Part shown: positions 1-64,000 of the stretch, in pieces | Position numbering within the stretch: position 1 is the first letter of the stretch | Layout of the letters: each line of letters begins with the position of its first letter | Source: Pseudomonas poae | GTDB taxonomy: Bacteria; Pseudomonadota; Gammaproteobacteria; Pseudomonadales; Pseudomonadaceae | Reading direction: 5' to 3' | Assembly: GCA_004000515.1 (NCBI GenBank) | Contig: CP034537.1 | Coordinates: 5,532,001 to 5,596,000 of the forward strand | Length of the DNA stretch: 64,000 nucleotides | The notes under the pieces: model-generated | Databases searched by the model: none | What the model was told of the DNA's origin: nothing | What the model saw: only the letters and a program-made list of their open reading frames with translations | Made by a program: the position numbers and the translations under genes

Positions 1-899
1 CGGTGTGATCGGGCTGGGCTTGAACACCGGGTTCTTGATCCCGTACTTGGCCATGCCGCCCTTGATCAACTCGACTTTCATGTGCACCCAGCCGGCCATT
101 TCGATAGCGCCGCAAAGGTGATTTCGCCGTCGCCCTGGCTAAAATGCAGATCGCCCACCGACAAACCGGCACCGTTGACGTAGACCGGGAAGAAGATCTT
201 CGAGCCCCGGGACAAATCCTTGATGTCGCAGTTGCCGCCATGCTCACGTGGCGGCACGGTGCGCGCCCCCGTTGCTGCGGCATCGTCGCGGGCCTGGCCC
301 TGCATCTTGCCCATGTGCGCCGTAGCAGCCAGCGGCGCGTTGGCCAACGGCGGAACGCGGGTCGGGTTGGTGTCGATCAGTTCCTGTTCGCGACGGTTCC
401 AGTCGGCAAGCATCACCGGGTCGGGCAGGCAGCCGATCAGGCCGGGGTGGATCAGACCGGCGAAGTTCACGCCCGAATGTGCCGGGAACTGGTGAACATG
501 CCCTTGAAGTCCCAGATGGCTTTTTTGTGCGCTGGGGAAGTGATCGGTCAGGAAGCCGCCGCCGTTCTGGCGTGAGAAGAAACCGTTGAAGCCCCATTGG
601 GAATCGGCCTTGGCGCCGATGTCCAACAGGTCCACCACCAGCAAATCACCCGGCTCGGCGCCGTGCACACCCACTGGGCCCGAGAGGTAGTGCACGGTGG
701 ACAGGTCCACATCACGCACATCGCTGGCGTCGTCGTTGTTCTTGATCGCGCCGGCGGTCCAGTCGTAGGTCTCCAGGATGAAGTCATCACCCGGCTTGAC
801 CCAGCACGCCATCGGGATATCCGGGTGCCAGCGGTTGTGGATTTGCTCGTTTTCGGTGACAGGTTGGTTGAGGTCGACTTTGATCAGCGTTTCGGTCAT
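1..899 (-). CDS. fmdA: Formamidase (acetamidase/formamidase family), 3' end outside window, one frame break
   Basis: Cytoplasmic amidohydrolase that splits formamide and other short amides into ammonia and the acid. Translation starts at the ATG at 899 (MTETLIKVDLNQP) and runs leftwards out of the window, so the C-terminus is missing. Family stretches are visible: VGVHGAEPGDLLVVDLLDI near residue 76 and GGNCDIKDLSRGSKIFFPV near residue 225. The frame is lost near position 100, where one missing T after ACCTTT would restore the expected ITFCGAIEMAGWVHM. It lies downstream of urtABCDE on the same strand but has its own upstream region carrying a REPIN and an inverted repeat like that before urtA. 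The family assignment is firm; the true substrate range (formamide or other amides) is inferred. Confidence 0.9.
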
Positions 900-966
900 G
901 GACTGGCTCCTGGACGGTTGGCTTGGTGCGTTGGAACCAGTCTCGTGGAGCGTGCAAAAACGGGAA

Positions 967-984
967 ATACGTTGGATGACGTAT
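967..984. promoter_or_regulatory. Candidate operator upstream of fmdA (ATACGT-N6-ACGTAT)
   Basis: The sequence ATACGTTGGATGACGTAT is an inverted repeat with 6-bp outer arms, 68 bp before the fmdA start. It matches 14 of 18 positions of the inverted repeat before urtA at 6099-6116, at a similar distance from its start codon. I infer a shared regulator-binding site, most simply for the LuxR-type response regulator at 9678-10343. Confidence 0.5.
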
Positions 985-1011
985 AAAAATCCGGTTGAAC
1001 GCGATAAAAAA

Positions 1012-1097
1012 GTGGGAGCGGGCTTGCTCGCGAAAGCGGCGTGTCAGTCGATGCATTCATCAATTGACAGACTGCATTCGCGAGCAAGCCCGCTCCC
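1012..1097. repeat. REPIN (inverted pair of REP sequences), family A
   Basis: GTGGGAGCGGGCTTGCTCGC at the left end is repeated inverted as GCGAGCAAGCCCGCTCCC at the right end, around a short variable loop. This is the usual fluorescent-pseudomonad REPIN form. It lies between urtE and fmdA and could form a large hairpin in the transcript. Confidence 0.9.
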
Positions 1098-1113
1098 TGT
1101 TGGACGGCGCTGC

Positions 1114-1802
1114 TTAGACGGAGAGGTATCGGCTTATGGTCGCCTCATCCACCCGATCGCGGGTCTCTTCAATCACGAAGCGGCCCTTCTCGATCACCAG
1201 GAAACGGTCGGCAATTTCCAGGGTAAAGGACAGCACCTGCTCCGACACCACGATGGTCAAGTCCCGCAGGTTGCGGATCTCTTTGAGCGTGCGTGCAATG
1301 TCCTTGATGATCGACGGCTGGATGCCTTCAGTGGGCTCATCCAGCAGCAGCACCCAGGGTTGGTCGCCAATGCCCGGGCAATCGCCAGCTGCTGTTGCTG
1401 GCCGCCGGACAGGTTGCCGCCCTTGCGCGATTGCATGTCGTAGAGCACCGGGAACAACGCATACAAGTCTTCCGGCACCTTGCCGCGTGCCGAGGCCGGC
1501 AGGCCGGTCTGGATATTTTCCAGCACCGTCATGCTCGGGAATATCATGCGGCCCTGGGGCACATAGGCGATGCCACGCTCCACGCGTTCATGGGTTTCCA
1601 GTGCCGACACATCGTGGCCGTCCACACTGACGTGGCCTTTCCACTGCGGCAGGATGCCCATCAGGCTCTTGAACAAGGTGGTCTTGCCCATGCCATTGCG
1701 GCCCATCACCGCGACGATCTCACGCTTGGCCACGTTCAGGTCCAGGTCGTGGAGGATCTGGCTCTGCCCGTAGCCGCAGGACAACTGGTCGATCTTGAAC
1801 AT
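1114..1802 (-). CDS. urtE: Urea/short-amide ABC transporter ATP-binding protein UrtE, one frame break
   Basis: Second ATPase of a branched-chain-amino-acid-type (LivF-like) importer for urea or short amides; it acts on the cytoplasmic face with UrtD. It begins MFKIDQLSCGYGQSQI. Walker A is GRNGMGKTT near residue 34, the signature is LSGGQQQQLAIARAL, and Walker B is LLLDEPTEGIQPS. The frame breaks near 1355, just before Walker B, so the signature and Walker B lie in different frames; one missing base restores ALATNP-LLLDEP. The total of about 229 residues is normal for UrtE. It starts 11 bp after urtD ends and is the last transporter gene before fmdA. Confidence 0.9.
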
Positions 1803-1812
1803 GCCTGCTTCC

Positions 1813-2571
1813 TCAGTGGCCCAAATACACTTCGATGACTTTAGGGTTGCTTTGCACCGACTCCATGCTGCCCTCGGCCAGCACCTTGCCCTGGTGCAGC
1901 ACCGTGACTTTGTGGGCGATGCTTTTGACGAACTCCATGTCGTGCTCGATCACCAGCACCGAACGGCCCTGGCTGATGCGGTTGAGCAATTCGGCGGTTT
2001 GCGCGCGCTCGTTGACGCTCATGCCCGCCACCGGTTCATCGAGCATCAATAACTCCGGGTCTTGCATCAGCAACATGCCGATTTCCAGCCACTGCTTTTG
2101 CCCGTGGGACAACAGGTCCGCCTGCTGTTGCAGCAGGTCGCCGAGGAAGATTTCCCGTGCAACCTCCTCCACCCGCGCAATCACTTGGGCGTTGCGCTTG
2201 AAGAACAGCGCGCCCCACACTTTGCGACCGGCGGGATAAGACATCTCAAGGTTTTCGAACACGGTGAGGTTTTCGTAGATCGATGGGTTCTGGAACTTGC
2301 GCCCCACGCCCGCGCGCACGATGTTGTACTCGCGCATCTTGGTCAGTTCCTGGCCGTCGAACTGGATACTGCCGCTGGTGGCGCGGGTCTTGCCGCAGAT
2401 CAGGTCGAGCACGGTGGTCTTGCCGGCGCCGTTGGGGCCGATCACCACGCGCACTTCATTACGGTCGATATACAGGTTGAGGTTGTCGACCGCCTTGAAG
2501 CCGTCGAACGACACGGTGAGGCCTTCGATGGCCAGCACCGGTTTTTTCATTTCAAAGCCGACGGCGGTCAT
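1813..2571 (-). CDS. urtD: Urea/short-amide ABC transporter ATP-binding protein UrtD
   Basis: First ATPase (LivG-like) of the urea/amide importer. The frame is intact at 252 residues. Walker A is GPNGAGKTT near residue 47, the signature region is LSHGQKQWLEIGMLL, Walker B is LLMLDEPVAG, and the switch histidine is in VIEHDMEFV. The SHGQKQWLEI form of the signature is characteristic of UrtD rather than of leucine-transport LivG. The start overlaps the urtC stop by 4 bp (2568-2571), which suggests translational coupling. The substrate is inferred from the family and the adjacent formamidase. Confidence 0.94.
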   Translation of the reverse strand: MTAVGFEMKKPVLAIEGLTVSFDGFKAVDNLNLYIDRNEVRVVIGPNGAGKTTVLDLICGKTRATSGSIQFDGQELTKMREYNIVRAGVGRKFQNPSIYENLTVFENLEMSYPAGRKVWGALFFKRNAQVIARVEEVAREIFLGDLLQQQADLLSHGQKQWLEIGMLLMQDPELLMLDEPVAGMSVNERAQTAELLNRISQGRSVLVIEHDMEFVKSIAHKVTVLHQGKVLAEGSMESVQSNPKVIEVYLGH

Positions 2572-3723
2572 GGCTGGGTCTCCAGGATCTTGGTTTTGGC
2601 CTTGGCCTCGACTTTAACTGGGGCTTTCACCACCGGTTTGCGCCGTAACAGTTTTGCCAACGCCTGGCGCCCATGGCTCTCCCACAAACCGGCCAGGCCA
2701 TTGGGGAAATACATCACCACCGCAATAAACAACCCGCCCATCAGGTACAGCCAGAGCTCGGGGAAGGACTCGGAAAAATAGGTCTTGCCGTAGTTCACTA
2801 GCAATGCGCCATACACCGCGCCGAGCAGCGACATGCGCCCGCCCACCGCAGCGAAGATCACCATTTCGATAGAGGGCACGATGCCGACGAACGAGGGCGA
2901 CATAAAGCCCACCTGCAAGGCAAACATCGCCCCGCCAATCGCCGAGAATGCAGCAGCCACGCAAAACACGAAGATCTTGAAGCTGGCTACGTCATACCCG
3001 GAAAAACGCACGCGCTCTTCCTTGTCGCGCATCGCCATCAGCAGCCGACCCAGCTTGGACGCGAGAATAAAACGCCCGATAAAAATGCAACCAAACAGCA
3101 AGCCGGCGTTGATGAAGTACAGGATCATCTTCGCGCTATCGGTACGCAGGTCCCAGCCCAACAGGGTCTTGAGGTCGGTAATACCGTTGACGCCGCCAGT
3201 CAGGCCTTGCTGGCCGACGATCAGTACGGTGAGGATCAGTGCAATCGCCTGGGTGACGATGGAGAAATACACATCACCCACCCGCCGCTTGAACAACGCC
3301 ATGCCGATGATGAACGCCAGCAGTACCGGCACCGCGATCACGGCGAAAACGGTAAAGCTGAAACTGTGAAACGGCTGCCACAACCACGGCAGTTCGGTGA
3401 TCTGGTTCCAGTCCATGAAATCCGGAATGCCCGGTGTGGATTGGATCTTGGTGCTCTCCGGGTCCGAGGCTTCGAGCTTGAGGAACATTGCCATGCAGTA
3501 GCCGCCGACACCAAAGAACACCCCTGCCCCAGGCTGAGAATGCCCCGTAACCCCAGCACAACACCAGGCCCACCGCGACGAACGCATAGGTCAGGTACTT
3601 GCCCACCATGTTCAGGCGGAACGCGTCCAGCGTGAGGGGGAATACCACCAGGATCAACAGCGCCAACAACACGATGCCGATCAGGTTTTGCTGGCCGCCC
3701 AGCAGCTTGTCTAAAGCCTTCAT
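2568..3723 (-). CDS. urtC: Urea/short-amide ABC transporter permease UrtC, two frame breaks
   Basis: Second inner-membrane permease (LivM-like) of the importer. It starts MKALDKLLGGQQNLIGIV and contains multiple hydrophobic helices. The frame changes twice within 25 bp: near 3543 and near 3525, G runs are each one base short (minus strand). Restoring both gives LCWGYGGILSLGQGVFFG, the conserved loop of this family. After that the protein reads without interruption to ILETQP. The total is about 385 residues. It lies 10 bp downstream of urtB. Confidence 0.9.
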
Positions 3724-3733
3724 CCGGTCGCCT

Positions 3734-4651
3734 CTACTTGCGCACTTTGATGGAGAACAACCCTTGCGGGCGCAGCATCAGGATCAGAATCACCGAGGAC
3801 AAGGTCAGCACCTTGGCCATCGAGCCACTGAGGAAAAACTCCGACAGCGATTGGGTCTGGGCAATCACGAACGCCGAGGCGATGGTGCCGAACAGGCTTT
3901 GCGCGCCGCCGAACACCACCACCAGGAAGGTATCGACGATGTATTGCGAGCCCGCCGTCGGCCCAGTGGAGCCGATGGTGGTGAACGCAGCGCCCGCCAC
4001 ACCGGCCACGCCGCAACCGAGGGCGAAGGTCATGCGGTCGACCTTGCGCGTATTGATGCCCACGGCGCGGCTCATCAAGCGATTCTGCACGGTGGCGCGC
4101 ACCTGCAGGCCCCAGCGTGAGCGGTACAGCATGATAAAGATCGCACCGGTCAGCAGCAGGGTCAGCCCCATCATGAACAGGCCGTTGCGCGGGATTTCGA
4201 TGGCGTCGGTGAAATTCACCGAACCCATCAGCCACGCCGGCGGTTCGGCACTGACTTCGCGGGCGCCGAATACCGAGCGGAAGGTTTGCTGCATCACCAG
4301 GGACAAGCCCCAAGTGGCGAGCAAGGTGTCTAGCGGGCGCTTGTACAAGCGACTGATCATCGCCCATTCCACCAGCCAGCCAATGGCACCGGCCACCAGG
4401 AATGACAGGGCGATGGCGAAGAAGAAGTAATAAGGTTGGAAGCTTGGCGCAAAGTGCGCGGTGAGGCTGGAACACACGTAGGTGGTGTAGGCGCCGATGG
4501 TCAGGAACTCGCCGTGGGCCATGTTGATCACGCCCATCTGGCCAAAGATGATCGCCAGCCCTAATGCCATCAGCAACAGCACGCAGAACACGGACAAACC
4601 GTTGAACCCCTGCATTGCCGCGATGGCTCCAAATTCCGATAGCCATTCCAT
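3734..4651 (-). CDS. urtB: Urea/short-amide ABC transporter permease UrtB
   Basis: First inner-membrane permease (LivH-like) of the importer, intact at 305 residues. It has the family stretch ALGLAIIFGQMGVINMAHGE near residue 30 and about eight hydrophobic segments, ending in LMLRPQGLFSIKVRK. UrtB proteins often carry a long periplasmic N-terminal extension; this one does not, in keeping with the shorter amide-transporter form. A REPIN separates it from urtA, so its translation may be set separately from that of the binding protein. Confidence 0.93.
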   Translation of the reverse strand: MEWLSEFGAIAAMQGFNGLSVFCVLLLMALGLAIIFGQMGVINMAHGEFLTIGAYTTYVCSSLTAHFAPSFQPYYFFFAIALSFLVAGAIGWLVEWAMISRLYKRPLDTLLATWGLSLVMQQTFRSVFGAREVSAEPPAWLMGSVNFTDAIEIPRNGLFMMGLTLLLTGAIFIMLYRSRWGLQVRATVQNRLMSRAVGINTRKVDRMTFALGCGVAGVAGAAFTTIGSTGPTAGSQYIVDTFLVVVFGGAQSLFGTIASAFVIAQTQSLSEFFLSGSMAKVLTLSSVILILMLRPQGLFSIKVRK

Positions 4652-4702
4652 GATGATGGTCTCCTGAGCGGGAGGTTGAAATGCAATCTGCTTGTGCTTT
4701 AT

Positions 4703-4787
4703 GTGGGAGCTGGCTTGCCTGCGATGCAGACACCTCGGTCTTTCAGTGACACAGAGGTGATGCCATCGCAGGCAAGCCAGCTCCCAC
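4703..4787. repeat. REPIN, family B
   Basis: GTGGGAGCTGGCTTGCCTGC is followed by its inverted copy GCAGGCAAGCCAGCTCCCAC about 45 bp later. It lies in the urtA-urtB gap and may stabilise or attenuate the transcript after the abundant binding-protein message, as REP hairpins often do. Confidence 0.9.
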
Positions 4788-4812
4788 AGAAGCCCGGTTT
4801 ACATACAAAGGG

Positions 4813-6020
4813 TTACTGGTAGCCTTTAGGAAACGGATTCGGCTCGATCAGATCCGACTCATAGATCACCTTGAACTGCCCGTTAGGCTGCACTTCACCA
4901 ATGCGCGACTTGCTCCACAGGTGGTGATTCTCGTGGATCTTCACGTAGCCTTCCGGCGCGGTTTTCAGCTCGATGCCTGGGGAGGCAGCCACCACTTTAT
5001 CCACGTCGAAACTGCCCGCCTTCTCCACCGCCGCTTTCCACAACCATGGGCCGAGGTACGCCGCCTGGGTCACGTCGCCGATCACCGCATCTTTGCCGTA
5101 TTTGGCCTTGAAGGCTTCGACGAAGGCTTTGTTGTTCGGGTTGTCCAGGCTCTGGAAGTACTTCATCGAGGCATAGAAGCCAGCCATGTTCTCGCCGCCG
5201 ATGCCGAGCAGTTCGTCCTCGGTCACCGACAGGGTCAGCAGGGTCTGCTTGGACGAATTCACACCCGCCGCATTGAGCTGCTTGTAGAAAGCCACGTTGG
5301 AGCCGCCCACCACTGCTGCGAACACCACGTCAGGCTTTTTCAGCTTGACCTTGTTGATCAGCGAGCCGAACTGCGTGTTGCCCAGCGGGTAGTAGTCTTC
5401 GCCGACCACGGTGCCGTGCAGCACGTTTTCAATGTGCTTGCGCGCGATCTTCATCGAGGTGCGCGGCCAGATGTAGTCCGAGCCCACGAGGTAGAAGGTC
5501 TTGGCGCCTTTGGTCTTGGCGATCCAATCGAGGCTGGCGAGGATCTGCTGGGTCGCTTCCTGACCGGTGTAGATCACGTTTTCGACTGTTCCAGGCCTTC
5601 ATAGAAGGTCGGGTAGTGAAACAGGCCGTTCTCTTTTCGAAGATCGGCAGCACGGCTTTGCGCGAAGCCGAGGTCCAGCAGCCGAACACGGCGGCGACCT
5701 TGTCGTTGACCAGGAGCTTCTTGGCTTTTTTCGGCGAAGGTCGGCCAGTCGGAGGCGCCGTCTTCCTGGATCACCTTGATCTGCCGTCCCAGGATCCCGC
5801 CCGAGGCGTTGATCTGTTCGATGGCCAGGCGCTCGGCCTGGATCGAACCCGTCTCGGAAATCGCCATGGTCCCGGTGGCCGAGTGCAATTGGCCGACGGT
5901 GACTTCAGTGGGGGTCACGGCCAGGCCTTCGTTATCGGCCAGCACGCCCTGGCTGAACAGAGCGGCGGCCAGTAACGACAAGGCCAACAGCGGTTTGGAG
6001 CGGATCAATCTTTGTGCCAT
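4813..6020 (-). CDS. urtA: Urea/short-amide ABC transporter substrate-binding protein UrtA, three frame breaks
   Basis: Periplasmic binding protein (type 1 fold) that captures urea or a short amide for UrtBCDE. The start at 6020 gives [20 protein letters not shown] followed by signal-peptide cleavage near GVLA-DNEG. Family stretches are [34 protein letters not shown] and [17 protein letters not shown]. The frame is broken near 5727 (an A run one too long), near 5632 (a missing G) and near 5582 (an A run one too short). Correction gives about 402 residues. It is the first gene of the operon and is divergent from the sensor kinase. Confidence 0.92.
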
Positions 6021-6086
6021 GGGGCGACTCCTCTGCAATGAGGGGTCCAGCATGGCGGCCTGGGGCCAGCGCGGGTATACGCAGCC

Positions 6087-6120
6087 TGACGTAACGGCAT
6101 ACGTCATTTGACGTATGCCG
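6087..6120. promoter_or_regulatory. Candidate operator in the urtA / sensor-kinase divergent promoter region
   Basis: Three TGACGTA half-sites alternate in orientation: TGACGTA at 6087-6093, TACGTCA at 6100-6106 and TGACGTA at 6109-6115. The last two form a perfect 12-bp-arm inverted repeat with a 2-bp centre (6095-6120). The core ATACGTCATTTGACGTAT (6099-6116) matches the repeat before fmdA at 14 of 18 positions. The site is 67-100 bp before the urtA start and about 200 bp before the kinase start. It is probably bound by the linked response regulator; this is inference. Confidence 0.6.
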
Positions 6121-6172
6121 CTGCGCACCATTTTCGAGCAAGATCGCGCCCGTCCAAACACCGCCGGTCAAT

Positions 6173-6260
6173 GTGGGAGCTGGCTTGCCTGCGATAGCGG
6201 TGTGTCAGCAGACCTCTCCAGTGCCTGACCCACTGCTATCGCAGGCAAGCCAGCTCCACA
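6173..6260. repeat. REPIN, family B
   Basis: GTGGGAGCTGGCTTGCCTGC and its inverted copy flank a short loop. The right arm reads CCAGCTCCAC with one C fewer than other copies, the same kind of one-base loss seen in the broken genes. It lies in the 300-bp divergent region between urtA and the sensor kinase. Confidence 0.88.
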
Positions 6261-6321
6261 TTTTGAATCGGGGCATGGAACTTGCTCACCCAACCTCGCC
6301 CACCTCCCGGAGCCTCCCACC

Positions 6322-9300
6322 GTGCACCCTCCTTCAGGCACCCAGCGCATCGTCAAGATCCGCCGCGACTACAACACCTGGGTCGCCGACGAGACCATGG
6401 AAGACTACGCCCTGCGCTACACCCCCAAGTCCTTTCGCAAATGGTCGGAGCTGCGCATTGCCAACACGGCGCTCGGCGCGGTGTCGTTCCTGGCGTTGGA
6501 GGCCATCGGCGGCGTATTGGCATTGAGCTACGGCTTCACCAACACCTTTTGGGCCATCCTTGCCATCAGCCTGGTGATCTTTCTCACCGGCCTGCCCATC
6601 AGCTATTACGCGGCGCGCTACGGCGTGGACATGGATTTGCTCACCCGTGGCGCCGGTTTCGGCTATATCGGTTCGACCATTACCTCGCTGATCTACGCCA
6701 GCTTCACGTTCCTGTTCTTTGCCCTGGAAGCGGCGATCATGGCCCTGGCCCTGGAGTTGTATTTCCATATCCCGCTGGCCTTCGCCTATGTGATCTGCTC
6801 GCTGCTGGTGATTCCGCTGGTGGCCTACGGCGTGACCCTGATCAGCCGCCTGCAACTGTGGACGCAACCCCTCTGGCTGCTGCTATTGGTGTTGCCCTAC
6901 GGCTTTGTGTGGTGGAAAAACCCCGACGCGTTCAGCGACTGGACCAGCTTCGTCGGGCGCAGCGGCGATGGCGGCGGGTTCAACCTGCTGGCGTTCTGCG
7001 CCGCCTGCACCGTGGCGCTGTCGTTGGTGACGCAGATCGGCGAGCAGGTCGACTACCTGCGCTTCCTGCCGGAGAAAACCGCTGCCAACCGCAAACGCTG
7101 GTGGGCCGCCCTGCTCTGCGCCGGCCCCGGTTGGATCATCCCTGGCGCGTTGAAGATGTTCGCCGGTGCGTTCCTGGCATTTCTCGCCCTGCAACATGAA
7201 ATCCCCATGGAGCGCGCCGCCGAGCCGACGCAGATGTATCTGGTAGCGTTCCGCTACGTGTTTAGCTCGCCGGAATGGGCCCTCGGCGCCATGGTGCTGT
7301 TCGTGTTCATCTCGCAGATGAAGATCAACCTGACCAACGCCTACGCCGGCTCCCTGGCCTGGTCGAACTTTTTTGCCCGCGTGACCCACAGCCACCCCGG
7401 CCGCGTGGTGTGGCTGGTGTTCAACGTGGCCATTGCGCTGATGCTGATGGAGCTGGGCGTGTTCGATGTGATCGACCAGGTGCTGGGCCTGTACGCCAAT
7501 ATCGCGATTGCCTGGATCGGCACGCTGGTCGCCGACTTGGTGATCAACAAGCCATTGGGCCTGTCGCCCAAGCACATCGAATTCAAACGCGCGCACCTCT
7601 ACGACATCAACCCGGTGGGCGTCGGTTCGATGCTGATCGCCTCGTTGCTGTCGATCCTCGCCCACTTCGGCCTGTTCGGCACGCTGGCCCAGGCGGCGCC
7701 GCCCTTTGTCGCGCTGGGGACGGCCCTGATAATGGCGCCGTTGCTGGCCTGGCTGACCAAGGGCAAGTACTACATCGCCCGCACCAGCGATGCGCAGTTG
7801 ATTCACCCGGTGGCACCCGTTACCCACGCGGTGTGCGGGCTGTGCAGCAACCCGTTTGAAACAGCGGACATGGCGTTCTGCCCGGCCTACAGCACGCCGA
7901 TCTGCTCGTTGTGCTGCTCGCTGGATGCGCGCTGCGGTGACCGCTGCAAACCCCACGGACGGCTGGTGAGCCAGTTTGAGGGCGTCCTGCGCTGGTTGCT
8001 GCCCAATACGATGATGCCGCGCCTGCACACGCGGTTGGCGCACTACCTCGGGTTACTGCTGGCGCTGGTGCTGATGCTCGCCGGTGCCTTGGCGTTGATC
8101 TACGTGCAGGCGGCGCAGGGTTTACCCCACTCGGAGACCTTGTACCAGGCGTTCTTCAAGGCGTTCCTGACCTTATCCGTGTTGGCCGCCGTGCTCGCCT
8201 GGTGGGTGGTGCTGACCCGCGAAAGCCGTGGTGTGGCCCAGGAAGAATCCGACCGCCAAACCCTGCTGCTGATGCAGGAAATCGACGCCCACAGCCTGAC
8301 CGACCAGGCCCTGCAACAGGCTAAGGAAGCCTCGGAGGCCGCGAATGCCGCCAAAAGCCGCTACGTCACCGGGCTGTCCCACGAGCTGCGCACGCCGCTC
8401 AATAGCATCCTTGGGTTCACCCAGATTCTGCAGCGTGACAGCGCCATGCCCGAGCAGCATCAAGACGCCCTGGCGACGATATTGCGCAGCGGCTCGCACT
8501 TGGTGTCGCTGATCGATGGGCTGTTGGATGTGGCCAAGATCGAGGCGGGCAAGTTGCGCCTGGAACTCACCGAAATCCCCTTCCCGGAACTGCTCCATGA
8601 CCTGGAGCAGATGTTCACGCCCCAGGCCCAGGACAAGGGTTTGCGCTTTCGCCTGGACTGCGTGGGCAAGATCCCGGCGGTGGTGCGCGGCGATGAGAAG
8701 CGAGTGCGGCAGATCCTGATCAACCTGTTGGGCAACGCGGTGAACTTCACCGACAGCGGTGAGGTGCGCCTGCGGGTCAGCTACATGCGCGAGACCGCCA
8801 ACTTTGAAATCATCGACACCGGCATTGGTATCGACCCAGGGCAACTGGAGCGAATTTTCCAGCCGTTCGAACGCGGCGACCTGATGCGCCAGGACAACGG
8901 CGTAGGCCTGGGCCTGACCATCACGCGCATGCTCACCGCCTTGATGGGTGGCGAGTTGCGGGTGACCAGCGAACTGGACAAGGGCACCTGCTTCCAGGTG
9001 CGGCTGTTCCTGTCGCAGTACGCGCACCGCAAGCGGTGGTGCATGTGGAGCACGACATCATCGGCTACCAGGGCGAACGCCGGCGCATCCTGGTGGTGGA
9101 TGACCACGTGGACCATCGCAAGGTACTCGCCGGCATGCTTACGCCCCTGGGTTTCGAGGTGATCCAGGCGAGCAACGGCCAGGATGCGATTCGCCAGGTG
9201 GCGCTGCTGGCACCGGACCTGATCCTGATGGACCTGTCGATGCCGACGCTGGACGGTTATGAAACCAGCCGTCTGATCCGCCGTAATGCGCTGTCCACCG

Positions 9301-9703
9301 CGCCGATCATCGTGATCTCCGCCAACGCTTTTACCGACGACCGCGAGCGCAGCATTGCCGCCGCCTGCAACGACTACCTGGCCAAGCCGGTGCGCACCCC
9401 GGAACTGCTAGGGCGCGTACAGCAGCATCTCGGCTTGCAGTGGCTGCGGCGCACCCAAAGTCGCGTGCCCCGCCACCGCCGAGCGTATTGCCCAGCCCTG
9501 AAGACCTGACCGAACTCGCCGAACTCAGCGCCATCGGTTATGTGCGCGGCCTGCACGCCAAACTCGACAGCATCCTTGCGCAGCGCCCGGACACCGAACC
9601 GTTCATCAGCAAGGTGCGCGGGCTGCTCAAGGGCTTTCGCCTGGATGAACTCAACCGAACCCTCAAGGAGGCCGAACATGAATGCGCTCACCCCCAGCAT
9701 TGA
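6322..9703 (+). CDS. Hybrid sensor histidine kinase with N-terminal NCS1-type permease domain, two frame breaks
   Basis: Inner-membrane sensor, presumably sensing the amide or related nitrogen compound transported by the divergent Urt system. Residues about 1-490 resemble a purine/cytosine (NCS1) permease with about 12 helices. Next comes a cluster of eight cysteines at 505-542 (CGLC, C520, CSLCC, C538, C542), then two more helices near 575-640, a HisKA domain with H687 in LSHELRTPLNS, and an HATPase with N box, DTGIGI and GVGLGLT. After a frame break near 9035 comes a receiver domain with LILMDLSMPTLDG and a short C-terminal domain reached through a second break near 9460. The start is GTG 6322. 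The corrected protein is about 1125 residues. The exact ligand is unknown. Confidence 0.88.
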
Positions 9704-10343
9704 ACCCGGCGTGGTGCTGATCGTCGACGACACGCCAGACAACCTGGCCATGCTCTCGGATGCCCTCGATGACGCCGGCTACATGGTGCTGGTGGCCCTC
9801 GACGGCCTCAGCGCACTGAACCGCGTGCAACGCCGGCGCCCGGACCTGATTCTGCTGGACGCGATGATGCCCGGCCTGGACGGCTTCGAAACCTGCCGCC
9901 GGCTCAAGGCACAACCGGCCAGCGCGGATATTCCGGTGGTGTTCATGACCGGCCTGACGGACACCAAGCATGTGGTGCAAGGCTTCGAAGTGGGCGGCAG
10001 TGACTATGTGACCAAGCCGATCCAGACCGACGAAGTGCTGGCGCGGGTGGCGGCGCATTTGCGCACCTCGCGCATTTTGCTGTCGGCGCGGGAGGCCCGG
10101 CAGCCGAGTGTGTTGACGCTGGAGGATGAGCCGGCGCATCGGTTGTTGTCGGCGCGGTTTGCGCTGACGGAGCGCGAGGTCGAGGTGCTGCGGTGGGTGG
10201 CGTGCGGTAAGACCAATCGGGATATTGGCGATATTTTGGGGTTGAGTCCGCGGACCGTGAACAAACACCTTGAACATGTGTATGTGAAGCTCGGCGTGGA
10301 AACACGCACAGCGGCGACATCAGTTGCGTTAGCCGCACTCTGA
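9678..10343 (+). CDS. Two-component response regulator, receiver plus LuxR-type HTH
   Basis: Cytoplasmic DNA-binding response regulator, the likely partner of the hybrid kinase. The start ATG at 9678 is chosen because AAGGAGG lies 7 bp upstream; it overlaps the kinase end by 26 bp. The receiver domain occupies residues 10-130, with acidic pair DD17-18, phosphoacceptor D61 in LILLDAMMPG, and K in VTKPIQ. The LuxR/NarL HTH is near residues 155-220 (FALTEREVEVLRWVACGK, DIGDILGLSPRTVNKHLEH). The frame is intact at 221 residues. I infer that it controls urtA, fmdA and probably its own operon through the TGACGTA repeats. Confidence 0.92.
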   Translation: MNALTPSIEPGVVLIVDDTPDNLAMLSDALDDAGYMVLVALDGLSALNRVQRRRPDLILLDAMMPGLDGFETCRRLKAQPASADIPVVFMTGLTDTKHVVQGFEVGGSDYVTKPIQTDEVLARVAAHLRTSRILLSAREARQPSVLTLEDEPAHRLLSARFALTEREVEVLRWVACGKTNRDIGDILGLSPRTVNKHLEHVYVKLGVETRTAATSVALAAL

Positions 10344-10362
10344 ATGTGGGTGAAGTTCTTTT

Positions 10363-10385
10363 GTGGGAGCAAGCCCGCTCCCACA
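10363..10385. repeat. Short REP remnant / hairpin after the response regulator
   Basis: GTGGGAGC and GCTCCCAC form an 8-bp stem around a 6-base loop. It looks like a REP reduced to its outer stem. It sits 20 bp after the response-regulator stop and 28 bp before the IclR gene end, so it may act as a transcript end for both converging genes. Confidence 0.6.
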
Positions 10386-10412
10386 TTTGATCTGCAGTGT
10401 TATGAAAACCGG

Positions 10413-11242
10413 TTACCCGCCGAAAATTTGGGAGGGCCTGCGCAACGTCGGATCAAACGGATTGATCCTCGGCCCGATCGCCGCCGCTTCGCGCTTCAAC
10501 AACTCCACCACCATCGGCAACCGGCTCGGCCCCAGCCGATCACTGATGGTCGCCACACTCAGCGCCGCCACCGCGTGCCCATCGCGATTGAGGATCGGCA
10601 CCGCCAACCCGGCCATGCCTTCCAGCACTCCGGTATTGCGCGCGGCGTAACCCAGGTTGCGCACGTTCTCCACCTCCGAGCGCAACAACACCTCGTCATA
10701 CAGGTGAAAGTCCTTGAGCCGTGGCAGGTTGTAGCGGATCACCGTTTCGCGCTCTTCCTCCGGCAGGAACGCCAGGATCGCCAAGCTGCCCTGCCCCACG
10801 CCCAATGCGACGCGGCCGCCAATATCGCCGGTGAAGGTGCGGATCGGGTACGGGCCTTCGCTGCGGTCCAGGCAGATCGCGTCAAAGCCGGAGCGCGCCA
10901 GCAGGAACAACGAATCGCCCAACGAAGCACTCAGGCGCAACATGCTCGGCCGAACCAGGTCGCGCAGGTTGCCGGTCTTGCCTGCGTTCGCCGCCAGCGC
11001 GAAGAACTCCAGGCTCAGGCGATAGCGTTTGCTGCGTGCGTCCTGTTCCACCATGCCTTCGTCCATCAGGCTGCGCAGCAGCGGTGGGTGGTCGGCTGGG
11101 ACAGGCCCACCTGTTGCGCCAACTGAGTCACGCGCTCGCCGCCTTCGGGCACCTCGCCCAAGGTGCGCAAGAGCGCAAACAAACGTGACACCCCGCCAGC
11201 ACCGACTTCTTTGCTGCCGTCATTTCGATCAGTGGAATCCAT
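10413..11242 (-). CDS. IclR-family transcriptional regulator, one frame break
   Basis: Cytoplasmic repressor/activator, likely controlling the divergent transporter-dehydrogenase operon beginning at 11485. It starts MDSTDRNDGSKEVGAGGVSR at 11242. The winged helix includes VTQLAQQVGLSQPTTHR, and the frame breaks there near 11085 (one C missing in CACCGCTGC). After this the reading continues MDEGMVEQDARSKRYRLS into the IclR effector domain (GDSLFLLARSGFDAICLDR, GRVALGVGQGSLAILAFLP). The total is about 276 residues. The effector is unknown. Confidence 0.88.
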
Positions 11243-11484
11243 AGCACTCGTTACCTTGGTAAATTCCGGTGAGTGAATAAAACTGAAAATAATAGTCCGA
11301 TCAGTGAAATTCCATCTTCCGCCCATCCTAGTCTTCGTCCTAATCTGCGTCCACAGGGGCGAAATGAACAACAACGGCAGCCGACTTCGAGATCGAGCGC
11401 CAACGCACCCGCAACACCCTTTTCGCATCTGCCCAAAACAACAAAGCGCGTTTCGACGCGACTTAAAAAAGGTGGAACGCACCC

Positions 11485-12513
11485 ATGGCATTTCTCCAAC
11501 TCAACGCCTTGAGCAAACGCTACGGCGCCGTCGACGCGGTGGTCGCCACCGACCTTGCGGTGGAAAAAGGCGAGTTCGTGTCCCTGCTCGGCCCTTCGGG
11601 CTGCGGCAAAACCACCACCCTGCAAATGATCGCCGGCTTCGTTGATGTCAGCGGCGGCCAGATTCTGCTGGACGGACGCGACATCACCCACGCCAAGCCC
11701 GCCAGCCGTGGCCTGGGCGTAGTGTTCCAAAGCTACGCGCTGTTCCCCCCACATGACCGTGCGCGACAACGTTGCCTTCGGCTTGAAGATGCGCAAGGTG
11801 CCGGCCACCGAGATCGCCAGCAAGGTCAAGACCGTGCTGGAGCTGGTGCGCCTGGCCCAACACGCCGACCGCTACCCACGCGAACTCTCTGGCGGCCAAC
11901 GCCAACGCGTCGCACTGGCCCGCGCCTTAGTGATCGAGCCGCCGGTGTTGCTGCTGGATGAACCGCTGTCCAACCTCGACGCCAACCTACGCGAAGAGAT
12001 GCAATTCGAAATCCGCCGCATCCAGTGCGCCGTCGGCATCACCACCTTGATGGTCACCCACGACCAGGCCGAGGCGCTGTCCATCAGCGACCGCGTAGTG
12101 GTGATGCAAGCCGGGCGCGTCACCCAGATCGACGCGCCGTACAAGCTGTACGAACACCCGCGCACTCGTTTTATCTCGGACTTCGTCGGCAAGGCCAACC
12201 TGCTGCCCGGGGACTACGACGAGCTGCGCATCCCGCAAGTGCGCCACGCAGGTGGCGACGGCGAACTGACCCTGAGCCTGCGCCCGGAAAAATCCAGCTG
12301 GTGGACGCAGGTACAGGCCGCCTGCAAGGCCAGGTGATCAACCGCTATTTCTTCGGCAGCCAATGGCTGTACCACGTCGACACCGCCTTGGGCGAAGTCA
12401 CCGTGGTGCGCAGCAACGACGGCAATGCACCGCTGCGTTGCGGCACGGCAGTGGGCCTGGATTGGCACGCGAGCCTGCTGCGGGTATTGGCAGCGGATGA
12501 GGTGCACCCATGA
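11485..12513 (+). CDS. ABC transporter ATP-binding protein, PotA/spermidine-putrescine type, two frame breaks
   Basis: Cytoplasmic ATPase energising the two permeases that follow. Walker A is GPSGCGKTTT near residue 38, the Q loop is VFQSYALFP, the signature is LSGGQRQRVALARAL, Walker B is LLLDEPLSNLDA and the switch is MVTHDQAEALS, followed by a TOBE-like C-terminal domain. The frame breaks near 11746, where a C run is one too long, and near 12290, where an A run is one too short; correction gives about 342 residues. Its TGA overlaps the ATG of the next gene. It is the first gene of an operon reaching 17916. The transported compound is not identifiable from sequence. Confidence 0.88.
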
Positions 12514-13354
12514 GTCGAGGGTATTTGCTGTCGCTGCCGGCCCTGGTGCTGTTTATCGGGCTGCTGATTGTGCCGCTGGGGCTGACATTGGTGCTGTCGT
12601 TCAACGTGTTCGACTACCAGGTAGGGGTGAAGGCCGATGAGTGGACCTTTGCTCACTATTGGTCGCTGCTGAGCGATTCGTACTTCTACGGAATTTTCTG
12701 GCGCACCTTCTGGATCAGCGCCCTGGTCACCCTGCTGTGCGTGGTGATCGGGGTGCCCGAGGCGTACATCCTCAGCCGCATGGGCACGCCCTGGCGCTCG
12801 ATTTTCCTGATCCTGATCCTCACGCCACTGCTGATCTCGGTGGTGGTGCGTGCCTTCGGCTGGAGCCTGCTGTTGGGGGCCGATGGGCTGGTGAACCAAA
12901 CCATCCAGTTCCTCGGCGGGCGCCCGGTGAAACTGCTGTATACGCCGTTCGCGGTGATCATCGCGCTGGTGCACGTGATGCTGCCGTTCATGATCATTCC
13001 GGTATGGACTTCCTGCAAAAGCTCGACCCTTCGGCTGAGCAGGCGGCGTTGTCACTCGGTGCGAGCCAGGCCACGGTGATGCGCAAAATCGTCTTGCCGC
13101 AAGTCATGCCCGGCGTGCTGTCCGGCACCTTGATCGTGTTCGGCCTGGCGGCCAGCTCTTTCGCCATCCCCGGCCTGCTGGGCGGACGGCGCCTGAAAAT
13201 GGTCGCCACCGTGGTGTACGACCAGTACTTGTCGGAACTCAACTGGCCCATGGGCGCGACCATCGCGGTGGTGCTGCTGTTGGTCAACCTGCTGATCATG
13301 CTGAGCTGGAACCGCATGGTCGAAGGCCGCTACAAAAAGTCCCTGGGGGTTTAA
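12510..13354 (+). CDS. ABC transporter permease, PotB type, one frame break
   Basis: Inner-membrane permease of the polyamine/opine transporter class. About six helices are visible, from MSRGYLLSLPALVLFIGLLI onward. The EAA loop (AEQAALSLGASQATVMRKIV) lies just after a frame break near 13004; before the break the reading is MLPFMIIPVWTS, after it FLQKLDPSAEQAA. The corrected length is about 281 residues. It overlaps the ATPase gene by 4 bp and precedes the second permease by 4 bp, a tightly coupled unit. Confidence 0.88.
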
Positions 13355-13358
13355 GCGC

Positions 13359-14152
13359 ATGTCCAGAAACGGTCCTTTGGCCCTCGGTTTCCACGGTTTG
13401 GTGGTGCTGTTCATGATGGCCCCGCTGGTGGTGGTGTGCCTGGTGGCCTTCACCCCGGAAAACACCCTGAGCCTGCCCACGTCGGGCTTCTCCCTGCGTT
13501 GGTTTCGCGCGGTGTTCGAGCGCGCTGACTTTATCCAGGCGTTTTATAACAGTGTGATCCTGGCGTTCACCGCCGCGAGCCTGGCGACGTTGATCGCGGT
13601 GCCGGCGGCATTGGCGATCAGTCGCTATCAGTTTCCGGGGCGCAACTTCTTCAGTGCGTTGTTCCTGTCACCGATCATCATCCCGCACCTGGTGCTGGGG
13701 TGGCGATGCTGCGCTTGTTCGCGCTGATGGGCGTCAACGGCAGCTTTACCTGGTTGATGCTGGCGCACGTGGTGATCATTACCCCGTACGTGCTGCGCCT
13801 GGTGTTGGCCGCCGCCATCGGTATTGACCGCAGTGCCGAACAGGCCGCGGAATCACTGGGTGCCAGCCGCTTTACGCTGTTTCGCCAGATCACCTTGCCG
13901 ATGATCCTGCCCGGCGTGGCTGGCGGTTGGTTGCTGGCGTTCATCAATAGTTTCGACGAGGTGACGCTGTCGATCTTCGTCAGCTCGCCCGCCACGCAAA
14001 CCCTGCCGGTGCGCATGTACGTGTACGCCACCGAATCCATCGACCCGATGATGGCGGCCGTTTCTGCGTTGGTGATCGCGCTGACCGCCGCCACCATGAT
14101 TCTGCTGGACCGGGTCTACGGCCTGGACCGCGTTATGGTGGGGAAACATTGA
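13359..14152 (+). CDS. ABC transporter permease, PotC type, one frame break
   Basis: Second inner-membrane permease of the same transporter. It starts MSRNGPLALGFHGLVVLF. The EAA loop is AEQAAESLGASRFTLFRQIT near residue 160. The frame breaks near 13698 between IIIPHLVLG and VAMLRLFALMGVNGS, where one missing G explains it. The corrected length is about 264 residues. Its stop codon TGA shares one base with the start of the following ferredoxin-like gene, which suggests coupled translation of transporter and catabolic enzyme. Confidence 0.88.
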
Positions 14153-14442
14153 TGGCCTTGTTCAAACGCCTGACTGAGACCCAGCGCCCTGCCGTGGCCT
14201 TCACCCTCGACGGCCAACCGGCCAGCGGCCTGCTCGGCGATACCTTGCTGACCGCCGTGCTGACCTGCGCCGAGCACCTGCGTGGCAGTGACTTCAGCGC
14301 CGAACGGCGTGCCGGGTTCTGCCTGATGGGCGCGTGCCAGGATTGCTGGGTGCGGCTTGAAGATGGGCGGCGCGTGCGCGCGTGCTCGACGCTGCTGGAA
14401 GAAGGCCAGGCGATCAGCCGCGACCTGGGGCGTCAGCCATGA
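14152..14442 (+). CDS. Small (2Fe-2S) subunit of an HcnA/opine-oxidase-type dehydrogenase
   Basis: A protein of 96 residues with a ferredoxin-like fold expected to carry one 2Fe-2S centre; the cysteines are in GFCLMGACQDCWVRL and in RACSTLLEEG. Related small subunits occur in hydrogen cyanide synthase (HcnA), opine oxidases and D-hydroxyproline dehydrogenase. I chose ATG 14152 over the TTG one codon earlier. It is followed, with a 4-bp overlap, by the FAD/BFD subunit, so the three genes 14152-16872 probably encode one membrane-associated or soluble heteromeric dehydrogenase. Confidence 0.85.
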   Translation: MALFKRLTETQRPAVAFTLDGQPASGLLGDTLLTAVLTCAEHLRGSDFSAERRAGFCLMGACQDCWVRLEDGRRVRACSTLLEEGQAISRDLGRQP

Positions 14443-15782
14443 AGCCGGTGGTGATTGTAGGCGCAGGCCCAGCGGGGATCAGCGCGGCGCGCACCCTGCT
14501 CGACCACGGCGTCAAACCCTGTCTGGTGGATGAGAGCCTGCGCGGCGGCGGGCAGATCTATCGCCGCCAACCGGCAAATTTCCAGCGCTCGGCAAGGCAA
14601 CTCTATGGCTTTGAGGCGAGCAAGGCCGAGGCCGTCCACCGCACCGTGGATGAGCTGGCACCGTTGATCGACTACCGCCCGGAAACCTTGGTGTGGAACG
14701 CCGAAGATGGCCGCCTGGATATGCTCAACAACAGCCACGCCACGAGCATCGAATACGCACAGATCATTGTTGCCACAGGCGCCACCGACCGCATCCTGCC
14801 GGTGCCGGGCTGGACCTTGCCCGGCGTGTACAGCCTGGGCGCGGCGCAGATCGCCTTGAAATACCAGGGCTGTGCCATTGGCGAGCGCGTTGTGTTTTGT
14901 GGCAGCGGGCCGTTGCTTTACCTGGTCGCGTATCAATATGCCAAGGCCGGTGCCAAGGTCGTCGCAGTCCTCGACAGCGCGCCGTTCAGCGCCCAGTGCC
15001 GCGCGTTACCGGCGCTGCTCGGGCAACCGGCGACCTTGGCCAAGGGCGTGTATTACCGCGCCTGGTTGACCGCCCATGGTATTCCTGTGCATCAGGGCGC
15101 GACGCTCACGCACATCGACGGTGAGCAGCGGGTCAGCGGCATTCGTTGGGGCGATCACACCCTTGAATGTGACGCCGTGGCCTTCGCCCACGCCCTGCGC
15201 AGCGAGACCCAACTGGCTGACTTGCTCGGCTGTCAATTCACCTGGAACGCACTGAATCGCGCCTGGTTGCCGCAGCGTGACAACGCCGGACGCAGCAGTG
15301 TCGAAGGCGTGTACCTGGCCGGCGACGGCGCGGGGATCATGGGCGCCGACGCCGCACAGATGGCCGGTGAACGTGCAGCGTTGGCGGTGTTGGAGGACTG
15401 CGGTATCGCGATAGATCATCGCCGCCCCGCTGTGCTGGAACAGCAATTGGCGGGCATCCACCGTTTTCGCCAGGGCCTGGAAACCGCGTTCCCCTTCCCC
15501 GAACAATGGGCAGCGCAGGCGCCAGACGACCTGATTCTGTGCCGTTGCGAAGAAGTCAGCGTCGGCGATGTGCGTGCGGTGGTGGATGAAGGGCATTGGG
15601 AGATCAATCGGGTCAAGGCCCATTGCCGTGTCGGCATGGGCCGCTGCCAAGGGCGCATGTGCGGGCTGGCGGCAGCGGAAATCGTGGCTGAACGCAGTGG
15701 TCGAGCGATTGAACAAGTGGGTCGTTTGCGCGGCCAGGCACCGATCAAGCCACTGCCGTTTGGCGTGGAGGTGCAGCCATGA
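14439..15782 (+). CDS. FAD/NAD(P)-binding oxidoreductase subunit with C-terminal 2Fe-2S domain (HcnB/OoxA type)
   Basis: Middle subunit of the three-part dehydrogenase, intact at 447 residues. The FAD-binding glycine motif VIVGAGPAGISAA is at residues 4-16, a second dinucleotide site lies near ERVVFCGSGPLLYL, and the FAD-closing motif is GVYLAGDGAGIMGAD. The C-terminal region carries CRCEEVS and CRVGMGRCQGRMC, the cysteine pattern of the 2Fe-2S domain shared with sarcosine-oxidase alpha subunits and HcnB. Cyanide synthesis is unlikely because the genes sit inside an ABC transporter operon; oxidation of an imported imino acid, opine or N-alkyl amino acid is more plausible. Confidence 0.88.
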   Translation: MKPVVIVGAGPAGISAARTLLDHGVKPCLVDESLRGGGQIYRRQPANFQRSARQLYGFEASKAEAVHRTVDELAPLIDYRPETLVWNAEDGRLDMLNNSHATSIEYAQIIVATGATDRILPVPGWTLPGVYSLGAAQIALKYQGCAIGERVVFCGSGPLLYLVAYQYAKAGAKVVAVLDSAPFSAQCRALPALLGQPATLAKGVYYRAWLTAHGIPVHQGATLTHIDGEQRVSGIRWGDHTLECDAVAFAHALRSETQLADLLGCQFTWNALNRAWLPQRDNAGRSSVEGVYLAGDGAGIMGADAAQMAGERAALAVLEDCGIAIDHRRPAVLEQQLAGIHRFRQGLETAFPFPEQWAAQAPDDLILCRCEEVSVGDVRAVVDEGHWEINRVKAHCRVGMGRCQGRMCGLAAAEIVAERSGRAIEQVGRLRGQAPIKPLPFGVEVQP

Positions 15783-16872
15783 TCGACGTGATCGTACTCG
15801 GCGGCGGCATTGTTGGCGCGTCGGCGGCGTTGATGCTCGCGCAAAAGGCCAACGCGTGGCGCTGGTGGAGCGCGACTTCTGCGGCGCCCATTCCAGCGGC
15901 GTGAATTATGGCGGTGTACGGCGCCAAGGGCGACCCTGCACCAGTTGCCGCTGTCGCAGCGTGCGCATGAACTGTGGGCCGACTTGCCGGGGTTGATCGG
16001 CATCAATGGCGAATATGTGCGTTCAGGCCATTTGAAGTTGGCGCGCAGCCACGCCGATTTTGCCGCGTTGCAGGCCTATGCCGAACAGACTCGGGGTTTG
16101 GCCTGGGTTTGCAGTTGCTGGACTACGCCGAGTTACGCGCGCGTTTCCCCTGGGTCGGTGATATCGCCGTGGGCGCCTCGTTGTGCCCGGAGGACGGCCA
16201 TGCCAACCCACGCCTGGTCTCGCCCGCCTTCGCCCGTGCCGCGCAGCGCTGCGGTGTCGACGTGTACGAACAGGCCGAAGTGACTCGCATCGAACATGAA
16301 AGCCGCCAGTTTCAGGTGCACTGCGCCAATGGCCTGCACCTGCAAGCGCCGTGGTTGCTGAACTGCGCCGGGGCCTGGGCCGGCACCGTCGCCGCGCAGT
16401 TTGGCGAAGCGGTGCCAATGACCTCGGCGCACCCGGCGATGCTGGTGACCGAGCCGCTGCCGGTGGTGATGAACGTGAGCACCGGCGTCGAAGGCGGCGG
16501 TATTTATGCGCGCCAGGTTTCCCGGGGCAATTGCATCCTGGGCGGTGGTCGCGGTTTTGCCTTGGGCCCTGCGCAAGCGCGACCGGGACAGGCCGCCGTC
16601 CTGGAGATCCTGCGTAATGCCGGCGAACTGTACCCGTTCCTCAAAGGTGCCCAGGCCATCCGTACCTGGAGCGGCACCGAAGGTTACCTGCCCGATCATG
16701 AACCGGTGATCGGGCCCAGTAGCACCAACCTGGCCTGCTCCACGGTTTCGGCTTTGCCGGCGCCGGGTTCCAGCTTGGTCCCGCCGTCGGTGAAGCCCTG
16801 GCAGAGATCGTCTGCACCGGAGCCAGCCGTCACCCCATCGAAGCGTTTTCCATCCGTCGTTTCCAAGCCTGA
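15779..16872 (+). CDS. FAD-dependent D-amino-acid-oxidase-like catalytic subunit, four frame breaks
   Basis: Catalytic flavin subunit (DadA/HcnC/SoxB-like) of the dehydrogenase. It starts MIDVIVLGGGIVGASAAL with the FAD motif GGGIVG. Further family stretches are HSSGVNYGGVRRQGR, LVSPAFARAAQRCGVDVYE, LLNCAGAWAG and TEGYLPDHEPVIG. Breaks lie near 15845 (A run short), 15936 (C run short), 16098 (T run short) and 16733 (C run short); correcting them yields about 365 residues ending HPIEAFSIRRFQA. The start codon overlaps the previous stop. The substrate is unknown. Confidence 0.85.
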
Positions 16873-16886
16873 GAGGAAAAACACCT

Positions 16887-17916
16887 ATGAACCCACGTAT
16901 TGCGCTGTCCTGCTTGTCCCTCGCCCTGCTCGCCTCCACCGCCCATGCAGCGCCCACGCTGTACCTGGGCATGAACGGCGGCACCATGGAACGGGTGTAC
17001 GCCGACAAGGTGCTGCCCGCGTTCGAAAAGGTCAATAACGTCAAGGTGGTGATCGTGCCCGGCACCTCGTCGGACATTCTCGCCAAGGTCCAGGCCAACA
17101 AAGACAACCCGCAGATGCACGTGATGTTCCTCGATGACGGCATCATGTACCGCGCGATTTCCATGGGCCTGTGCGACACGCTCGCGCCAAGCCCGACCCT
17201 GGACCAGATCCCCGCCAAAGCGAAGATCAAGGAACAGGCGGTGGCCGTCACCCTCGGCGTCACCGGCCTGGGTTACAACGCCAAGATGTTCAAGGAAAAG
17301 GCTGGGCCCCACCCACTTCCTGGATGGACCTGGCCGACCCGCGCTTCAAGGAAAAGTGGTGTTCCAATCCCTGGCCTCGTCCACCTTCGGCCTGCACGGT
17401 TTCCTGATGTTCAACCGCATCCAGGGCGGCGATGAGACCAACGTCGAGCCCGGCTTCAAGGCCTGGCCAAAGACCATCGGCCCCAACGTGCTGGAATACA
17501 TCGCCAGCTCGGCGAAAATCTCCGAGATGGTGCAAACCGACGAAGCGGCGATTTTCCCGCTGACCCCAACCCAGGTCACCACCCAGAAACTGCTGGGTAT
17601 CCCGATGGAATATGCGCAACCCAAGGAAGGCGCGGTGGTGCTCAACGTGGCCGAATGCGTGATCGCCCGCAACGACCAACCGGAACTGGCGCAAAAACTC
17701 GCGGCCTACCTGCTCACCGCCGAGGCCCAGGCACCGGCGCTGGAGGAAGGTGACCAGATCCCTTCGAACCCGACCACGCCGACCACCGACAAGACCCGCG
17801 CGCGGGTGGAAGCGATGCAGGGTTACCTGCAGACCGCGATCTCGATTGACTGGGACCAGGTCAACCAGGCGCGGCCCGAGTGGAATGCGCGGTGGAGCCG
17901 TTCTATCGAGCGCTGA
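16887..17916 (+). CDS. ABC transporter substrate-binding protein, PotD-like, two frame breaks
   Basis: Periplasmic binding protein for the transporter at 11485-14152, placed last in the operon. The signal peptide MNPRIALSCLSLALLASTAHA ends in AHA-APT. The mature part has the family stretch VYADKVLPAFEKVNNVKV and many SBP-like segments. The frame breaks near 17297 (G run short) and near 17354 (A run short); conserved text resumes as VVFQSLASSTFGLHG. Corrected length is about 343 residues. Its stop abuts the convergent nadE stop with no spacer, so no separate terminator fits between them. Confidence 0.88.
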
Positions 17917-18726
17917 TCAGAGCGGCGCAAGCGGCAGCGCACGCTTGTGCGCGGTCTTGCCGTACGCGTCCTCCACAATCACCCTCACCCGCTCGCTTAC
18001 CGGTTCGCCCATCAGGTACGCGTCAATCTCTGCGTACGTGCAACCATAGGCATGCTCATCCAGCTTACCCGGCACCAATTCTTCAAGGTCGGCGGTGGGG
18101 TGTTTGTGGACCAGGTTATCCGGTGCGCCAAGGGCCGTGGCCAGCAGGCGGACCTGTGTCTTGGTCAGGCCTGACAGCGGCGTGAGGTCGCAGGCGCCAT
18201 CGCCGAATTTGGTGAAGAAGCCCATCAGCGCTTCGGCGCCGTGGTCAGTACCAACCACCAAGCCGTGGTGCAGGTTGGCCACGGCGTACTGGGCGATCAT
18301 CCGCGTGCGCGCCTTGACGTTGCCCTTGATGAAGTCGACATGGGCGGCGCTGGCTTCGCTGGCAGTGAGGCTGGCCATGAGGCCGTCGACGCTGGCGGCG
18401 ATGTTCAGGGTGTCGACCTGATCGGGGGTGATGAAGTCCAGGGAAGCTTGGGCATCGCTTTCGTCGGCCTGGGTTTTATAGGGCAGGCGCATGGCGATAA
18501 AGCGCGCAGCGTAACCTTCACTGCGCAACTGCTCCACTGTCAGTTGGCACAGGCGGCCGGCGGTCAGAGAGTCGACACCACCGCTGATGCCCAGCACCAG
18601 GGCCTTGCAGCCAGAGCCACGCAATGTGGCTTTGATAAAGTCGATGCGCCGCTGAATCTCTTCGGCTTCACCACCTTGAACCAGTTGCCGATTGATATTG
18701 AGCTCCCGTGCGATACGTTGTTGCAT
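17917..18726 (-). CDS. nadE: NAD+ synthetase, ammonia-dependent
   Basis: Converts deamido-NAD+ to NAD+ with ATP and ammonia in the cytoplasm, the last step of nicotinate salvage. The start at 18726 ([16 protein letters not shown]) gives 269 residues, the usual length for the single-domain form. The PP-loop [11 protein letters not shown] is near residue 45, and [20 protein letters not shown] and [10 protein letters not shown] are family motifs. There is no N-terminal glutaminase domain, so ammonia is the nitrogen donor. It is co-oriented with pncB and pncA and likely one operon under NrtR. Confidence 0.95.
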
Positions 18727-18727
18727 G

Positions 18728-19945
18728 TCACACCTCCACATTGCCGACGTTGAACACCTGGGCTGCGTAGTGCAAAAACGAGGCGTCTTCGCAGACATTC
18801 TTGATCGGGTCGTCGGAGAACTTCACCACCGGTTCACCGTGCACCCGCACCAGTTTCATCACGATGCTCAGCGGTTCCACTCCCTCCACATCGCACGCCA
18901 GGCTGGTGCCCATACCAAACCCGAACTTGGCCTTGCCCCGCACGTGACGCAGGATCGGCAAGCATTTTTCGAAGTTAAGGCCGTCGGAGAACATCAGGTC
19001 CTTGGTCATCGGGTCGATGCCCAGTTGCTTGTAGCGGGCCAGCACCTTGTCGGCCCAGGCGATAGGGTCGCCGGAGTCCTGGCGCAGGCCGTCATAGAGC
19101 TTGGCGAAGTACAGGTCGAAGTCCTTGAGGAAAAATTCGGTGCTGATGCAATCGGTCAAGGCGATGCCGAGGCGACCACGGTATTCACGCACCCAGTTTT
19201 CCAGTGCGGCGTTCTGGCTCTCGCGCAGTCGTCCTAGTTGCTGGTGCACCATCAGCCACTGGTGGGCCATGGTGCCGATCAGTGGCAGGTCGAATTCGTA
19301 GGCCAGGTGTGCGTTGCTGGTGCCGACGAACTGGCCCGGAAAGTCGCGGCGCATGATGTCGACCACTTCGCGCTGGGCCTTGAACGACAGGCGCCGGCGG
19401 GTAGAGAAGTCAGATACGCGCAGGTCAGCCAACTCGTCGCGGCTGAGGTTCTTCTCCAGCCAGTCGAACTTCTGGTAGAGCTTGCTGGTGACGTCCTCCA
19501 GGGATACGTCCGGGTATTTGTCGCGGTTGCGCAGTTCGCTGACCAAGGCCAACACCGGCTGTTCGAACATGATGCAGTGCAGCATCGGGCCGATAACGCG
19601 GATGTTCAGCTGGCCGTCGATTTCGCTGACGTGGATATAACGCAGGTTGAAACGAAACAGGCCCAGGAAGCGCTCGTAGTCCGGCGTGAGGTATTCGCGA
19701 AAGCGCGGGTTGAACAGGAAGCGCAACTCGCCCTCACGCATGTGCAGGCCCGCGAGCTTTTCCAACTCGTCGCGCAGCTGTGGAATCAGGTGGCCGAGCT
19801 TTTCCCTGGAGCGCACGATGAAGTTGTATTCCACATCGACGTTAGGGTACTGATGCAACACGGCCTGCATCATGGTGAAGGTGTAGTAGTCGGTGTCGAG
19901 CAAGCCCTGGATCACCGGGGACTCGTAGTCGTAGGCACTTTCCAT
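18728..19945 (-). CDS. pncB: Nicotinate phosphoribosyltransferase
   Basis: Joins nicotinate to PRPP to make nicotinate mononucleotide in NAD salvage. Intact at 405 residues, the normal PncB length. Characteristic stretches are [17 protein letters not shown] at the N-terminus, [19 protein letters not shown] (with the regulatory-histidine region of this family) and [15 protein letters not shown]. It ends 2 bp before the nadE start codon and begins 11 bp after pncA, consistent with one transcript. Confidence 0.96.
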
Positions 19946-19956
19946 GGTAGGTCTCC

Positions 19957-20604
19957 TTAACGCGTGGCCTGTGTTGCCAGTTCTTCACGGGTGCGGCTGA
20001 TGACGGCACCCGCCTTGAGCAGATCGTTGACGGCCTGGATACCGCCCTCCTCGCTGATCCCTCGGCAAGCCGGCAGGTGCAGTACCACCTCGAACCCGGC
20101 CTTGAGCAATTGCAAAGCGGTGGTCTTGACGCAGTAGTCCAGGGCCAGCCCGCCGACGATCACCCGAACCACACCGTGGGCTCTCAGGTATTCGATAACA
20201 CCCGTCGACAGCTTGTCGTGCAGGTCGTGGAAGCACGCGCCATAAGGGTGCAGGTCGGGCTCGACACCTTTCCAGATGAAATAGTCGTAGTCGTACGGAG
20301 TGGGCAACTCATCGAGCAGGGTGAAGCCCTCGGTGCCCGGTACGCAGTGGCTCACCCAGGTGACATCGGCGTGGGCCAGGCCGGTGGGTTGCAGCATCTC
20401 GCTGTGCTGCGACACCACCCAGGGCGCGTGCGGGGTGTGGGCGTCCTTGCTGCCAACACGGTGACCGGCGAGGCTGGCCATGTAGTTGAGTTCAGCGCCG
20501 ATCTGGTCGCCGCCGACCACCGGCAACTCGTTGGGGCACAGGGGCGTGAAGCTCTTTTGGGCGTCGACGTCGAATGAAGCAAGGGCGGTTTTCGCGAGGG
20601 TCAT
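19957..20604 (-). CDS. pncA: Nicotinamidase
   Basis: Hydrolyses nicotinamide to nicotinate and ammonia, the entry step for PncB. The start at 20604 (MTLAKTALASFDVDAQKSF) gives 215 residues. The catalytic aspartate is in FDVDAQKSF, metal-binding positions are expected around KDAHTPHAPW, and the nucleophilic cysteine lies in GGLALDYCVKTTALQL. It is first in the pncA-pncB-nadE run and is divergent from nrtR across 146 bp holding palindromes. Confidence 0.95.
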   Translation of the reverse strand: MTLAKTALASFDVDAQKSFTPLCPNELPVVGGDQIGAELNYMASLAGHRVGSKDAHTPHAPWVVSQHSEMLQPTGLAHADVTWVSHCVPGTEGFTLLDELPTPYDYDYFIWKGVEPDLHPYGACFHDLHDKLSTGVIEYLRAHGVVRVIVGGLALDYCVKTTALQLLKAGFEVVLHLPACRGISEEGGIQAVNDLLKAGAVISRTREELATQATR

Positions 20605-20630
20605 GGCGGTTCTCCTGTGGCCTGGAAACA

Positions 20631-20651
20631 AAAGTACACGTCATGTACTTT
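20631..20651. promoter_or_regulatory. Candidate NrtR operator between pncA and nrtR
   Basis: AAAGTAC and GTACTTT form 7-bp arms around 7 bp. Part of it, GTCATGTAC at 20640-20648, recurs inverted as GTACATGAC at 20689-20697. In this divergent region the simplest reading is a pair of NrtR sites, one for each promoter. NrtR control of pncA/pncB/nadE is known in proteobacteria; the exact site here is inferred. Confidence 0.5.
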
Positions 20652-20688
20652 CATTGCAAGATACATTTAGTTATCTATGCTGGTGGCA

Positions 20689-20697
20689 GTACATGAC
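20689..20697. promoter_or_regulatory. Second candidate NrtR half-site, nrtR side
   Basis: GTACATGAC is the exact inverse complement of GTCATGTAC at 20640-20648 and lies 54 bp before the nrtR start. The two copies are 40 bp apart, about four helical turns, which would suit a looped or doubly occupied operator. Confidence 0.35.
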
Positions 20698-20750
20698 ATA
20701 TCTGCTCGATCCGTTAGACTGTGCCCCGCCACTGTTCATAAGGACCCCAC

Positions 20751-21443
20751 ATGCCACTTAGCGCCTACCTGCACACCGTCGACCTGTGCGTGTTGTTCTA
20801 CTGCCGCGTCTCCGGCGAGTTGAAGCTGTTGCTGAACAAGCGCGACGCCGAACCTTTCGCCGGGCATTGGGCGTTGCCAGGCGTGGTGGTCAATGGTGGC
20901 GTGCAAGACCTGAGCCTCAAGGATGCGGTGGAGCGCTTGCGCGCAAGTGACAAGGTGGGCTTCAAGCTGGCCTGGAACGAACAGGTGGGCACGGTGGGCG
21001 ACGCGTTTCGCGACCCGCGCTGCTGGTCGTCGTCCACTTACTACCTGGCGATCGTGGCGGATGAAGTGGAGTTGGCTGAGCACCAGGCCTGGTTCACGCT
21101 GGAGGCCGTAGCCGATGGCAGCATCAAGCTGCCGTTCGATCACAACCTGATCGTCGCGGCGGTGCAGGAGCGGCTGTTGTCCAAGTCGCTGTACAGCAGC
21201 TTGCCGCTGATGTTCCTGGGCAATGAATTCAGCGCGCCGGAAGCCACCGCGATTTTTTCCCGGGTGCTGGCACGGCCGGTGTTGAAGACCAGTATTCGCC
21301 AGCGACTCTTGAAACTGACCGAGGCCGGGTATTTGCGTGAGACGGGGCGCAAGAAGCAAGGCGAGGGAGGCCGGCCGCAGGCGACGGTGGAGGTTTTGAA
21401 GCCTGGCGACATCTACTTCTTTGATCGCAGCTTCGCTGACTAG
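20751..21443 (+). CDS. nrtR: NrtR, Nudix-related transcriptional regulator of NAD metabolism
   Basis: Repressor with an N-terminal Nudix-like effector domain (residues about 8-150) and a C-terminal winged helix (about 160-225). The Nudix fold shows in LLLNKRDAEPFAGHWALPGG-like text near residue 25, but the catalytic Nudix box is degenerate (GGVQDLSLKDAVERLRA), as in ligand-sensing NrtR proteins that bind ADP-ribose-type effectors. The wing region reads RQRLLKLTEAGYLRETGRKK. Intact at 230 residues. It is divergent from pncA-pncB-nadE, the usual NrtR target set in Pseudomonas. Confidence 0.9.
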   Translation: MPLSAYLHTVDLCVLFYCRVSGELKLLLNKRDAEPFAGHWALPGVVVNGGVQDLSLKDAVERLRASDKVGFKLAWNEQVGTVGDAFRDPRCWSSSTYYLAIVADEVELAEHQAWFTLEAVADGSIKLPFDHNLIVAAVQERLLSKSLYSSLPLMFLGNEFSAPEATAIFSRVLARPVLKTSIRQRLLKLTEAGYLRETGRKKQGEGGRPQATVEVLKPGDIYFFDRSFAD

Positions 21444-21473
21444 CCCAAACCTCAAGAACAATGAAAATCCAGT

Positions 21474-21560
21474 GTGGGAGCGGGCTTGCTCGCGAATGGG
21501 GTGTGTCAGCTACAGATCAGTGGGCTAATCCACCGCATTCGCGAGCAAGCCCGCTCCCAC
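21474..21560. repeat. REPIN, family A
   Basis: GTGGGAGCGGGCTTGCTCGC and its inverted copy flank a short loop between the convergent nrtR and polyol dehydrogenase genes, where the hairpin may also serve as a bidirectional transcript end. Confidence 0.9.
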
Positions 21561-21587
21561 AGTGGATCTCCTTTGCCTGGACGGCCG

Positions 21588-22362
21588 TTAGTTCATCCAG
21601 TTGCCGCCATCGACGTTATAGGTCTGGGCAACCACATAATCGGCATCGGTGGAGGCGAGAAATATCGCCATTCCAGTAAGGTCCTGCGCTGTGCCCATTC
21701 GCCCAAACGGCACCTCCTCCCCTACCCGCTTTTTTCTTCTCGCCCGGTGCCAACCCTTCATGCCGGGCGAACAACGCATCCACGCCATCCCAATGTTCGC
21801 CATCCACCACACCGGGGGCAATCGCATTGACGTTGATGCCCTGCTTGATCAGGTTCAACCCGGCCGACTGTGTAAGGCTGATCACCGCCGCCTTGGTCGC
21901 GCAATACACCGCCACCAACGGCTCACCACGGCGCCCGGCCTGGCTGGCCATGTTGATGATCTTGCCGCCATGGCCCTGGCGAATCATCTGCCGCGCCGCT
22001 GCCTGTAGGGTGAACAGCGTTCCGGCGACGTTAATCGAGAACAGCCGATCAAAGCTGTCGCGGGTGATGTCGACGATGGGTGCCAAGTCGAACAATGCGG
22101 CGTTGTTGATCAGGATATCCAGCTTGCCGGCATGGGTAACCACCGCGGCAATCGCATCGTCGATAGAGCCTTGGTCGGTGACATCCATCGCCACCGCGTA
22201 GGCCTGCGGCCCCAACTCAGCGGCCGTGGCCTGGGCCCGCTGCAGGTTGATGTCGGCAATGGCGACCGTCGCGCCTTCATCGATGTAGGCCTGGGCAAAG
22301 GCCCGACCAATTCCGCGCGCAGCCCCAGTGATCAGCGCGCTTTTCCCTTCAAGTCGTTTCAT
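21588..22362 (-). CDS. Short-chain polyol dehydrogenase (L-iditol/sorbitol 2-dehydrogenase type), one frame break
   Basis: NAD-dependent SDR oxidising sorbitol or a related polyol to the ketose. The glycine motif is TGAARGIGRAFA near residue 12, NNAA follows near 88, and the catalytic Ser and YxxxK are seen in NMASQAGRRGEPLVAVYCATK. It ends TYNVDGGNWMN, typical for this subfamily. The frame breaks near 21728, where an A run is one too long; correction gives about 257 residues. It directly follows mtlE, so it is probably in the MtlR-controlled polyol operon. Confidence 0.88.
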
Positions 22363-22380
22363 GGCGAGGTCCTGTAAAAA

Positions 22381-23690
22381 TCACTTGGGATAACCGGCGC
22401 GTTTCATCTCGCGCTCGGTGGTGGACTGGGCTTCCAGCAAGGCCTGGTCAACCGACATGCCGCCAGTGAGCGCCGCCGAGAACAGTTTGCCCACCGAGGT
22501 GCCGATGGCCTGGAACTCGGGAATGGTCACGTACTGGATACCCACGTACGGCACCGGTTTGGCCGACGGGTGCGCGGGGTCGGCGTGTTTCATCATCTCC
22601 AGGGTCACCTGCGCGAACGGCCCGGCCTTCAGGTAGGCGTCGTTGTAGGTGGACTGGCGAGTGCCCGGCGGTACGTTGGTGATGCCCTCTTTTCGGCGAC
22701 CAGTTGGATGTAGTCCTTGGAGGTTGCCCAGGTGATAAAGGCCTTGGCCGCGTCCTTGTGCTTGGACGTTGCCGGGATCGCCAGAGACCAGGCGTACAGC
22801 CAAGACGAGCCTTTGTCGGTGACTTCGGTCGGCGCGGCGGCGAAACCGACGCTGTCGGCGACCTTGCTTTGGCTCTTGTCGGTGGTGAAGGAGCCGGCGA
22901 CGCTGGCATCCACCCAGATCGCGCATTTGCCGCTGTTGAACAGCGCCAGGGTTTCGTTGAAACCGTTGCTGGACACGCCAGGCGGGCCGTATTGCTTGAG
23001 GGTATTGACGTAGAAGTTGGCGGCGGCGGTCCACTCGGGGCTGGTCAGCTCAGGCTTCCATTGCTCATCGAACCACCGCGCGCCAAAGGCGTTGGCCATG
23101 GTGCTCAACAAGGCGATGTTTTCACCCCAGCCCGCTTTGCCGCGCAGGCACATGCCGTATTGGTCCTTGTCCTTGGCCGTGAGCTTGGCGGCGAACTCAC
23201 CGAGCTGGGACCAGGTGGGGTGCGTGGGCATGCTCAGGCCGGCTTGCTTGAACAGGTCGGTGCGGTAATAGGTGACAGTGCTTTCGCCATAGAACGGCAA
23301 GGCGTACAGGGTGTTGTTGACCGACAGGCCTTGGCGCACCGAGGGGAAGATATCGTCGGCGTCATAGTCGGCCGGCAATTGGGTCAAAGGCTCCAGCCAG
23401 TGCTTGGCCCCCCATAGCGGGGTTTCGTAGGTGCCGATGGTCAGCACGTCGAACTGGCCGCCTTGGGTGGCGATGTCGGTGGTCAGGCGCTGGCGCAGCA
23501 CGTTCTCTTCGAGCACAACCCAGTTGAGTTTGATGTCTGGGTGCTGCGCTTCAAAGACCTTGGACAGGCGCTGCATGCGGATCATGTCGCTGTTGTTGAC
23601 CGTGGCAATGGTGACGGTGTCGGCAGCGTGGCTGGGCATGGCCAGCGCCAGGCCGGAAAGCAGGAACAACGCTTGCGGGAACTTGAACAT
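22381..23690 (-). CDS. mtlE: Mannitol/sorbitol ABC transporter substrate-binding protein, one frame break
   Basis: Periplasmic solute-binding protein of the MtlE/SmoE group. The signal peptide is MFKFPQALFLLSGLALAMPS followed by HAAD. The mature protein has the family-1 binding-protein pattern (DVLTIGTYETPLWGAKHWLE, LYALPFYGESTVTYYRTDLF, WVDASVAGSF). The frame breaks near 22694 (GG read as G after GAAAA) and continues EGITNVPPGTRQSTYNDAYL. Corrected length is about 436 residues. In Pseudomonas mtlE is normally followed by mtlF, mtlG and mtlK; here the dehydrogenase follows after 18 bp. Confidence 0.88.
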
Positions 23691-23776
23691 AGCGGTTTCT
23701 ACCTGTTGTTTTTGTTGTTGAGGGCCGATTACAGCAGCTTGCCTGGGCCCTTCACAAACGCCTGGCGGATGCTCGA

Positions 23777-23819
23777 CTGATACTTTTTTAACCTACGCCT
23801 TCGAGTTAAAAAGTATCAG
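23777..23819. promoter_or_regulatory. Inverted repeat in the mtlE/mtlR divergent promoter region
   Basis: CTGATACTTTTTTAA and TTAAAAAGTATCAG are inverse complements apart from one extra T, separated by about 14 bp. The position, 87 bp before mtlE and 81 bp before mtlR, and the AT-rich arms suit an operator for the AraC-type MtlR, although a hairpin function cannot be excluded. Confidence 0.45.
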
Positions 23820-23899
23820 TTCCGCGTGAAAAGGGGTAGCGCACACCGGAGCTGGGCGCGTATTTTGAAGCGATTCCAAGAATCATAAGAAGCCTCGCC

Positions 23900-24786
23900 A
23901 TGCCTGCCAGCCGCGCCCAGCTGTTCGAGCACCGCCCCGCCGAACTCGAAGTGATCCTGCCCGAACCGGACCACTGCTTCCGCTGGTTCGAACACGACTA
24001 CCCCTACGACCTGGCGCGCTGGAACCACCATCCCGAATTCGAAATCCACCTGATCCGCCAAGGCAGCGGCAAACTGGTGGCGGGCGACTACATCGGTGCA
24101 TTCAGCGCCGGGCATGTGGCGCTGATCGGCCCGGACCTGCCCCACGACTGGATCGGTGAACTGGCGCCTGGCGAATACCTGAGCGGTCGCGACGTGGTGC
24201 TGCAATTCGATGGCGCCGCCCTCCTCGCCTTACGCAAGGCCCTGCCGGAGCTTGGCGATTTGCAGCCATTGTTCGAGCAGGCCCGGCGCGGGCTGGAATT
24301 CAGCGGCGACACCGCAACGCACGCGGCGCGCCTGATGGAAAGCATCGGCCACGCCCACGGCCTGCAACGGTTGATCCTGTTCCTGCAACTGCTCGACGTG
24401 TTGAGAAATGCCCCGCCCGCGCAAACAAAGGCCCTGGCCAGCCCTTGCTACGCGCCGACGCTGGATGCGCGCAGTGCCGAGCGTATCAACCAGGCGTTCG
24501 ACTACCTGATGCGTGAACTGACCGGCGACGTGCGCCTATCCGTCATCGCCCAGCAATTGGAGATGAGCGAGCCGGGCTTCTCGCGCTTTTCAAGCGCAAC
24601 ACTGGCCACGGGTTTATCGACCTGATGCGCAAGTTCCGCGTGCAGCGTGCCTGCAGGCTGTTGCTGCAAAGCGAGATGTCGGTGGCAGCTATTTGCTTTG
24701 AAGTGGGTTACGCCAACCTGTCCAACTTCAACCGGCACTTCCGGATAGAAATGGGCCAGACACCTAGCGAGTATCGACGATCTTGA
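23900..24786 (+). CDS. mtlR: AraC-family activator of polyol uptake (MtlR-like), one frame break
   Basis: Transcriptional activator with an N-terminal cupin sensing domain (WNHHPEFEIHLIRQGSGKLV near residue 45, GPDLPHDWIGEL near 82) and a C-terminal double HTH (LSVIAQQLEMSEPGFSRFF, then MSVAAICFEVGYANLSNFN). The frame breaks near 24588, where TTTTT is read as TTTT between FSRFF and KRNTGHGF. The corrected length is about 295 residues. It is divergent from mtlE, the conserved position of MtlR in Pseudomonas. Confidence 0.87.
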
Positions 24787-24835
24787 AAAACTGATCTTCT
24801 TGGAAAAAGGCGTCCCGAAGCCAAATAAAAACCAA

Positions 24836-24866
24836 AATGTGGAAGCTGGCTTGCCTGCTCCCACAT
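24836..24866. repeat. Truncated REP sequence
   Basis: ATGTGGAAGCTGGCTTGCCTGCTCCCACAT keeps the family B outer arms but has lost most of the interior. It lies between convergent mtlR and the quinone oxidoreductase gene. Confidence 0.6.
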
Positions 24867-24877
24867 TTTTCACCGTG

Positions 24878-25835
24878 TCAGGGCAGGAAGATGATTTTAT
24901 CTGCGCTGCCGCTGTTCACTTCGCCATAGCTCTGCAAACCCTCCGCCAAGGCCACTTCCCGTAAACCAGTCGGCAACGGCAACGACCCTTCATCGAAGAA
25001 CCGCCCAAACTGCTCCAGCATCACCGCGCATTGCTCGCAGTTGTAGAGCAATGAATTGATCCCCACCACCGAACCACCCTTGCGGTACAGCGCCAGGGCC
25101 GGCAGTTGCACATGCCCATCCACGGGCGCTGCGATGATGGCGATGCGACCGAACGGTGCCAGGCCTGCGACCGCAGCGGGCAACCAAAACCCGGTGGTAT
25201 CGAAGATCACATCGGCGCCGCCCTTGAACACGGCATTGACTTGCGCACCCAACGCTTCAGGCTGGCCCAGGGCAATCGCTTCAAACCCCTGGCCCTGCAA
25301 CACCTCGACCTGCTCCGGCCGACGCACCGCCGCCAGCACCTGGGCACCGCGGATTTTCGCCAGGGCCAGGGTTGCACTGCCCACGGCTCCATTGGCCCCG
25401 ATCACCAGCAACCGCGTACCCTTTGTCACGCCGCTGCGCTCCAGGGCATCCCAAGCGGTGGTGTACGGCACACCAGGCTGGCGGCCTGGGTAAAACTCAA
25501 ATGGGTTGGCTTGTGCGCCACGCCCTTGGCCGACACGGTGAGGTACTGGGCGTGGGAACCGTCGGCAAAAAAGCCCAGGTCGCGACCGGTGCCCCAAACT
25601 TCCTGCCCAACCAGCGCCGGCGGGCCCTCGACCACAACACCCGCGAAGTCACGACCGGGAATGCGCGGCAGTGTGGTGTAGGAAAACGACCCAGTACGTT
25701 TTTGACATCGCTGGGGTTGAGTCCAGCGGCTTTGATCTGTACCAGGACTTCATCGGCAGCCGGTACCGGAGTGGCGACGTCGACGAAACTGAGGTGGGCG
25801 AGATCGCCAGTGGCGGAGAATTGCAGTGCTTTCAT
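24878..25835 (-). CDS. Zinc-type alcohol dehydrogenase-like / quinone oxidoreductase, two frame breaks
   Basis: Medium-chain NADPH-dependent reductase of the quinone oxidoreductase (QOR) group, probably reducing quinones or enones. It starts MKALQFSATGDLAHLSF at 25835. Segments in order are EVLVQIKAAGLNPSDVKNVL, GRDFAGVVVEGP, HAQYLTVSAKGVAHKP, TTAWDALERSGV and the nucleotide site LLVIGANGAVGSATLALAK. The structural zinc cysteines are absent, which fits the QOR branch. Breaks lie near 25675 and 25486. Corrected length is about 319 residues. The substrate is not predictable. Confidence 0.82.
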
Positions 25836-25863
25836 GGCCAATATCCATCGAAGGGAAAAGAAA

Positions 25864-26037
25864 TCAGGACAACCAACCGCTGACCAACTGACGCCCCATG
25901 GGCCAGAGCTTTTCGCCCAGCAGCATGCCCATCAGGCCCACCAGGGCGATGGCCGGCGGTGCGGGTGAGCGGAAGTCCAAGGCGCCGTAGATCACGCCGA
26001 CAAACAGGCCGATGGCGAGGGAGATCAGGTAGTTCAT
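25864..26037 (-). CDS. XapX domain (DUF1427) small membrane protein
   Basis: A 57-residue protein starting MNYLISLAIGLFVGVIYGAL at 26037 and ending RQLVSGWLS. Two hydrophobic segments flank DFRSPAPPAIALVGLMGMLL, with GEKLWPMG after the second; this proline-rich hinge and the GLMGMLLGE stretch are typical of XapX proteins. The function is unknown. It lies between the quinone oxidoreductase and an AraC regulator on the same strand and may be co-transcribed with them. Confidence 0.8.
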   Translation of the reverse strand: MNYLISLAIGLFVGVIYGALDFRSPAPPAIALVGLMGMLLGEKLWPMGRQLVSGWLS

Positions 26038-26065
26038 GAGAGCAGCGCCTTGTGGGTTGATGGGC

Positions 26066-26890
26066 TCAGTGTAGAGAGCCCAATCCTGAAGTACCGGCCA
26101 AGTACTTCAGGATTTCGGCCAAATCTTCAACCCCGGTAGTGCGAGGGTGCCACCCCAGCTCACGCCGGAACATGTCGCTGAAACTGCTGGGCGAATAGCC
26201 AAGGGAGCGGGCAATGCCGCTGACGGGCTCGCCCTGGATCAACTCCGCCACCGCCGTGGCCAGTTGCACTTGGCGACGCCATTCGGCAAAGCCCATGCCC
26301 AAGGTGGTCTGGAACAGCCGCGCCAAGGTGCGCACGCTGGCACCGGCTGTTTCGGCGTGGTGCTCGAAAGAAATCTCCAGGGACGGTGCGGCCATGACAG
26401 CCTGGCAGGCATTGATCAGGCGGCGGTCGCCGTCTACTGGCATGGCGATGCGGATTTGCGAGCGGCGCGCCCGTTGCAGTTCCAGCAGGGCCAGGCCAAC
26501 CACCGCGTCGTAGTACGCCGAATCCCCGTTATCACCCTCGTCCACCAGCGTGACGATCAGCTCGCGCAGCAGCCCACCCACTTCTATCACCTGCACCTGG
26601 CTGTCCAACGTTGCCGCCAATGCCGGGCGCAGGTAGATGTTGCGCATCTGCAGATCCGACACCACACGAATCCCATGCTCCACGCCAGGCGGCAGCCACA
26701 CCGCACGTTGCGGCGGCACCACCAGCGCTTCGCGCGGGGTCTCGACCCACATCACGCCACTCATTGCATAAAGCAACTGGCCCCAGTCGTGGCTATGGGG
26801 CTCTATGTGCAAACCACGCGGGTAGGTGCGCGCCAAGGGCTGCACGGGGACGGCGTGATCACTGAGGTCGGGGGGCGCAGCCAAGGCCAT
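26066..26890 (-). CDS. AraC-family regulator with N-terminal cupin
   Basis: Transcriptional regulator, intact. The cupin part has LHIEPHSHDWGQLLYAMSG and VVPPQRAVWLPPGVEHGIRV; the C-terminal HTH pair includes SVRTLARLFQTTLGMGFAEW and GIARSLGYSPSSFSDMFRR. I chose the ATG at 26890 (MALAAPPDLSDHAV); a GTG three codons earlier is possible. Length is 274 residues. It lies upstream of the XapX and oxidoreductase genes on the same strand, so those may be its targets, but this is only positional inference. Confidence 0.9.
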   Translation of the reverse strand: MALAAPPDLSDHAVPVQPLARTYPRGLHIEPHSHDWGQLLYAMSGVMWVETPREALVVPPQRAVWLPPGVEHGIRVVSDLQMRNIYLRPALAATLDSQVQVIEVGGLLRELIVTLVDEGDNGDSAYYDAVVGLALLELQRARRSQIRIAMPVDGDRRLINACQAVMAAPSLEISFEHHAETAGASVRTLARLFQTTLGMGFAEWRRQVQLATAVAELIQGEPVSGIARSLGYSPSSFSDMFRRELGWHPRTTGVEDLAEILKYLAGTSGLGSLH

Positions 26891-26957
26891 GGGGAGCACA
26901 TCTAGCTAGGGTGAGCGGCCATGGTAATGACCGCCACCCGACAAGCCGAGAGAATTT

Positions 26958-27128
26958 TCAGCCATGCGCCGACTTGGCGCACTCACAGCCGGTCGCAGCC
27001 GCGCAGGGCTCACCATGGGCATGGTGCTCGGCGCAGCCTTTGCAGCAATAACTCTTACCGTCTTTCATTACGGCGCTCTTGCCCACCACACATTTGCAGT
27101 GAGGGCAGGCACAGGTCTTATCAGGCAT
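26958..27128 (-). CDS. Bacterial metallothionein (prokaryotic metallothionein family)
   Basis: A 56-residue cytoplasmic metal-binding protein beginning MPDKTCACPHCKCVVGKSA at 27128. Ten cysteines are arranged as CACPHCKC, YCCKGCAEHHAHG, PCAAATGCEC, with histidines in the central CxxH-like part; this is the SmtA/BmtA layout that binds Zn or Cd in a Cys/His cluster. The YCCKGCAEHH segment corresponds to the zinc-finger-like core of the family. It reads on the strand opposite a longer spurious frame. A role in zinc or cadmium buffering is inferred from the family. Confidence 0.9.
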   Translation of the reverse strand: MPDKTCACPHCKCVVGKSAVMKDGKSYCCKGCAEHHAHGEPCAAATGCECAKSAHG

Positions 27129-27215
27129 GGTCAGACTCCTTTTTCATGGTCGTCCAGGTGCGGCGAGCGCCACACCCTAAGCAGTGACTATAGGCAAGGA
27201 ATCACGCCGCACCGG

Positions 27216-27671
27216 TCAATCCGCCCGGCGGGTATTGCTGCGGTACATGAACACCAGCGCCAGCGCCAACAAGAGCATCGCCACGACACGGCTGCCGGAC
27301 AATTCGATGGCAGGGTTGCCCAGCCAACCAAAGTTGTCGATGAGCATGCCCATGCCCAGTTGCCCGACAATCACCGCCACCGTGGCGACTGCCGTGCCCA
27401 CGACCGGCACGGCGCCGACCATGACCATCATGTACACAACGCCGAACAAGGCGCCGGTCAACTGCCACTTTGGAACATCCAGCAGGCTGCTGGCCTGGGC
27501 GGGCTCGAAGAAGAAAATCAACAACGCCGTCGTCAACGCGCCCACTGCGAACGTCAACAGGCTGCTGCGCAACACGCCCACGGTCTGGCCCAGGCGCCCA
27601 TTGATCGCCGCCTGCACACTCAATACCGCGCCGGCGGCAATCACCAGTACCAATAATAGAATCAGATTCAT
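27216..27671 (-). CDS. DUF606/YdcZ-type DMT transporter subunit
   Basis: Inner-membrane protein of 151 residues with about five hydrophobic helices, starting MNLILLLVLVIAAGAVLSVQ at 27671. The AAINGRLG segment near residue 20 and GQLGMGMLIDNFGWLG near 100 are typical of DUF606 half-transporters of the drug/metabolite superfamily. The next gene upstream encodes a second DUF606 protein, so the two may assemble as a pair. The cargo is unknown. Confidence 0.88.
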   Translation of the reverse strand: MNLILLLVLVIAAGAVLSVQAAINGRLGQTVGVLRSSLLTFAVGALTTALLIFFFEPAQASSLLDVPKWQLTGALFGVVYMMVMVGAVPVVGTAVATVAVIVGQLGMGMLIDNFGWLGNPAIELSGSRVVAMLLLALALVFMYRSNTRRAD

Positions 27672-27675
27672 CGCC

Positions 27676-28163
27676 TTACCCTCGTGCAATCAGAACAAGT
27701 GCCGCCACAATCAACGCCAGGGCGATCCAGCGCTCACCGTTGACCCGTTTGCGAGCCGTGCCGAACCAGCCGAAATGGTCGATCAACACGCTCTTTCCGA
27801 CTTGGCCCGAGAGGATCGCGATCATGGTCATGGCAATGCCGATATGGGGCGTGGCCAGGGTCAGCACCACCACGTACATCGGCCCCAGGAACCCGCCGAT
27901 CAGTTGCCAGCGCGGCAAGTCGGTCAGCGCCGGGCCCTTTGCGGGCCGCTGAACAGCAACAGCAAATACAGGATCGCCGAGCCCACGCCGAAGATGCTCA
28001 AGGTCGCCCACAAATGCCCGACCTGTACGCCCAATGGCCCAAGCAAACCGGCCTCGACCGACAAGCCCATGCCCGCCAGGATCACCAACGGCAACAACAG
28101 CAACCGCAAGCCGTTTTTTTTCGGCGTGGCCTGCGCCACGCCCTCGATGGAACTCGCCTGCAT
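27676..28163 (-). CDS. Second DUF606-type transporter subunit, one frame break
   Basis: Paralogue of the neighbouring DUF606 protein, starting near 28163 with MQASSIEGVAQATPKKNGLR and carrying the same GLSVEAGLLGPLG and GQVGKSVLIDHFGWFG positions. The frame breaks near 27945 between LLLLFSGPQ and KGPALTDLPRWQ; one base restores it. Corrected length is about 162 residues. It ends 4 bp before the next gene starts. A divergent LysR gene begins 118 bp away and may control the pair. Confidence 0.84.
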
Positions 28164-28280
28164 ACATCACCTGCACTTCAATAAAGGAAACATGGCGCGC
28201 ATTATCCGGTGGCCGTGCTGTGCGATAAATGGGAGCATACGGACAACACCTTTGCGCAAAACGCACAGAACGGAGCCACG

Positions 28281-29213
28281 ATGCAGGGTTTGAATGAAAT
28301 GAGTTTCAAGGCGCTGCGCCTGTTTGTCGCGGTGCTGGACCTTGGCAGTTTCTCCGAAGTGGCGCGCCGCGAAGGCCTGGCGCCCTCCTCTATCTCGCGG
28401 CAAATCCAGTTGATGGAGCAGGCTCTCGGCCAACAATTGCTCTACCGCCACACCCGTGCGGTCAGCCCCACCGAGGCCGGTCGACTGCTAGGAAAGCACG
28501 CGCGGCTGATGCTGGAACAATTGGAAGCCGCCGGCCAAGCGTTGCAAGAGCAGGAAAGCGAACCCAGTGGCCTGGTGCGCATCAATGCGCCGATGGTGTT
28601 TGGCCAACGCCACCTTTCACCGTGGCTGGGTGAGCTGTGTCGCCGCTATCCAAAGTTGCAACTCGAGATCCAGCAAACCGACACCTACGTCGATCCCCTG
28701 CAAGACGGCACCGATTTGCTGTTTCGCATCGGCGTGCTTAACGACTCCAGCATGCAGGCACGCATCTTCGCGCCCCAGCGTTTTCGCATCGCCGCAAGCC
28801 CTGCCTACCTGGCCAAACACGGCACGCCCCAGCACCCCGATGAACTGGCCCACCACCAATGCCTGGCCTACAAAGGCATCACCGGCCAACAACGCTGGTT
28901 CTTCCGCCGCGACGGCAGCGACTGGACGCCCTACAGCGTCAAGGGCCCCATCACCGGCAACCACGCCGATACCCTGACCCACGCCGCCGAACAAGGCCTG
29001 GGGCTGGTGGTGTTTCCGTCCTGGCTGATTGGTGAAGGCCTGCGCGCAGGCACATTGCAGGCGGTGCTCACGGAATATGAAGTGGCGACGACGCTCGAAC
29101 CGCAGCAGATTGCGGCGCTGTGGCCCGGCAGCCGGCGGTTGTCGCTGAAGGTAAGGACGGTGATTGATTACTTTGTGGAGTGTTTTGGGCGGGTGCCGTA
29201 TTGGGACCGGTGA
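28281..29213 (+). CDS. LysR-family transcriptional regulator
   Basis: Intact regulator of 310 residues starting MQGLNEMSFKALRLFVAVLD. The HTH spans residues 9-65 (SFSEVARREGLAPSSISRQI), followed by the periplasmic-binding-like effector domain with GLVRINAPMVFGQRHLSPWL. It is divergent from the two DUF606 genes, the normal position for a LysR regulator of adjacent targets. An in-frame ATG six codons later (MSFKALR) is an alternative start. Confidence 0.92.
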   Translation: MQGLNEMSFKALRLFVAVLDLGSFSEVARREGLAPSSISRQIQLMEQALGQQLLYRHTRAVSPTEAGRLLGKHARLMLEQLEAAGQALQEQESEPSGLVRINAPMVFGQRHLSPWLGELCRRYPKLQLEIQQTDTYVDPLQDGTDLLFRIGVLNDSSMQARIFAPQRFRIAASPAYLAKHGTPQHPDELAHHQCLAYKGITGQQRWFFRRDGSDWTPYSVKGPITGNHADTLTHAAEQGLGLVVFPSWLIGEGLRAGTLQAVLTEYEVATTLEPQQIAALWPGSRRLSLKVRTVIDYFVECFGRVPYWDR

Positions 29214-29335
29214 AGTGCACAGCTGAGGATATTTCCTAGTTGGGAAAGTAGGTTCGGTCTGATTTTCGGGGCCAGTATTCCATGCCAGATCTGGCTACCC
29301 GCAAACTTCAGCGAATTGCGCTAGGAAGATACGTC

Positions 29336-29584
29336 ATGAATGCGACACCTGCAGCCATTAAAGTCACCATAAGCCAAGCGAGAGCTAGGTTTTCAAAATG
29401 GGTCAATCAAGCCAGTGAAGGGAAAGTCATCACTATCACGCGGCATGGGCAAGCAGTTGCCCTTCTCGTTGCTGCGGAAAAAAATAGTAAGAGCCGGATT
29501 GGCACAATGAAAGGGAATATCGCGGTACCAGATGATTTTGATGCCTCACTCCCTGACGACCTGTTGAATGCGTTCGAAGCTTGA
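29336..29584 (+). CDS. Orphan Phd/YefM-family antitoxin
   Basis: An 82-residue protein whose N-terminal part ISQARARFSKWVNQASEGK and TITRHGQAVALLVA match the Phd/YefM DNA-binding fold; the tail NIAVPDDFDASLPDDLLNAF resembles the toxin-neutralising end of antitoxins paired with PIN-domain VapC toxins. No toxin gene follows: mntH converges from the other strand only 13 bp away. The stretch is clearly richer in A+T than its neighbours, which suggests acquisition or a remnant of a lost pair. Confidence 0.82.
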   Translation: MNATPAAIKVTISQARARFSKWVNQASEGKVITITRHGQAVALLVAAEKNSKSRIGTMKGNIAVPDDFDASLPDDLLNAFEA

Positions 29585-29597
29585 TCTGGACCAACGC

Positions 29598-30917
29598 TCA
29601 AAACACCCACTGCGCAATCAACCACGCATTCGCCCCGCTGATCACCGCAAACAGAAACCACGCCAGCGCCTTCGTAGGCAGCCGATTAACAAACGGTCCC
29701 ATCAACTGCTTATTGCCCGTCATGCGGATCAACGGATACAGCGCAAACGGCAACTGCAGGCTGAGTACCACCTGGCTGAGGATCAGCAGCTTGCCGATAG
29801 CATCGTCGCCCATCAGCCAAACGCCCAGAAACGCCGGGATCAACGCCAGCCCGCGGGTGATCAGGCGACGTTGCCAGCAGGGAATACGCAGGTTGAGGTA
29901 ACCCTCCATGATTACTTGCCCGGCGATGGTGCCGGTGAAGGTCGAACTCTGCCCCGAGGCCAGCAAGGCAACGCCGAACAAGATGCTGGCGAACGCGCCG
30001 CCCACCAGGGGGTCGAGCAGGTGGTAGGCGTCCTGGATCTCGACCACGTCAGCATGGCCAGTGTTGTGGAACGCCGCAGCGGCAAGGACCAGGATCGCGG
30101 CATTGACCAGCAAGGCCAGCGCCAGCGAACCGATGGTGTCGATGCGTGCCAGCTTGACCGCATCCTGCTTGCTGGCCAGGTCCTTGCCGATCAGGCGGGT
30201 CTGCACGATGGAGGTATGCAAGTACAGGTTATGGGGCATGACCGTGGCCCCCAGGATACCGATGGCCAGGTACAGCGGCGCGGCATCGCTGATGGCCGAC
30301 AACGATGGGGTAAAGCCGCTGAGCACATCCGGCCAGTAGGGCTTGATCAACACCAGCTCGATGAAGAAACACACACCGATAGTTGCCACCAGCGCCAGCA
30401 TGATCGCTTCCAGGCGACGGAAACCTCGGTTTTGCAGGGCCAGTATCAACAGGGTGTCAAAGGCGGTGATGACGATGCCAGTAGTCAGCGACACGCCGAG
30501 CAACAGGTGAAACGCCAGGGCACAACCCAGCACTTCGGCCAGGTCGGTGGCGATGATGGAGATTTCCGCCAGCAGCCATTGGGTACGTGCCGAGCGTTTG
30601 CTGTAGCGTTCGCGGCACAACTGCGCCAAGTCCTTGCCGGTGGCGATACCCAGCCGCGAACACAGGCACTGCACCGCCATTCCGGCCAGGCTGGCCAGCA
30701 GCACCACAAACAACAGGTTATAACCGTAGCGTGACCCGGCCTCGATTGCCGTGGCCCAGTTGCCCGGGTCCATGTAGCCAATGGAGATCAACAGGCCGGG
30801 GCCGGCGAACATCAGCATGCGCTTGAAGAACGAAGCCTTGGGGTCAACGGCGACGGAGCCGGCCACTTCCGGCGGGCAGAACGGGGCGGTAGCGATTTTC
30901 GGCAGGCTGAATTTCAC
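29598..30917 (-). CDS. mntH: Divalent metal cation transporter MntH (Nramp family)
   Basis: Proton-coupled Mn2+/Fe2+ importer in the inner membrane. Eleven or so helices are visible. The metal-site motif DPGNWATAIEAGSRYGYNLL is in helix 1 and GATVMPHNLYLHTSIVQTR in helix 6, both signature Nramp segments. I chose the GTG at 30917 (KFSLPKIATAPFCPPE); a GTG at 30950 is possible, and neither has a good ribosome-binding site. Length is about 439 residues. It follows the hydrolase gene on the same strand after about 40 bp. No MntR or Fur site was identified. Confidence 0.93.
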   Translation of the reverse strand: MKFSLPKIATAPFCPPEVAGSVAVDPKASFFKRMLMFAGPGLLISIGYMDPGNWATAIEAGSRYGYNLLFVVLLASLAGMAVQCLCSRLGIATGKDLAQLCRERYSKRSARTQWLLAEISIIATDLAEVLGCALAFHLLLGVSLTTGIVITAFDTLLILALQNRGFRRLEAIMLALVATIGVCFFIELVLIKPYWPDVLSGFTPSLSAISDAAPLYLAIGILGATVMPHNLYLHTSIVQTRLIGKDLASKQDAVKLARIDTIGSLALALLVNAAILVLAAAAFHNTGHADVVEIQDAYHLLDPLVGGAFASILFGVALLASGQSSTFTGTIAGQVIMEGYLNLRIPCWQRRLITRGLALIPAFLGVWLMGDDAIGKLLILSQVVLSLQLPFALYPLIRMTGNKQLMGPFVNRLPTKALAWFLFAVISGANAWLIAQWVF

Positions 30918-30958
30918 GCGGTATCCCAGGCAAACACACTCGATAGGCACGCAGCTTA

Positions 30959-32512
30959 TCAGTCCGATGCAACCGTGCGCATTACCGTATCCCGAGGCAG
31001 ATCGAATGCCTCGACCACTTGCACCACCAGGTCCATCTCCTGATTGAGCGCATCACGCTCCATGCGCTGGCGAATCACCCCGATCACCAGCACCGCCAAG
31101 GTAGTGATTGAATACGCAGGGCCGGAAAACGCCCGCACGCCAGTCACCAACAGCATCGCCGCCGCCAACGCCTGGCCCACCACCGGGATCGCCGTTGCGG
31201 CACCCCGGCGCAGAATAAAGCCGGTCAGCCCCGCCAACGCCGTGCCACTCAAGGCGGTGGTAGCTGAGCGGCCCATGTCGAACCGGCTGAACAACCCTTG
31301 CTCTTTTTGCGCGGCCGCCTGGAGTTCTGCGTCGAATACCTGCCGGTCGGCATGGCTGAGTTTGTCCTTGTACTGTTCGATCAGTTTTTCCGCGACGTGG
31401 GTTTCCAAGTCCTCCAGCGCAACGACCTCCAGGGCACCATCAAACTTGATCCCCAGCCGCTGGGCGACATCTTCGGCGATTTGCCGGTAACTGACGCCAT
31501 GACCACGGGCCAGATTCATAAAGGTATCGCCGCCCATGCGCTGCAACTCGACCGCCAGCTTGAGCGGCTCGCGCACGCTGGCATCGATGGATGCACTGCG
31601 TTTCTGGGCCATCAGTTCGGCGAGGAACTTCAACTCTTCCGGCCGCGCCTGCACCAAAGGCGGGAACAGGTCTGCGTCCTCTTCGGCAAAGCGCACTTCG
31701 CTGCTGCGCTGATCGGTGCGGATCATGCCGCGTCGCTCGTGCAACAAGTCGGTGTACTGCACCACTGTCTGCAATTGCGGCCAATAGGCGGCGTGATCAA
31801 AGGTCGCTAGATGCACGTTGGTGACCTTGGCCTTGAGTGCGGGTGTCACGGGGATCGCATAACGGCCGATGCAGCGCTCGGTATCCGGTTTCATCGCCAG
31901 CGCCCAGTCCTTGCTGGAGTGGCAATTGATCACACGCCCCTTGAGCGGCGCCGCCACGGCATCCCATGGACTGGATGTACAGATCGCCCCGCCCATCAGC
32001 AACAGATTGTCCAAGGGCAGTTCACGGGCGGTTTCAGGGCTGGCCAGCAGGCTCTTGACCAGAATGCGTGCGCCCAGGGAATGACCGATCAGGTTGATAC
32101 GCCGTACCTGCAGAGACTCACCGCGCAGATAACCGGCCAGCTCCGGCAGCAAGCTCTTGGCCACTTCGTCCACCCGCGCCTCGACGCTTTTATAGTGGTC
32201 GAGAAAATAGGCAATCGCCTTGCCCACGCCAACCGTCGCAGCGCCCAGGCTGCCGCCACCCAGCATTGCGCCGATCACATCCTTGAACGGTGCAAACAGG
32301 TTTTCCAGGAAATGCCCCGCCGGCCAGAACAGCATCAGGTTGGTCGAGCCTTCGATCCCGGCCAACTGTTGCGTGAACTGGCCCAGTTGTTGTCGGTTGA
32401 AGAACGCCGAATAACCGTGAACATAGAGATTGAGCACATCGCCCTGAGGCTCGCCGCACAGTACGAACGTGGGCTTGCGGGTGCGGTGCATTTCATCCCA
32501 CTGGTGCTGCAT
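30959..32512 (-). CDS. Alpha/beta hydrolase fused to a YaaW/UPF0174-like membrane domain
   Basis: A protein of 517 residues starting MQHQWDEMHRTRKPTFVLCG at 32512. Residues about 20-270 look like an alpha/beta hydrolase: DVLNLYVHGYSAFF, nucleophile S145 in LIGHSLGAR and KDWALAMKPD. From about residue 290 it resembles E. coli YaaW: LKFLAELMAQKRS, GGDTFMNLARGHGVSYRQIA, then a glycine-rich hydrophobic pair (RRGAATAIPVVGQALAAAML and SGPAYSITTLAVLVIGVI). The second half would anchor it to the membrane. The biochemical function is unknown. The frame is intact, and the long upstream extension is excluded as noncoding. Confidence 0.82.
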   Translation of the reverse strand: MQHQWDEMHRTRKPTFVLCGEPQGDVLNLYVHGYSAFFNRQQLGQFTQQLAGIEGSTNLMLFWPAGHFLENLFAPFKDVIGAMLGGGSLGAATVGVGKAIAYFLDHYKSVEARVDEVAKSLLPELAGYLRGESLQVRRINLIGHSLGARILVKSLLASPETARELPLDNLLLMGGAICTSSPWDAVAAPLKGRVINCHSSKDWALAMKPDTERCIGRYAIPVTPALKAKVTNVHLATFDHAAYWPQLQTVVQYTDLLHERRGMIRTDQRSSEVRFAEEDADLFPPLVQARPEELKFLAELMAQKRSASIDASVREPLKLAVELQRMGGDTFMNLARGHGVSYRQIAEDVAQRLGIKFDGALEVVALEDLETHVAEKLIEQYKDKLSHADRQVFDAELQAAAQKEQGLFSRFDMGRSATTALSGTALAGLTGFILRRGAATAIPVVGQALAAAMLLVTGVRAFSGPAYSITTLAVLVIGVIRQRMERDALNQEMDLVVQVVEAFDLPRDTVMRTVASD

Positions 32513-32648
32513 GGGGCGGTGACTCCGGGTGACGAGGGGTCGCAATAGTAACAAAGGGTGGCCCAGCCCAAGGTGAAAACCTGATGAAGGCCACGCGTCA
32601 ACGCCGTACGGGCGAGGGAAAAGGCACCGCGTTGGCGCCCTCCTCCTT

Positions 32649-33427
32649 TCAGAACATCGAGGCCGCCTTGGACTTGGCCAGGTAGCGCGCCGGGGAATCT
32701 CCCAGGTTGCGGCGAAACACCGAGGTGAACGCGCTTGAGCTGCTAAAACCCAGTTCGAACGCCACGTCGGTAATGGACGAACCATGACTGAGCCGCGCGG
32801 TGGCCTCTAGCAGGCACACCTGCTGGCGCCACGACACAAAGGTCATGCCGGTGCACTCGCGAAAGTTACGCGTAAAGCTGCGCCGGCTCATGCTCGACCA
32901 ATCGGCCATCTCGCCAATCGAGATCTTCTGCGTGGGCGCGTCGAGAAAGCGTTGACAGGACCGGGCCAAGCGGGATTCCGAGGGCAACGGTGCGCTGAGG
33001 GGCAGTTCGGGCATTGCGCCAATCTCATCAATCAACAGGGTTAGCACGCAGCGGTCGCGCATGCTGGGTGAAACGGGCGGAATCGCCAGCGCGGCCTCCA
33101 AGAGATGGCGCAACAGCGGCGAAACACCAAAGACCTGGCAATGGTCCTGCAAACCCGCACGCCGGGCCGCGTCGTCATCCAGGTACGTATTCCGCGCATG
33201 TGCATCTCATGCGACACACCACCTGGCACCCAGATCGCCCGTTGCGGCGGCACCACCCAGTTACCCAGGTCGGTAAACATCTTCAGCGCACCGGTGGAGG
33301 CATAGGCGAACTGCCCACGTCGATGGGTATGCCGTGGAAACACCGTGCCGGACGGGTACTCGCGCAGCGTCACCACCGCTTCGGGGCTGTCGGGTTCATA
33401 AGGCGAAAAAGTGAAGGTCGGCGGCAT
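32649..33427 (-). CDS. AraC-family regulator with cupin domain, divergent from the N-oxygenase operon; one frame break
   Basis: Regulator starting MPPTFTFSPYEPDSPEAVVT at 33427. The cupin part contains FPRHTHRRGQFAYASTGAL and VVPPQRAIWVPGGVSHEMHM; the C-terminal HTH pair is ISIGEMADWSSMSRRSFTRN and SITDVAFELGFSSSSAFTS. The frame breaks near 33178 between MRGIRT and LDDDAARRAGLQ. Corrected length is about 259 residues. It is separated by only 106 bp from the crotonase gene that opens the divergent operon, so it is the obvious candidate regulator of 33534-38261. Confidence 0.86.
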
Positions 33428-33533
33428 GGCCCGATTTTGTCAAAGTATGACCTGACATAGCAAGCGGGCCACCAAGCCCCACCTATCATCGTTGCTCCCC
33501 AAGCTGGGTTCATCTCGAAGGGATATTCGGAAA

Positions 33534-34319
33534 ATGAGTGTCAAAAACTACTTGGATGTACGAGTAGACGGCGCCGTTCTGATGGTGGGACTCAACCGCC
33601 CGCAGAAGCGAAACGCCATGTCTCTCGAAGTCATGCACGAACTGCACGACACCTTCACCAACATTCCCGAAGGCGTTGGTGCAGCAGTGCTATACAGCAC
33701 CAGCCAGCATTTCTGTACGGGGCTGGACCTTTCGGAAATTCGCGACCAATCGGTCATCGATAACGTCCAGGCTTTCCGCGAATGGCACAAGACGTTCGAA
33801 CTGATCCAGTTCGGCAAAGTCCCCGTGGTGGCCGCAATCACCGGCGCGGCCATCGGTGGCGGCCTGGAAATCGCCACCGCCTGCAGCCTGCGTGTGGTCG
33901 ATGACAGCGCCTTCTTCTCGCTGCCCGAAGCCATGCGCGGTCTGTACGTAGGCGTTGGCGCTTCAGTGCGCTTCCCGCGTATCGCCGGCATCGCGCTGAT
34001 GACCGACATGATGCTCACCGGCCGCACGCTCTACGCCAAGGAAAGCTACGAGCGCGGTGTTGCCCAGTATTTGGTGCCGGTAGGCCAGGCAGTGCTCAAG
34101 GCCACCGAATTGGCCCACAAGATCGCGGGCAACCTGCCCATGACCAATTACGCGGTAACCCACGTACTGCCACGCATTGTCGACCAGAGCCAGCAGGATG
34201 GCCTGATGACGGAGGCGTTGATTGCCGCAGTGGTGTCTTCCGACACCCGCACACAGGATCGCCTGGCGGACTTCCTGGATCGCAAGAAGGACAAGATCCA
34301 GACCGCGCCAGCGGTGTAA
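33534..34319 (+). CDS. Enoyl-CoA hydratase/isomerase (crotonase) family protein
   Basis: First gene of the putative biosynthetic operon; intact at 261 residues. Crotonase fold features are NRPQKRNAMSLEVM, the oxyanion-hole segment around STSQHFCTGLDLSE, and both catalytic-type glutamates, in AAIGGGLEIATACSL and in FFSLPEAMRGL. A CoA-bound acyl substrate and a hydration, isomerisation or hydrolysis reaction are therefore likely. It starts at ATG 33534. Because it is grouped with an N-oxygenase and an amidotransferase, a role in specialised metabolism is more likely than one in fatty acid degradation; this is inference. Confidence 0.88.
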   Translation: MSVKNYLDVRVDGAVLMVGLNRPQKRNAMSLEVMHELHDTFTNIPEGVGAAVLYSTSQHFCTGLDLSEIRDQSVIDNVQAFREWHKTFELIQFGKVPVVAAITGAAIGGGLEIATACSLRVVDDSAFFSLPEAMRGLYVGVGASVRFPRIAGIALMTDMMLTGRTLYAKESYERGVAQYLVPVGQAVLKATELAHKIAGNLPMTNYAVTHVLPRIVDQSQQDGLMTEALIAAVVSSDTRTQDRLADFLDRKKDKIQTAPAV

Positions 34320-34399
34320 CTCCCGGTCGTGAAAGTTGCCGGGCGCGCCTCGGCAAACCATGGATGGCCTTCACAGCACATTATCAATCCGGTGAAACC

Positions 34400-35359
34400 A
34401 TGTTTCAGCACAGCACTCAAGACGATCTTTATCGCAGCAATGACGCAGCCGATGAACGATTGATCAAAATCGAACGCAGCTGGCACAAACGCGCACAGAT
34501 CAAGCTGGACTCCCAACGTCCGGATATCCAGCTCGACCTGCAAGCGCCGGACTTTCTCGAGGCACTGCTACCCTTCGCACATGATCCGCAGTACCAGAAC
34601 TATCCGCACGCCCTGAAACTGCTGATCCTCTCGGCCGGCTGGGTCATCTACAACCAGAAAACCATCGCCATCGAAACCGAGATCATCTGCCCGTCGTGCA
34701 TCGACCTGCTGCAGCTGGGCTCACGCCTGAGCTCCGCCAGCGCCGCGACGATTTCCGAAACCCTGGCAGATGAGGCCTACCACACGTTGTTCTCGATCAA
34801 CATGTGTGAACTGGCGATTACCCAGCGCGGCATGCGCATCAAATGGCCAGAACTGGAGCTGACCCGGCACTTGAGCCAAGCCCAGGCAACGATGTCCGAG
34901 GCGGACTTCAAGATCTACCGCCTGGCCTTCTCGCTGGTTTCGGAGACGTTTATCAGCGACTACCTGGCCGACCTCAGTGACGCGCCCGACATCCAGCCGG
35001 TGTTTCGTCACGTGGTGGCCCTGCACAAAAAAGACGAGCTGGTGCACAAGCACATCTTCCCGCTGTTCGTGCAGCAGGTGGTCGGTGACTTCACGGCGCA
35101 GCAAACCACCTTGTTTACCCGGGGCATCGCCAACTCCATCCGGATCTTCCCGATGCGCGAGATTTCTGCGTGGCGAATCATCCTGCCCCAACTGCTCGAA
35201 GTGTTCGGCGATCGCTCGCTGCTGCTACCGACTCAATTTATCGAGACCGGCGAAGCGGACTACTCGGCGATGCCCGACATCCTCAGTTCCATTGGCATAC
35301 ATCCCGCAGCCGTACTGCCAGAACTACAAGTGATGACAGAGCCGGTCATCACCGTTTGA
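34400..35359 (+). CDS. AurF/CmlI-like diiron N-oxygenase
   Basis: Ferritin-like diiron oxygenase of the p-aminobenzoate N-oxygenase family, which oxidises an amine to a hydroxylamine, nitroso or nitro group. With the start at 34400 (MFQHSTQDDLYRSND) the protein has 319 residues. All ligand positions expected from AurF are present with matching spacing: E92 or E94 in IAIETEII, E125 and H128 in DEAYH, E182 in SETF, then H209, E213 and H216 in LHKKDELVH. The family is typical of natural-product clusters. The substrate is unknown. It lies 80 bp after the crotonase and 45 bp before asnB. Confidence 0.87.
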   Translation: MFQHSTQDDLYRSNDAADERLIKIERSWHKRAQIKLDSQRPDIQLDLQAPDFLEALLPFAHDPQYQNYPHALKLLILSAGWVIYNQKTIAIETEIICPSCIDLLQLGSRLSSASAATISETLADEAYHTLFSINMCELAITQRGMRIKWPELELTRHLSQAQATMSEADFKIYRLAFSLVSETFISDYLADLSDAPDIQPVFRHVVALHKKDELVHKHIFPLFVQQVVGDFTAQQTTLFTRGIANSIRIFPMREISAWRIILPQLLEVFGDRSLLLPTQFIETGEADYSAMPDILSSIGIHPAAVLPELQVMTEPVITV

Positions 35360-35404
35360 ACCCAGCGTGCCGCTGATCACTACAAATTCAATCGAGAACT
35401 TTTT

Positions 35405-37307
35405 ATGTGTGGATACATTGGCGTCTTCGCCAAACAACCTCGTGCGTTCGACCCGAACATGTTCGATGCCGCCCTGCGCGCCATCCATCACCGCGGCCCG
35501 GACAGCTCCAGCCAGTGGTTCGACCCCAAGGGCCAGGCCGCTTTCGGCTATGTACGCCTGGGTCTGGTCGGGCTGGGCAACGGCACCCAGCCTATCGTGG
35601 CCGATGAAGGCGACCTGGTGATGATGGTCAACGGCGAGTTCTACGACTACCAACGCATTCGCGCGGAGCTGGAAGGCCACGGCTGCCGGTTCAAGACTTC
35701 CTCGGACAGTGAAATCGCCATGCACCTGTACCGCCGCCATGGCGTACGCGGCCTGAAGCAACTGCGTGGCGAGTTCACCATCCTGATTTACGACCGCCTG
35801 CACAAAAGCTGTTTGCGGTGCGTGACCGAGTGGGCGTCAAGCCGCTGTACTACACCGAACATGAAGGCGCCTGGTACTTCGCTTCCGAGATCAAAGCCTT
35901 GCTCGCAGCGGGCGTTCCGGCGCAGTGGGACCACGAGTCCTACGCTAACCGGGGCTTTATCCTGCGTGACCGTACCGTGTTCAACAACATCCGCAGCGTA
36001 AAGCCGGGGTGCTGGATCATCGCCGACGAAAGCGGCCTGCAAACCGAGCAATACTGGGACTGGGACTTCCCCGACGCCCAGGCCACCGAGCAACGCAGTG
36101 AAGCCGAGATGATCGACTCGCTGCGCCACACCATCGAAGAGTCCGTGCGCCTGCGCCTGCATGCCGATGTGCCGGTGGGCGTCTGCCTCAGCGGCGGCCT
36201 GGATTCCTCGGCCATGCTGGGGATTGCCACCGAGCTGACCGGCCAACCGTTGCAGGCGTTCCACTTGTCCTTCGAAGGCGAGCAGGCCTACGACGAACGC
36301 CAGTACGCCGAAGTTGCCGCGCGGCATAACCGTGCGCACCTCAACGTGTTGTCGGTGAACTCCACTGACATGGCGGACAACTTCGAAAATGCCCTGTGGC
36401 ACGCCGAAATGCCCTTCGCCAATGCCCATAGCGTGGCCAAGTACCTGCTGTGCAAATACGTGCAAAGCCAGGGCATGCGTGCGGTGTTGACCGGTGAAGG
36501 CGCCGATGAGGTCTTCGGCGGCTACCCGCACTATCGCCGCGACATGGTGCTGTACAACCACGAACACCAGGACCCAACGGTGATCGCCGAACTCACCCGC
36601 CGTCTGCACGCCAGTGAAGACCGCTACCTGCCCGGCGGCAAAATGACGTGAAGTGGGTCCAGGACGAACTTGGCCATGGAGTGTCCTGGCTGCAAACCCA
36701 ATCGGCGCTGTTCGGCCCGTTGGCGCAGTTGTACAGCGATGACTTCCGTGAGCGCTTCTGCAATGTCGATGCCTATCGCCAGTTCTACGACCGGTTGAGC
36801 CCACGGGCGCTCGACGGTTGGGAGCCGGTCAACCGTTCGCTGTACATGGTTGCCAAGTCCAGCCTGCCCAACGTGGTACTGACCGCCTTGGGTGATCGCA
36901 TGGAAATGGCCGGCAGCCTGGAAGGCCGCCCGCCGCTGCTGGACCATCAAGTGATCGAAGCCGCCTGCCGCCTGCCGGTCAACATGAAAGTGCGCGGCGC
37001 CACCGAGAAGTACGCCCTGCGCGAAGCCATGCGCCCTTACGTGCCGCAGGCAGTGCTGGATCGCAAGAAGCAATACTTCCGCGCACCACCGGCGTCGGAA
37101 AGCCCGCAATCGAAGCTGTTCGAGATGATCAACGACGTGTTGAGCGGACCGGCGTTGAGCAACGTGCCGTTCTTCGACCCACGTAAAGTACGCGCCCTGC
37201 TGGCAACCTTGCCAAGCTTGTCCCCCGCGCAACGCGCATCGGCAGACAACCTGCTGATGGAAATTGCCGGGCTGTGCCTGATGCAACAACGGTTCGCTGT
37301 GAACTGA
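35405..37307 (+). CDS. Asparagine synthetase B-type glutamine amidotransferase, two frame breaks
   Basis: Class II glutamine amidotransferase joined to an ATP-dependent amide synthetase. C2 of MCGYIGVF is the glutaminase nucleophile; HHRGPDSS and MVNGEFYDYQ complete that domain. The synthetase PP-loop is VCLSGGLDSSAML, followed by TGEGADEVFGGYPHYRR. The frame breaks near 35810 (AAAAA read as AAAA) and near 36648 (GG read as G in AAAATGACG). Corrected length is about 635 residues. Within this operon it may amidate a pathway intermediate rather than make asparagine, as several AsnB homologues in biosynthetic clusters do. Confidence 0.88.
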
Positions 37308-37360
37308 CCTGTAGGCGGCGCGCTGCGGATGCGGTGCGTCGCCTGACCCAAGGAGGCTCC

Positions 37361-38261
37361 ATGCTGAAAAACACTTATCACTCGCCGTGCTCGTGACACT
37401 GGTCTGGGGCGTCAACTTCCCCATCACCAAGTTGGGCCTGCGCGCGATCGACCCCTTTGTACTCACGGGCATCCGCTTTGCCCTCGCCGCCCTGCCGCTG
37501 GTGTTCTTTATCAAGCGCCCAGCCGTCAAGTTCAGTTACGTGGTGGCCTACGGGATCATCTTCGGGCTGGGCATGTGGGGCGTGATCAACTACGGCATCC
37601 AGGTGGGCGTGAGTCCAGGCATTGCCTCGTTGATCATTCAACTCAGCGTGTTCTTCACCATGGGCTGGGGCTTTTGCTGTTCAAGGAAAAGATCCGTGGT
37701 GCGCAGATGATCGGCGCGGTGTTGGCACTGATTGGCCTGGCGGGGATCATTTCGACCCAGGAAGGCAACCATGCGGTGCTGGGCGTCATGCTGATCGTGC
37801 TGAGCGCGGTGGCCTGGAGCATCGGCAACGTCATCATCAAGAAGTCCGGGGTCAAGGAGATCTTCTCGTTCATGGTGTGGGCCAGCCTGATCCCGCCAAT
37901 TCCGCTGTTCCTTACGGCCTGGCTGATGCATGGCAGTGCTGCGTTTGAAGGCTTGCAAGCCAGCCTCGACCTGACGGCAGTCCTGTCGATCCTGTTTCAG
38001 GTGTACTTGGCCACGCACTTTGCCTACTGGGGCTGGAACTCGTTGCTCAAGCTGTACCCGGTGTCGACCGTGGCGCCATTGTCGTTGCTGATTCCCGTGT
38101 TTGGCATTGCCAGTTCGATGCTCATACTCGACGAGCGTATTTCTACGCCGAACCTGATCTCCATCGGGATCATCATCGCTGGGCTGGCGGTGGGCTTGTA
38201 TCGCAGGCCGGTGAACGTGGTTACCACCGGACAGGACGTCGGCATGCAGCCCAGCAAATAG
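37361..38261 (+). CDS. EamA/DMT-family transporter, two frame breaks
   Basis: Inner-membrane ten-helix transporter of the RhaT/EamA type, probably exporting the product of the operon. The ATG at 37361 has an ideal AGGAGG upstream. The frame is lost near 37377 (TTT read as TT) and near 37677 (GGGGG read as GGGG); corrected reading gives MLKNT-LSLAVLVTLVWGVN, the usual DMT opening, and LLLFKEKIRGAQMIGAVLAL after the second site. The two EamA repeats are visible. Corrected length is about 300 residues. It ends the four-gene operon. Confidence 0.87.
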
Positions 38262-38285
38262 CGCGCCTTAGTAGTGAGCGGGGAG

Positions 38286-38590
38286 TCAACACGCGAAGTT
38301 GTCGATTTTCACCTGACCATCGGGAAACGTCGCAATAATTTCCAGCTCACCGCCCATTGCACGAATGTAGTCACGCAACGTGCTGATATACATATCGGTG
38401 CGCCGCTCCATCTTGGAAACAGCCGCCTGGTTGATATTCAATGCCTTGGCCAGGCTTTGCTGGCTCAATCGCTGAGCCTTGCGCAGCTCATGCAGGGCAT
38501 TTCCTGCAGATGTTGCTGGAACAGCAGCTTGGCTTCCGCACGGGATTGCGGCGTCATGCGCGCTTGAAGTTCAGCGAATTTCTTAGCCAT
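38286..38590 (-). CDS. XRE-type HTH antitoxin of a HigBA-like module, one frame break
   Basis: DNA-binding antitoxin starting MAKKFAELQARMTPQSRAEA at 38590. The HTH is LSQQSLAKALNINQAAVSKM, followed by ERRTDMYISTLRDYIRAMGG. The frame breaks near 38505, between LLFQQHLQEMP and RLSQQSLAK. Corrected length is about 101 residues. Its start overlaps the toxin end by 8 bp; the toxin-first order is usual for HigBA. The antitoxin is expected to repress the promoter upstream of the toxin. Confidence 0.85.
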
Positions 38591-38960
38591 GGTTACGGCC
38601 CTCTTTACGCATTGTTTCCAGATGTATGTCATACAGCTTTTCTGCCACGGGAACATGCTCCTCATACCATCGGCGTTGTCCGGTCTTGTCACCACCGACC
38701 AGCAACAATGCGCATCGGCGTGGATCAAAGGCGTACAACACCCGAGAAGGTCTCCCTGCGTGCTGCACGCGCAGTTCCCGCAGGTTGCCATGCCGGGAGC
38801 CCTTGATATCGCTACTGTGGGGAAAGCCCAAACCCGGCCCGAAAAGCCCCAGCAGATCAACGCTGGCAGAGACCGAAATCTGCTCCTTTACCCCCAGGCC
38901 ATCCCACCAGCCTCCGAACTCATCCGTGTATTCAATTTCACAGCCCATGAAATATGCCAT
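38583..38960 (-). CDS. RelE/HigB-like toxin (phage Gp49-like family)
   Basis: Predicted mRNA interferase, intact at 125 residues. Family segments are YTDEFGGWWDGLGVKEQISV, HSSDIKGSRHGNLRELRVQ and RVLYAFDPRRCALLLVGGDK, then RRWYEEHVPVAEKLYDIHL. Toxicity would be held in check by the overlapping HTH antitoxin. I kept the start MAYFMGCEIEYTDEF at 38960; an internal ATG (MGCEIEY) four codons later is possible. The upstream region to 39192 is AT-rich and has no gene I can support. Confidence 0.88.
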   Translation of the reverse strand: MAYFMGCEIEYTDEFGGWWDGLGVKEQISVSASVDLLGLFGPGLGFPHSSDIKGSRHGNLRELRVQHAGRPSRVLYAFDPRRCALLLVGGDKTGQRRWYEEHVPVAEKLYDIHLETMRKEGRNHG

Positions 38961-39192
38961 CCAAGGAATATAATCTCAAGAACTTAAAGCTAGGAGATGA
39001 AGTGGCCCACCTTCCACCCGTGCCCCCTGGAAAATTGTTTGTACATCCTTCCGATTCGACGGCTAACCGCCCGCCCACCAACAAAAAAAGACGCGATATC
39101 CGCCTCACTCGCAGCAAAAACACAATTTTCAAAATGTAAAAAGCGCTCTAATACGCTCCTGTTGATTGGTTTTGAAGATCCTGGAGTTCCCC

Positions 39193-40999
39193 ATGCCCCA
39201 TGAAGGCAACCTGTTACAAGCAGCCGTGGTGTTCCTGCTCGCCGCCGTGCTTACCGTCCCCCTGGCAAAACGCCTGCAACTGGGCGCGGTGCTGGGCTAC
39301 CTGTTCGCTGGCGTGATCATCGGCCCATCGGTACTGGGCCTGGTGGGTAACCCGCAGAGCGTGGCGCAGTTCTCTGAATTGGGGGTGGTGTTGCTGCTGT
39401 TCATCATCGGCCTGGAGCTGTCGCCCAAACGGTTGTGGGTGATGCGCAAAGCGGTGTTTGGTGTGGGCCTGGCCCAGGTGTTGCTCACCGGGTTGGTGAT
39501 GGGCGTCGTGGCGCTATGGGTATTTGGCCAGTCTTGGAACAGCGCCATCGTGCTGGGCCTGGGCCTGGCGTTGTCCTCCACTGCCTTTGGCCTGCAAAGC
39601 CTGGCCGAGCGTAAAGAGCTGAACCAGCCCCACGGGCGCCTGGCATTTGCCATCCTGCTGTTCCAGGACATCGCCGCCATCCCGCTGATCGCGATGGTGC
39701 CGCTGCTGGCGGGCAGTGACCACCGACCACCGAAGCCCAGGGCCTGCAGCACGTGTTGCAAATCCTCGGCAGCATCGCCGTGGTAATCATCGGTGGGCGC
39801 TACCTGTTGCGACCCGTGTTTCGCATCGTCGCCAAGACCGGGCTGCGGGAAGTGTCCACCGCCACCGCTTTGCTGGTGGTGATCGGTACGGCCTGGCTGA
39901 TGGAACTGGTAGGCGTTTCCATGGCCCTCGGCGCCTTCCTCGCCGGCTTGCTGCTGGCGGATTCGGAATACCGCCATGAACTCGAATCCCAGATCGAACC
40001 ATTCAAAGGCCTGCTGCTGGGCCTGTTCTTTATCAGCGTGGGCATGGGCGCCAACCTCAGCCTGCTGCTCAGCTCGCCGTTGGTGGTGATCGGCCTGACG
40101 CTGCTGTTGATCGGCTTGAAGTTGCCGCTGTTGTACGCCGTCGGCCGCGTGGTGGGCGACCTCAATCGCGAAAGCGCCCTGCGCCTGGGCGTGGTGTTGG
40201 TGGCGGGGGTGAATTTGCCTTCGTGGTGTTCAAGATCGGTCGCGACCAGGGCCTGTTCGAACCGCATCTCTACGATGTGCTGGTACTCACCATCACCCTC
40301 TCCATGGCCGTGACCCCGCTACTGCTGTTGGTATGCCCGAAGCTGTTCAAGCCCAAGGCCAAGCCAGTGGAGGTGCCAGAGGAATACCGCACCATCGAAA
40401 GCGACGCGCCGCGCGTGGTGATCGCCGGCATGGGGCGGATGGGCCAGATCGTCGCGCGGATTCTGCGGGCGCAGAACATCTCGTTTATCGCCCTCGACAC
40501 GTCGGTGGAAACCATCGAACTGACCCGCAGTTTCGGCGGCATGCCGGTGTTCTATGGCGACCCGCAACGTCCCGAGATCCTGCACGCCGCCAAAGTCGAC
40601 CAAGCGGAGTTCTTTGTGATCGCCATGGACGACCCGGAGATCAACATCAAGACCGCCGAACTGGTGCGCAACCTCTACCCGCACATGAAGATCATCGCCC
40701 GTGCGCGTAACCGCCAGCACGTGCACCGCTTGGTAGACCTCGATGCTTCACCGGTGCGCGAGACCTTCTACTCCAGCCTGGAAATGAGCCGCCGCACCCT
40801 GGTCGGCCTCGGTTTGACCCAGGCCCAGGCCGACGCACGCATCACCCGCTTCAAGAACCACGACCTGCAACTGCTGGCCGCGCAACATGCGGTGTACGAC
40901 GACGCAGGCAAAGTGATGCAAACCGCCCAGGAAGCAAGGGCCGAATTGGCGCGGCTGTTTGAGATGGACCGACTAGAGGAAGAGTCCGACAAGGTGTGA
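39193..40999 (+). CDS. Kef-type monovalent cation:proton antiporter with TrkA-N domain, two frame breaks
   Basis: Inner-membrane potassium-efflux or proton-antiport protein of the CPA2 family. It starts MPHEGNLLQAAVVFLLAAVL and has about twelve helices, with LFQDIAAIPLIA and the GAFLAGLLLADSEYRHELES loop of KefB/KefC. The cytosolic RCK domain begins RVVIAGMGRMGQIVARIL (nucleotide-binding GxGxxG). The frame breaks near 39722 (CCC read as CC) and near 40213 (six G read as five, between VVLVAG and GEFAFVVF). Corrected length is about 602 residues. Regulation by glutathione adducts is known for KefB/KefC, but whether it applies here is open. Confidence 0.9.
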
Positions 41000-41072
41000 G
41001 GCTACACATGAACGATATTGCGAATTTTCTGACAGAATACGCCGCAATTTCGTTCATCCCCTGGAGCGCTTC

Positions 41073-41642
41073 ATGGCCACTTTCACCAAGACCGCCGCCC
41101 TGCTGGCCCTGGCGCTTGCCGCTGGCAGCGCGTTCGCCGCCTCCAAGCCGGCCACGCAGAAAGCCGACACCCAAACCATTTCCACTTTGGGCGGCAAGTT
41201 CACCTTCAACCTGCCCAAGGCCTACGTTGCCGACACCCTGCCGTCGGGCAAGGCCGAGGATGGCACCGCCGACACTCAAGGCACGTTGTACGCCAACCAG
41301 ACCACGAAAAGTGTGGTGATCGTCGCCGAAACTGTGCGTAACGACGGGGTAAAGATCCAGGATAACGATGCACAGTTCCTGGACGGCGCCGTAGCAGGTT
41401 TCATCAAGGACCAGAGCGCCGCCCTGCCGGACTTCAAGAAACAGAACGAGAAGAAACTGACCTTCAAGGGCCTGGGCCTGCGCCAGGTGGACAGCACCGC
41501 CACCCAGGGCGGCGGCAAGACCCTGAACTCCACATTCCTCGGCGGCTCGGGCAACCACTTGCTGGTGATCCAGGCGATTTCCCGGGGCGATGATGCAAAG
41601 GGGCATGCCGCGTTGGTGAAGCAGATTACCGGCGGTAAATAA
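41073..41642 (+). CDS. Secreted DcrB-like protein (PsbP-like fold)
   Basis: A 189-residue protein with signal peptide MATFTKTAALLALALAAGSA followed by FAAS. The mature part resembles E. coli DcrB: LGGKFTFNLPKAY, LTFKGLGLRQVDS and FLGGSGNHLLVIQAISRGDD line up with its strands. No lipobox cysteine is present, so it is probably periplasmic and soluble rather than a lipoprotein. DcrB is known as a host factor for phage C1/C6 entry and an envelope-homeostasis protein; the role here is not known. Confidence 0.75.
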   Translation: MATFTKTAALLALALAAGSAFAASKPATQKADTQTISTLGGKFTFNLPKAYVADTLPSGKAEDGTADTQGTLYANQTTKSVVIVAETVRNDGVKIQDNDAQFLDGAVAGFIKDQSAALPDFKKQNEKKLTFKGLGLRQVDSTATQGGGKTLNSTFLGGSGNHLLVIQAISRGDDAKGHAALVKQITGGK

Positions 41643-41671
41643 CCCGACCTCTTAAGCACCACACAACCAAT

Positions 41672-41757
41672 GTGGGAGCTGGCTTGCCTGCGATAGCTAT
41701 TGTCCAGTACCTCTCTGGGGACTGAAACACCGCTATCGCAGGCAAGCCAGCTCCCAC
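41672..41757. repeat. REPIN, family B
   Basis: GTGGGAGCTGGCTTGCCTGC and its inverted copy flank a short loop between the convergent DcrB-like and esterase genes. Confidence 0.9.
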
Positions 41758-41772
41758 ATTTTAACCGCTGTT

Positions 41773-42491
41773 TTATCTCAAGCTTTTCTCAAACCAAGCC
41801 TTCAAGTCCTGAATCTCCGCCTCACTGATGGTATGCGGCATCCCCATATACCCATGAAACTGCGGCTTCAACCCCAGCCCCACCAACACCTCATTCGCCC
41901 GGGTCGCCGACGCATACGGCAGCGCCTGGTCCAGCGTGCCATGGCCGATAAAGATCGCCAGTTTGTCCAGTGATGCATCCGGCTTCAGCTCAGCTTTCAA
42001 CACTGGCAACACGCTGCCACTCAACGCCGCAATCCCACGAACCAGCGCAGGCTTACGCAAGCCCACCTCGTAGGACATGATCGCGCCTTGGCTGAAGCCT
42101 ACGAGGAACACCCGGTCAGGTTGGGTGTGGTACTTGGCGGTAGCCTGGGTCACGAAGTCTTCGATCAGCTTGGCGCTGCGTTGCAAATCTGCCGTCTCGC
42201 CGTCGTAATCACCGTCACCGGGCTTTTGGCAAACCAACGATAGCCACTCGGGTCCACCGGCATTGGCGCCCGCGCCGACAGATAAGTCCAAGTGGACGGC
42301 AACGCGTCCTTGATGCCAAACAGGTCTTCTTCGTTGCTGCCGAACCCATGCAGGAAAATCACCAAAGGTTCATTGCGCGCATCACCCTGGGTCTGTTCCA
42401 GGTACGACAGGGGCAAATCGGTGTGCAGCGTGTCGTCAGCGTGAACGACGCCAGCCACCAGGGTCAGCGCCAGGGCAAGCAGTTTGAGCAT
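41773..42491 (-). CDS. Secreted phospholipase/carboxylesterase-type hydrolase, one frame break
   Basis: Alpha/beta hydrolase of the carboxylesterase/thioesterase (PF02230-like) group, starting MLKLLALALTLVAGVVHADD with a cleavable signal, so periplasmic. The oxyanion segment is FLHGFGSNEEDLF, the nucleophile is in VFLVGFSQGAIMS, the acid is in IGHGTLDQALP and the histidine is in GYMGMPHTISEAE. The frame breaks near 42222, where GGG is read as GG between FAKSP and GDGDYDGE. Corrected length is about 239 residues. Its substrate is unknown. Confidence 0.85.
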
Positions 42492-42502
42492 GGGGCGTTA
42501 CC

Positions 42503-43258
42503 TCAGGGTTTGCGCAGCAGATAAGTGTCCATGATCCAGCCGTTGGCCACGCGTGCGGCCTTGCGCACTCGCTCGATTTCTTCGGCCACTTCACTGACTT
42601 TTCCGCTGATCAGGATTTCGTCTGGCGTGCCCAGGTAAGCGCCCCAGTAAATGTCCAGGTCCTGATCGGCGACGGTGCGGTAGGAGTCTTCCGCATCGAG
42701 CATCACCACCAACGTGTCGGCATCACTTGCCTGCCCCGCCGCCAGACGGCGACCGGTGGTGATCTCGATGGAGCGGCCGATGCGGTTCAGCGGCACTTTG
42801 TGCTGGGCCGCCAGGGCCTGCACGCTGGTGATGCCGGGGATCACTTCGAATTCAAAGGTGCAACGACCGCTGGCCAGAATCGCCTGCAGGATACGAATGG
42901 TGCTGTCGTACAGCGCAGGATCGCCCCAGGCCAGGAACGCGCCCACTTCACCGTCGGCCATTTCCTCGTTGATCATGCGCTCGAACGTGTGTTGCTTGTC
43001 GCGGTTCAGGTCCTGAACGGCGGTGGTGTAGTCGATATCGCCGCGCACGCGCTCGGGGCAATCGGCCTCGACGAAGCGGTAGCCGGGCTCGGTGATGTAG
43101 GTCTCGCAGATCTCGCGACGCAGGTCGATGAGCTTGTCTTTGCTCTGGCCCTTGTCCATCAGGAAAAACACGTCAGTGCGGTTCAGCGCCTTCACGGCCT
43201 GCATCGTGATGTAGTCAGGGTTGCCGGCGCCAATGCCGATGATCAGGATGCGTTTCAT
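42503..43258 (-). CDS. cobF: Precorrin-6A synthase (deacetylating)
   Basis: SAM-dependent methyltransferase of aerobic cobalamin synthesis: it methylates C-1 of precorrin-5 and releases acetate. Intact at 251 residues. Tetrapyrrole-methylase features are MKRILIIGIGAGNPDYITMQ, FLAWGDPALYDSTIRILQ and FEVIPGITSVQALAA. CobF is specific for the oxygen-dependent route used by Pseudomonas. Its start overlaps the stop of the histidine-phosphatase gene; the other cob genes are not in this window. Confidence 0.94.
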   Translation of the reverse strand: MKRILIIGIGAGNPDYITMQAVKALNRTDVFFLMDKGQSKDKLIDLRREICETYITEPGYRFVEADCPERVRGDIDYTTAVQDLNRDKQHTFERMINEEMADGEVGAFLAWGDPALYDSTIRILQAILASGRCTFEFEVIPGITSVQALAAQHKVPLNRIGRSIEITTGRRLAAGQASDADTLVVMLDAEDSYRTVADQDLDIYWGAYLGTPDEILISGKVSEVAEEIERVRKAARVANGWIMDTYLLRKP

Positions 43259-43842
43259 GGGTTGCTCTCATTGCGGGGCGTGGATTTTGCCATGTGAGTG
43301 TCCAGACGCAAGCGCCATACGTTGTTGAAGCGCAACTCGATGGCGGACAACGGTTCGACATCGATGCGGTAGAACATCGACACCGGGAACTGCAAGACGT
43401 AGAGCATCGCCGCGCGAATCACAAAGGGGTGACTAACGGCCACGACATGGCCAGGTTGGGATTCGAGGAATTTCATCCAATCTCCAATCCGCGCGCAGAC
43501 CTGGTCCACCGACTCGCCACCGTGGGGCGCGCGGGTGCTGTCGCTTAGCCAAGCGCCCAATTCGTCGCTGTTCAACTGGCCGATATCCTGGCCCTTCCAT
43601 CGCCCAAAATCAGCATCGCGCAGCCCGTCATCAATGACCGCATCACCGCCGAACAAGCTCGCCGTCTGCCGCGTACGCGCTTCTGGGCCGCACAACAGGC
43701 GTCGGTTTTCCTTGTAGCGGCCAGCCAGAGACAGCGCCGCACCCTGCCAATCCATTGCCACCGCCTCGTCATCGGGGAAATACCCCTTTTTCTGCAAGGG
43801 CGTAACGGCATGGCAAATCAAGGTCAGACGGGTGGTTTGCAT
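43255..43842 (-). CDS. Histidine phosphatase family protein (CobC-like position)
   Basis: Phosphohydrolase of the histidine acid phosphatase superfamily, 195 residues, starting MQTTRLTLICHAVTPLQKKG at 43842. The canonical RHG is ICHAVT here, so the usual arginine before the catalytic histidine is replaced by cysteine; the second histidine is in VVAVSHPFVIRAA and the acidic residue in APHGGES. It overlaps cobF by 4 bp. A link to cobalamin synthesis (alpha-ribazole phosphatase-like) is suggested only by that pairing, and the altered first motif leaves activity uncertain. Confidence 0.8.
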   Translation of the reverse strand: MQTTRLTLICHAVTPLQKKGYFPDDEAVAMDWQGAALSLAGRYKENRRLLCGPEARTRQTASLFGGDAVIDDGLRDADFGRWKGQDIGQLNSDELGAWLSDSTRAPHGGESVDQVCARIGDWMKFLESQPGHVVAVSHPFVIRAAMLYVLQFPVSMFYRIDVEPLSAIELRFNNVWRLRLDTHMAKSTPRNESNP

Positions 43843-44036
43843 CGCAGTTGCACTCTGTTTCGACGCGCAGTCAGCATAGACTCGCGAAGCTGTTTCGCAT
43901 GTTACAACGAACATGAAACAGGAAGCTGGTTGCGTGCGGCTCTGGAAGTTCCGCGTGGTATCCCTGGGCCTGGTGTTTGGCGCGGTGGCCGAGCGCAAAT
44001 TGAGCCAGCCACGCGCACGTTTCAACGCCTGACGCG

Positions 44037-44576
44037 CTAGATTCCGGGACGGGCCAGGTAGAACACCTGATAGCCCGTTCCGGGATGCTCAACGTCCAGC
44101 GCCTTCGCCGACAAGGTAAACCGCACCAGGCGCCAGGCTTGCACATCCAGCGCCAGGAAGACCGCGAACGTATCGCGGTTATCCGCCACCTGCTGATTGC
44201 GTTGTTTCTCCTCGGCCAATATCCCGGCCCGATCCGCCCCTGGCTCAAGTGGCCATTCTTCCCGATACACACTCAACGCACTCTGCGCCGGCCCGCGCTG
44301 CACGTCCAACGGCAGCCAACTCTCGATGTGCGGGCGACCAAAGCTGTCGAGCACTTTCTGGAAGCGCTCCCCTAGCAAAAAATCGGCGGCCTGCAGCGGG
44401 TCGGCCCACAGGTATACCGACGAATACACGTTGCCCCCGTGCTCCTGGGCGATAAACGCCTTGAACAGAAACCCTTCGGCGTGATCCCACAACGGCCCCA
44501 ATTGCGCGGCACGGCGGCGGATCACGTTCATGTCGTAGTCGGCTGGCAAGCGGTGTGAATACTGTTTGGCGAACAT
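44037..44576 (-). CDS. DUF4865 family protein
   Basis: A protein of 179 residues starting MFAKQYSHRLPADYDMNVIR at 44576, with LGPLWDHAEGFLFKAFIAQE and YSSVYLWADPLQAADFLLGE, the conserved blocks of DUF4865. No signal peptide or metal motif is evident. It is divergent from a LysR regulator 93 bp away, the normal arrangement for this family, so the LysR protein probably controls it. The function is unknown. Confidence 0.85.
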   Translation of the reverse strand: MFAKQYSHRLPADYDMNVIRRRAAQLGPLWDHAEGFLFKAFIAQEHGGNVYSSVYLWADPLQAADFLLGERFQKVLDSFGRPHIESWLPLDVQRGPAQSALSVYREEWPLEPGADRAGILAEEKQRNQQVADNRDTFAVFLALDVQAWRLVRFTLSAKALDVEHPGTGYQVFYLARPGI

Positions 44577-44669
44577 ATAAAAGCTCCCGTGCAAGATGAG
44601 GTGACAGCTTGCGCAGCAGCGATGATTTCAACAAGATATGACGCGATATAGATGCGATAAGGATCTGAT

Positions 44670-45536
44670 ATGACTGACGTATTCAAGCCCCTGGATATCG
44701 ACACCGTTCAGGCCTTCGTCCTGGTGGCCGATTTCGCCAGTTTCACCCGCGCCGCCGACGCGCTCGATACGTCCCAGGCCGCCGTCAGCCTAAAACTCAA
44801 GCGCCTGGAAGAACGCCTGGGTTATCGCTTGCTGGAACGCACGCCGCGGCACGTGCGCCTGTCGCCCCAAGGCGAGCAATTCATCGTCGCCGCCCGCGCG
44901 CTGCTCAACGCCCACGAACGCGCCCTTGGGGACATGGGAGCCCACGCGCCCCGACGTTTGGTCATCGGTATCAGCGACCATGTGGCCGGGCCGGACCTGC
45001 CGCTGTGGCTCAGTCGTCTTGCGGCCTATGACCCGCTGGTGATTCTTGAAGTGCGCATCGCCTCCTCCCGCGACCTGGTAGCCGCCTTCGACCGCAATGA
45101 GCTGAACGCCGTGATCGTGCGTAACGAAGGCGACCGGCAGGATGGCGAAGTGTTGGCGGTGGAGCGCTTTGGCTGGTTTGCATCGCCGACCTGGCAACAC
45201 ACGCCGGGCATGCCGCTGCGCATGGCGACCATGGCGGCGCCCTGTGGGGTCCGGCATTTGGCGACGCGCGTGTTGGATGAGGCGCATATCGACTGGACCG
45301 AAGTGTTTGTCGGCGGCGGCGTGATGGCCGTCGGGGCCGCCGTCAGCGCCGGCCTCGGGGTCGCCGCCCTCGCCCATCGCGTGGCCCCGGCCGGTGCGGT
45401 GGACGTGAGCGAGCAACACGGCTTGCCGCCCCTGCCGGTGAGTGAGGTGGTGCTCTACAGCCGCATCAGCGATGCGCGCTCGCGGGAAACCTTGCGCGCG
45501 CTGAGTGCAACGTTTCGGGGTGTGCTGCAACGCTGA
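44670..45536 (+). CDS. LysR-family transcriptional regulator
   Basis: Intact at 288 residues. The HTH covers residues 8-66 (SFTRAADALDTSQAAVSLKL, RLGYRLLERTPRHVRLSPQG), followed by the effector-binding domain. It is divergent from the DUF4865 gene, its likely target. The effector is not predictable. Confidence 0.93.
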   Translation: MTDVFKPLDIDTVQAFVLVADFASFTRAADALDTSQAAVSLKLKRLEERLGYRLLERTPRHVRLSPQGEQFIVAARALLNAHERALGDMGAHAPRRLVIGISDHVAGPDLPLWLSRLAAYDPLVILEVRIASSRDLVAAFDRNELNAVIVRNEGDRQDGEVLAVERFGWFASPTWQHTPGMPLRMATMAAPCGVRHLATRVLDEAHIDWTEVFVGGGVMAVGAAVSAGLGVAALAHRVAPAGAVDVSEQHGLPPLPVSEVVLYSRISDARSRETLRALSATFRGVLQR

Positions 45537-45594
45537 GCCAGATGTGGTTTTTGGATATACCCACATTTTTTTTGACCGTGTTCGACACACCTAC

Positions 45595-46602
45595 TCAATC
45601 AAACCAATCCCGCCGCCCCTCAAACGTGCTGACGATCAACTCCACAATCATCTGCACCGCCTCGGCATGTTGCACCTGGGTATTCACAGCCAGCCACACC
45701 TGGCGCTGCATACCCTCGGCCAGCAACCCCGGCAACGCCACCAGGCCCCGGTCGAAGTTGCTCATGTAGTGCGGCAGCAAACCGATGCAGGCGCCGCAGC
45801 GGATCATTTCCAGCATCAACGAATAGGCATGCACCTGCACCACCGCGGCCAAACGTTGCTGTACCACCTGGTTCCACGGTTGCAAGGCACCGACCTGGGC
45901 ATCCGGCTGCCATTGCACCAGCATGTAGTCGTCGAGGTCTTCGACGCTGTCCGGGCGTGTGATCAGGCGTGAGTAGCGCTTGGCGATATGCGGCAGATAC
46001 TCCAAGCGTGCCAAGGAACGGGGCGGCTCGGTGGCAAAGCTGGGGCCGGGTACCGGACCGTCGTTGTCCGATAGCCACAGCACCACATCGACGTCTACCG
46101 CTTGCAGGGACAAATGGCTGTCGAGGGAGATGATCTCCAGCCGCACACTGGCGTTGCGCCGCAGCAAGGCGATCAAGTCGCGACCCAGAATGTCATGCAG
46201 GATCGGCTCCGCCACCGCCAGGCGAATCAGCGGCTGCTCCACCACTGGCAAGCGCCGTTCATGGGCCAGGGCGATCAGTTGCGCCTGCAATTGCAGGCCA
46301 TCGCGACTGAGCACCAGGCCGTTGCCCTGGTAGGTGAAGAGCGAATGACGCAGGTGTTCTTCCAACTGCGCCAGGCGCTTGCGCAACAGCGTCGCCTTGA
46401 TATTCAAACTGCGCGCCGCCTGCATGAAACAACCACAGCGCGCGCTCACCAGAAAGTAGCGCGCCACGTCCGGATCGATCTCGTTGGCCAGGGCCAACCA
46501 GGTGTTGCGCGGCTCGGCCGGCGCCCGATACGCGGCGGGCCCGTGGGGGCAGACGGTTCTAGAAATGCCATGGGAGACTCCCTGTCTTGTGGGTCTGTGC
46601 AT
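45595..46602 (-). CDS. LysR-type regulator at the end of the two-partner secretion locus (PA0701-like)
   Basis: Intact protein of up to 335 residues. The HTH is near residues 45-90 (ARYFLVSARCGCFMQAARSL, KATLLRKRLAQLEEHLRHSL), later than usual, so a start inside the first 40 residues is possible. A LysR gene occupies the same place at the distal end of the PA0690-PA0701 locus of P. aeruginosa. It is co-oriented with ppiC and the TonB/ExbBD genes and may regulate the locus. Confidence 0.85.
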   Translation of the reverse strand: MHRPTRQGVSHGISRTVCPHGPAAYRAPAEPRNTWLALANEIDPDVARYFLVSARCGCFMQAARSLNIKATLLRKRLAQLEEHLRHSLFTYQGNGLVLSRDGLQLQAQLIALAHERRLPVVEQPLIRLAVAEPILHDILGRDLIALLRRNASVRLEIISLDSHLSLQAVDVDVVLWLSDNDGPVPGPSFATEPPRSLARLEYLPHIAKRYSRLITRPDSVEDLDDYMLVQWQPDAQVGALQPWNQVVQQRLAAVVQVHAYSLMLEMIRCGACIGLLPHYMSNFDRGLVALPGLLAEGMQRQVWLAVNTQVQHAEAVQMIVELIVSTFEGRRDWFD

Positions 46603-46622
46603 CCAATGCGGGTTGATGCGTG

Positions 46623-47564
46623 TTACTCCAGCACCTTGTTCAACTCGGCACCGTCGATGCTCAAGGTTGCGGTGTTGAGCATGCCTTCCAGATAGGCCTT
46701 GGCAATCTGCTCTTGCCGCTGGGCACGCAAGGCCTGGGTCAGCCGTTCGCGCAGCTCATCAAGGGTGGCAGTGCGCGCCGGTTGCTGGCCGGTGAGTTTG
46801 AGTACGTGGAACCCGGCGGCGCTTTGCACCACGTCCGACACTGCACCGACTTTCAAGCGCGATACCGCCCCGCGCACCTCCGGCACCAATTGCTGCAAGG
46901 GCTGCATACCCGAATCCCCACCCCGTGCGGCGGTTTCCGGGTCTTGGGAAAATTGCGTGGCCAAGGCTGCGAATTCACCCGGTGCGGCCTGGGCCTTGCG
47001 GCTCAATTCCTGGGCCTGGCGGCGCACGCTGTCGACGCTTTGCGGTTCGCTCACCCCAAGGAAAATCTGGCTTACCCGGTACAACGCCGGCGTTACCCAC
47101 TGGGCCTTGCCGCTGTCATAGGCTTGCTGCAGTTCGGCTGCACTGGGGTAGTCTGCCGGCACCTGGCTGACCGACAGCATGTAGTCGCGGAACACGATCT
47201 GCTCGGCGGCGGCGCGGGTCTGTTGTTCCACTTCCGGGCGTTGGCGCCAGCCCTGGGCGTCGGCCTGCTCCAGCACGGCCTTTTGCGCCAGGCGTGAACG
47301 GATCCAGGTTTCCAGCGCCCCACGGTTGCCGCGCAACTGCTCGCGGGACTCGGCTGGCAGGCTGGCCAACACGGTTTTCAGTTCCGGCAGGTCGATCTGC
47401 TGGTTGCCCAGGCGTGCCACCGCCGGGCCGCCCGCCGGTGCACCGAGCACCGGAGCCGGCTGCTGGGCCGCAACGGGGTCGCTGCCTGGGCGCAGGCTCA
47501 GACCCACCGCCACCACTAGCAAGGCCAGCGCACCCGCGCCGACCATCAGGGTTGGTTTTTTCAC
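46623..47564 (-). CDS. Periplasmic PpiC-type peptidyl-prolyl isomerase
   Basis: Parvulin-class foldase of 313 residues anchored by MKKPTLMVGAGALALLVVAVG and exposed to the periplasm. An SurA/PpiC N-terminal helical region precedes the PPIC domain (LYRVSQIFLGVSEPQS, GEFAALATQFSQDPETAARG, VQSAAGFHVLKLTGQQ). Its place in the secretion locus suggests it assists folding of the outer-membrane transporter or the exoprotein passing the periplasm. It overlaps the YbjN-like gene by 4 bp, so translation is coupled. Confidence 0.9.
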   Translation of the reverse strand: MKKPTLMVGAGALALLVVAVGLSLRPGSDPVAAQQPAPVLGAPAGGPAVARLGNQQIDLPELKTVLASLPAESREQLRGNRGALETWIRSRLAQKAVLEQADAQGWRQRPEVEQQTRAAAEQIVFRDYMLSVSQVPADYPSAAELQQAYDSGKAQWVTPALYRVSQIFLGVSEPQSVDSVRRQAQELSRKAQAAPGEFAALATQFSQDPETAARGGDSGMQPLQQLVPEVRGAVSRLKVGAVSDVVQSAAGFHVLKLTGQQPARTATLDELRERLTQALRAQRQEQIAKAYLEGMLNTATLSIDGAELNKVLE

Positions 47565-48034
47565 AGTACAGGTGCCTCTTCGCCAACCGGCTCAACCGCT
47601 GCCTGGGCTTGCAACTGCGCAGCTTGCTGACTGTATTCACGCAGGTAGACGATGAATTCCTGCAACAGGCGATCCCACAGTTCCAACTGGCTGCGCAGGT
47701 GCGTGGCGCCGACACCAGCCACCACCACATCCATCTCCATCAGCAGGAACTCACCCTGCACCGACAAGCGCGCAAAACGGCGCGAAGCGTTCCACACCTG
47801 GGCCAAGCCCTCAGGCAACTCGCCCTGGATACGCAGCGCGCAGCTGTAAGTGAAGTCCACATAGTTGCCCTGCTCTGCCGCCGGGTTGCCGAAACGCACG
47901 GCGAAACCGATGCCCTGGCTGGCGCTGAGCAATTGCACGATGCCGTTCTGTTCGGTCTGGTTGACGCGGTAGCCGGCTTCTTGAAGCAGTTCAGTCAGGC
48001 TTTGGGTGGTCACGCTGGTGATCAATTCGCTCAT
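47561..48034 (-). CDS. YbjN-domain protein (type III secretion chaperone-like fold)
   Basis: A 157-residue protein without signal peptide, starting MSELITSVTTQSLTELLQEA. The blocks GIGFAVRFGNPAAEQGNYVD and NASRRFARLSVQGEFLLMEM match YbjN-domain proteins, which share a fold with secretion chaperones. In this operon a chaperone-like or regulatory role for the exoprotein is possible but unproven. Homologues occur at this position in the PA0690-PA0701 type locus. Confidence 0.8.
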   Translation of the reverse strand: MSELITSVTTQSLTELLQEAGYRVNQTEQNGIVQLLSASQGIGFAVRFGNPAAEQGNYVDFTYSCALRIQGELPEGLAQVWNASRRFARLSVQGEFLLMEMDVVVAGVGATHLRSQLELWDRLLQEFIVYLREYSQQAAQLQAQAAVEPVGEEAPVL

Positions 48035-48054
48035 GGTGATCTCTTCCTTGTCTA

Positions 48055-48681
48055 TCAGTGATTGGCAGTTGCCTGGGGCGCATCAAAACGGCTCTTGTAC
48101 AGATCGTCGCCAAAGCCCTGGGCGAGTTCTTCAAACTTGACCCGGGCGCCGCTGGCGAAGGGTTGGCGAATGCTCATCACCTCGGCCACGTCGATCTTTT
48201 CGTAGGCCGCCAGCAGTTGCTGCGCTACGCCGTACATCTGTTGATTCTTGACTGAACATTGCTGCACTTGTGTGTCACGTTCGCTCAACTGGGCCTGCAA
48301 GCGGGCACGCTCGGCTTCCTTGCCCTTGGCCAGTACCAGCAACTCGTCATAAGCCTTCTTGAACTTGCCGATCTGCTCGTTGCTTGCCGCCACCTGGGCT
48401 TGCGCCTGGCTGTGCAGGCTCTGTTGCTGGCCAGCCATTTGCTCGGCCACGCCACGGGTCTTTTCCAGCTCGGCGGTCAGTTGCTTGATGTGCGCCTGGG
48501 CCTGTTTGGCCTGGGTTTCGGCGGCGATGCGCGCGGCACTGGCCTGGGCCTGTTCGCTTTGCAACGCCTGCAACTGCTGTGTAGTGCTGCGCAGTTGGGT
48601 ACGCAGGCGCTCCTCCATGCCTTCGGCACTGGCGCCGGTGGCGACGAACAACAACAGCAGCCCGCAGATTCGCGTGTTCAT
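48055..48681 (-). CDS. Periplasmic coiled-coil protein of the secretion locus
   Basis: A 208-residue protein with signal peptide MNTRICGLLLLFVATGASA followed by EGME. Residues about 25-150 are a long Gln/Ala/Glu-rich coiled coil (heptads from EERLRTQLRSTTQQLQALQS onward). The C-terminal part carries two short segments, QQCSVKNQQMYGVAQQLLAA and ARVKFEELAQGFGDDLYKSR. No enzyme motif is seen. It is an operon member between the porin and the YbjN gene and may bridge envelope components. Confidence 0.78.
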   Translation of the reverse strand: MNTRICGLLLLFVATGASAEGMEERLRTQLRSTTQQLQALQSEQAQASAARIAAETQAKQAQAHIKQLTAELEKTRGVAEQMAGQQQSLHSQAQAQVAASNEQIGKFKKAYDELLVLAKGKEAERARLQAQLSERDTQVQQCSVKNQQMYGVAQQLLAAYEKIDVAEVMSIRQPFASGARVKFEELAQGFGDDLYKSRFDAPQATANH

Positions 48682-48700
48682 GTGGCATCTCCTGTGCGCA

Positions 48701-50409
48701 TCAGAAGCGCGTGTTGAGTTCCAGTTGCATCACATCCACTTCAAACGGCTGGCCGTACACTTCGGACGCACTCAACCAACGCGCACTGGCGTAGATGTTC
48801 TTGTCGATGCCGTAGTTGCCGCCGATGAAATAACCCTTGGAGTTGGTGCCACCCAAGTGAAACGAGGAGTCGTTGAAGCCGTCGGGCAAGGCGTCGGGTT
48901 GGATGTACTTGTAGCCGGCCAACACGTTCCAGTCGCCACGCTTGCGCATCTCCAGCGCACTGCCGAGGGTGAACGAAACCATCAGTGCATTGCCGCCACT
49001 TTCAAACTGGCCGCTGCTGTTGATGTTGGTGACGATCTCGCCCTGGCTGCGCCGCAGCATCTCGCCCTTGTCGTAGGCCAGGTTGCGGATGTAGTTGCCC
49101 TGGCTGCGCAGCTTGAAGTCGCCCGGCAACTCGCTGTCCCAGACCGCGTTGAGGTCCAGCACATTGAACTTGGAGGCCAGGCCCACGTATTGCGGCAGCG
49201 GGGTCTTTGCAGGGTCCGTCGGGTCCAGCGGAATATCGCGCAGCAGGAACACGGTGTTGCCCTTCTGCATAAAGGCCACCCGCGTGCCGTCGGTGTCGCA
49301 GCCGGCGGCGCCGGCCCACGGTTTGCAAGGGCTGGAGCGTTGGCCTTCGATATCCTTGAACTGGTAGTAGGCACCGGCGAGCTTGAGGCTGTTGCTGCGG
49401 TTGATCTTCCAGTCGGCGCCAATTTGCCCACCGAACAGCCATTTGGTCTCGCTGTCTTCCTTGTCGATGCCGTTGGTGCTGGCAGCGTCAGAGGTGTACT
49501 CCACCGGGAACGCGCCCAAGGTCCCGAACAGGCCCCACTCGTTGCTGAGCTTGTGGTTGAAGATCGCGGCCACACCGTCGAAGTTGAGGTCGTTGGAATA
49601 CATCATGTCGGTGGAATAGAACGGGTTGCCGATACGCCCGGCGGTCAGGGTCATGTAGTCGGTGGTTTTCCAGGTCAGGTAGCCCTGGTCCAGCCAGATA
49701 TCTTTTTGCCAAAACCGCCGCCCAACGTCTGGGTGGTGGACACCGGGTTGTTGTCGGAGCCGGTCCCTAGGCGAATGCCAGCGGTCCATTCCGGCGAAAT
49801 CACGGCCTTCATGCCCAGGCGGGCACGCAGGCGGAACAGGTTTTCCCGGTCCTCGCGGGTATTGATCATCGGCGGGAATTTGTAGTTGGAGCTTTTGTTG
49901 ACGTCATACGGGCCGGTGTCATTGACCTTGGCGTAGTCGGTGATCTGGTTGCTGTTGTTGCCCGAGAAATAACGCGACTCGTCGCGCAAACGGATATCGC
50001 CATCAAAGCTGATGCGCGAGATCCAGTCCGGGAACGTATTGGGCTGGGCCCAGTTTTCCTGCTTGGCGGTGTTCATCACTTCGGCTTTCACCTGATCGCG
50101 AATCTGGTCGCGCACCGCCTGCGGCACGTACTGCACACGCACATCACCTGGCGCTGTCGCGGGGCCTGCGGCGACCACTGGCGCGGCATTGGCCTGGCGT
50201 GCCTGCTGGGCTTCTTTCTCGGCCTGGGCGATCAGCCCGTTGGCGGTGTCCTGGGTCAATACACCTTGCTGCACCAACAGCCGGATCAGGTTGATGGTGA
50301 CGTTTTCCGAGGGGGCGACCGGGGCAGCTGCCGCCTGGCCAACCAGGGTCGCGATGACCATGCCAACCGCCAGGGTCAGTCGATTCACGGGGAAATCATG
50401 TGTACGCAA
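48701..50409 (-). CDS. Putative outer-membrane porin (Porin_5 type), one frame break
   Basis: Beta-barrel protein with signal MRTHDFPVNRLTLAVGMVIA ending near GQAAAA-PVAP. An N-terminal periplasmic helical region (LLVQQGVLTQDTANGLIAQA) precedes a barrel beginning at ISRISFDGDIRLRDESRYF and ending in VMQLELNTRF, with the C-terminal phenylalanine needed for Bam insertion. The frame breaks near 49712 between TLGGGF and FWQKDIWLDQGYL. Corrected length is about 568 residues. It probably provides the outer-membrane channel served by the adjacent TonB-ExbBD genes; the substrate is unknown. Confidence 0.85.
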
Positions 50410-50442
50410 CTCCTGTAGAAAATTGCCAAAAATAAGGTTCGA

Positions 50443-51144
50443 TCAATCCGGGCGACGGCCCTTGAGGGACAGGCGCACCGGCATGGTTACCGAGGCCGGC
50501 ACCCGCTGCGTGGCATGGGGCGCACGCAGCGCGGCCAACACCTGGGCATCGGTCTGGGCATCGCCGCTGGACTTGGCCAGCTCTGCCCGCGTGACCTGCC
50601 CCTCTGCGTTCAACCACAAGTCCGCCTGCACGGTGTAAGCCTTCTTGCGCAACTCCGGGTCTTCGCGCAGCAGGCGCTGGAACACCCCGGCCAGGTACTG
50701 CTTGTAGGTGCCAGCACCCAAGCCGCCACCACCGGAACCTGCCATGCCGCCGCCTTTGCCGGCGCCGATGTTGAAACCGTCGTTGCCAGACTGCGCATCG
50801 CCATCGATCTGCATCGGGTTGGCCAAGTCATCGGCGGGTGAAGGCGGCGCCTCTTCGGCCGGCTTGACCTCTTCCGGCTCGGGCGTAGGCACCGGCTCCG
50901 GGACTTTCTCCTCGACCTGGGGCTCGGGCTCCTTGGGTTTTTCCGGTGGGGGCGGCGGTGGCGGCAACGGAATAATCGTCGGCACCTTCGGCGCTTCGCG
51001 GCGTACACCACTCATGTCATTGGCCCACTGCCACAAGAACCAGGCCGCCACAGCGCCCAGCAAAAGGCCCGCGCCCCACTTCAACGGGCGCAACGGCGGC
51101 TTGTTCTTCACCGGCAACGGCGTGATCGGGATCTGTGCGGTCAT
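50443..51144 (-). CDS. tonB: TonB-family energy transducer
   Basis: Inner-membrane-anchored periplasmic protein of 233 residues. One transmembrane helix is at residues 20-42 (WGAGLLLGAVAAWFLWQWA), followed by a proline-rich spacer (IIPLPPPPPPPEKPKEPEPQ and further EP/PTPEP repeats), a Gly-rich hinge and a TonB C-terminal fold (YTVQADLWLNAEGQVTRAEL). It is the energy partner of the ExbD and ExbB genes that precede it on the minus strand. Confidence 0.9.
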   Translation of the reverse strand: MTAQIPITPLPVKNKPPLRPLKWGAGLLLGAVAAWFLWQWANDMSGVRREAPKVPTIIPLPPPPPPPEKPKEPEPQVEEKVPEPVPTPEPEEVKPAEEAPPSPADDLANPMQIDGDAQSGNDGFNIGAGKGGGMAGSGGGGLGAGTYKQYLAGVFQRLLREDPELRKKAYTVQADLWLNAEGQVTRAELAKSSGDAQTDAQVLAALRAPHATQRVPASVTMPVRLSLKGRRPD

Positions 51145-51147
51145 GGC

Positions 51148-51573
51148 TCAGCCCTGGCTCGGTTTGCCGGTGACCAGCCCGACCTGGGACAGCTCCAGCC
51201 GTCGCAGCAAGTCGAGCACTTCGATCACCTTCTGGTACTGCACCAACGCGTCACCGCGCACGATCACCGGGAAGTCCGGGTTCAGCGCTTTCTCAATACG
51301 CAGGCGCTCTTCCAGCTCGCCGAGGGTGACCGGGTAGGCATCCAGGAACACCTGGCCGCCATCGTTGACGGAGATGGCCTTGGTCTTGGCCTCCGACAGC
51401 GACACCGAGGCACTGGCCTTGGGCAGATGAATCTGAATGCCCGATACCTGGGCAGTGGCGGTGAGGATGAACATCACCAGTACCACCATCAGCACGTCCA
51501 CCAGGGGCGTGATGTTGATGCTGTCGACGGCGGCATCATCGTCATCGTCGTGGGAGGCGTTTACGGAAGCCAT
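51148..51573 (-). CDS. exbD: ExbD-type biopolymer transport protein
   Basis: A 141-residue protein with a single N-terminal helix DVLMVVLVMFILTATAQVSG that contains the essential aspartate just before it (ITPLVDVLMV), then a periplasmic domain (AISVNDGGQVFLDAYPVTLG). Partner of ExbB in using proton motive force for TonB. It starts 12 bp after the exbB gene ends and abuts tonB. Confidence 0.93.
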   Translation of the reverse strand: MASVNASHDDDDDAAVDSINITPLVDVLMVVLVMFILTATAQVSGIQIHLPKASASVSLSEAKTKAISVNDGGQVFLDAYPVTLGELEERLRIEKALNPDFPVIVRGDALVQYQKVIEVLDLLRRLELSQVGLVTGKPSQG

Positions 51574-51584
51574 GCTGATTCTCC

Positions 51585-53384
51585 TCAGGCCGGAACGGCA
51601 GCGTGATGCTCGCGACGGTGCGCCGCTTCACTGGACTGGCTCTCGCCGTGCATCTCCGCCAGGCGGGTGATGAACTCGTCGACGAACACCCGCATGTCGG
51701 CGCTGACTTCCTTGTTGCGCGTGATCAGGCGGTTGTAGCCAAACAGCGCCGGAATCGCGACGAACAGGCCCATGGCCGTGGCCAGCAAGGCCGCCGCCAT
51801 ACCCGGGGCAATCGCGTTGATGTTCACGTCACCGGCCATGGCCGTGCCGAGGAACACCACCATGATCCCCAGCACCGTCCCGAGCAGGCCGATATACGGG
51901 CCGCCGGCGATGGCGTTGGACAGGGTCGAAAGCTTGGAGCTCAGTTGCTGGTTTTCACGGGTACGCACGCCGTCCATGGAGCAACGGATGGCTTCGATGG
52001 TCGCAGCCGAGACCGACGAGGTGTCGGCGCCTTGGGCGCGACGGGTGCGGATCTCCTTGACCGCCACCAGGTACAGGCGCCACAGCGAAGAGTGGGTCAG
52101 GCGCTCACTCAGTTGGGCGTCATCGGCATACATTTCCAGGCGGGTGCCGATCTGCGCGAAGTGCTCGCGAAACACCTCGTTGGCGCTGCTCACACGGCTG
52201 ACCTGACGGTTCTTGCGCAGCATGATGACCCACGACTGGAACATCATCGCCACCAGCACCAGGATGATCACCCAGGCATCCACCGGCACGGCGTTGAGCA
52301 AGAAGCCAAGGCTGCCGAAACCGAAGCCCGACTGCTCTTCATCCACACCGTAGGCCACCAGTTTTGACTCGGCGCCCTGTGCACTGGCATCGGCCAGCAG
52401 CAGCGTGGCCGGGCGTGCCACCTGGACAGGCGCAGCTCATCGATGGCACCGGCGAATGGCTGATGCGTGCTGCCCGCGTCGGGCAGGTCTGCACCCAGGG
52501 CCAGTTGAGTATTGAATGCCGGCATCGCCACAGCGAGGTTGGCGGTTTCACGACCATTCACATACAGCGTGACTTTTTTCACCCTCGGCGGTGAACGCCA
52601 GGTGCTGCCATTGGCCGGGGTTCAGCGGTTGGCTCGAGACGGCGCGCTGGCCGTCGATTTCCACAAACGGCGTGCCCTGGTTCAACCCCAACAGCAGGCT
52701 GTGAGGGCCGTCGCGACGGGCCAATACCACTTGCTCGCCACTGGCCTGGTCCAGACGCAGCCAGGCGCTAAAAGTGAATGCATCAGCGGCGGCGTGTTGC
52801 AGCGACGGGCTGGCCGGCAACATCAGCGGTTGGCCGCTGAACTGCAGGGCGCGACCGATCACACCGTCGATGCTTGCGCCGGTGGCATTGAGCGCGGTGT
52901 TGGCGTAGGCCGTGGTGTCCCGTGGCGGCGTGCCGTTGGCACCGTCAAAGTGATAAAGCGCGGTGTAGCTCGGGTCGAACGTCAGCTGGCCGTTACCGGT
53001 GGCCGGGGCCTTCTGGTTGCCGTAGTACATCCACAGTTCCTGGCGTTGGCCGCCTTCGACCTTGGGCACATCCACCCAGATCAACGCCATGCCCATCAAC
53101 GGGTCGAAGCTTTCGATCTGGTGGTTGAACACGGTCTTGTCATCGGCGCTGACAAAGCGCAAATCAGCGCCGTCGTCTTTCACACCGTCAAAGGTGAAGT
53201 TGCCGGTGTGCAGGCGCACCAGCAGCGCGGTGCGGCCCAGGGCCTGGTTGATCGCGGCGCCTTGGGCGGTGGTGTCCACGGTGATCTGCTTGCGGTAATG
53301 CCAGTCGTCCTGCCACCAGGCATGGGCGGTGGCCGGGAGCGCGAAGCCCAGGCAGATCAACAGGCTCAGGAATAGGCGTTGCAT
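51585..53384 (-). CDS. exbB: DUF2341/LamG-containing MotA/TolQ/ExbB proton channel, two frame breaks
   Basis: An unusual ExbB with a large periplasmic front part. The signal peptide is MQRLFLSLLICLGFALPATA. DUF2341 is seen around QDDWHYRKQITVDTTAQGAA and FVSADDKTVFNHQIESFDPL, then a LamG/concanavalin-like domain (YHFDGANGTPP, LMLPASPSLQHAAADAFTFS, SRQ-like sugar-fold strands). After two breaks, near 52577 and 52422, comes the ExbB part with three helices (AWVIILVLVAMMFQSWVIML, GPYIGLLGTVLGIMVVFL, MAAALLATAMGLFVAIPALF). The corrected protein is about 600 residues. Homologues sit beside PdtB-type transporters. Confidence 0.87.
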
Positions 53385-53408
53385 GGGTGAAATCTCCGAA
53401 AGAAAAAG

Positions 53409-54992
53409 TCAGAAAGTCGCCTGCACACTGAAGTGCAGTCGCGAGTCCTGTTTCTGGGTGTTCGGTCCATCGAGCAGCGGGTAGCCCCAATCCAGGCTGC
53501 CGGACAACCATTTGCTCAAACTGGCGCGGGTGCCGAGGCCGACACTGGCCAGGCTGTATTCGTCTTCTTGCTCGGGCAGTGGGTCGTGCAGACGCAGGCG
53601 CGCACCTTCGGCGAACGCATAAAAGCGCCACTCCTTCACGTAACTGCCCAGGTACTTGGCCAGCGACGGCGTACGCAGTTCCTGGGAGAGCAAGTAGCCC
53701 TCGTCACCGGTGCTCTCCGCCGCCAGGTAGCCGCGTACCGAGGTGGCGCCGCCCGCGGAATATTGCTCGTTGGACACCAGTGGTCCCGAGGCCAGCTGGA
53801 ACGCTGTTTTGGTTGCCGACTGCCAATCGTTGGCAAAGGTGTAGGTGTAATTCAGGTCGCCCTTGAGCACCGCAAAACTGGCGCTGGCTTTGTAGCGCTT
53901 GTAGTCGAACTCTTCGGCGTCGCTGCCGTAGCCAAAGAAGGCGCGGGTGCCTACCACCAGGTTCAGGCCCAGGCCCAACTGGGATTGCTCGGTGTAGCGA
54001 TAGCCGTTGTAGCCGAGGGTGAACGGTGCGTATTTGAGAGGCACCTGGTCACTGCTGGAGCCGAATTTCATCTCTTCATCGAAGTCTTTGAAGTCGATGC
54101 CTAATGAGAACGAATTGGCCCAGGCTTCGGTGGCCGGCAGGCTGTAGATCGCCGACACGCCGTAGGAATGGCCCTTGCCCAACACGTTGCTGCCACCGAG
54201 GGTGGCGATGTTGCTGTCGGACTGGTAGCCGGAGAACTGCAAGGTCCAGCGCTCATCCAGCGGCGCACTGTAGGAGCCCGACCAGACCTTGGCGTTGTTG
54301 CTGTCCTGGGGCGCCGTGAAATAGGTCAGGGAAATGCTGTGGCCCAGTTGCCAGAGGTTGTCGTAGCCCAGGGTTGCGACCGAGCGCAGCTCTTTGGTGT
54401 CGGCACTGTAGTCGTTGTTCAGACCGAGGCTAGCGTGCCAGGGGTTCTGGTCTTCCACCTGCAAGTCCACGTCCATGGTGCCGGGGCGCTGGCCTTCTCG
54501 CACCAGCGGCGTGACTTGGCGACCGGCACCGCGATTGAGCCCGGCGAGCTGGGTTTGCACCGTGGTGAAATCCGGTACCGCGCCCTCCTTGAGCCCCGGT
54601 ACTTCATCGCGAATTTCTACCGGCGAGTAATGCTTGGCACCCACCACACGCACCCGGCCGACCTTGGTTTCGCTGACCTGCAGGTAGACGATGCCGTCAT
54701 CGACCTTCTGCTCCGGCAACTCGACAAACACCGACTGGTAGCCACGCGCCTGGTAGATCTTTTGCAGTGCGTCACGGGCACCCTCGATATCATCCAAGGT
54801 CTTTTGCGGGCCGAGAAACGGGTACACCGCTTCTTCAATCGCCGCCGCATCGAGCACGGTATTGCCGCGCACGAAGTACTCATTGACGTCTACCCGGCGT
54901 GCCGCAACGGCCTCTTCCGCCAACGCGGGTTGAGCCAAGGCCCCCAGCGTCAGGCAGCACAGCGCCAGCGTTGACTTGAACAGATGCTCCAC
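53409..54992 (-). CDS. pdtB: Two-partner secretion outer-membrane transporter (FhaC/ShlB, PdtB-like)
   Basis: TpsB Omp85-superfamily pore that exports the hemagglutinin-like partner at 62543-64000. I chose the GTG at 54992 (VEHLFKSTLALCCLTLGALA) because an AGGGGG element precedes it; an ATG at 55025 is possible. After the signal come two POTRA domains (NEYFVRGNTVLDAAAIEEAV and TKVGRVRVVGAKHYSPVEIR) and a 16-strand barrel with the VRGY tetrad in GGATSVRGYLAAES (loop L6). It ends SRLHFSVQATF with terminal phenylalanine. Intact; about 527 residues. Confidence 0.92.
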   Translation of the reverse strand: MEHLFKSTLALCCLTLGALAQPALAEEAVAARRVDVNEYFVRGNTVLDAAAIEEAVYPFLGPQKTLDDIEGARDALQKIYQARGYQSVFVELPEQKVDDGIVYLQVSETKVGRVRVVGAKHYSPVEIRDEVPGLKEGAVPDFTTVQTQLAGLNRGAGRQVTPLVREGQRPGTMDVDLQVEDQNPWHASLGLNNDYSADTKELRSVATLGYDNLWQLGHSISLTYFTAPQDSNNAKVWSGSYSAPLDERWTLQFSGYQSDSNIATLGGSNVLGKGHSYGVSAIYSLPATEAWANSFSLGIDFKDFDEEMKFGSSSDQVPLKYAPFTLGYNGYRYTEQSQLGLGLNLVVGTRAFFGYGSDAEEFDYKRYKASASFAVLKGDLNYTYTFANDWQSATKTAFQLASGPLVSNEQYSAGGATSVRGYLAAESTGDEGYLLSQELRTPSLAKYLGSYVKEWRFYAFAEGARLRLHDPLPEQEDEYSLASVGLGTRASLSKWLSGSLDWGYPLLDGPNTQKQDSRLHFSVQATF

Positions 54993-55051
54993 ACCGCCCC
55001 CTGATTCTCTAAGTTTTTGCGCCATCGCCGTTTGTACGGCGTTTGGCCTGC

Positions 55052-55654
55052 TCAATTGTTGGTGGTCGAAAGATGGCTGTGCCGGGCCAGCCAGGTATGC
55101 AGCAAGGCGAAGTTCAGCGAGAACTCCGGCATGTGCAGCAAGGCGCCACAAAACACTTCACCGATGATTTTCTGGATGAGTTGCACCGCACGCGGGTTGT
55201 TCAGCAGCGTGGCGATGTCGCGGGTCAGCAGGTGGGTGCTCCAGACCTTCTGGTTGAGGTCCAGGCCGACGAACCAGCGGAACAACAGGTTGTAGTTGAG
55301 CTGTTCGTGCAGTTGCTGTTCGCTGGGTACGGAATACAGCAGTTGCAGCAGCAGGATGTGCACCAGAGTGTGCGGCGCAATCGACATGCCCGGTTCGGCC
55401 AGTAGCGCGTCGCGATGTTGGTCGATGACCTCGTCGATCTGCGGGCGCAACAACACCAGCGAATGGCCTGCGGGGATGTAGTTGGAGACTTCCTTGAGGG
55501 CGCCTTGCCAGTCTTCCTGGGAGACGATCCATACCCACGGCGCGCCGTAGCGGTACACCGAAACCGGCTTTTTGCGCGCGGCTTCGACGATCTTCGACAG
55601 GCGCTGGTCGAGCTCCTGCATGCCGACTTTCGAGTAACGTTCCATAGTTCCCAT
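55052..55654 (-). CDS. phdA: PhdA-like protein: Phd-type N-terminus joined to an IS5-type DUF772 segment
   Basis: A 200-residue protein starting MGTMERYSKVGMQELDQRLS at 55654, chosen for the AGGAG 8 bp upstream. Residues 10-50 resemble Phd/YefM antitoxins (KIVEAARKKPVSVYRYGAPW, VWIVSQEDW). Residues about 90-150 match the N-terminal DUF772 domain of IS5/IS1182 transposases (PHTLVHILLLQLLYSVPSEQ, NYNLLFRWFVGLDLNQKVW). The homologue PA0691 sits at the same place beside pdtB in P. aeruginosa and has been named PhdA with a reported role in biofilm cell survival. No catalytic transposase residues are present. Confidence 0.82.
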   Translation of the reverse strand: MGTMERYSKVGMQELDQRLSKIVEAARKKPVSVYRYGAPWVWIVSQEDWQGALKEVSNYIPAGHSLVLLRPQIDEVIDQHRDALLAEPGMSIAPHTLVHILLLQLLYSVPSEQQLHEQLNYNLLFRWFVGLDLNQKVWSTHLLTRDIATLLNNPRAVQLIQKIIGEVFCGALLHMPEFSLNFALLHTWLARHSHLSTTNN

Positions 55655-55802
55655 ATGCCCCACTCCTGGCGTCCTGCTGACGGCTTTGGAGACGACTTTT
55701 GATCGTGTCCAGCGCGTTACATAGGGGAGACGGGGTGGCTGGGAGCTACCGAACTTTTGTCATGAAAGCTTCATTTTTTGACTGGGGGGACTTTTTTGGG
55801 GG

Positions 55803-56095
55803 CATATCCGTTATTTAGGTAACGGCTGCCTATGGTTCCGCTCTTACAGCGGCTCACTTTTGAAAAGCGCAAAAGTAAGCAAACGCTTCGCCCCACCACT
55901 CGGTGTCTCGCCTAGGCTCGACATGCCCTCACTCCGGCTTGAATCCGTGGGCCGCCGCCACGCGCCATCCATGGCGCGGGCGGCTAACCCGGCGTCCTGC
56001 CGGGTTACCCACGGATTCAAGCCTGCGTTCGGCCAGCGTGGTTTAACGGGGCGCCTAAGATCAAGATCAAGATCAAGATCAAGATCAAGATCAAA
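55803..56095 (+). repeat. Left arm of a 0.9-kb imperfect palindromic repeat element
   Basis: The outermost 26 bp (55803-55828), with core CCGTTATTTAGGTAACGG, match the inverse complement of 56663-56688 exactly. Similarity continues inward for about 290 bp: GCTCACTTTTGAAAAG, CTCGCCTAGGCTCG, the inner hairpin AACCCGGCGTCCTGCCGGGTT, and ACGGGGCGC. No transposase gene is present. The element occupies the 1.04-kb gene-free stretch between phdA and the Lrp gene. Frames reading through it are treated as noncoding. Confidence 0.8.
56057..56092. repeat. Six tandem copies of the hexamer AAGATC
   Basis: The hexamer AAGATC is repeated six times without a mismatch at the inner end of the left palindrome arm. 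The right arm has only one GATC at the matching place (CTAGATCAAAAGC mirrored), so the copy number differs between arms, as expected of a slippage-prone microsatellite. Confidence 0.9.
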
Positions 56096-56144
56096 AACAG
56101 AGCCAGAGCAGACCGCTGTCTCCCTGACAAATGGAGATCCAAAT

Positions 56145-56232
56145 GTGGGAGCGGGCTTGCTCGCGAATGCAGTGTGTCAGTCAACAAATTCATTGGCTGA
56201 TCCACCGCATTCGCGAGCAAGCCCGCTCCCAC
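56145..56232. repeat. REPIN, family A, inside the palindromic element
   Basis: GTGGGAGCGGGCTTGCTCGC and its inverted copy flank a short loop in the spacer between the two arms of the 55803-56688 palindrome. Confidence 0.9.
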
Positions 56233-56278
56233 ATTTTGACCGTGTCCGGCTTCCTTACCCTGTGAAATCTGCTTTTCT

Positions 56279-56362
56279 GTGGGAGCTGGCTTGCCTGCGA
56301 TGGCATCAACCGGGTATGCCTGATGTACCGAGTTGCCTGCATCGCAGGCAAGCCAGCTCCAC
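56279..56362. repeat. REPIN, family B, inside the palindromic element
   Basis: GTGGGAGCTGGCTTGCCTGC and its inverted copy, the right end one C short (CCAGCTCCAC). It is the second of two REPINs, of different families, in the spacer between the palindrome arms, 46 bp after the first. Confidence 0.88.
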
Positions 56363-56397
56363 ATTAAAGCTCCGTACCACTGACAATCTCGGTCGGC

Positions 56398-56688
56398 TCT
56401 AAGGCCGCCGCGCTCTTGCTTTTGATCTAGAAGCGCCCCGTCAAACACGCTGGCCGAACGCAGGCTTTGGAGCGTGGGTAACCCGGCAGGACGCCGGGTT
56501 AGCCGCGCTGGGCCAAGGATGGCCCATCGCGGCGGCCCACGCTCCAAAGCCTTCGTTCGGGCACACCGAGCCTAGGCGAGGTGCCGAGTGTTGGGGCAAG
56601 AGCCCTTTGGTTACTTTGGGGCTCTTTTCCAAAGTGACCCGCCGTAAGGGCGGAACCCATATCAGCCGTTACCTAAATAACGGATATG
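56398..56688 (-). repeat. Right arm of the 0.9-kb palindromic repeat element
   Basis: Inverted copy of the left arm, ending with the exact 26-bp terminal match at 56663-56688. It carries the same inner hairpin (AACCCGGCAGGACGCCGGGTT on the plus strand) and the CCTAGGCGAGGTGCCGAGTG segment. Only 7 bp separate it from the stop codon of the Lrp gene, so it may also terminate that transcript. Confidence 0.8.
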
Positions 56689-56695
56689 TACACCG

Positions 56696-57164
56696 TCACC
56701 CCCCATACAAAGGCAACTCATAAGACTTCTTAACCGTCCTAACCACCAACGTCGACGAATAAGTACGAATCGGAATCTCCCGATAAGTCTCCAGAAACCG
56801 ATAGATGTAATCGGTGTACTCCGTGGCATCCCTGAACTTGGCAACCATCACAAAATCGAACTCCCCGTCATCAGGTAGCAGTCCTGGATCTCCGGGTGGC
56901 TGGCGAGGATGTGTTGCATCTTGCGGTCAATCCCGTTGCTGTCCTTGTCCAGCTTGATCAAAAAAAACGCGGTCACCTGGATGCCCAACTTGTGCTCATC
57001 CAATACCGCAACCTTGGCCTTGATAATCCCCACGCTTTCCATACGGCGGATGCGTCGGTAACAACTGGTGGACGACAACCCTACGCTGTCGCTCAACAAG
57101 TCCAGGCTCTGGCCGCAATCCTTTGCAGCCTGCCCAGAATTTTCAGATCCATGGCGTCTGTCAT
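56696..57164 (-). CDS. Lrp/AsnC-family transcriptional regulator, two frame breaks
   Basis: Regulator beginning MTDAMDLKILGRLQ at 57164. The HTH is LDLLSDSVGLSSTSCYRRIR, followed by the RAM domain (LGIQVTAFFLIKLDKDSNG, HPEIQDCYLMTG, then DFVMVAKFRDATEYTDYIYR). The frame breaks near 57118 (A run one short) and near 56867 (five G read as four). Corrected length is about 156 residues, ending SYELPLYGG. It is divergent from the tyrosinase operon by 146 bp and is the likely regulator of it. Confidence 0.85.
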
Positions 57165-57310
57165 CGGTTGAAAATCGTCCTTGAAAATTGCAATGAATCC
57201 GTCGCGAAGACGGGCCAATTTGCACAAATCCTGCGCAGTGGCTCCTTAACATCGATTCAGCTTAGCAGCCCAGCCAACACCTGCCCCCAGGGCGGCATGA
57301 GAGGGATCTT

Positions 57311-59102
57311 ATGATAGTCGCGAAACCGACATGGACCGCTGATATCCAAGGACTTTTCAGCGCGCCGTACTGGATACCCGCCGCAGAACGCGCCGCTGTG
57401 GCGGCCACGTGGGTGGGCTGCATGAATGCCTACGACGTGTTCCTGGAGGACCTCGACTCGGTCAAGACCTGGTCGCTGACGATTTACCAGCACCTCGCCT
57501 CGCGCAACATGCCGCTGACCACTGACGCACAGCAATTCTGGCCCATCGACGCGTTGGAAACCTTTCGCCTGTGGGTCAACCAGGGCTGGCGGCGGGACAG
57601 TATTTCGCCGTTTGACCTGGCCGAACGCATCCCGCCACCGGCGCTGCCACACCCTGTCAAGCGGGTGCGCCCGGACATCCGAGCCCTGAGCCCCGAACAG
57701 CTGAACCTGTACCGCGCCAAGCTGGATGATGTGATGCACATTGGCGATCCCGACAGCGGTTCACCGTGGCAGCGCTACGCCTACATCCATACCAATTGGT
57801 GCCTGCATTACCAAGAAGCCTTCGCCCTGTGGCATCGCGCCTACCTGCTGTATCTGGAGGCGTTGATCGACTGCCCGATCCCGTATTGGGACTGGATGGC
57901 CGAACATGCCAGTGTCGATGGCAGCCCCGAGGCCGGGTTGCCCCAGGCGTTTCTCGATGAAACCTACGTGCACCCGCACACCGGCGAAGTACGGCGCAAC
58001 CCGCTGCGTTTTGCGGCAGCCAAGGATGGCCGCTCGAAAGTCTGCGCCAGCGGCAGCGTCGACGGTGTGGACTGCCTGTACGTGCAGCGCAATCCGTTGT
58101 TCTACACCCAGGGCGAAGTGTTCCGCGCTGAGCGCACCCAGTTGTATGGCATGAGCCGGATCTTCCAACAGCAGGTGATCGACGCCCTCGCCTTCACCAC
58201 CTTCAGTCAGCCGCAAGGTGCCGGGCTATCCGTGGGCCAACATCACCACGTTCGACCCGCCGCAACCGGACAACCTGTACCCCAACCGCGCGTTGAATTT
58301 CGACGGGCTTTACGAGCAACCCCACGACAACTATCACGGCTGGATCGGCGGCGACATGGCCGACAATGCCTACACCGCCTTCGACCCGGTGTTCTGCTCC
58401 TACCACGCCAATATCGACCGCATGCTGGAGGTGTGGATCCGCGCCAACCCGGCGGCGCAGTACACCACTCAGTGCCTGTTGCAACCCTTCGCCGGTCACG
58501 CAGCAGATGAGGTGACCTTCACCAGCGCCGAAGCCTGGCGCTACACCACGCTGGGTGACATGGCCCAGGACAGCCGGCATATCGGCTACGACTACGGTAC
58601 GCCGGTGGCGCCACAGTTCGGCGCAGCCAAGCCGGCGGCGTGCTGCCAGGCGCATGCGACAAACACCGGCCCGTGGGTGGTGTTCGACCATGTGCGCTGC
58701 ACCCACGACACCTTTCTGATCGACGTCTTTCTCAACCAGCCCGATGCCACCGCGCAGCAGGTCAATGCCGACAACCCGCACTACGTCGGGCGTTTCAGCC
58801 GCATCGGCATGGGCCTGGTGGATGACAAGGGCCGTTGCATTACCCAGGGCGTATCGCGTGCGTTGAATGCGGCGCGCAGCGTCAAGGCGCTGAACCTGGG
58901 GCCGAGTGACGCGGCGCAGTTATCGCTGCGCGTGACCCATCTGGAAAGTGGCCAGGTATTGACCCCCGACGCCTACGCGCCGCTGCCTGGTTTTACCGCC
59001 CAACTGGTGTGGGACGACCCACGCCACACTTCTGCCGGTCCCGCCCCGGGTGCCGGTTGCTGTGCCACTGCTGCATCCACCCACGCTGGAGAATCGACAT
59101 GA
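57311..59102 (+). CDS. Tyrosinase-family copper protein, one frame break
   Basis: Predicted type-3 dicopper oxidase acting on phenols. There is no signal peptide; the start is MIVAKPTWTADIQGLFSAPY. The CuA site includes H166 and H175 in HTNWCLHYQEAFALWHRAYL, with H143 or H160 as possible third ligand. The CuB site is in the second frame: HDNYHGWIGGDMADNAY and FDPVFCSYHANIDRMLEVW, with the HxxxH and DPxF..H.NxDR pattern of tyrosinases. The frame breaks near 58219. Corrected length is about 597 residues, ending in a cysteine-containing tail (AGCCATAASTH). Its stop overlaps the next start (ATGA). Confidence 0.88.
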
Positions 59103-60830
59103 GCACGCCGTTCAAGCAATTCACCTCGCCCGCCGAACAAGCCCCCAAGGACTACAACCGGCTGGGCCTGGAAAATCAGCTGCCGCAGTTTGAAACGGAC
59201 TGGAACAACAACGTCACCGGCTGGACCCAGATGTCGGTCATCGGCAACCCCTGGTCGAACCTCAACGACGCCCCGCGCTCGGGGTATTACAACCCGCTGG
59301 AAAGCGGCTACGGCACGCTGCCCCAGTGACGATCACCTGGCAACCGTTCCCCAATCGGCTGTGGACCTTCTTCTACAACAATGGCGCCGCCGTGGTGCCC
59401 CAACTGAATGGCCAGGCCATGACCCTGGACCAAGTGATGCAGTTGACCGACCACGGCCAGATCACCCTCAACGGCACGCTCTATTCGCTGTACCCGGACC
59501 CGGCCGCCACCCAGCTGCAGATCCCCAGCGTGCTGTGCAAGTCCATCAACTGGAACGGCCCCTACGCCGACTTCTCGCCCAATGGCCCACGGGGCTGGCT
59601 GGATGAGTATTGCGAGTGGTCGATCACCCGCGACCCCAACGGCAATATGCGCAGCATCCAGTTCACCAGTGAGAACCCGGCGTATTTCCTGACCATGTGG
59701 AACATCGACCCGAACGCGGTGCTGGGGCTGTACCAGGCGTACGTCGACCCGCAGGTAAAACTCGAAGACCTGTACCTGCGCTACACCGCCGACGGCCCCA
59801 CCGGCAAAGCCGGCGACCCGGTGATCGATGAGACCACGGGCCGCCCTGCCTATGACACCGTAAACAAATGGAATTCGGGCACCGTGCGGCTGCCGGGGTG
59901 TCGGGCGGTGCGATGCACCTGACGTCCGGCCCCAATACCCTGAGTGCCGAGATCTACCTGGCCGCCGCGGCCACGATCCTGCGGCCGATCAAAAGCAGCG
60001 CCAACCAGCAAAGCCTGATCTGCTGCGCCCAATATGGGCAGAACTACCGCAACTCCGACCCGCATATCGGTTTTTCCGCCAACCAGGCGGCGGTCAAGAA
60101 CCTGCTGTCCCTGACCAACCCCATCGGCCTGTACCTGCAACAACCCAAATCCTTCAGCACCTGGAAAGGCCCGCAAGGCCAGGATGTGAGTGGTTATTGG
60201 CGCGTTACGCGTGGCAGTGCCGGCACGGGGCCGAACGCGTCCGACCAGATCCTGCAGGCGGTCTTTGAAGTGCCACTCAGTGCAGGGTTCTCGATCAACG
60301 ACATCACCATCAACGGCACGCCGATCGACTATGTGTGGGTGATCGCCGAGCAGCTCGACGTCGCCCTCAGCGTGACCCCGGCGCCGCTCACCGCCACGCC
60401 CGGCGAAAGTGACTGCGTGGCGGCGAACAACACCGATGCGCAACCCTGGCCGGTGCAATTGCTGCCGCTGGACTTGTTCTACGGCCAGTCGCCCACCGAC
60501 TTGCCCGCCTCGTTGGCACCCGGTTCATCCGGCCAGTTCGTGCTAGTGGTCCAGGGCGCCGACCTCAAGACCACAGCGGCGAACGCACGGATACAGTTCT
60601 CCAACCCAGGGGTCACGGCCCAGGTCACGCAGTTCCTGCCGGATGCCTCGGCGATTCCCGGGCAAACCGATGGCGGCGGTACCCAGGGCTACATCATGAC
60701 CATCAACGTGAGCAGCACGGCCGCGCCGGGACTGGTTACCGTGCGCGCCCTCAACCCTGCCGAAGCCGCCAACCCCAGCGCCACCCAGCACCCGTGGGAA
60801 AGCGGCCTGGCGCTGGTGCCCGACGCCTGA
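59099..60830 (+). CDS. Hypothetical protein translationally coupled to the tyrosinase, two frame breaks
   Basis: A predicted protein of about 577 residues that I do not recognise. It starts MSTPFKQFTSPAEQAPKDYN with a 4-bp overlap of the tyrosinase stop. There is no signal peptide. Breaks lie near 59327 (GG read as G) and near 59900. Readable parts are rich in Asn, Trp and Pro, suggesting a beta-rich fold (GDPVIDETTGRPAYDTVNKW, then NASDQILQAVFEVPLSAGFS). The last third resembles an immunoglobulin-like or adhesion domain in composition only. The tight coupling suggests a partner or accessory of the tyrosinase. Confidence 0.7.
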
Positions 60831-60896
60831 GTGCCACCCGCCGCCCATGCCAGGCATGGGCGGCTTCCCTAAAAGCCTTGAGCAAGGAATGCAATC

Positions 60897-62485
60897 ATGT
60901 ACGGATGGCCTCGCCCGCTTCGCCGGGCACGCTTGAGTATGTTGGGGTGGCTGGCCTGTGCGCTGCTGCCCTGCTGGCGCCACAACCGGCCAGCGCGTCG
61001 GACGCGCAATCGTGCGTCCAGCAACTGGTGTTCAACCCTGCCAGCGGTGGGTTTCTACCCGTCAATAACTTCGGTACCGAGCAAGCGTTTCTCAACTGTT
61101 TTGGCTGGCAGTTGTTTATCGCCATGAACTGGCCGGTCAACCCTGGCTGGCCCGCCAACCCGGCCCTGGCGGGAGAGCCCGACCCCAACAGCAGCGCCGC
61201 ACACTTCGGCGTACCGCCGACGCCCGGCCAGCCGATGAGCAACGCGCCGGTATGGGCCAGCTACAAGGACGCCAGCGACATCTTCCTGCCCGGTGCTGCC
61301 AAGCCCTCCGGCTGGGGCGTGCAAACCCTGGTGCCGTCCAATTGCACCGCCAGCAACACCCTCAAGGCGTTCTCGTCGGGAGCGCGCAAGTTCATCACGG
61401 CTACCTCGGAAAGCGCGATCAACCGTGCGCATCGCTTTCACCTGTCCAGCGGCACGCAGGTCACCTTGCCCGATTCGATCATGGAAGCCTCCGGTGGCTG
61501 GCTGACGGATCAGGCCGGCAACCTGGTGTTTTTCGAGCGCAAAGTCGGCAAGGCGGAGTTCGACTACATCGTCGACAACGGCCTGTACGACGCCGCCAAC
61601 CAATTGATCGTGGCGCAGAACAGCGACAACCGGCACCCGGCAGGCCTGTCGTTGCCAGCCGGCAAGCTAGTGCGTGAACTGCCGACCAACGCCCTGCCCC
61701 AGGAAGAACTCGGCGCCCTCGAGCTCAAGGCCGCTTGGCGTGTGCTCACCAACCAGCCGCAATTGTATGGACGCTACCTGACCACCGTGGCCTGGCTGCA
61801 ACGCCCCGACACCCTCAAATGCACCCAGGAAGTAGTAGGCCTGGTGGGCCTGCACATCATCAACAAGACCCAGACCCAGCCGAATTTTATCTGGACCACT
61901 TTCGAGCAAGTCGACAATGTGCCCGACGCCGGTGACACGCCGCCGCCCCAGGGCTACACGTTCAACAACCCTGCCTGTACGGGCGACGCCTGCACGCCGA
62001 ACGTGGCGCGGGTGCAATGCGACGCCACCCACGCACCGCCCAATTGCACGCCACTTGAGCAACCGGTGCAGGCCACCCGGGCCAATGCCTTGCCACAGGA
62101 CATGCAGGCGCTGAATGCGGCAGTACAGCAGACGTTTGCCCAGCAGACCCAAGGGCAATCGGTGTTCCAGTACTACAAACTGGTGAATGTGCTGTGGTCC
62201 AAGACGCCCAACGCCCCCAACGAACCAGGGCCGGGGCCGAACGTGAAGACGCCGTTGTCCTATGGGCCGTACGTCAGCGATCAAAGCGTGCCCGTGGCCA
62301 ACACCACCCTGGAAACCTACGTGCAGAACGACAACTGCAACGACTGCCACCAATACGCGGCCATTGCCGGTAAATCCAACCTGGCCTCGGACTTCTCGTT
62401 CCTGTTCGGCAATGCCGATTCGGCGAAAAACACCCGCCTGATCAAGCGCATCGAAGGCTTCAAGACCCTCAAGGATGATCACTAA
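60897..62485 (+). CDS. Exported protein with a C-terminal CxxCH heme motif, one frame break
   Basis: Third gene of the tyrosinase operon, about 530 residues. It starts MYGWPRPLRRARLSMLGWLA with a signal peptide that, after a one-base correction near 60972, ends LLAPQPASA-SDAQ. The only clear motif is CNDCH near the C-terminus (NDNCNDCHQYAAIAGKSNLA), a c-type heme attachment site, preceded by PYVSDQSVPVANTTLETYVQ. Several additional cysteines lie in CTGDACTPNVARVQC. It could pass electrons to or from the copper enzyme in the periplasm; no family name is recognised. Confidence 0.75.
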
Positions 62486-62489
62486 AAAA

Positions 62490-62510
62490 GGGGCGATCAT
62501 TGATCGCCCC
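62490..62510 (-). terminator. Rho-independent terminator downstream of pdtA
   Basis: GGGGCGATCA and TGATCGCCCC form a 10-bp stem around one base. On the minus strand it is followed by TTTTTT (62484-62489), the usual U tract, 33 bp after the pdtA stop. On the plus strand the following bases are AAAAGG, so it would terminate the tyrosinase operon only weakly. Confidence 0.85.
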
Positions 62511-62542
62511 AAAAGGTTACATCGAGAGGTCCTTCAAAAGTC

Positions 62543-64000
62543 CTACAGGCTGATTTGCTTGCGCTCCTCATCCGTCAACCGTGCTCGCGCCTGTTCACCC
62601 AGCGGCCCGGCACCCAGCACTTGCACCGGGCTGTTGGGGTTGTAGCCCGAGGTTTTCTGGCCTTCCTGCGGGCTGCGCTCAACCGGCTCGCTGCCAAAGC
62701 TCAACACTTCCACCGTGACAATCGAGGGGCGGCCTTGCTTGGCCGCTGCCTGTTGGCTGCGCGCCGCGTCTTCGGCTGCCTGAGACGCCGCTGCGCCCGC
62801 AGCACTGGCCGAGCTCATGGCGCCGGTGTTGACGGCGGCTGTCACCGGCACCCCGGAAGACTTGCCCTGAGTCTGGATGTTCGCCGCGTTCACCACCCGC
62901 AACGCGGCGATGTTGATGTTGCCCGACACCCGGATGCCCGCCTCGCCCGCATCGATGGTGCCCAACGGGGCGATCAGGTCGATGTCCCCCGCCGGCACTT
63001 CCGGAATCGGGTTCAACGTGGCGATCCCCGCGCCGGTGCTCGGCACCGATGGCGACAGGCTCACGTTGCCCCAGTTGTCATAGACCCGCTTGGGTGGCGT
63101 GTACACCACGGTGGTCTTGGAACCCCGCCCGGCGTTGATATCGCCCTCGGCGGTCCAGCCCATGATCGAGCCGCCAAAGGTGGTCATGATGCGGCTTTGG
63201 CCCAGCAGGATGCTGCCCAGGGAGTACAGCTGGATATCGCCTGCACCCTGGGTAATCACCCCGCCGTCGACGGTGGTGCCGCACCTTCGATACCGAAGGT
63301 CTGGCTGCCACCTGGGGTGAGCATCTGGATCGAGCCACCGAAGTTGGTGTGCACGCCCGCGCCGCCGAACATCGTGATGTCGCCTTTGTAGGTGATCGGG
63401 TTGCCCGCCACGTCGCGCTCGGGGAACAACGCTGCGATCGCCGCGCGGCCACGCAGGTAACTGCCCTGGCGCACACTGCCGTCCTGGTTGTACTCACGCC
63501 CCGCCGCCTTGAGTTCGGCGAAGTACACATCGCGGGCAAACACCCGTTGCTGCTCGGCAGGGAGTGCTGCGTAGTAGCCGCGAGCCTGTTCGGCGGTGCC
63601 GGCAAAACCGAAGCGCTCGGCGAGCCAGCTGACCAGTTCGTTTTCGTAAGTCTTGGCCACTTTGCCGCCCTGGATCGACTCACCCGGTTGCGCCAGGTTG
63701 GCAGGGTTCAGGTAAGCCTCGACGAAGCGCTGATAATCCGGGCCGTTGGGACCGACACCGGCTTGCATGACGATGCTTGCGCCGGGGCGGGTGTCGCCGG
63801 GTGCCACGGCACCCACGCTGTTCACGCCAACCTTGTCTTCCATCAGGATCGTGCGCCCCGCCGTCAACTCCAGGGTGCCTGGGCCTGCGACGTTGAAACT
63901 GCTATAGAGAATGTCGCGTCCGGCACTGACGACGGAAATATCCGTAGGGCCGTTATGCACGAACAGGTTGCCGGTGGTGGTATAGAAACCGGTGTTCCCG
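62543..64000 (-). CDS. pdtA: Two-partner secretion exoprotein (PdtA-like hemagglutinin with DUF3739), C-terminal part, one frame break
   Basis: C-terminal 485 or so residues of a large filamentous-hemagglutinin-type protein whose 5' part lies beyond the window. Repeated beta-helix text is seen (FVHNGPTDISVVSAGRDILY, GAGDIQLYSLGSILLGQSRI, GEAGIRVSGNINIAALRVVN), consistent with the DUF3739 family. It ends ARLTDEERKQISL. The frame breaks near 63287 between SQTFGIEG and GVITQGAGDIQLY-type text. It would be exported through the PdtB-like pore at 53409. The tyrosinase block separates it from phdA and pdtB. Confidence 0.87.

Follow-up and report, generated by a model that had tools for sequence, protein, structure and literature searches.

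A block at 32649–38261 of the window, the 64,000-nucleotide stretch of DNA analysed here (contig positions 5532001–5596000 of a 7.52-Mb Pseudomonas genome), comprises a divergent AraC-type gene followed by genes for a crotonase, an AurF-like N-oxygenase, an AsnB-type enzyme and an EamA transporter, and this four-gene operon with its AraC gene is real and conserved. We propose, with a probability of roughly one half, that under AraC control the operon would convert a short acyl-CoA into a small hydroxamic acid (R-CO-NH-OH) for export. The proposal is based on the joint function already described for AurF and AsnB homologues, namely hydroxamate formation, and homologues of the two were found together in one operon at all ten named loci recovered and in ten of ten genomes drawn from a census.

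The regulator gene (32649..33427, minus strand) encodes AraC_binding and HTH_18 domains and is a single 265-aa frame in relatives; in the window, open reading frames and Pfam matches divide it into a cupin/AraC-binding half (33041–33427) and an HTH half (32649–33152). A preliminary description of this DNA had correctly recognized a divergent AraC gene but located it at 32649, which is the C-terminal piece only and leaves out the cupin half. The araC and crotonase genes are separated by 106 bp (33428..33533); conservation across ten relatives is highest in roughly 44 bp adjoining araC, and a regulatory role may be inferred for the intergenic region. On the plus strand follow the crotonase of the PRK08150 subfamily (33534..34319; ECH_1, 139.6 bits) and the AurF-like diiron N-oxygenase (PF11583; ORF 34364..35359, with a likely start at 34400 rather than 34364), each in one open frame. 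Downstream lie the AsnB-type enzyme (35405..37307), a class-II glutaminase with an ATP-dependent synthetase that is matched in pieces by GATase_6, GATase_7 and Asn_synthase, and the EamA-type transporter (37361..38261). In the window araC is broken once, asnB is split into three pieces (35405–36001, 35818–36651 and 36648–37307) and eamA is broken twice. The common strand of the four genes and their gaps of 80, 45 and 53 bp had been read correctly; araC, asnB and eamA had been taken as intact, and the frameshifts in all three had gone unmentioned.

Scanning contigs with the N-oxygenase as query recovered ten distinct named Pseudomonas loci, from P. aylmerensis, P. nabeulensis, P. viridiflava (three records), P. 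simiae, P. canadensis, P. marginalis, P. lini and P. reactans. All ten carry araC, crotonase, aurF, asnB and eamA in identical order, with gaps of 76–83, 45–47 and 53–54 bp between the four co-oriented genes and 105–107 bp between araC and crotonase, such that the synteny proposed earlier as a check held in both order and spacing. The earlier remark that NRPS and PKS genes are missing likewise held, as no conserved gene of either kind lies inside the block at any of the ten loci. A census of the genus detected an AurF match (E ≤ 1e-10) in 66 of 398 genomes and one of at least 95% identity in 11 of the 398, the genome of the window included. In ten further genomes chosen for AurF identity of at least 95%, six of which are apparently the same as genomes of the named loci, the crotonase, AurF and AsnB genes were adjacent and asnB was open without exception.

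The P. lini block occupies a different neighbourhood, where the flanking gene families common to the other loci are absent and an amidase gene adjoins araC. For the P. lini crotonase, extrapolation places the start at an ACG codon a short way downstream of an ATG. A comparison of P. canadensis with P. lini, which also speaks against a chance arrangement, gave dN/dS ratios of 0.045–0.059 for crotonase, aurF, asnB and eamA, with dS approaching saturation; in araC dS had reached saturation, and no ratio is given. Outside Pseudomonas, an AurF search at E ≤ 1e-30 found one of 369 genomes of the class (G525, 39%) and, besides the genome of the window, none of 398 in the phylum sample. The corresponding AsnB census at E ≤ 1e-170, again besides that genome, found one of 369 and none of 398, the class and phylum samples overlapping in part.

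The AurF-like protein is predicted to be an N-oxygenase of the AurF family. It matches PF11583 with 99.8 bits (cut-off 29.6), and its structural model (pLDDT 80.2) has the AurF/CmlI fold, nine of nine Foldseek matches at E ≤ 0.001 being CmlI or AurF (TMq 0.64–0.67). Seven diiron ligands (E104, E137, H140, E194, H221, E225 and H228 in the numbering of the 331-aa ORF) are invariant in a 15-row alignment and in 59 displayed rows of another. All seven positions had been listed in the preliminary description under numbers lower by 12; of the pair E92/E94 given there, E92 aligns with the AurF ligand and E94 does not. A second AurF-family copy in the same genome (contig position 1322173) is of the mgo/ham/pvf kind. 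Clusters of this type contain AurF homologues of Pseudomonas and Burkholderia together with an NRPS partner; the operon resembles them in its AurF homologue but differs in that no NRPS adjoins aurF, either in the window or at the ten named loci.

The closest AurF relatives with a readable neighbourhood, at about 39% identity, are encoded at L050 (G525, Gammaproteobacteria in the GTDB sense) and L043 (Tistrella mobilis plasmid pTM3). The neighbours common to both are genes for SHMT, a flavin reductase and a glutamine amidotransferase of the PRK07053 type. L050 adds a rubredoxin and a class-III aminotransferase; at L043 there are a GntR-aminotransferase regulator and, some distance off, an EamA gene. 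Both loci resemble the dnf gene list as given in the accessible part of its report (PMC9136411), with the rubredoxin of L050 in place of the 2Fe-2S protein. An assignment of the two amidotransferases as PabA, supplying PABA, was rejected: they score 275.4 and 315.7 bits with PRK07053 (cut-off 250) and no more than 27–28 bits with TIGR00566, whereas their counterpart at the PABA-linked locus L044 is of another type and reaches 220 bits with TIGR00566. The motif SE.F[IV]SDYL occurs in 31 of 32 rows of four groups (operon clade, L050/L043 relatives, intermediates) and in none of 27 rows including AurF, CmlI and the other Pseudomonas types, a descriptive comparison in which the groups were named after the tree had been seen.

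The tree against AurF and CmlI that had been suggested earlier was built from 28 of the 148 AurF-family proteins returned, plus loci. L037, a 7-residue fragment, was left out, as were L056, which has a very long branch, and L059 in the second of two trees. In the tree of 57 rows the deep placement of the operon AurF is not decisive: one clade of operon rows and amidotransferase-linked rows was weakly rejected (p-AU 0.039), whereas a clade of operon rows with the AurF/CmlI side was not rejected (p-AU 0.36). The latter value, together with AurF and CmlI being the sole solved relatives found by sequence, would suit the model of the preliminary description, in which the N-oxygenase turns a free amine into a hydroxylamine, nitroso or nitro group and AsnB amidates a separate carboxyl. 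However, the conserved block contains no amine-supplying gene, AurF and CmlI have an AE.xIN-type helix stretch that is missing from the operon clade, and L044 and L058, two rows that have pab genes close by, group with the AurF/CmlI side; on this evidence we regard oxidation of a free amine as unlikely. The underlying generalization, which gives hydroxylamine, nitroso and nitro groups as the products of AurF-type enzymes, omits homologues for which action on an amide nitrogen has been reported, namely TsnB7 and, from a gene deletion, LitN. An N-oxygenated, amidated acyl compound is a possible product but not the best supported one; the joint role of AurF and AsnB homologues in hydroxamate formation had been left out of consideration.

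The AsnB-type enzyme keeps Cys2, NGE and SGGLDSS, the first and last of these as previously described, and its P. canadensis copy scores 422.8 bits with TIGR01536 (cut-off 267.1). Because FANAHSVAKY takes the place of the TTIRAS stretch of E. coli AsnB, which we take to bind aspartate, the acceptor is probably not aspartate. An operon for asparagine synthesis and export was set aside, the aspartate stretch TTIRAS being absent. The best solved match is 7ylz, at 174 bits compared with 144 for 1ct9, the E. coli AsnB; it is named a hydroxyamidotransferase, and the portion of the source available (PMC13284220) identifies it as TsnB9. Where TsnB9 has SGE in the glutaminase domain, the operon enzyme has NGE, as do 16 of 17 aligned rows, and it may therefore be an ordinary amide-former. 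Moreover, no AurF was seen in the surroundings inspected of five other members of the AsnB subfamily (L049, L051 and L060–L062), and hence the subfamily as a whole has no fixed link to hydroxylamine; the member from Methylobacterium nodulans accompanies an FAD monooxygenase, an acyl-CoA dehydrogenase and a thioesterase. Among the best 120 of 2218 matches, relatives at about 67% identity occur in Burkholderia, Paraburkholderia and Chromobacterium.

The crotonase matches PRK08150 with 325.8 bits (cut-off 232), and the next best crotonase in the same genome is 33% identical. Its nearest solved relatives are 3hin and then 4izb/4izc, presumably DmdD, and the two catalytic glutamates, noted beforehand, have aligned counterparts in 3hin and 4izb. 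According to the accessible part of the report (PMC3660561), DmdD carries out both hydration and hydrolysis of a CoA ester, and 3hin was its closest PDB homologue at that time. The operon crotonase resembles this enzyme of DMSP breakdown in its two catalytic glutamates and in having 3hin as nearest solved relative. For EamA the best model, PRK11453 (O-acetylserine/cysteine exporter), reaches 187.3 bits, below its cut-off of 472, and gives for that reason merely a hint that the cargo might be small and polar.

According to the hydroxamate model, the AurF-like enzyme would hydroxylate the nitrogen of an amide, with glutamine as the most likely substrate, to produce glutamyl gamma-hydroxamate, from which the glutaminase domain of AsnB would free hydroxylamine; the synthetase would then ligate the hydroxylamine to a carboxylic acid pre-activated with ATP. 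The crotonase, as a DmdD-like hydratase/hydrolase, would draw on a CoA ester from primary metabolism to provide this short acid, a CoA ligase being absent from the block, and EamA would export the hydroxamic acid. Hydroxylation could come before transfer or after amidation, and a hydroxamic acid would result from both orders. That the three enzymes and the exporter constitute a stand-alone pathway free of PKS and NRPS, with AsnB moving glutamine-borne hydroxylamine onto the acid released by the crotonase, is a narrower proposition that we put forward only tentatively.

As described in the portions of the sources available, oxidation of glutamine by TsnB6/7 gives glutamyl hydroxamate, whose hydroxylamine TsnB9 transfers to trichostatic acid (PMC13418202, PMC11160463), while SaAmOx-AS, SaAmOx and SaHAT of Streptomyces, expressed in E. 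coli, yield benzohydroxamic acid, for which benzoic acid and not benzoyl-CoA is the acceptor (PMC13418202). These systems share with the operon an AurF and an AsnB homologue in one cluster, and their transferase takes a free acid; they differ, as far as those portions go, in being larger clusters with PKS genes and the accessory TsnB6, whereas the operon is PKS-free, includes a crotonase and has NGE instead of SGE. Judged by gene content, the block has no sixth conserved gene and probably none like TsnB6. A TsnB6-like gene is missing from act and mat in the part of the report consulted (PMC5719088), where hydroxamate formation by AurF/AsnB homologues was proposed for actinonin (ActI/ActJ) and matlystatin (MatA/MatC). 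Compared by their partial description, the latter systems are like the operon in an AurF-like and an AsnB-like enzyme, an apparent lack of TsnB6 and, as proposed for the operon, an acyl-CoA-derived acid, and unlike it in their large clusters and ethylmalonyl-CoA-type acid supply, for which the operon has one crotonase. Among the papers listed in the literature searches, outside of which subscription journals largely fall, no published cluster with this gene set was found.

The evidence for a hydroxamate thus consists of the precedent for the enzyme pair, 7ylz as best match of AsnB, the replaced TTIRAS, the amidotransferase-linked AurF relatives, the conserved unit and the likeness to DmdD. Against it stand NGE, the TIGR01536 score, the subfamily members without AurF, the p-AU of 0.039 versus 0.36, the apparent absence of a TsnB6-like gene and the dispute over direct glutamine oxidation by DnfA (PMC11440038, available in part); on balance a hydroxamate is the reading we favour, at about even odds.

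One sub-case of the hydroxamate model reverses the order of events, such that AsnB would make an acyl primary amide with ammonia from glutamine and the AurF-like enzyme would then hydroxylate the amide. This was the first model put forward for actinonin and matlystatin, in the portion of that paper available (PMC5719088), and it accords with the canonical NGE in the glutaminase domain, with the litN deletion, which suggests amide N-hydroxylation by an AurF homologue, and with SoaC, an AsnB homologue that gives sorbamide from free sorbic acid. Nevertheless, the scanned neighbours of the closest readable AurF relatives include glutamine amidotransferases but no amide-forming synthetase, and we consider that amidation is unlikely to come first.

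Chemistry that creates an N–N bond appears very improbable: here AsnB would transfer hydroxylamine or hydrazine to give a hydrazide, a diazeniumdiolate or a related group, as might be suggested by FzmA, an AsnB homologue that hydrolyses glutamylhydrazine, and by the AurF homologues that act in fragin biosynthesis according to a source available in part, but the five conserved genes include none for supply of hydrazine or nitrous acid. We see equally little prospect for a dirammox-like nitrogen route that would release free hydroxylamine and make no dedicated metabolite, for which the AurF relatives in dnf-like clusters might be invoked. The dnf system of Alcaligenes, in the accessible parts of its reports, resembles the operon in pairing an AurF-family diiron enzyme with a glutamine amidotransferase, and differs in its class-I amidotransferase, SHMT and 2Fe-2S protein and in a quoted gene list without AsnB, crotonase or EamA (PMC9136411, PMC11440038, PMC11160463). 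Beside its AurF homologue the operon block has AsnB, crotonase, EamA and AraC only, with no class-I amidotransferase, SHMT, 2Fe-2S protein or other electron carrier, and the ATP loop of AsnB, SGGLDSS, looks complete, which would be needless for a mere hydrolase.

The frameshifts in araC, asnB and eamA are very probably assembly indels, because flanking genes are broken too and relatives hold open copies. Compared with P. reactans, a flanking Na/H-exchanger-type gene lies in three frames and a carboxylesterase-type gene in two, while other flanking genes, Nramp among them, each align within a single frame; asnB is uninterrupted over 634 aa in ten of ten relatives. Least probable of all is that the operon has decayed, its frameshifts genuine and its pathway dead in this strain, as three of the five genes carry frameshifts but ordinary flanking genes are broken as well and the frames of crotonase and aurF are intact.

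What is new here is an AurF/AsnB pair in a compact operon with a crotonase and free of PKS and NRPS, the pair being known so far mainly from larger antibiotic-type clusters; such a cluster offers no PKS or NRPS signature for detection. The dnf-like loci in Tistrella and G525 link natural-product N-oxygenases with nitrogen-cycle enzymes, and the operon would provide a minimal system for the action of the AurF family on amide nitrogen, the point on which the dnf papers disagree. If the hydroxamate model is right, AurF/AsnB pairs of this function would not be confined to large actinomycete clusters but would also occur as a compact operon in Pseudomonas, under species names that include P. simiae, P. 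canadensis and P. marginalis. Should the stand-alone pathway also prove true, these Pseudomonas would secrete an undescribed small hydroxamic acid that may act as a metal chelator or metalloenzyme inhibitor.

Damage to reading frames extended past the operon. Compared with relatives, a Na/H-exchanger-type gene (window 39166-40999) is split over three frames and a carboxylesterase-type gene (41773-42491) over two, a sign of assembly indels throughout the window. A Gp49-like gene (PF05973; 38583-38957, reverse strand), whose family includes HigB-type toxins, lies directly past eamA. A Phd/YefM-type antitoxin gene (PF02604) is found at 29282-29581 on the forward strand. A Pfam search of the small frame at 38465-38857, which overlaps the Gp49-like gene, gave no match.

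At the P. lini locus (L041), the block's araC is adjoined by an amidase-family gene (6822-8228, reverse strand) that falls outside the set of gene families this locus has in common with the others. The P. poae genome itself carries a further AurF-family gene (L052, G000:C1:1322173-1322952), adjoining a DUF3050 gene and an NRPS of 1111 aa (AMP-binding/PCP/reductase), a gene set similar to that of mgo/pvf clusters.

Around two AurF relatives, dirammox-like clusters comprise AurF, a PRK07053 amidotransferase, SHMT and a reductase. One is at L050 (6331-12265), in a genome from the class sample; the other is at L043 (10387-17542), on plasmid pTM3 of Tistrella mobilis. On a Methylobacterium nodulans plasmid (L049, 37-4665), an asnB 52% identical to that of the operon and genes for an FAD monooxygenase, an acyl-CoA dehydrogenase and a PaaI thioesterase lie one next to another. 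On a Streptomyces sp. NBC_00853 plasmid (L056, 4589-8909), asnB, an inositol-monophosphatase-type gene and a diiron oxygenase gene are consecutive, and here asnB and the oxygenase may constitute another AurF/AsnB pair.
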